DNA of 36,902 bases from Parvibaculum sp. (GTDB lineage Bacteria > Pseudomonadota > Alphaproteobacteria > Parvibaculales > Parvibaculaceae): NCBI GenBank assembly GCA_030682415.1, contig JAUXOE010000121.1, forward strand, positions 1-36,902, given 5' to 3'. The notes under the pieces are model-generated. The model was not told the DNA's origin. It saw only the letters and a program-made list of their open reading frames with translations, and did no database searches. A program made the translations under genes and the position numbers. Positions within the stretch are counted from its first letter, which is position 1. Each line of letters opens with the position of its first letter. Positions 1 through 36,902 of the stretch are shown here, piece by piece.

Positions 1-213
1 GATCACATCGAGGCGGTTATAGACATTGGCCCATTCGGGATGATGGTCCATCTTCTCGGCCACCAGCGCGACGCGCGTCATGAAGCCGAAGGCCTCGTTG
101 AAATCCTTGAACCTGAACGCCTTTTCGATGGCGTCGCGGCCCTTCACCTTCGTCCAGCCCGTGAGGCCCGCAAGGGCCTTGTCGCGTGCTTTGCCGTTCA
201 GCTTTTCGGTCAT
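1..213 (-). CDS. phhB: 4a-hydroxytetrahydrobiopterin dehydratase (pterin-4a-carbinolamine dehydratase), C-terminus cut by window edge
   Basis: Reverse-strand translation [73 protein letters not shown] motif [13 protein letters not shown]. Not in the supplied ORF track because it runs off the edge. Confidence 0.93.
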
Positions 214-282
214 CGCCGTCTCCCTGAATTTGCAGCATGAGCCTCGCGCTCCTAAGCTCTGCGCGCAAGAGGAGAGAAGCCG

Positions 283-687
283 ATGAACTGGAAAGGCGTC
301 AAGGCGCCCACGCTTGAGGATTTCGAGACGCTCGCGGATGCGGCCTTTGCCCGCCTTCCCGAAGGCTTTCGCGCCCGCTGCGAGGGCGTCATCATTCGCA
401 TCGAGGATTTTCCCGACGAGGAGGTGATGGTGGAGATGGCGCTTGAAAGCCCCTTCGACCTGCTTGGCCTTTATCAGGGCATTTCCCATATCGACCGCTC
501 GGTGATGGAGCCGGCGCATCTGCCCGACATGGTTTTTCTCTATCGCCGCCCGATGCTCGACTACTGGGCCGAATATGACGAGCCGCTCGATCACCTGATC
601 GCGCATGTGCTGGTGCATGAGATCGGCCACCACATGGGGCTGTCCGACGAGGACATGCACGAAATCGAGGAAGCGGCGGGGGCGTGA
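283..687 (+). CDS. Zincin-like metallopeptidase family protein (PF06262/DUF1025 type)
   Basis: 134 aa; zinc motif [18 protein letters not shown] near C-terminus. Confidence 0.85.
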
Positions 688-705
688 GTTTGCCGATGCC
701 GCTAC

Positions 706-919
706 TTCTTCCCACCCTCCCCTTGGGGAGGGTCAAACCGCCCATTTTCAGCTTGTCTGCAAATGCGGAAATAAAGTGGGCGGTTTGGGGCGGGGGACGG
801 AAGAAGTCCGGAATGCTGTCGCCAGCGGTTTCACTGTCGGCCGCGCCGCGCCCCCGCCCCGAAATCCGCTTCGCTGCGCTCGCGCATTTCGACCCTCCCC
901 AAGGGGAGGGTGGGAAGAA
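706..919. repeat. Nested inverted-repeat intergenic element (29-bp outer arms 706-734/891-919; 10-bp inner arms 735-744/777-786)
   Basis: ttcttcccaccctccccttggggagggtc at 706-734 is the reverse complement of gaccctccccaaggggagggtgggaagaa at 891-919; inner aaaccgccca/tgggcggttt. Confidence 0.85.
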
Positions 920-934
920 AGACAGAAGGCTCTT

Positions 935-1489
935 CTACCCCTCGCCGTCGTCCCAATCATCTTCCGGGTAGCGCCGCTCGGCCACGTAAGGCCCGCCGCC
1001 GGTCCCGCCCTTCGCCGAAAAAAGCGTGAAACGCTCGACCGTGAAACGCGGCGCGGCGAAGAGATTGTTGGCGGCGATATAGTGCCCGACATCCATGACA
1101 CTGGCGCGCGTAATGCGCGCCACCGTCACATGGGGATGAAACTTCCGCGTCTCGGGCTTCAGGCCGACGCGGCGCATCGCGCTTTCGTGGCGGCCCTGCA
1201 GAATGCGCAAGGGCTCCGACATTTTCACGCCTGCCCAGAGCGCGTTCGGCCGCTCGCCGCCAAATTCGCCGACGCCTTCAAGCTCGACCTCGAAAGGTGT
1301 GACGGGAATGAGTGCCAGCGCGTCGTCGATATCGGCGGCGATGTTTTCGGCCACATCGCCGATGAAACGCAAAGTGATGTGCAGGTCGGCGCGGTCGATC
1401 CAGCGCGCGCCCTCGATCCCCCGCTGCAGCCGCACCAGCTTCTCCGCCGCCTCGTCGGGAATTTCAAGCGCGGTGAAAAGGCGGATCAT
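935..1489 (-). CDS. thpR: RNA 2',3'-cyclic phosphodiesterase (2'-5' RNA ligase family)
   Basis: 184 aa; starts MIRLFTALEIPDE; two HxTx motifs (HITLRFIG, HVTVARI). Confidence 0.92.
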   Translation of the reverse strand: MIRLFTALEIPDEAAEKLVRLQRGIEGARWIDRADLHITLRFIGDVAENIAADIDDALALIPVTPFEVELEGVGEFGGERPNALWAGVKMSEPLRILQGRHESAMRRVGLKPETRKFHPHVTVARITRASVMDVGHYIAANNLFAAPRFTVERFTLFSAKGGTGGGPYVAERRYPEDDWDDGEG

Positions 1490-1511
1490 GATGTCTCTAC
1501 TGTTCTTCGCC

Positions 1512-1612
1512 CGTCATTGCGAGGAGCGAAGCGACGAAGCAATCCAGAAAGCCGCAAACGCCGTGCCTGCCGCCATGGATTGCCGCGGCGCCTCCGGCGC
1601 CTCGCAATGACG
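1512..1612. repeat. Palindromic intergenic repeat, CGTCATTGCGAGGAGCGAAGC family, copy 1
   Basis: Starts cgtcattgcgaggagcgaagcgacgaagcaatccag and ends ctcgcaatgacg; imperfect long inverted repeat. Confidence 0.85.
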
Positions 1613-1633
1613 ATAAAGGAACAGGAGCAAGCT

Positions 1634-2674
1634 TCAAGGCGCCGGGTTGGGCTGCGCGAGATGCGCGGCCTCGATGTCCTTTTCGAGTTCCTCGGTCCAT
1701 TTCACTTCGCGGCTGGTTACCGCCAGCTTCAACTGCTCCATCGTCGTCGCGCCGATGATGATGGAAGTCACGAAGGGCCGCGTGGTCGCGAACTGGTTGG
1801 CCATTTGCGAGGGATCGAGCCCGTGCTTCTTCGCCACGGCCAGATAGGCCTCGATCGCCTTGTCGGTCTGCGGCGACTCGTAGCGTTGCAGCCGGTTGAA
1901 CAGCGCCTTGCGCGAGCCTTCGGGCCGCGCGCCGTTCTGGTATTTGCCGGAGAGATAGCCCTGCGCCAGCGGCGAATAGGCAAGCAGGCCCACCTGGTCG
2001 CGATGGGCGATTTCCGAACCGCCCAACTCGAAGGTGCGGTTCAGGAGGTTGTAGGCGTTCTGGATCGACTGCACGCGCGGCAAGCCTTTCGTCTCGGCGT
2101 GATGCAGGAACTTCATCGTCCCCCAGGGCGTCTCGTTCGACAGGCCGATATGGCGGACCTTGCCGGCCTTGACCACCGCCTGCAGCGCTTCGAGGATCTC
2201 CTCGATCGGATGCGTCTTGCCCTCGATATGCTTGTAGCCGAGGCCGCCGAAAAGATTGATCGGGCGGTCGGGCCAGTGCAGCTGGTAGAGGTCGATATAA
2301 TCCGTCTGCAGACGTTTCAGGCTCTTGTCGACGGCTTCCTTTATCTGCGCCGCCGTCTGCTCGGTGCCTTCGCCGCCGTCGCGCAGCCAGGTCATCGGCG
2401 AGCGGCCGGCCACCTTGGTCGCCAGGATCACCTTGTCGCGGTTGCCGCGCGCCTTGAACCATGAACCGATGATCTTTTCGGTCGAGCCTTGCGTTTCCGG
2501 CTTCGGCGGCACCGCATACATTTCCGACGTGTCGAAGAAATTGATGCCTTCGGCGATGGCATAATCCATCTGCGCGTGGCCTTCGCTTTCGGTGTTCTGC
2601 TGGCCCCAGGTCATGGTGCCGAGACAGATCGCGCTCACCTTCAGGTCGGTGCGCCCGAGCTGGCGATATTCCAT
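1634..2674 (-). CDS. tas: NADP(H)-dependent aldo/keto reductase, Tas-like
   Basis: MEYRQLGRTDLKVSAICLGTMTWGQQNTESEGHAQMDYAIAEGINFFDTSEMY; resembles E. coli Tas N-terminus. Confidence 0.9.
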   Translation of the reverse strand: MEYRQLGRTDLKVSAICLGTMTWGQQNTESEGHAQMDYAIAEGINFFDTSEMYAVPPKPETQGSTEKIIGSWFKARGNRDKVILATKVAGRSPMTWLRDGGEGTEQTAAQIKEAVDKSLKRLQTDYIDLYQLHWPDRPINLFGGLGYKHIEGKTHPIEEILEALQAVVKAGKVRHIGLSNETPWGTMKFLHHAETKGLPRVQSIQNAYNLLNRTFELGGSEIAHRDQVGLLAYSPLAQGYLSGKYQNGARPEGSRKALFNRLQRYESPQTDKAIEAYLAVAKKHGLDPSQMANQFATTRPFVTSIIIGATTMEQLKLAVTSREVKWTEELEKDIEAAHLAQPNPAP

Positions 2675-2769
2675 GTCGTCCCCCCGTTCGATTTTATGTT
2701 GGTGATTTATACTGGTTCGCGGCGCTGTGTGTCACGCGGGGTGTTTTCCCGCGTTTCCGCTTCTCGTTT

Positions 2770-2862
2770 CGTCATTGCGAGCGAAGCGAAGCAACCCAGA
2801 AGCCGCAAGCACAGCGCCTGCCGCTTCTGGGTTGCTTCGTCGCTATGCTCCTCGCAATGACG
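2770..2862. repeat. Palindromic intergenic repeat, CGTCATTGCGAG family, copy 2
   Basis: cgtcattgcgagcgaagcgaagcaacccagaag...cttctgggttgcttcgtcgctatgctcctcgcaatgacg; long hairpin. Confidence 0.87.
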
Positions 2863-2883
2863 TCGTCCGGCGTCGTTGCCCCC

Positions 2884-3543
2884 TCAATTCACCGCATCCC
2901 CGTTCCTTGCCTGCGCGATCAACTCTTCCACTTGCGGCAAGATCCGCTCGACAATGATGCCGATACCTTCCGCTGTCGGATGAATGCCGTCGCCGAGATT
3001 GAGGCGGCGCTCGCCGGCGACGCCGTCGAGAAAGAAGGGATAGAGGATCAAGCCGTGCGTTTCGGCGAGATCGGCATGGATCGCATTGAAGGCGGCCCCG
3101 TATTCGGCGCCGAGATTGGGCGGCGCCAGCATGCCGGCCAGCAGCACCGGAAGCCCGCGCGCCTTCAGCCGCGTCACGATCGTCTCGAGATTTTCCCGTG
3201 TCACCGCGGGGTCGATCGCCCGCAACGCGTCATTGGCGCCAAGTTCGACAATCACCGCATCGGCGTCGGGACCGACCGCCCAGTCGAGCCGCGCCAGCCC
3301 GCCGGCGCTGGTGTCGCCCGAGACGCCGGCATTGGCGATCTTCACATTCTCGTGACCGGCTTCCGTCAGCGCTGCCTCAAGCTGGCTCGCAAAATCTTCA
3401 TTGGGGCCCAGCATATAGCCCGCCGTCAGGCTGTCGCCGAGGGCCACGATGGTCAGCGCGCGCGTGCCTTCGCCGGCGGCCGCCGGCGCCAGCGAAAGGG
3501 TGGCAGCCAGCAGAAAAGCCGGTAAAAGCTTGCAATAGCGCAT
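2884..3543 (-). CDS. tesA: Periplasmic GDSL arylesterase / acyl-CoA thioesterase I, TesA-like
   Basis: Signal peptide MRYCKLLPAFLLAATLSLAPAAAG; block I ALGDSLTAGYML; GxND (ELGANDALR); DGIHPTAEG. The ORF track extends it upstream antisense to the ABC gene; the start is set at the signal peptide. Confidence 0.92.
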   Translation of the reverse strand: MRYCKLLPAFLLAATLSLAPAAAGEGTRALTIVALGDSLTAGYMLGPNEDFASQLEAALTEAGHENVKIANAGVSGDTSAGGLARLDWAVGPDADAVIVELGANDALRAIDPAVTRENLETIVTRLKARGLPVLLAGMLAPPNLGAEYGAAFNAIHADLAETHGLILYPFFLDGVAGERRLNLGDGIHPTAEGIGIIVERILPQVEELIAQARNGDAVN

Positions 3544-3576
3544 TGAAAGGCCATATCGCCCATATCGCATCATCGA

Positions 3577-4377
3577 GTGTCTTTCTCTCCCGTCGCCGTT
3601 CCGGCCTATGCTGGCCGTCCGCTGCCCCCGCCTCATGATATAGAGAGCCAAGCCCCCTTGCCCAACAGCAACATCATCGAACTCGACGACGTCCGCCTGA
3701 CCCTGCCCAGCGCCGCCGGCCCGGTCAACATCCTGCGCGGTATCGATCTCACCATTGCGCGCGGCGAGGCGGCGGGTCTTGTCGGGCCGTCCGGCTCGGG
3801 CAAGTCGACGCTGCTGATGGTGCTGGCCGGTCTCGAGCGGCCGAGTTCCGGCCGCATCCATGCGGCGGGCGAGGATCTGACAGCGCTTGGCGAGGACGGG
3901 CTGGCGCGCTTCCGCCGCGACCGCGTCGGCATCGTCTTCCAGTCCTTTCACCTGATCCCGACCATGACGGCGCTTGAAAATGTCGCGATCCCGCTTGAAT
4001 TCGCCGGCCGCGCCGATGCCTTCGAACGCGCCGAGGAAGAATTGCGTCTGGTCGGGCTCGGCCACCGGCTGACCCATTATCCGGGGCAATTGTCGGGCGG
4101 CGAGCAGCAGCGCGTGGCGCTGGCGCGCGCGGTTGCGGGCGACCCCGAAATCCTGTTGGCCGACGAGCCGACCGGCAATCTCGATCAGGCGACCGGCGCC
4201 GAAATCATCGCGCTGATGTTCGACCTGCATGCGCGCAAGGGCACGACGCTGATCCTGATCACCCATGACGAAGCGCTGGCGGCACGTTGCGACCGCGTCA
4301 TCCGCCTGCGCGACGGTCTGGTCGAGAGCATCGAGGCGGGCGTGGCGGCGCCGCTTGCCGGCGGGGCGCACGCGTGA
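3577..4377 (+). CDS. ABC transporter ATP-binding protein, YbbA/LolD-like (alternative start TTG about 3658)
   Basis: Walker A GPSGSGKS; signature LSGGEQQRVALARA; Walker B EILLADEPTGNLD; divergent from tesA as in tesA-ybbA-ybbP loci. Confidence 0.92.
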   Translation: MSFSPVAVPAYAGRPLPPPHDIESQAPLPNSNIIELDDVRLTLPSAAGPVNILRGIDLTIARGEAAGLVGPSGSGKSTLLMVLAGLERPSSGRIHAAGEDLTALGEDGLARFRRDRVGIVFQSFHLIPTMTALENVAIPLEFAGRADAFERAEEELRLVGLGHRLTHYPGQLSGGEQQRVALARAVAGDPEILLADEPTGNLDQATGAEIIALMFDLHARKGTTLILITHDEALAARCDRVIRLRDGLVESIEAGVAAPLAGGAHA

Positions 4378-6944
4378 ACGGTTCGGCCTCCTTCACCCTT
4401 GCCGCCCGTCTGGCGCGGCGCGAGTTGCGCGGCGGCCTCAAGGGCTTTCGCGTCTTCATTGCCTGTCTGGCGCTCGGCGTCGCGGCGATTGCCGGCGTCG
4501 GTTCGGTGTCGTCGGCGCTGACGCGCGGCCTTGCCGAAGGCGGTCAGGAAATTCTCGGCGGCGATGTTGCCATTCGTCTGATCCACCGCGCGGCGACGGG
4601 TGAGGAACTTGCCTTCATTTCGGACGGCAATGCGGTTTCGGAGATGGCCGAAATGCGCGCCATGGCGCGCAACCTTGAGGTCACGAATGGCGATGCGGCC
4701 GCGCGCGCGCAAACGCTGGTCGAGCTGAAGGCCGTCGACAATGTCTATCCGCTTTACGGGGCGATGGAACTCGCGCCCGACATGGAGCTCGCCGACGCGC
4801 TGGCCTTTCGCGACGGTCACTGGGGCCTTGTCGTCGAACCCAATCTGTTGACCAGGCTCGACGTCGCGGTCGGCGATCTCGTCCGCATCGGCGAGGCCGA
4901 GCTTCAGTTGCGCGCCGCGATCACGCGCGAGCCCGACCGGGTCTCCGACGGTTTCGCGCTCGGGCCGCGCGCCATGATCGCCATGGAAGCGCTTGAGGCG
5001 ACGGCGCTGGTGCAGCCCGGCAGTCTCGTCAGCTATCACTACCGGGTGCGGTTGCCGGAGGCGCAGCGGTCGGGTGCCGGCATCGCCGCCTGGGTCGCCA
5101 CGCTCAATGAACGCTTTCCGGATGCCGGCTGGCGGGTGCAGGATCGCGGCGACAGCGCGCCGGGCGTGCGCCGTTTCGTCGAGCGGGTGGCGCTGTTTCT
5201 GTCGCTGGTCGGCCTGACCGCGCTTGTCGTCGGCGGCGTCGGTGTTGCCAATGCGGTCAAATCCTATCTCGACGGCAAGCGCACCGTCATCGCCACCTTC
5301 AAATGTCTCGGCGCGCCGGGTGCGCTGATCTTCCGGCTCTATCTGATGCAGGTGATGGCGCTCGCCGCCATCGGCATTGTCATCGGTCTTGTCATCGGCG
5401 GCGCCACGCCTTTCATCGTCGAGGCGGTGGCGGGCGATCTGATCCCCATTCCGGCCGATCTCGGTCTCTACGGCGCGCCGCTCGTGCTCGCTGCCGCCTA
5501 TGGTGTGCTGACCGCGCTTGCTTTCGCGATCTGGCCGCTGGCGCGCGCGCGTGAGGTTCCGGCAACGAGCCTCTTCCGCGATCTCGTGGCGCCGGTGCGG
5601 CGGTTCCCGCGCCCGGTCTATGTCGCGGCGACGGCGGGCGCGCTTCTGGCGCTGGCGGGCATGGCGATCGCGCTGGCCGAGGAACGGCTGTTCGCGCTTT
5701 ATTTCGTCGGCGGCGCGGCCGGCGTCTTCATTATCCTCTTTGGCGCCGCGCGCGGCATCATGGCGCTGGCGGCGCGCGCGCCCCGCGTCCGTTCGCCGGG
5801 CCTGCGTCTGGCGCTGGCCAATATCCACCGGCCGGGCGCGCCGACACCGGCGATCGTGCTTTCGCTCGGGCTCGGTCTGACGCTGCTCGTCACCGTGTCG
5901 CTGATCAACGGCAACCTCACCGGCGAAATCCAGGGCGAGATGCCCGACCGGGCGCCCGCCTTCTTCTTCGTCGATGTGCAACCCGATCAGATCGACGGGC
6001 TGGAGGAGATCGTCACCGCCAGCCCCGGCGTCACCTCCTTCGATCGCGTGCCGATGCTCCGGGGACGGATCGCCGCGGTCAATGGCGTGCCGTCCGACCA
6101 GTTGACGGTCGCCCCCGATGTGCAATGGGCGCTGCGCGGCGATCGCGGCATCACCTATGCGGCGGCGCTGCCGGCCGGTTCGACGCTGGTGCGCGGCAGC
6201 TGGTGGCCGGAGGATTATGCCGGACCGCCGCTCGTGTCCTTCGGCGAGGATCTCGCCCGGGGCTTCGGCGTCGATGTCGGCGATACCATCACCGTCAATG
6301 TGCTTGGCCGCGAAATGGCGGCGACCATCGCCAATACGCGCGAGATCGACTGGTCGACGCTCGGCATCAATTTCGTGCTGGTGTTCTCGCCGGGCGCCCT
6401 GTCGGCGGCGCCACACACGGTGCTGGCCACCGTCACGATGGATGGCGGCAATGCCGCCGAGGAGGCGCTGGAGCGCGAGGTCACCGCGCGCTTCCCCAAC
6501 ATCACCTCCGTGCGCGTCAAGGAAGCGCTGCTGGCCGTCAACAAGCTGCTTGAGGATTTCGCCATGGCGGTGCGCGCCACTGGCGCCGTCACGCTGGCCG
6601 CCGGCATTCTCGTGCTTTCGGGCGCGATGGCGGCCGGCTTCTCGGCGCGGGTACGCGATGCGGTCGTCCTGAAAGTGCTCGGGGCGACGACGGGGCGCAT
6701 TCTCGGCATCTATGTCCGCGAATATGCGCTGCTGGGCTTCGCGACCGCGCTGGTCGCGGCGCTGGCCGGCACGCTGGCGGCCTTCGCCGTCATCACCTTC
6801 CTGATGGGCATGCCCTGGCGCTTCCTGCCCGGCACGCTCGCCCTCACGGTCGCCGGCGCGGCGCTGCTGACCGTCGCGCTCGGTCTTGCCGGCACCTGGC
6901 GGGCGCTGGCCGCACCGGCGGCGCCGGTGCTGCGGGCCGACTGA
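4374..6944 (+). CDS. FtsX-like ABC transporter permease (YbbP-like)
   Basis: GTG start overlaps the upstream TGA (gtga at 4374-4377); about 856 aa with repeated FtsX-like TM regions, e.g. VVGGVGVANAVKSYLDGKRTVIATFKCLGA. Confidence 0.9.
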   Translation: MNGSASFTLAARLARRELRGGLKGFRVFIACLALGVAAIAGVGSVSSALTRGLAEGGQEILGGDVAIRLIHRAATGEELAFISDGNAVSEMAEMRAMARNLEVTNGDAAARAQTLVELKAVDNVYPLYGAMELAPDMELADALAFRDGHWGLVVEPNLLTRLDVAVGDLVRIGEAELQLRAAITREPDRVSDGFALGPRAMIAMEALEATALVQPGSLVSYHYRVRLPEAQRSGAGIAAWVATLNERFPDAGWRVQDRGDSAPGVRRFVERVALFLSLVGLTALVVGGVGVANAVKSYLDGKRTVIATFKCLGAPGALIFRLYLMQVMALAAIGIVIGLVIGGATPFIVEAVAGDLIPIPADLGLYGAPLVLAAAYGVLTALAFAIWPLARAREVPATSLFRDLVAPVRRFPRPVYVAATAGALLALAGMAIALAEERLFALYFVGGAAGVFIILFGAARGIMALAARAPRVRSPGLRLALANIHRPGAPTPAIVLSLGLGLTLLVTVSLINGNLTGEIQGEMPDRAPAFFFVDVQPDQIDGLEEIVTASPGVTSFDRVPMLRGRIAAVNGVPSDQLTVAPDVQWALRGDRGITYAAALPAGSTLVRGSWWPEDYAGPPLVSFGEDLARGFGVDVGDTITVNVLGREMAATIANTREIDWSTLGINFVLVFSPGALSAAPHTVLATVTMDGGNAAEEALEREVTARFPNITSVRVKEALLAVNKLLEDFAMAVRATGAVTLAAGILVLSGAMAAGFSARVRDAVVLKVLGATTGRILGIYVREYALLGFATALVAALAGTLAAFAVITFLMGMPWRFLPGTLALTVAGAALLTVALGLAGTWRALAAPAAPVLRAD

Positions 6945-6970
6945 GCGGAAATCGCGCGCCACCAAAAAGC

Positions 6971-7075
6971 GGGGACAAGTATTTTTTCAGCGCTGCGCTG
7001 CCGGCGCGACGCGTCGCCGGGGACAAGTTGCGGGATAAGTTGCGGGATAAGCCGGGCCTGCGGGCGGGGATAAAG
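6971..7075. repeat. Degenerate GGGGAYAAGT repeat array; three units at exact 12-bp spacing (7019, 7031, 7043)
   Basis: ggggacaagt 6971, ggggacaagt 7019, cgggataagt 7031, cgggataagc 7043, ggggataaag 7066. Confidence 0.8.
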
Positions 7076-7088
7076 TGGCGCTCCGGCC

Positions 7089-7121
7089 TTTTGTGACAGT
7101 TTTTTGACAGTTTTGTGACAG
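7089..7121. repeat. Three tandem 11-bp repeats TTTTGTGACAG / TTTTTTGACAG / TTTTGTGACAG
   Basis: 7089-7099, 7100-7110, 7111-7121, contiguous. Confidence 0.9.
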
Positions 7122-7275
7122 AGGGGGGGTCCGCGGCTATCGCCGCTGCCTGTCGAAGGCCGGCTAAGTCTTGGAAAGCGTTACCCAATCTTCACGATAA
7201 GCCCCCGGTTTTGCTTGAATTTCCGCGCTCCTCAGCCAATATTGACAACAGGCACACGCAGGAGGGTGCAGATAC

Positions 7276-8034
7276 ATGGCGAATTACGATCAGGAACGGC
7301 TCCATCAGGTAGAGCTCGGTCGCCGCGCCGACATGGCGATCGACCAGGGCCTTCGGAGCTATATGCTCAGTGTTTACAATTACATGGCGGGCGCGCTGGC
7401 CCTCACCGGCCTCGTCGCGCTGTTCGCCTATAACGCCGCCGTCGTCGAAACGCCGGCGGGTCTGGCCTTCAGCGAATTCGGTCAGGCGATCTATGCGAGC
7501 CCGCTGAAGTGGGTGGTCATGCTGGCGCCGCTCGGCTTTATTTTCTTCCTGAGCTTCCGCATCCAGAAGATGAGCCTCTTCGCGGCGCAGAGCACCTTCT
7601 GGCTCTTTGCCGGCGTCATGGGCCTGTCGCTGTCGTCGATCTTCCTCGTCTATACGGGTGAGAGCATCACCACGACCTTCTTCGTGACGGCGGCCGCCTT
7701 CGGCTCGCTAAGCCTTTACGGCTACACGACAAAGCGCGACCTGACCGGCATGGGCTCGTTCCTGTTCATGGGCCTGATCGGCGTCATCATCGCGATGGTC
7801 GTCAATATTTTCCTGCAGAGCTCGGCGCTGCAATTCGCGGTCTCGGTGATCGGCGTCCTCGTCTTCGCCGGCCTCACCGCCTATGACACGCAGCGCATCA
7901 AGGGCATGTATTACGAAGGCGACAGCGTCGCTGCCGCCGGCAAGAAAGCCGTGATGGGCGCGCTCTCGCTCTATCTCGACTTCATCAACATGTTCATGTT
8001 CCTGCTGCAGTTCCTCGGCAGCCAGCGCAGCTAA
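7276..8034 (+). CDS. Bax inhibitor-1 / YccA family membrane protein
   Basis: 252 aa, seven predicted TM-like segments, C-terminal YDTQRIK...ALSLYLDFINMFMFLLQFLG; RBS aggaggg upstream. Confidence 0.92.
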   Translation: MANYDQERLHQVELGRRADMAIDQGLRSYMLSVYNYMAGALALTGLVALFAYNAAVVETPAGLAFSEFGQAIYASPLKWVVMLAPLGFIFFLSFRIQKMSLFAAQSTFWLFAGVMGLSLSSIFLVYTGESITTTFFVTAAAFGSLSLYGYTTKRDLTGMGSFLFMGLIGVIIAMVVNIFLQSSALQFAVSVIGVLVFAGLTAYDTQRIKGMYYEGDSVAAAGKKAVMGALSLYLDFINMFMFLLQFLGSQRS

Positions 8035-8059
8035 AGCGCTGAAACATCGGCAAAAACAA

Positions 8060-8090
8060 AGCCCCGGCAGCGATGCCGGGGCTTTTCGTT
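8060..8090 (+). terminator. Rho-independent terminator (BI-1 gene; also lies between convergent genes)
   Basis: gccccggca-gcga-tgccggggc followed by ttttcgttt. Confidence 0.85.
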
Positions 8091-8105
8091 TGCGCCTTCT
8101 GGGTC

Positions 8106-8552
8106 TCAGGCGTCGACCAGCCTCAAGGCGCGCTTGTCGAAGACCTTCAGCACCTGTTTGAGGTCGTGGCCGCGCTTCAGGATCAGGCCGGTCGCCGCCA
8201 CCACCGCATAGGCGCCCTGCTTGCGCGCCAGTTTCGGGCGCTTCTCGATCCGGTAGAGCGGCATTTCGCTGGCGCGGCGGAAGACCGAGAACACCGCGAC
8301 TTCCCTGAAGCCGCCCATCGCATAGTCGCGCCATTCGCCGTCGGCCACTTTGCGTCCATATACGGAGAGGATCGCGTCGAGCTCGGTCCGGTTGAAAAAA
8401 ACCTCCGGCTCGCGCGGCTTTTTCTGAATGGGGGCGGTTGCCACCAGCGTCAGCCCGCGTTCCGCCTCGCCCCTCCGGGGCACGTAGTCGACGCTGTCGG
8501 TCATGCGGGCGGCGGTCCTCCTTGCGGGCGGGGCCTTCGGTCTTTTCAGCAT
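8106..8552 (-). CDS. DUF2794 domain-containing protein
   Basis: 148 aa; FFNRTELDAILSVYGRKVADGEWRDYAMGG...AVFSVFRRASEMPLYRIEKRP, recognised alphaproteobacterial family. Confidence 0.85.
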   Translation of the reverse strand: MLKRPKAPPARRTAARMTDSVDYVPRRGEAERGLTLVATAPIQKKPREPEVFFNRTELDAILSVYGRKVADGEWRDYAMGGFREVAVFSVFRRASEMPLYRIEKRPKLARKQGAYAVVAATGLILKRGHDLKQVLKVFDKRALRLVDA

Positions 8553-8845
8553 GGCACAAGCGAGGCCGCGCCGTCATCCGATTGTTATATTTTCGGCGGC
8601 GCGCCTTGGTTTTTCAGGCGCCGGCGATTTGTTCTGAAACCACAATATTGCCTTTTTTCGGCCCTTGCGGGGCCACACTGGGCCGCCAGATTAGCACCGT
8701 TGCCTCTTTGGCCCGGTTCCTTGCGACGTTCCGGTTTCATCAGCCCCCCAGCCCCACCGGGATAGATTGGGGGAGCCGGGCCATCCTTCCCTCACCCCCC
8801 GAGGGATTTAGAGCGCAGCAAAACGTCCCAAGAGCGATAGCTCCA

Positions 8846-8873
8846 GCCGTCCGGGTTCCCCCTCCCGGACGGC
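8846..8873. other. Strong 10-bp-stem hairpin in the divergent intergenic region (possible ncRNA terminator or regulatory hairpin)
   Basis: gccgtccggg-ttccccct-cccggacggc. Confidence 0.5.
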
Positions 8874-9022
8874 AAGCTTTTGTGCGCCGGGGTCAGCGTG
8901 TTGAAAATGAAACATCTTTCACTTGAAGGGGTTGGCGGCCTGTCCTACACAGACTGCCTGCATGGGAGGCAGGCCGCGCTTGCGAAAAGGCGCGCGCAAA
9001 GGGAAACGAAATTGCCGTCGGC

Positions 9023-10096
9023 ATGGCCGGACAAGGCAAGGTTCCGGGGAGAGGCATCATCGGCCGATCGGAAATGGAAACGGCGACACAAGCTCCTTCC
9101 GCAGCAGCCGGCGAGGCGATGATCGTCATCGACGGTCTGACCAAGCATTTCGGCCCGTTCACGGCGGTCGACAATATCGGTTTCTCGGTCGCGCGCGGCG
9201 AGGTTCTGGGCTTTCTCGGCCCCAACGGGGCCGGCAAATCCACCACCATGAAAATGATCACGGGCTTTCTGGCGCCGAGCGCCGGGCAGGCCCGCATCTG
9301 CGGCCATGACATCGTCAAGGACACGCTGGCCGCGCAGCGCACCATCGGCTATCTGCCGGAAGGTGCGCCGGCCTATGGCGACATGACGCCGCGCGGTTTT
9401 CTGCGGTTTATCGCGCGGGTGCGCCGGCTTTCGGGCAGCGAGGCGCTGACGGCCATCGACCGCGCGGTCGAGGCGACCGAGCTTGGCGGGGTGCTCGATC
9501 AACCGATCGACACACTGTCGAAAGGCTTCCGCCGCCGCGTCGGTCTGGCGCAATCGATCCTGCACAATCCGCCTGTCCTCATCATGGACGAGCCGACCGA
9601 CGGCCTCGATCCCAACCAGAAATTCGAAGTGCGCAAGCTGATCGGCCGCATGTCGGCCGAGAAGGCGATCATTATTTCGACGCATATTCTCGAAGAAGTC
9701 GATGCGATCTGCACCCGTGCGCTGATCATCGATCGCGGCCGGGTCGTCGCCGACGGAACGCCGGCTTCGTTGATGGCGCGTTCGCGTTATCACAACGCCG
9801 TGTCGTTGACGCTCGGCGGACAAACGACGGTGCAGATGGCCGAGAAACTCAAGGCGCTGCCCGGTATTGCCAGCATCGAAGTCATACCGCGCGGCGCCGA
9901 GACCACGTTCACGCTCTTTCCGGCAACGGCGCGCGAGAGCGATACGCTGCTGATCGATGCGGTGGCGCGTCTGGCGCGCGACGAAAACTGGCCGGTGCGG
10001 GCGCTTTATGGCGAGCCCGGCCGCCTCGACGAGGTGTTCCGCAGCCTGACCCGTTCGGATCTCGCACCTTCGAGCGAGAAGAGGGATGCGGCATGA
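9023..10096 (+). CDS. ABC transporter ATP-binding protein, GldA-like (start could be 9074 or 9119)
   Basis: GFLGPNGAGKSTTMKMITGFL; LSKGFRRRVGLAQSI; VLIMDEPTDGLDPNQ. Confidence 0.92.
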   Translation: MAGQGKVPGRGIIGRSEMETATQAPSAAAGEAMIVIDGLTKHFGPFTAVDNIGFSVARGEVLGFLGPNGAGKSTTMKMITGFLAPSAGQARICGHDIVKDTLAAQRTIGYLPEGAPAYGDMTPRGFLRFIARVRRLSGSEALTAIDRAVEATELGGVLDQPIDTLSKGFRRRVGLAQSILHNPPVLIMDEPTDGLDPNQKFEVRKLIGRMSAEKAIIISTHILEEVDAICTRALIIDRGRVVADGTPASLMARSRYHNAVSLTLGGQTTVQMAEKLKALPGIASIEVIPRGAETTFTLFPATARESDTLLIDAVARLARDENWPVRALYGEPGRLDEVFRSLTRSDLAPSSEKRDAA

Positions 10097-10827
10097 ACGA
10101 ACTTCTCGCCGTCTTCCGCCGTGAACTCGGCGGCTATTTCGCGACGCCGCTCGCCTTCATCTTTATCGTGATCTTCCTGCTCACGATGGGCGCCTTTACC
10201 TTTTATCTCGGCGGCTACTACGAAAGCGGACAGGCCGATCTCGCAATCTTTTTCAACTTTCATCCCTGGCTTTATCTGTTCCTGATCCCGGCCATTTCAA
10301 TGCGCCTCTGGGCGGAGGAACGCCGCACGGGATCGATCGAACTGCTGTTGTCGCTGCCGGTGCCGCTCTGGGCGGCGGTGCTTGGAAAGTTTCTGGCTGC
10401 CTGGGCATTTTCCGGTCTCGCGCTGGCGCTGACCTTTCCGATGTGGCTGACCGTCAACTATCTGGGTGACCCGGACAATGGCGTCATTCTTGCCGGCTAT
10501 CTTGGAAGTTTCTTCATGGCCGGCGGCTATCTCGCCATCGGTTCCTGCCTTTCGGCGGTGACGCGGAATCAGGTGATCGCCTTTGTTCTGTCGGTTGCCG
10601 TCTGTTTTCTATTCACGGTTTCGGGCCTTCCGATCGTTATCGACTTCTTCTCCGGCTGGGCGCCGCAGCAGGTACTCAACACGATAGCGTCCTTCTCCTT
10701 CCTGACGCATTTCAATGCGATCACGCGCGGCGTTATCGACCTGCGCGACATCATCTACTTCGCGACGCTGATTGGCGCCTGGCTGATTGCCTGCGGCATT
10801 GTCGTCGACATGAAGAAGGCGGGTTGA
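10093..10827 (+). CDS. ABC-2 type permease, GldF-like
   Basis: 244 aa, six TM; MNELLAVFRRELGGYFATPLAFIFIVIFLL; ATGA overlap with the upstream stop. Confidence 0.88.
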   Translation: MNELLAVFRRELGGYFATPLAFIFIVIFLLTMGAFTFYLGGYYESGQADLAIFFNFHPWLYLFLIPAISMRLWAEERRTGSIELLLSLPVPLWAAVLGKFLAAWAFSGLALALTFPMWLTVNYLGDPDNGVILAGYLGSFFMAGGYLAIGSCLSAVTRNQVIAFVLSVAVCFLFTVSGLPIVIDFFSGWAPQQVLNTIASFSFLTHFNAITRGVIDLRDIIYFATLIGAWLIACGIVVDMKKAG

Positions 10828-10831
10828 GGCG

Positions 10832-12790
10832 GTGACGGGTATGTTCAACCAGCAGATCAGCCGTTCGGCCTACCGCATCGTGATGCTGGTGCTGCTCGCT
10901 GTGCTGTTTCTTGCCGTCAATCTGTTTTCGAATATCGTCTTCCGCTCGGCTCGGATCGATCTCACCGAGAACCGTCTTTACACATTGTCGGAGGGCACGG
11001 GCGAAGTCGTCGCGAAGATCGAAGAGCCGATCACGCTGCGCTTCTTCTATTCGGAGCGGCTCGCCAACGACTATCCGCGCATCCGCACCTATGCGACCCA
11101 TGTGCGGGATCTTCTGGAGGAAATACGCAACCGTTCGGACGGGCAGTTGCGCCTCGAGGTGATCGAGCCTGAGCCTTTCTCCGAACAGGAAGACCTCGCC
11201 ATGTCGCTCGGCCTCAAGGGCGCACCGACGGCGCAGGGCGACATTATCTATTTCGGGCTTGTTGGCACCAATGCCGTCGACGGACTTGAAGCCATTCCGT
11301 TCTTCACCGACGAGCGCGAACAATATCTCGAATACGATATCGCGCGGATGATCCAGAACCTCAGCCGTCCGGCGCGACCGGTGCTTGGCATCGTCACCAA
11401 CCTGCCGCTCGATACCGGCACGGGCGGGTTGATGTCGGCGATGCGCGGCGAATCGTTACCCTTCATGATCTATGAGGAGCTTCGCGACCGCTTCGAGCTC
11501 GAATATCTGGAACAGCAGTTCCAGACCGTGCCGAACAAGATTGAAGTTCTGATGATCGCGCATCCGCGCGATCTCGACCCGGCGACGCTTTATGCCGTCG
11601 ATCAGTTCGTCATGCGCGGTGGACGTGTGCTCGCCTTCATCGATCCGCATTCGGAGGTGAGCCTCACCGCCGGCCCGGACGGACAACCGGTTCGCGGCTA
11701 TACCGAAGCGTCCAATCTCGAGCCGCTGCTGAAAAACTGGGGCGTCGACTACGACCCGACCAAGATCGTCGGCGATCGCGGTCTTGCACAACGCGTGCAG
11801 ACGGGCCTCGATGCGCGCCGTCAGGAAAGCGACTATGTCATCTGGCTTGCCGTGCAGCGCGCCAATGTCGATGCCGAGGATATCGTCACCGCCGATGTGA
11901 TGCGGCTCAATCTCGGTACGGTGGGCGCGCTGGCGCCGGCAGAAGGCGCGACGACGCGCTTCACGCCGCTGGTGCGCTCATCCGATGATGCGCAGCTCTA
12001 CGACCTCGACTATGTAAAATCGGGACCCAGACCGGACGACCTCCTGCGCCGTTTCGAACCGTCGGGCGAAAGCTTTGTCATCGCCGCGCGCGTGTCGGGA
12101 CCGGTCTCCAGTGCTTTCGATGGGCCACCGGAGGTTGAGTTGCAGGCTCAGGACGGCGCGGCGAGCCCGCGCGCGACCCCGGCCAAGCCGGAGGCACATC
12201 TCGCACAGTCGGTCGGCGACGCGAATATCATTCTTTTTGCCGATAGCGACATTTTCGACGATCGCTTCTGGGTTCAGACGCAATCCTATCTCGGCGAGCG
12301 TGTGGCGCAGCCGATTGCCGATAATGCAAGCTTCGTCGTATCGGCGATCGACAATCTGATGGGTTCGAACGAGCTGATTTCGCTGCGCGCGCGGGCCCGG
12401 ATCGACCGGCCTTTCACGGTTGTCGACGATCTGCGGCGCGCGGCCGAGCGGCGGTTTCTTGCCGAACAGGAAGCGCTTGAAGGCCGCATCGCCGAAACCG
12501 AACAGCGCCTGACCCAATTGCAGACGCAAGGGGTTGCGGATTTGCCGAATGGCGGTGCGACCGAGGTCGATGTCGAAAGCGAGATTCAGGCCTTCCGCGC
12601 GGAACTTCTCGACAGCCGCAAGAAATTGCGTGATGTGCAGCGGAACCTGCGTCGCGAGATCGATGGGCTGGGCGCGCAACTTCGCTTTGTCAATGTGGGG
12701 TTGGTGCCCCTTCTCATTACGGTCGTTGCGCTTGGCGCGGTGATCCTGCGCTATCGCCGTCGCAAGGCGCGCGCGGAAAAGGGAGCCTGA
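10832..12790 (+). CDS. GldG-family / ABC-type auxiliary protein (PF09822-like)
   Basis: 652 aa; N-terminal TM, SARIDLTENRLYTLSEGTGEVVAKIEEPITLRFFYSERL; C-terminal coiled coil and TM with RYRRRKARAEKGA tail. Confidence 0.88.
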   Translation: MTGMFNQQISRSAYRIVMLVLLAVLFLAVNLFSNIVFRSARIDLTENRLYTLSEGTGEVVAKIEEPITLRFFYSERLANDYPRIRTYATHVRDLLEEIRNRSDGQLRLEVIEPEPFSEQEDLAMSLGLKGAPTAQGDIIYFGLVGTNAVDGLEAIPFFTDEREQYLEYDIARMIQNLSRPARPVLGIVTNLPLDTGTGGLMSAMRGESLPFMIYEELRDRFELEYLEQQFQTVPNKIEVLMIAHPRDLDPATLYAVDQFVMRGGRVLAFIDPHSEVSLTAGPDGQPVRGYTEASNLEPLLKNWGVDYDPTKIVGDRGLAQRVQTGLDARRQESDYVIWLAVQRANVDAEDIVTADVMRLNLGTVGALAPAEGATTRFTPLVRSSDDAQLYDLDYVKSGPRPDDLLRRFEPSGESFVIAARVSGPVSSAFDGPPEVELQAQDGAASPRATPAKPEAHLAQSVGDANIILFADSDIFDDRFWVQTQSYLGERVAQPIADNASFVVSAIDNLMGSNELISLRARARIDRPFTVVDDLRRAAERRFLAEQEALEGRIAETEQRLTQLQTQGVADLPNGGATEVDVESEIQAFRAELLDSRKKLRDVQRNLRREIDGLGAQLRFVNVGLVPLLITVVALGAVILRYRRRKARAEKGA

Positions 12791-12794
12791 TCCC

Positions 12795-13907
12795 ATGCCC
12801 GCTTCGTTCCAGTCCCTTTGGGAAAACCGGCCGCTGCGCAATCTGGCGGTGCTGGCACTGGCGACCGCCATCGCCGTTGTCGCGGCCACGGTCGCGGTCG
12901 TTACCGACCGCAGTAGCGTTGCGGCGACATTCACGCCGCACCCACTTTTTGCCGGGCTCGACACGCAGCTCGATCAGGTCGATCGCATTGTCTATACCGC
13001 AAGCCAGGGGATGCATGGCGTGAGCCGCGTTGTCATGTTGCGTGATTCAAACGGCGTCTGGGGTGCAGAAGCGCGGGCCGGCTATCCGGTCAATCCCGAA
13101 CTGGTCAAGAAAACCTTGCTCGGGCTGGGTGACATGGAAGCCTATGAACCGCGTACGGCAAACCCCGAGTGGCATCGCAATCTCGGCTTGCTGCCGCCGG
13201 AGGATATCGGTTCGGCGGTGCGGGTCGAGCTCTTCCGCGGCGAGGACCGGATGGCGGCGGTCCTAGTCGGCAAAGTTCCGGAGCGTGCTGTCGATGTGCA
13301 GGGCGAGGGGCTCATCTATGTGCGGCGCGATGGCGAGGATCAGTCGTGGCTGGCGCGTGGAAGGCTGCCGCTACTCAAGTTGGTCGCCGAGTGGCTCGAC
13401 CCGACGTTTGTCGACATGTCGCGCGAGGAGCTGGCGCGCGTGACGCTTTGGGGTGGCACCGACAATCCGGTTGTTATCGAACGCGCGTCGAAGGACCAGG
13501 CTGACTTTGCCATCGTCAATGTCCCGGCAGGACGGGTGACGCGCGGCGCGCCGGTTGTCAACGGCATTGCGATGGCACTTGCCGGCAAAAGTTTCGACGA
13601 GGTCGGACCCGCCGATACGCTCGACCTTCCCGAAAATGCGCCGACGGTTTTCTTCGATACGTTCGACGGTGTACGTCTGACCATGAGCATGGGCGGGCAG
13701 GGCGGCGCGCTGTGGGCGAAGTTCGCTGCCGCGGTCGATCCCGCTCTGGCCGTCGAGGGGGCCGACGCCGAGGCCGCCGAAGCGCGTGCGGCCGCACTCA
13801 ATGCGCGGCTGGGCGCCTGGGTCTACAAGCTCCCCCAGGATGTGGGCGGGCAGTTCACGCAGACCATGGATCTGTTGACGCGCGAGGCCGGTCCCGCCGA
13901 TTTCTAG
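12795..13907 (+). CDS. DUF4340 domain-containing protein
   Basis: 370 aa; N-terminal TM; position after GldG-like gene is typical for DUF4340. Confidence 0.82.
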   Translation: MPASFQSLWENRPLRNLAVLALATAIAVVAATVAVVTDRSSVAATFTPHPLFAGLDTQLDQVDRIVYTASQGMHGVSRVVMLRDSNGVWGAEARAGYPVNPELVKKTLLGLGDMEAYEPRTANPEWHRNLGLLPPEDIGSAVRVELFRGEDRMAAVLVGKVPERAVDVQGEGLIYVRRDGEDQSWLARGRLPLLKLVAEWLDPTFVDMSREELARVTLWGGTDNPVVIERASKDQADFAIVNVPAGRVTRGAPVVNGIAMALAGKSFDEVGPADTLDLPENAPTVFFDTFDGVRLTMSMGGQGGALWAKFAAAVDPALAVEGADAEAAEARAAALNARLGAWVYKLPQDVGGQFTQTMDLLTREAGPADF

Positions 13908-14644
13908 CGCGCCGGTTTTTCGGCGACGGCGGCCATGTCGATATGCGCCGCGCCGAGAATGGGTCCGCCGTCGCGCGCCTGCAGAAGTGCGACGCAGCCT
14001 TCATAGCCCTGCATCAGCATTTCCGTTTTCGGCAGCGTCACCGTTGTGGCATCTCCCTCCCACATGCCGATCGGCATCAGCCCGCGTACCGCATGCGCGT
14101 AGGTCATGGTCTTGCCGCGATTCTCGCCGCGCCGGATTTCGACCGTCTCTTTCTTTGCATAGCGCACCAGCCAGAGTGTGGCGGCGCGTTCCGGTGGCGT
14201 GCCCGCGCCGACATGGAGTGTCAGGGCGGCGCCATCGTCGGAAAAGTGCAAAGCGACCGGGAGCGGAATGCCGCGCCGATCGGCGATCTGCTCTTCGACT
14301 GTTTCGCGGTGGCTGCCGACGCCTTCGGCAATGCCGTCGACCACGATCTGCGGCGTGTAAACACCGGAAATGCCGAGCGCCTTTGCATAGGCGCGTTGCC
14401 GCTTTGTGAAGGCGGGGCTTGCCAATGTGTCCTTCCAGCCGAGGAAGTCCCAGTAGTCGACCGCGAACGACAGCGCGATCACGTCGTCACGCCCGGCGAG
14501 TTCGGCCAGATAGGCATCGGCCTTGGGACAGGAAGAACACCCCTGGCTCGTGAAGAGTTCGACAACCACGGGCCGCGTCTCGGCGCGGGCAATGGACGCG
14601 AGGGACAGACCGAGGGCGAGAACCATGACGGAACGCAACAGCAT
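13904..14644 (-). CDS. DUF1223 domain-containing secreted thioredoxin-like protein
   Basis: Signal MLLRSVMVLALGLSLASIARAE; VVELFTSQGCSSCPKADAYLAEL; WDFLGWKD. Confidence 0.9.
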   Translation of the reverse strand: MLLRSVMVLALGLSLASIARAETRPVVVELFTSQGCSSCPKADAYLAELAGRDDVIALSFAVDYWDFLGWKDTLASPAFTKRQRAYAKALGISGVYTPQIVVDGIAEGVGSHRETVEEQIADRRGIPLPVALHFSDDGAALTLHVGAGTPPERAATLWLVRYAKKETVEIRRGENRGKTMTYAHAVRGLMPIGMWEGDATTVTLPKTEMLMQGYEGCVALLQARDGGPILGAAHIDMAAVAEKPAR

Positions 14645-14717
14645 GGGAGGTTTCTCCTTCGGCCCGAAGATAGATCGGGCCGCCGCATACAGGCGAGTCA
14701 CGATGCGGTGAGGACAA

Positions 14718-14746
14718 AAAAAGGGCGCTCCAAAGAGCGCCCTTTT
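14718..14746 (-). terminator. Rho-independent terminator of acnA
   Basis: aagggcgctc-caaa-gagcgccctt with a T-run on the minus strand, between the acnA stop and the DUF1223 gene. Confidence 0.82.
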
Positions 14747-14763
14747 CGTCATCGGTCTGCTGT

Positions 14764-18030
<3,267 letters not shown>

Positions 18031-18262
18031 CTGTATGGGTCCTCGATGCTGCGTGGGTCCGGGGGAAAAGGGGAGAAGATGTCGGGGCCGCCCGCGCGAA
18101 GAAATCGCGCGCGTCAAAAACCGAATTCGCCGCCGCTTTTTTGCCTGGAACCTATATGCTTGTCGCGGCGGACTATAATGGCTTTCGTGCGGATTGACCA
18201 TGCTCGGTCGGGCGCTTAAGCCTTGATAATCGGCAGCGAAGCAGGACACCGGGAGGGAACGC

Positions 18263-19066
18263 GTGGCAGAGGTCATCGTCGAGAAAAACGGTCCGGTGAC
18301 GACCGTGATCCTCAATCGTCCGCAAGCGAAGAATGCCGTCGACCGCGCGGCGGCCAATGCGCTCGCTGCCGCCTTTCTCGACTTCGAGCGCGACGAGGCA
18401 GCGCTTGTCGGTGTGTTCTGCGGCGCGGAAGGAACCTTCTGCGCCGGCGCCGATCTCAAGGCGGTCGGGGCGGGCGGCGGCAATCGCGTCGTGCCGCCGG
18501 CGACCGGCGCCGATTTCGACCGGCTTGCCGATGACGGCCCGATGGGCCCGTCGCGAATGATTCTCAACAAGCCGGTCATCGGTGCCATTGCCGGCTATGC
18601 GGTGGCGGGCGGGCTTGAGCTGGCGCTCTGGTGCGACATGCGCGTCGTCGAGGAAGACGCGGTGATGGGCGTTTTCTGTCGTCGCTGGGGTGTGCCGCTG
18701 ATCGATGGCGGGACAATCCGGCTGCCGCGGCTGATCGGCCATGCGCGCGCCATGGACCTGATCCTGACCGGGCGCGGCGTCGGCGCGGCGGAAGCGCTGC
18801 AAATGGGGCTCGCCAATCGCGTCGTTCCGAAGGGTGAGGGGCGCGCGGCGGCCGAGCGCCTGGCGCTGGAGATTTCGCGCTTCCCGCAATTATGCCTGCG
18901 CCACGATCGGATGTCGGCCTATGAGCAGTGGGATCTTCCCTACGACCGGGCTTTCGCCAATGAATTCGAACATGGCCGCAAGGTGATGGCGTCCGGTGAA
19001 ACGCAGAAAGGTGCGGCGCGCTTTGCGGCGGGCAAGGGCCGGGGCGGCAATTTTGACGACATCTGA
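18263..19066 (+). CDS. Crotonase / enoyl-CoA hydratase family protein
   Basis: [29 protein letters not shown]; oxyanion-hole region [27 protein letters not shown]. Confidence 0.92.
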
Positions 19067-19688
19067 GTTGCGGTTATCGGCATCGGATCTGGCCTGCGAA
19101 CGCGGCGGGCGGCTTGTCTTTGACGGGCTTTCCTTCGCCATCGGGAGCGGCGAAGCATTGGTGCTGACCGGTCCCAATGGCAGCGGCAAGTCGAGCCTGC
19201 TTCGACAAATCGCCGGTCTGCTCGAAAGTGCCGACGGGGCGCTGCGTGTCGAAGGCGGCGATCCCGAACTGACGCTTGCCGAGCAAACGCATTATCTCGG
19301 CCATCTCGACGCGGCGAAGCCGGCCATGACGGTCGCCGAAACCCTGCAATTCTGGGCCGCGTGGTTTGGCGGTGCCTCCGGGGCGGCGCCCGCTGTTGCG
19401 GCGGCGCTCGATGGCATGGGCCTCGCGGCGCTTGCCGATCTGCCGGTCGCCTATCTTTCGGCCGGGCAGAAGCGGCGGCTGGCACTGGCACGCCTGCTTG
19501 CGGCGCCGCGCCCGCTGTGGCTGCTCGACGAACCGACCGTCGGCCTCGATACCGCCAGCATCGCGCGGCTCGGCCTTGCCATGCAGGCGCATCTCACCAA
19601 TGGCGGTCTCATTATTGCCGCCACCCATCTCGATCTCGGCCTTGCCGGTGCCCGAACGCTTCGTCTCGGCGCGGAGCGCGCCGCATGA
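19053..19688 (+). CDS. ccmA: Heme exporter ATP-binding protein CcmA (probable TTG start)
   Basis: LTGPNGSGKSSLLRQIAGLL; YLSAGQKRRLALARLLAAPRPLWLLDEPTVGLD; followed by ccmB/C/D/G. Confidence 0.92.
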   Translation: MTTSELRLSASDLACERGGRLVFDGLSFAIGSGEALVLTGPNGSGKSSLLRQIAGLLESADGALRVEGGDPELTLAEQTHYLGHLDAAKPAMTVAETLQFWAAWFGGASGAAPAVAAALDGMGLAALADLPVAYLSAGQKRRLALARLLAAPRPLWLLDEPTVGLDTASIARLGLAMQAHLTNGGLIIAATHLDLGLAGARTLRLGAERAA

Positions 19689-20362
19689 CCCATGCTTTTT
19701 TCGCTCTGATCGTCCGGGATCTCCGTCTTGCCGCGCGCATCGGCGGCGGCGGCGGCATGGCGGTGTTCTTTTTCCTTGTGGTCGTTGCCGCCGTGCCGCT
19801 CGGCATCGGTCCGGCGCCCGATCTGCTGGCGCGCATCGCGCCCGGCATGTTGTGGGTGGCGCTGCTGCTTTCCTCGCTGCTGACACTCGACCGGCTTTTT
19901 CATGCCGATTACGAGGACGGCACGCTCGACTTGCTGGCCATGGGCCGGGTACCGCTCGAACTTGTCGTCGCGGCAAAGGCCATCGGCCATTTTCTGACCA
20001 CCGGTCTGCCGCTTGTCATTGCCGCGCCGCTGCTCGGCTTGATGCTCAATCTCGATGTGGCGGCTTTTCCGGCCTTGATGCTGGCAATGCTTGTCGGCGC
20101 CCCCGCCTTGAGTTTTCTGGGCGTCATCGGCGCCGGGCTCACCGTCGGTGTCCGGCGCGGCGGCCTGCTCGCCTCGCTGCTGGTGTTGCCCTTCTATCTT
20201 CCGGTGCTGATATTCGGCGTCAGTGCGGCGCGGGCGGCGATGGCCGGTTTTCCTGCGGGTGTCGCCGGGCAAAGTCTGCTGCTGCTGGCCGCCGTCACGC
20301 TGGTCAGCCTTGTCATCGGGCCGGTTGCGGCGGCGGCGGCGCTGCGCGCCAATCTCCGCTGA
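19685..20362 (+). CDS. ccmB: Heme exporter protein CcmB
   Basis: ATGA overlap with ccmA; LLSSLLTLDRLFHADYEDGTLDLL. Confidence 0.93.
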   Translation: MTHAFFALIVRDLRLAARIGGGGGMAVFFFLVVVAAVPLGIGPAPDLLARIAPGMLWVALLLSSLLTLDRLFHADYEDGTLDLLAMGRVPLELVVAAKAIGHFLTTGLPLVIAAPLLGLMLNLDVAAFPALMLAMLVGAPALSFLGVIGAGLTVGVRRGGLLASLLVLPFYLPVLIFGVSAARAAMAGFPAGVAGQSLLLLAAVTLVSLVIGPVAAAAALRANLR

Positions 20363-20418
20363 TGCGCGGCAAAATGACTGGCGCCCGTGCCTTGCTCTCA
20401 CTGGAGCCAACACGCTAA

Positions 20419-21186
20419 ATGAGCCCCATGACAAGCCTTTCTGCCTCGCAGCGGCTCCAGGCCTTCGCCAATCCGGCGCGCTTCATGGCGCTGTCGGCCC
20501 GCCTGCTTGCACCGCTCTGGGTCGTTTCGCTCGGATTTCTCGGCGTCGGTCTCTACTACGCGTTGTTCGCGTCACCGCCCGACTATCAGCAGGGCGAGAC
20601 CGTACGCATCATGTATGTGCATGTGCCGTCGGCCTGGCTGGCGATGTTCGGCTATTCGGTGATGGCGATGGCCTCTGCCGTGGCGTTGATCTTCCGTCAT
20701 CCGCTGGCCGATCTCTGCGCCAAGTCCGCCGCGCCCATCGGCGCTGCCTTCACCTTCCTGGCGCTGGTGACCGGCGCGCTCTGGGGCAAGCCGATGTGGG
20801 GCGCCTGGTGGGTGTGGGACGCGCGGCTGACATCGGTCCTGATCCTGTTCTTTCTCTATCTCGGCTATATGGCGCTCTGGACAGCGATCGAGGAACCGAC
20901 GCGCGCGGCACGCGCCGCGGCCGTGTTGGCGCTTGTCGGCGCGATCAATGTGCCGATCATTCGCTATTCGGTCGACTGGTGGAACACATTGCATCAGCCG
21001 GCCTCGGTTTTCCGCATGGATGGACCGACGATCGCGCCGGAAATGCTGCTGCCGCTGGCGTTGATGGCGTTCGGTTTCACGTTCCTTTTCGTCACGCTGT
21101 TGCTGGTGCGCATGCGGGCCGAGATTCTGCGGCATCGTGTGCGCATGTTGCGGCTGGCGCAGGCCGCTGCCCGCGCGGAGGATTGA
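20419..21186 (+). CDS. ccmC: Heme exporter/lyase protein CcmC
   Basis: MYVHVPSAWLAM; WGKPMWGAWWVWDARLTSVLILFFLYLGY tryptophan-rich motif. Confidence 0.95.
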   Translation: MSPMTSLSASQRLQAFANPARFMALSARLLAPLWVVSLGFLGVGLYYALFASPPDYQQGETVRIMYVHVPSAWLAMFGYSVMAMASAVALIFRHPLADLCAKSAAPIGAAFTFLALVTGALWGKPMWGAWWVWDARLTSVLILFFLYLGYMALWTAIEEPTRAARAAAVLALVGAINVPIIRYSVDWWNTLHQPASVFRMDGPTIAPEMLLPLALMAFGFTFLFVTLLLVRMRAEILRHRVRMLRLAQAAARAED

Positions 21187-21189
21187 GAC

Positions 21190-21393
21190 GTGGTTGAATT
21201 CTTTCATATGGGCGGCTATGCGGCTTATGTCTGGCCGGTCTATGCGCTGGGGCTTCTTGTGCCGCTGGCGCTCGCTGTTCAGAGCCTTGCCGACTACCGG
21301 CGTCAATTGCGCCTGGCGGAGGCGCTGGAGCGCGAAGCGGGCGGGCGCGTCCGCCGCGCCGCGCACAAGCCGGACACGGAGCAAGGGCTGTGA
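21190..21393 (+). CDS. ccmD: Heme exporter protein CcmD
   Basis: 67 aa; FHMGGYAAYVWPVYALGLLVPLAL; between ccmC and ccmG. Confidence 0.9.
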   Translation: MVEFFHMGGYAAYVWPVYALGLLVPLALAVQSLADYRRQLRLAEALEREAGGRVRRAAHKPDTEQGL

Positions 21394-21956
21394 AAATTCC
21401 GTTCAGGCTTGCCGCTCTCGTGCCCGTCGCCATCTTCCTGCTTCTTGCTGGATTTTTCTTTGTGGCGATCTATCGCGGTGACCCGTCGCGTGTCCCCTCG
21501 GCGCTGATCGGTCGCTATGTGCCCGAATTCGAACTGCCGCCGGTTCCGGGCCTCGACCGGCCGGGTCTGGCCACCGCCGATTTCGGCACCGGTACGCCCG
21601 TCATCGTCAATGTCTGGGGATCGTGGTGCGTACCCTGCCGGGTCGAGATGCCGCTCTTGGTGGAGCTCAGGCGCGTCGCCGACGTGCCGCTCTACGGCAT
21701 CAACTACAAGGATGACCCCGCCGCTGCCCGGCGCTTCCTTGCCGAGCTCGGCAATCCCTTCGATCGCATCGGGCGCGATACGACGGGGCGGGCGTCCATC
21801 GAATGGGGTGTCTATGGCGTGCCGGAAACCTATGTCATCGACGGCAACGGGCGCATTGCGCTCAAGCATGTCGGCGCGGTGACGCCGGAGGCGATTTCCG
21901 GGCAGATCCTGCCCGCGTTGCAGGCGGCGCGGCATGCCGCGCCGCCCGGCAACTGA
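21390..21956 (+). CDS. ccmG: Thiol:disulfide interchange protein CcmG/DsbE
   Basis: GSWCVPCRVEMPLL; YGINYKDDP; VYGVPETYVIDGNG; GTGA overlap with ccmD. Confidence 0.94.
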   Translation: MKIPFRLAALVPVAIFLLLAGFFFVAIYRGDPSRVPSALIGRYVPEFELPPVPGLDRPGLATADFGTGTPVIVNVWGSWCVPCRVEMPLLVELRRVADVPLYGINYKDDPAAARRFLAELGNPFDRIGRDTTGRASIEWGVYGVPETYVIDGNGRIALKHVGAVTPEAISGQILPALQAARHAAPPGN

Positions 21957-21959
21957 GGT

Positions 21960-22535
21960 TCAGCTCTTCTTGCGGCGTGCGGCCGGCTTTTTTGCCGCCG
22001 GCTTGCGGGCCGGCTTCTTGACGGCGCGCTTGGCCGGCTTTGCCGGCTCGGCGTCTTCCGCCTTCATGCTTTCGATAGCGCCGTTGAGGTGGCTGAGCGC
22101 CTTCATCAGTTCCGATTGCACCGATTTCGGCAGGGCTTCCAGCAAGGCCCGCTCGGCGGCCAGCGCCTTCGGCATCGCGCCCTTCAGCGCGCGGCGGCCG
22201 GCGGCGGTCAGGCGCACCGCATTGGCGCGCGCGTCTTCGGCGGTGCGGCGGCGGGCGAGCAGGCCGTTCTTGATCATGCGGCTGATCATGTCGGCCAGTG
22301 TCGAACGGTCAATGCCGGTGCGGTTGACGAGATCGGTCTGGCTCAGGCCCTCTTCCTCTTCGACCGCGAAAAGCACGATGAACTGCCGCGGTGTCAGCGT
22401 GCTGGCGCCCATCTGCTGAACGAACTGGTCATATGCAAATTGCTGCGCACGGCGCAGAAGGTGGCTCAACGAGCTTTCGAGATCGAAACTTCCGGTCGAC
22501 TTTTTGGCTGCCATTCGTCTGTCCTCTGGTGTCAT
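21960..22535 (-). CDS. MarR-family transcriptional regulator with basic Lys/Arg/Ala/Pro C-terminal tail (alternative start 22514)
   Basis: wHTH TLTPRQFIVLFAVEEEEGLSQTDLVNRTGIDRSTLADMISRMIKNGLLARRRTAEDARANAVRLTAAGR; tail PAKPAKRAVKKPARKPAAKKPAARRKKS. Confidence 0.9.
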   Translation of the reverse strand: MTPEDRRMAAKKSTGSFDLESSLSHLLRRAQQFAYDQFVQQMGASTLTPRQFIVLFAVEEEEGLSQTDLVNRTGIDRSTLADMISRMIKNGLLARRRTAEDARANAVRLTAAGRRALKGAMPKALAAERALLEALPKSVQSELMKALSHLNGAIESMKAEDAEPAKPAKRAVKKPARKPAAKKPAARRKKS

Positions 22536-22543
22536 CTGGAACT

Positions 22544-22566
22544 ATTCGACACGCGTGTGTCCGAAT
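22544..22566. promoter_or_regulatory. Candidate MarR operator: ATTCG-ACACGCGTGT-GTC-CGAAT
   Basis: 10-bp perfect palindrome ACACGCGTGT (22549-22558) flanked by ATTCG/CGAAT half-sites, immediately upstream of the marR start. Confidence 0.45.
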
Positions 22567-22937
22567 ATCGGGGGTGAATGTTTCTGGCTCATGTCCTTGC
22601 GGAATTTTCCCGGCCGGGCCCTTGGCTTAAGGCAGGATATTTTCCGGTCGGGCGGGTCTCCCATCGCATGGAGAAATGGATCGGGCACATCGTCGGTTGC
22701 GTTCTGGCAATGCCGGGCGCGCCGCACTATCCTCATATGCACCCGCAGGGCCCTGTCTTGCAAGAGGAACGGGACCACGAAGCAAGAAGAAATCTCGAAA
22801 TCAGGATAGGTCTGTGCGCGGACGGTCCCTGTTATGCGTTGCACAATCGGTCGGACGATCCGGGCGAAATGCCGGCCGGCGCCACGCGTATGAGGGAGAA
22901 TTATTGTAGTTCCGTAGGCGGATCAAAGAGTTGCGAT

Positions 22938-23543
22938 ATGACAAATTTGACGAAAATGAGCGAGTCCGGGCGCGTTCCGGCACCTCATGAACCCGGCGCC
23001 GATCACGATCCGGCCTTTACCCGCCGTGTGCCAACCGGCGATAATTTGCCGCGCGACATTTGCGACCGCTGCGGTTTCATCCACTACGTAAACCCGAAAG
23101 TCGTGGTCGGGTCGGTCGTAACCTTCGAGGGACGCATCCTGATGTGCCGCCGCGCCATCGAACCGCGCAAGGGCTTCTGGACGCTGCCGGCGGGCTTTAT
23201 GGAACAAGGTGAGACGGCCGAGCAGGGCGCGCGGCGCGAAGCGCGCGAAGAAGCCAATGCCGAGATCGTGCTGCAGGACCTTCTTGCCGTCTACTCGATC
23301 CCGCGTATCGCCCAGGTGCAACTGATGTACCGCGCCACGCTTTCGACCCCCTCCTTTTCGGCGGGGGAAGAAAGTCTCGAGGTGGCGCTTTTCACCTGGG
23401 ACGAAATTCCCTGGGAAGAGCTGGCTTTCCCCAGCGTCCACTGGGCCTTGACGCAGTTTCGCTCGGTCGAAGGCCAGATCGCGATTGCGCCTTTCACCAA
23501 TCCGGACGGTGAAACCGGCAATCAGTTTCCGCCGCCCCGCTAG
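22938..23543 (+). CDS. Nudix hydrolase
   Basis: Nudix box GFMEQGETAEQGARREAREEANAEI; CDRCGFIHYVNPKVVVG upstream. Confidence 0.92.
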   Translation: MTNLTKMSESGRVPAPHEPGADHDPAFTRRVPTGDNLPRDICDRCGFIHYVNPKVVVGSVVTFEGRILMCRRAIEPRKGFWTLPAGFMEQGETAEQGARREAREEANAEIVLQDLLAVYSIPRIAQVQLMYRATLSTPSFSAGEESLEVALFTWDEIPWEELAFPSVHWALTQFRSVEGQIAIAPFTNPDGETGNQFPPPR

Positions 23544-23620
23544 CCGCATCGCTGGCCTTGCCGCGTCATTCGCGGCATTCTCGCGCCATAAAACCGGCGC
23601 ATACAAGGCAGGATCGGGGC

Positions 23621-25270
23621 ATGACGGAAGCGGTGGGGGCCGGGAACGGGCGCATGACGCGTGAGGAGCGGCGGGTGATCTTCGCCTCGTCGCTCGGTAC
23701 CGTTTTCGAATGGTACGATTTCTATCTCTACGGTTCGCTCGCGGCCATCATCTCGGTGCAGTTCTTTTCCGGCGTCAATCCGACCGCCGGTTTCATCTTC
23801 GCGCTGCTGGCCTTCGCCGCCGGCTTTGCCGTCAGACCCTTCGGGGCCATTTTTTTCGGGCGCCTGGGCGATCTGGTCGGACGAAAATACACATTTCTCG
23901 TCACGATCGTGATCATGGGCGTCGCGACGTTCATTGTCGGGCTCTTGCCCAACTACGCAACGATCGGCTTTGCCGCACCAGCCATTCTCATCGGCCTTCG
24001 ACTGCTGCAGGGCCTCGCCCTTGGCGGCGAATATGGCGGCGCGGCCATTTATGTTGCCGAACATGCGCCTCATGCGAAGCGCGGCAGTTACACGGCGTGG
24101 ATCCAGACGACGGCGACGCTCGGGCTCTTCCTGTCGCTGCTCGTGATCCTCACCTGCCGCCTGTCGATGGATAAGGAGAGTTTCGAAAGCTGGGGCTGGC
24201 GCATTCCCTTCCTGTTGTCGATCGTCCTGCTCGGCATTTCGGTCTGGATCAGGCTCAAGCTCAATGAATCGCCGCTGTTCCAGAAAATGAAGAACGAAGG
24301 CACCTTGTCGAAAGCGCCGCTGAAGGAGAGCTTCGGCGAGTGGAAAAACCTCAAAATCGTGCTGATCGCGCTGATTGGATTGACCGCCGGTCAGGCTGTC
24401 GTCTGGTACACTGGCCAGTTCTACGCGCTCTTCTTTCTGACACAGGTTCTGAAAGTCGAGGGACAGACCGCCAATATCCTGATCGGCGTGGCATTGCTGC
24501 TGGGCGTGCCGTTCTTCGTCGTCTTCGGGGCGCTGTCGGATCGCATCGGCCGCAAGCCGATCATCATGGCGGGCTGTCTGCTGGCGGCGCTCACCTATTT
24601 CCCGCTTTTCTCGGCACTGACCTACTTTGCCAATCCGGCGCTTGAAGAGGCACAACGGCTTTCGCCGGTCGTCGCCGTCGCCGATGCCGGCGAATGTTCC
24701 TTCCAGTTCAACCCGGTCGGCACTGCGGCCTTCACCAGCTCATGCGACGTTGCCAAAAGCGCGCTGGCAAGGCGGGGCATTCCCTACAGCAACAGGCGTG
24801 CTGCCGCCGGTGAAACCGCCCATGTCGAAGTCGGCGCGATGCGTATCGCCTCCTTCGACGCGACGGACGACGCCGACGGGACGGCGCGGGCGGCATTCGA
24901 AGCGGCGCTTTCCGACGCGCTGGCGCAGGCGAGCTATCCGGCTGCGGCCGATCCCGATGGTATCAACACGCCGATGGTCGTTCTCGTTCTCTTCGTGCTG
25001 GTTCTCTATGTGACGATGGTCTACGGGCCGATCGCGGCAATGCTGGTGGAACTTTTCCCCACGCGCATCCGCTACACCTCGCTGTCGCTGCCCTATCACA
25101 TCGGCAATGGCTGGTTCGGCGGTTTCCTGCCGACGGTCGCCTTCGCCATCGTGGCCGCGAGCGGCAATATCTATTCGGGGCTCTGGTATCCCGTCATCAT
25201 TGCCGGGATCACCTTTGTCGTCGGCATGATCTTCGTGCCGGAAACAAAAGACCGCAGCATTCAGGATTGA
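23621..25270 (+). CDS. MFS transporter, metabolite:H+ symporter (MHS) type
   Basis: ASSLGTVFEWYDFYLYGSLAAI; GRLGDLVGRKYTF; GLRLLQGLALGGEYGGAAIYVAEHAP; ALSDRIGRKP. Confidence 0.93.
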   Translation: MTEAVGAGNGRMTREERRVIFASSLGTVFEWYDFYLYGSLAAIISVQFFSGVNPTAGFIFALLAFAAGFAVRPFGAIFFGRLGDLVGRKYTFLVTIVIMGVATFIVGLLPNYATIGFAAPAILIGLRLLQGLALGGEYGGAAIYVAEHAPHAKRGSYTAWIQTTATLGLFLSLLVILTCRLSMDKESFESWGWRIPFLLSIVLLGISVWIRLKLNESPLFQKMKNEGTLSKAPLKESFGEWKNLKIVLIALIGLTAGQAVVWYTGQFYALFFLTQVLKVEGQTANILIGVALLLGVPFFVVFGALSDRIGRKPIIMAGCLLAALTYFPLFSALTYFANPALEEAQRLSPVVAVADAGECSFQFNPVGTAAFTSSCDVAKSALARRGIPYSNRRAAAGETAHVEVGAMRIASFDATDDADGTARAAFEAALSDALAQASYPAAADPDGINTPMVVLVLFVLVLYVTMVYGPIAAMLVELFPTRIRYTSLSLPYHIGNGWFGGFLPTVAFAIVAASGNIYSGLWYPVIIAGITFVVGMIFVPETKDRSIQD

Positions 25271-25283
25271 GCGGCCTTATGCG

Positions 25284-25970
25284 TCACTCGGCCGCCGGCG
25301 CCGTCTCGTCGTGTGCGGGCGCGTATTTGGTCAGCACCGGAATCTGCGCCATGCCGAACACCAGAGTCAGCGGCATCACGCCGAAAAGCTTGAAGCTGAC
25401 CCAGAAGTCGGTCGAGAAATTGCGCCAGACGACTTCATTGATGACCCCGAGGAAGATGAAAAAGAGTCCCCAGCGCACCGTCAACACCATCCAGCCCTTG
25501 TCGGTCAGGTCGAAAGCGCCGTCGAAGAGCTGTTTCATGATGGGCTTGCCCATCATCGCGGCGCCAAGCAGCGCGGCGGCGAAGAGTGCGTTGACGATCG
25601 TCGGTTTGAGTTTGATGAATTCGTCGTCCTGCAGCCACAATGTCAGCGCGCCGAAGAAGAGAATGAAGATGCCGCTCACGAGGGGCATGGTCGGGATCTT
25701 GCGGAACTTCGCGTAGGAATAGGACAGCGAGATTGTCGTCGCGACCATGAAGGCGCCGGTCGCATAGAAAATATTCTGCGCTTCCTCATTGCCGAAGAAC
25801 CGGTCGGCTTGTGCGTTCATCACGAAAAAGACCACCAGCGGCCCGAGTTCGATCGCCATGCGGGTCCATTGCGAGACAGACATGCCTGCGTGTGTCTTGT
25901 CGGGGCTTGTTTCGGTCATGTTCCGTCCGTTCGCGGCCACTGCATTTTGGGCCATGTTTGATTTACGCAT
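25284..25970 (-). CDS. yciB: Inner membrane-spanning protein YciB / septation protein A (start may be 25919)
   Basis: ELGPLVVFFVMNAQ; NEVVWRNFSTDFWVSFKLFGVMPLTLVF. Confidence 0.93.
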   Translation of the reverse strand: MRKSNMAQNAVAANGRNMTETSPDKTHAGMSVSQWTRMAIELGPLVVFFVMNAQADRFFGNEEAQNIFYATGAFMVATTISLSYSYAKFRKIPTMPLVSGIFILFFGALTLWLQDDEFIKLKPTIVNALFAAALLGAAMMGKPIMKQLFDGAFDLTDKGWMVLTVRWGLFFIFLGVINEVVWRNFSTDFWVSFKLFGVMPLTLVFGMAQIPVLTKYAPAHDETAPAAE

Positions 25971-25986
25971 GGGAAGCGGTGTTGGA

Positions 25987-26943
25987 TCAACTCGCTCCGG
26001 TAATCGCCTTGGCGAAGGCGTCCGCGCTGAAATCCTGCAAATCCTCGATGCCCTCGCCGACGCCGACGAGATGAACGGGCAAGCCGAAGCGCCGCGCGAT
26101 GGCGACCAGGATACCGCCCCGCGCCGTGCCGTCGAGCTTGGTCATCACGAGGCCCGTCACGCCCGCCATCTGACCGAAAATCTCGACCTGATTAAGCGCG
26201 TTCTGCCCGGTCGTCGCGTCGAGGACCAGCAGCGTCGCATGCGGGCATTCCGGGTCGAGCTTGCGCATCACGCGGATTACCTTTTCAAGCTCGGCCATCA
26301 GGTCGGCCTTGTTCTGCAACCGGCCGGCCGTGTCGATCATCAGCACGTCGGTGCCTTCTTCCTTGGCGCGCGCCAGTGCCTCATAGGCAAGGCCCGCCGC
26401 GTCGCCGCCGATTTTCGTCGAACAGACCGGGGCGCCGATGCGCGCTCCCCAGACCTTGAGCTGCTCGACGGCGGCGGCGCGAAAGGTGTCGCCCGCCGCC
26501 AGCATCACCGATCTGCCCTCGGCTTTCAGCTTTGCACCGATTTTGCCGATGGTCGTCGTCTTGCCGGCGCCGTTGACACCGGCCATCAGGATCACGAAGG
26601 GCTTTTTCGTTGCGTCGATGAGGAGTGGCTTCTCGACCGGCTTCAGCACCGCGGCAATTTCACCGGCGAGGATGTTGCGGACTTCCTCCGGGCCGACTTC
26701 CTTGTCGTAGCGATCCCTGCCGACGGCCTCGGCAATCGCCGCGGCGGCGTCGAGGCCGAGATCGGCGGCGATCAGCAGTTCCTCCAACTCGTCCAGCGTT
26801 GCTGCATCGAGCTTGCGCTTGGTGAAGATGCCGGTGATGCCGTCCGACAGTGTTTTGGTCGAGCGCGACAGCCCCTCTTTCATGCGCTGGAAGAGGGACT
26901 TCTTCTTCTCGCCTGTCTCCATGCCGGTGTCGCTATCGCTCAT
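25987..26943 (-). CDS. ftsY: Signal recognition particle receptor FtsY
   Basis: MAGVNGAGKTTTIGKIGAKL; AAGDTFRAAAVEQL; DTAGRLQNKADLMAEL; TKLDGTARGG. Confidence 0.96.
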   Translation of the reverse strand: MSDSDTGMETGEKKKSLFQRMKEGLSRSTKTLSDGITGIFTKRKLDAATLDELEELLIAADLGLDAAAAIAEAVGRDRYDKEVGPEEVRNILAGEIAAVLKPVEKPLLIDATKKPFVILMAGVNGAGKTTTIGKIGAKLKAEGRSVMLAAGDTFRAAAVEQLKVWGARIGAPVCSTKIGGDAAGLAYEALARAKEEGTDVLMIDTAGRLQNKADLMAELEKVIRVMRKLDPECPHATLLVLDATTGQNALNQVEIFGQMAGVTGLVMTKLDGTARGGILVAIARRFGLPVHLVGVGEGIEDLQDFSADAFAKAITGAS

Positions 26944-26953
26944 GCGGGTTCGC

Positions 26954-27940
26954 TCATGCTGTCTGGAAGCAGGACGCGAGGTTGCGCCTGATGCGCGCCA
27001 GCGGCGCCTCGCCTTGCGGCGGGAATTCGAATTTTCGGCCGGTGATCGTCTCGAAGGCGCGTATATAGACCATCGCCGTTTCGAGGACGAGGGTTTCGGG
27101 AATATCGGGAATGTCGTCCTTGTAGGGGTCACAGCGCGCGGCGACCCAGTTGCGCACGAAATCCTTGTCGAAGCTTTCGGGCGCCGTGCCGGCGGCGAAA
27201 CGTGCCGGGTAGCTGTCGGCCAGCCAGTAGCGGCTGCTGTCGGGTGTGTGGATTTCGTCGGCGAGGACGATGCGGCCATCGCCGTCGGTGCCGAATTCAT
27301 ATTTGGTATCGACAAGGATCAGCCCGCGCTTGGCCGCCAGCTCGCGGCCGCGTGCGAACAATGCCAGCGCATAGCCCGACAGCGTCTCCCATTGCGATGC
27401 CGTCAACAGGCCCTGGCCGACGATCTCGGCGGGCGTCAGCGGTTCGTCATGCGCGCCGTCAAAGGCCTTGCTGGTCGGGGTGATAATCGTTTCGGGCAGT
27501 TTTTCGTTGGCGCGCAGCCCGTCGGGCAGCGTCACGCCATACATCTCGCGCTTTCCCGCCTTGTAGAGCGTCAGCACGGAGGTTCCGGTGCTGCCGGCCA
27601 GATAATCGCGGACGACGATCTCGACTGGCAATATGTCGAGCCGCTGGCCTACCACCACATTCGGATCGAGATAATCGAGAACGTGATTGGGGCAGATGTC
27701 GGCGGTCGCTTCGAACCAGTAGCGTGCCGTCTGCGTCAACACCTGGCCCTTGTAGGGAATGGCCGCGAGGACGCGATCGAAAGCGCTCAGCCGGTCGCTG
27801 GCGACAATGATCCGGCGCCCATCGGCCAGATCGTAATTGTCGCGCACCTTGCCGCGATAATGGTTCGGCAGTTCGGGGATCGTCGCGTCGGCCAGGACCT
27901 GTCCCACCGCGCCCCGCGCTCTCAATGTCTCGATGTCCAT
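26954..27940 (-). CDS. purC: Phosphoribosylaminoimidazole-succinocarboxamide synthase, long (about 328 aa) form
   Basis: [65 protein letters not shown]. Confidence 0.95.
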
Positions 27941-27964
27941 GGCGCTATCTCTCGCCGCAACGGC

Positions 27965-29230
27965 TCATGCCGCGCGTAACCCTTCAAAGCTTTGCCCGTC
28001 ATGGGCGGCAAGGCGCAGCGGCAGGATATCGCCGGCCGTCGCCGTCGCATCGGCAAGACGCACCGGTGTGAACTGATGTGTGCGGCCCGTGGTCGGCGTT
28101 TCCATCAGCACCGGTTTCGTCGCACCGAGACCGCTTTCAAGATGCGCGCGCACCCGCGCCGCGCCCTTGATGCGCAGCTGTTCGGCGCGGGCCTTTGCCA
28201 CGTCGCGCCCGACTTGCGGCATTTTTGCGGCCGGCGTGCCGGGGCGTGGGCTGAACGGAAAGACATGCAGCCAGGTCAGCCCGCATTCGTCGACCAGCCG
28301 CATCGTGTTTTCAAACATTTCGTCGGTCTCGGTCGGGAAGCCGGCGATGAAATCGGCACCGAAGACGATGTCGGGGCGCAGGCGCCGCGCTTCCTCGCAG
28401 AAGCGGATCGAATCGTCGCGCAGGTGACGCCGCTTCATCCGCTTCAGGATCATGTCGTCGCCCGATTGCAGCGACAGATGCAGATGCGGCATCAGCCGTT
28501 CTTCCTCGGCGATCAGACGCATCAGTTCATCGTCAGCCTCGATCGAGTCGATTGAGGAGAGCCGCAGGCGTTCGAGTTCGGGCACCAGCTTCAGGATACG
28601 GCGGGCCAGATTGCCGAGGCTCGGATGGCCGGGCAGATCGCCGCCATAAGAGGTGATGTCGACGCCGGTCAGCACCACTTCGCGGTAGCCGTTCTCGACC
28701 AGCTTCCGGACTTCGGCAACCACTTCGCCGGCCGGTACGCTGCGCGAAGGACCGCGGCCATAAGGGATGATGCAGAAGGTGCAGCGGTGATCGCAACCGT
28801 TCTGCACCTGCACGAAGGCGCGCGCGCGGCCTTCGAGGCCACCGATCAGATGTCCTGCCGTTTCCGTCACCGACATGATGTCGTTGACGCGTACACGCTC
28901 ATTGGCGTGCAGCGCCAGTGCCGGCTGCCAGCTTGCGGCCTTCATCTTTTCCTCGTTGCCGATCACCAGATCGACTTCGGGCATTTCGGCGAACTGCTCG
29001 GGGTTCACCTGCGCCGCGCAGCCGGTGACGATGATGCGCGCTTGCGGGTGCTCGCGGCGCGCCTTGCGGATCGCCTGGCGGGCCTGACGCTCGGCTTCGG
29101 CCGTCACCGCGCAGGTGTTGAACACGATCGCATCTTCAAGACCGGCCGCATCGGCATGGCCGCGCATCACCTCCGACTCATAGGCGTTGAGGCGGCAACC
29201 GAATGTGACGATGTCGGTGCGCTTCGTCAT
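27965..29230 (-). CDS. mtaB: tRNA (N6-threonylcarbamoyladenosine(37)-C2)-methylthiotransferase MtaB
   Basis: FGCRLNAYESEVM; radical SAM CDHRCTFCIIPYGRGPSRS; TRAM-like C-terminus. Confidence 0.94.
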   Translation of the reverse strand: MTKRTDIVTFGCRLNAYESEVMRGHADAAGLEDAIVFNTCAVTAEAERQARQAIRKARREHPQARIIVTGCAAQVNPEQFAEMPEVDLVIGNEEKMKAASWQPALALHANERVRVNDIMSVTETAGHLIGGLEGRARAFVQVQNGCDHRCTFCIIPYGRGPSRSVPAGEVVAEVRKLVENGYREVVLTGVDITSYGGDLPGHPSLGNLARRILKLVPELERLRLSSIDSIEADDELMRLIAEEERLMPHLHLSLQSGDDMILKRMKRRHLRDDSIRFCEEARRLRPDIVFGADFIAGFPTETDEMFENTMRLVDECGLTWLHVFPFSPRPGTPAAKMPQVGRDVAKARAEQLRIKGAARVRAHLESGLGATKPVLMETPTTGRTHQFTPVRLADATATAGDILPLRLAAHDGQSFEGLRAA

Positions 29231-30108
29231 GCGGGCACTCCCGACAGCAGGCGCGGATCGAGCGTGCCCTCATGGTCGAAGGTCGCGTCGCCGGTCATCA
29301 GGATGTGGCCATAGCCCTTGTCGGTATCGGGCAGCCATTCGACGGTGAGGTCGCCGCCCGGCAGCGTCACGGTGATCTTGCGTTCGGTTCGGCGGCGGCG
29401 GATCGCCACCACCGTTGCCGCACAGGCCGCCGTGCCGCAGGCCTTCGTCAATCCGACGCCGCGCTCCCAAGTGCGCAGCTTGATATGCGTCGGCGACAGC
29501 ACCTGCGCGACCGAGATGTTGGCGCGTTCGGGAAAAAGCGGATGGTGTTCGAGCATCGGGCCCGAGCGCTCGAGATCGATGGCGTCGACATCGTCGACAA
29601 AGAAGATCGCATGCGGATTGCCGACATTGACGACCCCCGGCGAATGCATGATCGGGGCGCCCAGCGGCCCGATTTCGAGTTCGATGGCGCGGGTGTCGCG
29701 GAACTCTTCCGACAGCGGAATCTCGTCCCAGTTGAGCTTCGGTGCGCCCATGTCGACCGTGATGGCGCCTTCGTCGGCGCGCGTCGCCACGGTGTTGCCG
29801 GCCGGCGTCTCGATGGTGACGGCGTCCTTGCCGGTTTCCTCAAGCAGCAGCTTGCCGATACAGCGCGCGGCATTGCCGCAGGCCTCCACCGCGCCGCCGT
29901 CCCGGTTGCGGATGCCCATGAAGGCGTCGCCGCCATGGCGGGGATGTTCGATGGTGATCAGCTGGTCGCAGCCGATGCCGGTTTCGCGGCTGGCGATGGC
30001 GCGCGCAATCGCATCCGTCAGCACCAGCGGATCGCGGCGCAGGTCCAGCACGACGAAGTCGTTGCCGAGCCCGTTCATCTTCAGGAAATGATGCGCCATG
30101 CCGGTCAT
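29227..30108 (-). CDS. dapF: Diaminopimelate epimerase
   Basis: HFLKMNGLGNDFVVLD; EACGNAARC; KACGTAACA; ATGA overlap with mtaB. Confidence 0.96.
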   Translation of the reverse strand: MTGMAHHFLKMNGLGNDFVVLDLRRDPLVLTDAIARAIASRETGIGCDQLITIEHPRHGGDAFMGIRNRDGGAVEACGNAARCIGKLLLEETGKDAVTIETPAGNTVATRADEGAITVDMGAPKLNWDEIPLSEEFRDTRAIELEIGPLGAPIMHSPGVVNVGNPHAIFFVDDVDAIDLERSGPMLEHHPLFPERANISVAQVLSPTHIKLRTWERGVGLTKACGTAACAATVVAIRRRRTERKITVTLPGGDLTVEWLPDTDKGYGHILMTGDATFDHEGTLDPRLLSGVPA

Positions 30109-30184
30109 GATGCCCGGATATATGGCGCTTTTCGTCCCCTTATGCCAGTAGATTGGGGAAAGAAACGGTGGCAGGGAGGCGTGG

Positions 30185-31021
30185 ATGCTGTGGGTGCTGG
30201 GGATATTGACGGGGCTTGCCGTGCTCGCGGCGGCGGCCGTCTTTTTCCGTTTCCGCTATTTCTTCAGCGACAGCGCGGCGCGCCATGTCCGCTCGCTCGC
30301 CGCCGATCTCGGCGCCAAGCGGATCCTTGCCGTTTTTGCCCATCCCGATGACGAGCAGCTGATCGGCGGCCTTCTGACCTCGGCCAAGGCCGGCGGCGCC
30401 TATGTCGCCATGGTGACCGCCACCAAAGGCGAGGCCGGCACGCAATCGCCGGTCGTCTGCCGGCAATCCGAACTCGGGCTGGTCCGGCAGGCCGAGGTGC
30501 TCAAGAACGGTTTTGCCCTCGGCATCGACGAACAGCAGGTCTGGGACTACCCCGATGGCGGGGTGCCCGACGTGCCGCTCGACGCGCTTGTCGCCCGTGT
30601 CGAGGCGGCCATGCAAAGCATCATGCCGGACCTCGTGATCGCCTTCTGGCCGGCCAGCGGGGCGACAGGCCATAAAGACCATATGCGGATAGGACTTGCG
30701 GCCGAAAAGGCCATCGAAAGCATGCAGGCGCGTGGACATGCCGGCCATGGTCCGCGCCATGTCGCCTATCCGCTGATTCCGGCCCGTTCGCTGCTGAAGC
30801 TTGGCCGCCGCACGGGCAAATTTGTGGCGGAAAACCAGCCTTTGCCGACCCATTCGACGCCGACCGACATCGCCGCCAAGCTGCGCGGCTGGCGCATTCA
30901 CGCCGCCCAGGCCAATTATGTCGCCAAGGCCTACAAGATGCCGACCTGGCTGCTTTATCTGATATGGAACAAGGAGTTCTACGCGGTGCGCGACCTGGAG
31001 ACCGGCCAATGGAAAAACTGA
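30185..31021 (+). CDS. PIG-L/LmbE family deacetylase with N-terminal membrane anchor
   Basis: MLWVLGILTGLAVLAAAAVFF; AVFAHPDDEQLIGGLL; SGATGHKDHMRIG. Confidence 0.9.
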   Translation: MLWVLGILTGLAVLAAAAVFFRFRYFFSDSAARHVRSLAADLGAKRILAVFAHPDDEQLIGGLLTSAKAGGAYVAMVTATKGEAGTQSPVVCRQSELGLVRQAEVLKNGFALGIDEQQVWDYPDGGVPDVPLDALVARVEAAMQSIMPDLVIAFWPASGATGHKDHMRIGLAAEKAIESMQARGHAGHGPRHVAYPLIPARSLLKLGRRTGKFVAENQPLPTHSTPTDIAAKLRGWRIHAAQANYVAKAYKMPTWLLYLIWNKEFYAVRDLETGQWKN

Positions 31022-31488
31022 TCCCGCTCGCGGCCGAAGTCGCGGAACGGCTCAAAAAACGGCAGGAAACCGTCGCTTTATCGGAGTCCTCGATGGGCGG
31101 TCTGGTCTCGGCGGCACTGGTCGCGCAAGCCGGCGCCTCGGCCTTCTATCTCGGCTCGACCGTCATCTACACGCGCGGCGCGGCGAAGGCGCTTTACGAC
31201 CTCAAGGGCCCGCCGGCGCCGAACGTGCAACCCCTTACCGAGCCTTATGTTTTGGCGATGGCCGAGATCGTTCGGGTCAAGCTCGGCGCGACCTGGGCGC
31301 TGGCCGAAATGGGCGCCGCAGGCCCCTCCGGCTCGCCCTACGGCCCACCGCCCGGCACCGCCGTCATCGGGCTTGCCGGGCCGCACCCCGCCTCGATCAC
31401 GGTCAGCACGGGGTCTGCCGACCGTGCCGCCAATATGCGGGCGTTTGCTACCGCGGCGCTCAGTTTGCTGTTGAAATCATTGACTTGA
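31009..31488 (+). CDS. CinA C-terminal-domain family protein (standalone)
   Basis: 159 aa; VALSESSMGGLVSAALVAQAGASAFYLGSTVIYT; overlaps PIG-L gene by 13 bp. Confidence 0.82.
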   Translation: MEKLIPLAAEVAERLKKRQETVALSESSMGGLVSAALVAQAGASAFYLGSTVIYTRGAAKALYDLKGPPAPNVQPLTEPYVLAMAEIVRVKLGATWALAEMGAAGPSGSPYGPPPGTAVIGLAGPHPASITVSTGSADRAANMRAFATAALSLLLKSLT

Positions 31489-31508
31489 GTCCGGCGAGCC
31501 CCTAGGTT
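31480..31508 (+). promoter_or_regulatory. Candidate sigma70-type promoter of the ffh operon: TTGACT-17 nt-TAGGTT
   Basis: TTGACT 31480-31485, TAGGTT 31503-31508; overlaps the end of the CinA gene. Confidence 0.5.
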
Positions 31509-31636
31509 CCGGCCACGTTTTTCGGGACATTGTTGCGCCCCGACCCGCCCGAGGCATCGCGCCCGGGTCAACTTCCGCCGGCGATATTCGCTCGCGGGAG
31601 CGATCTTGCTTTGTACGACAAGGACTTGACGCCCAC

Positions 31637-33151
31637 GTGTTCGAGAACCTGACAGGCCGCTTCGGCGACGTTCTTTCCAAGCTCAAGGGCCGCGCTGCCC
31701 TGAGCGAGAAGGATGTCGACGAGGCCATGCGCGAGGTGCGCCGCGCCCTGCTCGAGGCCGATGTCGCGCTGCCGGTCGCCAAGTCCTTTGTCGACAAGGT
31801 GCGCGCCCGTGCGGTCGGCCAGGAAGTGCTGAAGTCGGTGACGCCCGGCCAGCAGGTCATCAAGATCGTTCACGACGAACTGGTCGAGATGCTGGGCGGC
31901 ACCGAGGCCGACACTGCGATCTCGCTGCGCGCCGCCGCCCCTGTCGTCATCATGATGGTGGGCCTGCAGGGCTCGGGCAAAACCACCTCGACCGCCAAGA
32001 TCGCCAAACGCATGAGCGAGCGCGACAAGCGCCGCGTGCTGATGGCCTCGCTCGACACGCGCCGGCCGGCGGCGCAGGAGCAGTTGAAAATTCTCGGCGA
32101 ACAGGTCGGCGTCTCGACGCTGCCGATCGTCGCCGGCCAGCAACCGATCCAGATCGCAAAGCGCGCGCTCGAAGCGGCGCGGCTCGGCGGCTACGACGTG
32201 CTGATGCTCGACACGGCCGGCCGCATTCATGTCGACGAAGACCTGATGGCCGAGGTCGCGCAGGTGCGCGATGCGACCGACCCGCATGAAACGCTGCTCG
32301 TTGCCGACAGCCTGACCGGTCAGGATGCGGTCAATGTGGCCGAGTCCTTCAAGGCCCGCGTCGGCGTCACCGGCATCGTGCTGACGCGCGTCGACGGCGA
32401 TGGCCGCGGTGGCGCCGCCCTTTCGATGCGTGCCGTCACCGGCGTGCCGATCAAGCTGCTCGGCATCGGCGAAAAAATGGATGCGCTGGAAGATTTCCGC
32501 GCCGACCGGGTGGCCGGCCGTATCCTCGGCATGGGCGATGTCGTCAGCCTTGTCGAAAAAGCCGCAGAGACCATCGACGCCGACAAGGCGAACAAGATGG
32601 CCGAGAAAATGCGGAAGGGTCAGTTCGACCTCGACGACATGGCCGAACAGCTTGCGCAGATGAAACGCATGGGCGGCATGAAGGGCGTGCTCGGCATGTT
32701 GCCCGGTGTCGGCAAGGCACAGATGCAGGCCGCCAACGCACATATGGACGACAGCGTCGTCAAACGTCAGGCGGCGATCATCTCGTCGATGACCAAGGAC
32801 GAACGGCGCAACCCGAAAGTGCTCAACGCCAGCCGCAAGAAGCGCATCGCGCGCGGCTCCGGCACCGAAGTGCAGGAAATCAACCGGCTCTTGAAGCTGC
32901 ATCGCCAGATGGCCGACATGATGAAGGCAATGGGCCGTCAGAAGGGCGGCCTGATGTCGAAGCTGTTCGGCGGCGGCGCGCCGGAGATGCCGCCGGAGAT
33001 GGCGGGCGATCCAAAGGCGCTTGAAAAACTTTTGCCGCCGGGCGGTCTGGGCGGTCTGCCGCGTGGACTGGGTGGCGGCTTGCCGGGACTTCCCGGCTCG
33101 GGCTTTGGCGGGGGTCTTCCGGGCCTGCCGCCGGGAAAGAAAAGGAAATAG
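31637..33151 (+). CDS. ffh: Signal recognition particle protein Ffh (GTG start)
   Basis: MFENLTGRFGDVLSKLKGRAALSEKDV; GLQGSGKTTSTAKIA; DTAGRIHVDEDLM; M-domain GSGTEVQEINRLLKLHRQM; Gly/Pro-rich tail. Confidence 0.97.
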   Translation: MFENLTGRFGDVLSKLKGRAALSEKDVDEAMREVRRALLEADVALPVAKSFVDKVRARAVGQEVLKSVTPGQQVIKIVHDELVEMLGGTEADTAISLRAAAPVVIMMVGLQGSGKTTSTAKIAKRMSERDKRRVLMASLDTRRPAAQEQLKILGEQVGVSTLPIVAGQQPIQIAKRALEAARLGGYDVLMLDTAGRIHVDEDLMAEVAQVRDATDPHETLLVADSLTGQDAVNVAESFKARVGVTGIVLTRVDGDGRGGAALSMRAVTGVPIKLLGIGEKMDALEDFRADRVAGRILGMGDVVSLVEKAAETIDADKANKMAEKMRKGQFDLDDMAEQLAQMKRMGGMKGVLGMLPGVGKAQMQAANAHMDDSVVKRQAAIISSMTKDERRNPKVLNASRKKRIARGSGTEVQEINRLLKLHRQMADMMKAMGRQKGGLMSKLFGGGAPEMPPEMAGDPKALEKLLPPGGLGGLPRGLGGGLPGLPGSGFGGGLPGLPPGKKRK

Positions 33152-33239
33152 GGCCGGCGCATATCGCGCTTCGGTCCGTTGACGGACGATCAAACAAACC
33201 CGGCGCATCGCGCGCCGGTTACCTGAAAGGCAAGACAAG

Positions 33240-33671
33240 ATGGCTCTGAAAATCCGGCTCGCCCGCGGCGGTGCCAAGAAGCGTCCCTTCTACCGCGTCG
33301 TCGTCGCCGACACGCGTTTCCCGCGTGACGGCCGCTTCATCGAAAAGATCGGCACGTTCAACCCGCTGCTGCCGAAGGACAACAAGGACCGCCTGGTGCT
33401 CAATATCGAGCGCGCCAAGCATTGGCTGGGTCACGGCGCGTTGCCGACCGATCGCGTTGCGCGCTTCCTCGACGAGGCCGGTGCCTATACGCGCAAGGCG
33501 CGCAGCAACCCGGAAAAGGCCAAGCCCAAGGCGAAGGCCCAGGAGCGTCTCGACGCGGCGCGTATCGCGGCGGAAGAAGCCGCCGAAGCCGCCAAGGCGC
33601 CTGTGGAAGAACCTGCGGCCGAAGCGCCTGCTGCTGAAGCCGAAGCGCCGGCCGAAGAGGCGCAGGCCTAA
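33240..33671 (+). CDS. rpsP: 30S ribosomal protein S16 with Ala/Glu-rich C-terminal tail
   Basis: [43 protein letters not shown]. Confidence 0.96.
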
Positions 33672-33677
33672 CCGGCT

Positions 33678-34250
33678 TTGCGCATCGCGCCGATGGCTGA
33701 CGGTCCGCAAAAGAAAGTCTGTCTCGGCGTCGTTGTCGGCGCGCATGGCGTGCGCGGCCTTGTCCGCGTCAAGCCGTTCACCGAGGCGCCGGATGGCGTT
33801 GCGGCTTACGGCCCGGTCGAGACGGTCGACGGTGCACGGCGCTTCGCCATCGAGGCGAAGGGCATGGTCAAGGAGCTGGTGCTCTGCCGGCTCGCCGGCA
33901 TTGACGACCGGGACGCGGCCGAGGCGCTTCGGGGCACCGAGCTCTATGTGTCGCGCGACCGGCTGCCGCCGGCCGATGCGGATGAGGGTTGGTACCATGC
34001 CGACCTCGTCGGCCTTCGCGCTGTCGGTCTCGATGGGCACGATTATGGCGCGGTCGTCGCGGTGCTGAATTTCGGTGCCGGCGATCTTCTGGAAATCGCA
34101 CCGCCGGATAGCGGGGCGACGGTGCTGATGGGCTTCACCGAAGCGAATGTGCCCGAGGTCGACATTGCCGGCGGGCGTATCGTTATCGATCCGCCGCTCG
34201 GCACCTTCGACGACGGTAGCGATGCGGAGGGGGCGGCGGATGGTGACTGA
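33678..34250 (+). CDS. rimM: Ribosome maturation factor RimM (ATG at 33693 also possible)
   Basis: [23 protein letters not shown]; between rpsP and trmD. Confidence 0.94.
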
Positions 34251-34944
34251 AGCCTGGTCGGCAAATGTGCTGACGCTCTTTCCGGAGATGTTTCCGGGCC
34301 CGCTCGGTCACTCGCTGGCTGGCAAGGCGCTCGAAAGCGGTCTCTGGCGGCTCGAGGCGGTCGATATTCGCGATTTCGCGACCGACCGGCACCGCTCGGT
34401 CGACGACACGCCGTCGGGCGGCGGGCCGGGCATGGTGATGCGGGCCGATGTGATGGCGGCGGCGATCGATGCCGTCCATCCGGGCGGGCAGCCGCTGATC
34501 TATCTGAGCCCCCGGGGCCGGCCGCTGACACAGGCCCGGGTCCGGGAACTGGCGACTGGATCGGGGGTGACACTTGTCTGCGGGCGTTTCGAGGGGCTCG
34601 ATCAGCGGGTCATCGAGGCGCGGGCAATGGAGGAGATCAGCCTTGGCGATTTCGTGCTTTCGGGCGGCGAACCGGCGGCCATGGCGCTGATCGATGCGGT
34701 TGTCCGGCTCTTGCCGGGGGTGATGGGCAAGGACGCCTCGGGGGCCGAAGAGAGCTTCGAGGACGGGCTTCTGGAGTACCCGCATTACACAAGGCCCCAG
34801 ATCTTCGAGGGGCGCGAGATTCCGCCGGTTTTGACCTCCGGCGACCATCAAAAGGTCAAGGCCTGGCGCCGTGCCGAGGCCGAAAAGGCGACCCGGGAAA
34901 GGCGGCCCGAGCTTTGGGACGATTTTCTGGGCAAGAAGCCCTGA
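34240..34944 (+). CDS. trmD: tRNA (guanosine(37)-N1)-methyltransferase TrmD
   Basis: [38 protein letters not shown]; overlaps rimM by 11 bp. Confidence 0.96.
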
Positions 34945-35046
34945 TGGCAGTCGCCATGAGGTATAATTTGTGTTACGGAAGCGCGCTTCCGGGCCGGGAT
35001 TGTCCCTTTCGAGGTCCGAACGCCTTCATATCCGAGGTTTGACCCT

Positions 35047-35439
35047 ATGAATATCATTGAGCAGCTCGAGCAGGAGCAGGTCGCGGCACTGTCCGCCGGC
35101 AAGACCATTCCCGATTTTGCCCCCGGCGACACGCTGCAGGTCAATGTGAAGGTGGTTGAAGGCACGCGCGAGCGCCTGCAGGCCTATGAAGGTGTCTGCA
35201 TCGGCCGCGCCGGCGGCGGCATCAACGAGAACTTCACGGTCCGCAAGATTTCCTACGGTGAGGGCGTCGAGCGCGTGTTTCCGCTTTACGGTCCGCTGGT
35301 CGACTCGATCAAGGTCGTGCGCAAGGGCCGCGTGCGTCGCGCCAAGCTCTACTACCTGCGCGGGCTTCGCGGCAAAGCCGCCCGAATTACCGAAAAACAG
35401 GACTTCAAGACCCGCAACAAGGACAGCGGCGCCGCCTGA
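35047..35439 (+). CDS. rplS: 50S ribosomal protein L19
   Basis: [59 protein letters not shown]. Confidence 0.97.
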
Positions 35440-35472
35440 TTTCTCCGCATTCGAGCGGAAACTGTCACGAAA

Positions 35473-35518
35473 AGCGGGCAGGGCGCCTGATGGCCCCGGC
35501 CCGTTTTTGTTATGGGCT
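35473..35518 (+). terminator. Probable Rho-independent terminator after rplS
   Basis: gcgggcagggcgcctgatggccccggcccgtttttgtt. Confidence 0.7.
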
Positions 35519-35556
35519 ACACTAAACCCAGGTTTCGAAAGACGAGGATAGCGAAC

Positions 35557-36902
35557 ATGTCGCCCCGCACAATGTACGACAAGATCTGGGATGCGCATCT
35601 GGTCGAGATGGCCGAGGACGGGACCGGCCTGCTCTATATCGACCGGCATCTCGTGCATGAGGTCACAAGCCCGCAGGCCTTCGAGGGTCTGCGCATGGCG
35701 AAGCGCCCCGTGCATGCACCGCTGAAGACGCTGGCGGTCGCCGATCACAATGTGCCGACGACCGATCGCTCCAAGGGCATCGCCGACGAAGAGAGCCGCA
35801 TCCAGGTCGAGACGCTCGAACACAACGCAAAAGATTTCGGCGTCGAATATCTCGAAATGTCCGACATCCGTCAGGGCATCGTGCATATCGTCGGGCCGGA
35901 GCAAGGCTTCACGCTGCCCGGCACCACCATCGTTTGCGGCGACAGCCACACCTCGACGCATGGCGCCTTCGGTGCGCTGGCGCATGGCATCGGCACGTCG
36001 GAAGTCGAGCATGTGCTCGCCACCCAGACGCTGATCCAGGCCAAGGCCAAGAACATGCGCATCAATGTGGTGGGCAAGGCGCCGGAAGGTTTCACCGCGA
36101 AAGACATCGTGCTCGCCATCATCGGCGAGATCGGCACGGCCGGCGGCACCGGCTATGTCATCGAATATGCCGGCGAGGCAATCCGCGATCTCTCGATGGA
36201 AGGCCGCATGACCGTCTGCAACATGACGATCGAAGGCGGCGCCCGCGCCGGGCTGATTGCGCCCGACGAAAAGACCTATGCCTATCTTGAAGGCCGCCCG
36301 CGCGCGCCGAAGGGCAAGGCGTGGGAGATGGCGGTCGACTACTGGAAGACACTGCCATCCGACGAAGGTGCGACGTTCGACAAGGAAATCACCATCGACA
36401 TCGCCGACCTGCCGCCGCTGATCACCTGGGGCACGAGCCCGGAAAACGTCATCAAGATCACGGACCGCATTCCCGATCCGAAGGACGTTCACGACGAAGC
36501 GCATGCGAAGTCGATGCAACGCGCGCTCGACTATATGGGTCTCACGCCCGGCACGCCGATCGTCGACGTCAAGATCGACCGCGTCTTTATCGGCTCCTGC
36601 ACCAATGGTCGTATCGAAGATCTGCGCGCCGCCGCCGTCATCGCCGAAAAGGCGATCAAGGCCGGCCGCAAGGTGGCGTCCACCGTCAATGCGATGGTCG
36701 TGCCCGGTTCCGGTCTCGTCAAGGCGCAGGCCGAGAAGGAAGGTCTCGACAAGATCTTCCTCGAAGCCGGCTTCGAATGGCGCGAGCCCGGCTGCTCGAT
36801 GTGTCTGGCGATGAACGCCGACAAGCTCGAGCCCGGCGAACGCTGCGCCTCGACGTCGAACCGCAATTTCGAAGGCCGTCAGGGCCGCGGCGGCCGCACG
36901 CA
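35557..36902 (+). CDS. leuC: 3-isopropylmalate dehydratase large subunit (partial, runs off window)
   Basis: [71 protein letters not shown]; no stop before the window end. Confidence 0.96.

Follow-up and report, generated by a model that had tools for sequence, protein, structure and literature searches.

The region analysed here, referred to as the window, is a 36,902 nt stretch of a Parvibaculum sp. metagenome-assembled genome (MAG; contig JAUXOE010000121.1, assembly GCA_030682415.1), and it contains a gene for a MarR-family regulator on the minus strand. The open reading frame initially annotated as encoding this protein spans 21960-22535; however, the ATG at 22535 was rejected as the start, as the codon is missing from the orthologues. 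Comparison with these orthologues instead places the conserved start at the internal ATG, position 22514 (MAAKKSTG...), giving a marR orthologue at 21960..22514 that encodes 184 aa plus the stop codon. Most marR orthologues likewise start with MA(A/P)(R/K)K..., preceded by a Shine-Dalgarno-like AGAGGA. The gene is convergent with a conserved ccmG/dsbE-type thioredoxin gene (21390..21956, plus strand) and divergent from a conserved NUDIX hydrolase gene (22938..23543, with an approximate start, plus strand). This arrangement is found across many alphaproteobacterial families, within a conserved order consisting of acnA, ech, ccmA-B-C-G, marR, the NUDIX gene, ispZ, ftsY, mtaB and dapF.

The marR product matches Pfam MarR_2 (E=9e-15), its winged helix-turn-helix (wHTH) core being encoded at 22224..22397 on the minus strand; the scores were 55 bits against a cut-off of 27 for PF12802, and 45.5 bits against 24.6 for PF01047. 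An AlphaFold2 model built with 26 orthologues predicts the core confidently, with helices at residues 16-35, 42-53, 59-66, 70-82, 104-125 and 130-155 and strands at 86-89 and 99-102: this is the MarR fold, in which helical dimerisation arms (16-35, 104-125 and 130-155) are arranged around the wHTH. Structural matches found with Foldseek included BpsR, PcaV and HosA. None of the NCBIfam MarR subfamilies (Saro_0803, HpaR, SlyA, BagL/FevM and others) reached its equivalog cut-off, the best being Saro_0803 with 66.5 bits against a cut-off of 200; the core is up to 96% identical to those of its nearest named relatives, which are Parvibaculum MAGs.

MarR family regulators bind a palindromic operator, often at their own divergent promoter, and a ligand relieves the binding. 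From the type of its core, the protein encoded in the window is expected to be a sequence-specific DNA-binding regulator, and its operator is likely to lie in the marR-NUDIX intergenic region. A candidate is found in this gap, directly upstream of the marR start: the inverted repeat GACAC-GCGT-GTGTC (22548..22561), situated within the near-palindrome TATTCGACAC..GTGTCCGAATA (22543-22567 of the window). The pattern GAYAC-N4-GTRTC, with paired changes in both arms, is shared between this genome and the three relatives closest to it. Repeats of GACAC..GTGTC with other spacers were also observed at loci L015, L017, L020 and L022.

The C-terminal tail and its distribution

The protein ends in a tail of 28 aa, PAKPAKRAVKKPARKPAAKKPAARRKKS (21963..22046, minus strand), of which 13 residues are K or R and none is D or E. 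The initial annotation had described just such a basic tail free of acidic residues, and this was borne out by a run score in which K, R, A and P count positively and residues outside K/R/A/P/T/V/S are penalised: the tail scores 35, a value reached by none of 20,000 shuffles of its own residues (the best scoring 29.5). Over most of the tail, the AlphaFold2 pLDDT stays under 50, with values of 43-47 in its last three blocks. Hence it is a terminus of the H1-like kind, predicted to be disordered, rich in K, A and P and almost devoid of acidic residues. A Pfam scan of the protein gave no linker-histone match and no HC2 match, and the likeness to animal linker histone H1, as judged from the sequence, is one of composition. 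Only one of the 22 MarR_2-domain matches in this genome, the window MarR itself, has the tail; that it might be a general trait of MarR proteins in the lineage was therefore rejected.

The distribution of the tail was instead found to follow the locus. Basic tails were defined as at least 18 residues past the last helix with a net charge of at least +5, and homologues were considered syntenic if a correctly oriented NUDIX or ccmG gene lay beside them, as was the case for 71 of 105 distinct homologues. A basic tail is present on 64 of these 71 syntenic copies; the equivalent figure for homologues without this neighbourhood is 10 of 34, mostly sister sequences from a single family, f52, with mixed K/E tails. 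All of the Parvibaculaceae MarR orthologues read bear the tail. In a maximum-likelihood tree of 77 MarR cores, rooted at the midpoint, the tailed proteins group with a few reduced ones in a clade of 63 (support 100/95), with a tail-less sister group of 14, and a phylum-wide sample provided only four weak matches outside the Alphaproteobacteria. On the evidence of these comparisons, the MarR tail is a feature of one ancient alphaproteobacterial orthologue at the ccm/NUDIX locus.

Some syntenic orthologues are tail-less, these being found in GTDB family f78 and three other families. At the f78 loci L143, L145, L196 and L205, the MarR gene adjoins the NUDIX gene yet encodes no tail, making these natural tail-less controls. 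Reading through downstream of the gene at L136 did not reveal a hidden tail. One further contig, L169 (NZ_JAUSLG010000099.1), is titled as a Phenylobacterium sp. MAG, although its marR groups inside the Parvibaculaceae in the tree; it is probably mis-binned or mislabelled.

Composition, length and selection

Across the orthologues, it is the composition of the tails that is shared rather than their sequence, with charge and disorder being kept. The Parvibaculum tail takes the form KPAAKKPAARRKKS, that of Aquisalinus and f126 KKAPAKKAAAKKAPAKK and that of f3 KRKTAKRRTKRKAPK, whilst G464 has KKKATKKKAT repeats and the f4 proteins have short, arginine-rich ends; in f52 and in some of the f126 proteins, the tails mix K with E and the net charge is lower. 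Tails are usually 20-140 residues long, with the extremes ranging from stubs of a few residues to 858. Much of this range is found within f3, an order of a single genus, the three known species of which have tails of about 48, at least 389 and 858 residues; the second of these (L192, G238) is a lower limit, because the sequence runs off the end of the contig.

The longest tail belongs to a MarR orthologue of 1,000 aa (L191, G157:C111, position 5194 onward), composed of a 142-residue core and an 858-residue tail with 313 K, 213 R and only two acidic residues, arranged in K/R/A/T repeats. The repeat units are 57/114 bp long and agree with their consensus at about 65-80% of DNA positions, and the copies have a pS of 0.75 and a mean nucleotide identity of 0.78. 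Repeat pairs were chosen for their amino acid identity, such that a low pN is partly built into the comparison; the synonymous saturation is not. As the repeats are alike as protein but saturated at synonymous sites, the array is old and selected, rather than the product of recent slippage. It is also unlikely to be a mis-assembly, given that the copies differ synonymously, that exact DNA repeats extend to 46 nt at most and that the gene has a normal start, an ATG with a good Shine-Dalgarno site, and is terminated by a stop codon.

In close Parvibaculum pairs, the pN/pS ratio is 0.18 for the tail and 0.036 for the core, indicating that the tail is under looser, but still purifying, selection at the protein level. 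Of the possible single mutations in the tail of the window MarR, 8.6% would introduce an acidic residue and 20% would remove a basic one, yet the compared tails have no acidic residues at all. Taken together, the pN/pS ratios and the exclusion of acidic residues point to selection for charge and disorder.

Lysine-rich extensions on other proteins

The initial annotation had also noted a second H1-like extension, at the N terminus of the aconitase encoded about 4 kb from marR, and had proposed that the lineage has a habit of appending such sequences that may not be specific to aconitase. The acnA extension is indeed present, being about 190 aa long and encoded at about 17440-18030 on the minus strand. 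A scan of 763 kb of the 2.97 Mb MAG, enriched for contigs matching a lysine-tail DNA pattern, identified lysine-rich runs scoring at least 20 in 12 of the 1,886 ORFs that were 100 aa or longer, relative to 1.3 per shuffled set, although this does not represent an unbiased genome rate because the contigs were partly picked by that pattern. Besides the window MarR, the carriers include aconitase, CarD (L087 2813-3961), ArgJ (L123 3016-4488) and a pyruvate-dehydrogenase-type E1 (L091 1337-2428), each with an N-terminal extension, those of the last three being lysine/alanine-rich; malate dehydrogenase (L094 15984-17078), with a C-terminal lysine/alanine-rich extension; topoisomerase I and trigger factor, both extended at the C terminus; and a TfoX_N protein. 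ArgJ, the E1 and malate dehydrogenase act in metabolism, where nucleic acid binding is not normally required of an enzyme. Another carrier is a stand-alone HC2-like protein (PF07382; L088 11380-11859, minus strand, 160 aa), composed almost entirely of KKAPAKK-type repeats. Related genomes also contain HC2-like matches, some stronger than others; these are scattered with respect to MarR tail length, short or long, leaving unsupported the suggestion that the 858-residue tail replaces a stand-alone protein of this type.

With so many host proteins involved, the trait extends beyond aconitase, and to this extent the initial proposal holds; the outcome that it had named as refuting, a scan finding no other tails and orthologues devoid of them, was not observed. 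Orthologues of both window proteins retain their extensions, but to different phylogenetic depths. In the Parvibaculaceae loci that reach acnA (L152-L184), the aconitase extension is roughly 180-270 aa long with almost no acidic residues, whilst the aconitases adjoining marR in families f3, f105 and f126 are without it. The acnA extension is therefore restricted to the Parvibaculaceae and differs in age from the MarR tail, which is found class-wide. Hence a single regional event was rejected, and one common habit behind the two tails is likewise unsupported. This serves as a warning that neighbouring genes with similar tails can acquire them independently.

A possible role for the tail, and comparison with known systems

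We consider it on balance probable that the disordered basic tail adds a sequence-independent, electrostatic affinity for DNA to a dimeric, operator-binding MarR regulator at the ccm/NUDIX locus. The wHTH core would recognise the operator, probably in the marR-NUDIX intergenic region, whilst the two tails of the dimer would bind neighbouring or second DNA segments, thereby raising the local concentration and residence time of the protein and possibly bridging DNA. Tail length would drift through the gain and loss of repeats, because selection keeps charge and disorder and not sequence, and would thus have reached the size of a linker histone, at 858 aa, in one order. Non-specific association with DNA, which the initial annotation had suggested alongside a possible phase or nucleoid localisation, is plausible by analogy with HupB, topoisomerase I and FrzCD, where basic tails on other cores have this effect. 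The C-terminal helix of MarR structures is part of the dimerisation domain and is remote from the recognition helices and the face that contacts the operator, so that direct help from the tail at the operator is not obvious. Extending from the dimerisation domain, the tails may instead reach a second DNA segment or more distant flanking sequence. The tail-less syntenic orthologues, and the lower charge of some K/E tails, count against this reading.

A basic, disordered tail would equally plausibly bind any polyanion, such as RNA or polyphosphate (polyP), and these are the chief rival partners in view of AlgP and the many tailed enzymes in the same cell. Binding to polyP, RNA or ribosomes might localise or titrate the regulator, for instance releasing it from DNA as polyP accumulates. 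AlgP of Pseudomonas, which has an H1-like tail of KPAA repeats, goes to polyP granules and is linked to their spacing, but is found on the nucleoid if polyP is absent (PMC9239181). The same MAG has tails on trigger factor, the pyruvate-dehydrogenase-type E1, malate dehydrogenase, ArgJ and aconitase, which are not known DNA binders, and the conserved neighbour of marR is a NUDIX hydrolase. However, the core of the MarR protein is a DNA-binding domain and no result of this analysis points to polyP. We regard a partner other than DNA as rather unlikely.

Less probable still is that the tail is a tolerated low-complexity run, arising through codon-repeat slippage in GC-rich genomes and having little or no function of its own. 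The great differences in length within one genus, the loose conservation of the sequence and the similar runs on unrelated proteins of the same genome would all be congruent with such an origin. This explanation is nevertheless already weakened by the class-deep retention of the tail on one orthologue, when it occurs on none of the 21 other MarR_2-domain matches, by the exclusion of acidic residues and a pN/pS below 0.2, and by the repeats of the 858-residue tail, which are saturated with synonymous changes yet unbroken over 858 codons. The least probable alternative, by a little, is that the tail is mainly a regulatory switch, with reversible lysine acetylation or partner binding toggling non-specific DNA affinity: mycobacterial HU is acetylated, modulating its DNA binding, and the lysine repeats of Streptomyces TopA are proposed targets (PMC5676037, PMC7398561), but no conserved site pattern was found in the MarR tails.

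Returning to DNA as the putative partner, the range of tail lengths, from the usual 20-140 residues up to 858 in a single lineage, implies that a sequence-specific DNA-binding protein grades toward a chromatin-like one. A bolder reading, which we think doubtful, is that the regulator of the marR-NUDIX locus represents an incipient chromatin protein: growth of the tail from around 15 to 858 residues would convert an operator-binding core into a nucleoid protein resembling a linker histone, which would load at specific sites and then spread along or bridge DNA, with tail length tuning the balance between specificity and compaction across the Alphaproteobacteria. The orthologues form a natural series for studying how the charge and length of a tail balance operator recognition against bulk DNA binding, and allow one to ask whether a repressor can turn histone-like.

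The tail type, in HU and topoisomerase I, and MarR proteins are each already known, separately. In the open-access literature, which misses most subscription papers, we found no published MarR family with an H1-like tail, no description of a class-wide orthologous MarR in which such a tail is conserved or of the 858-residue variant, and no account of a transcription factor family in which a basic tail persists class-wide whilst its length varies more than tenfold.

BpsR, PcaV, HosA and CouR share the fold and sequence of the MarR core, the best relatives in the PDB being 6pcp/6pco (about 30% identity, with a TM of about 0.9 on the target), 4fht, 8xzu and 6c28. The solved cores found are about 130-160 residues long; the matches end at the core, and the matched entries describe no H1-like tail for them. 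The chlamydial-type HC2 family (PF07382) is matched by a separate small protein of the MAG with a tail-like composition; this protein stands alone, and Pfam gives no HC2 match for the MarR protein. AlgP also has a long K/P/A-rich tail of H1-like composition, attached to a small N-terminal domain, but is not a MarR protein. Elsewhere, FrzCD is held on the nucleoid by a positively charged tail (PMC5716589), and a survey of low-complexity regions in prokaryotes linked lysine enrichment to DNA binding (PMC6821194). The C-terminal lysine repeats of topoisomerase I, known from Streptomyces and Mycobacterium and also noted in Caulobacter, slow its dissociation and raise its processivity (PMC7398561); like the MarR, this is a DNA protein with a basic C terminus, and the TopA of this MAG is tailed too, although it is an enzyme with an unrelated core and not a transcription factor. 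A further parallel is HupB, in which a folded DNA-binding core likewise precedes a disordered, lysine-rich C-terminal tail, the PAKK/KAAK motifs of which have been likened to histone H1/H5 and the deletion of which weakens association with DNA (PMC5676037). The core of HupB, however, is that of a non-specific architectural protein, whilst the MarR core is expected to be sequence-specific.
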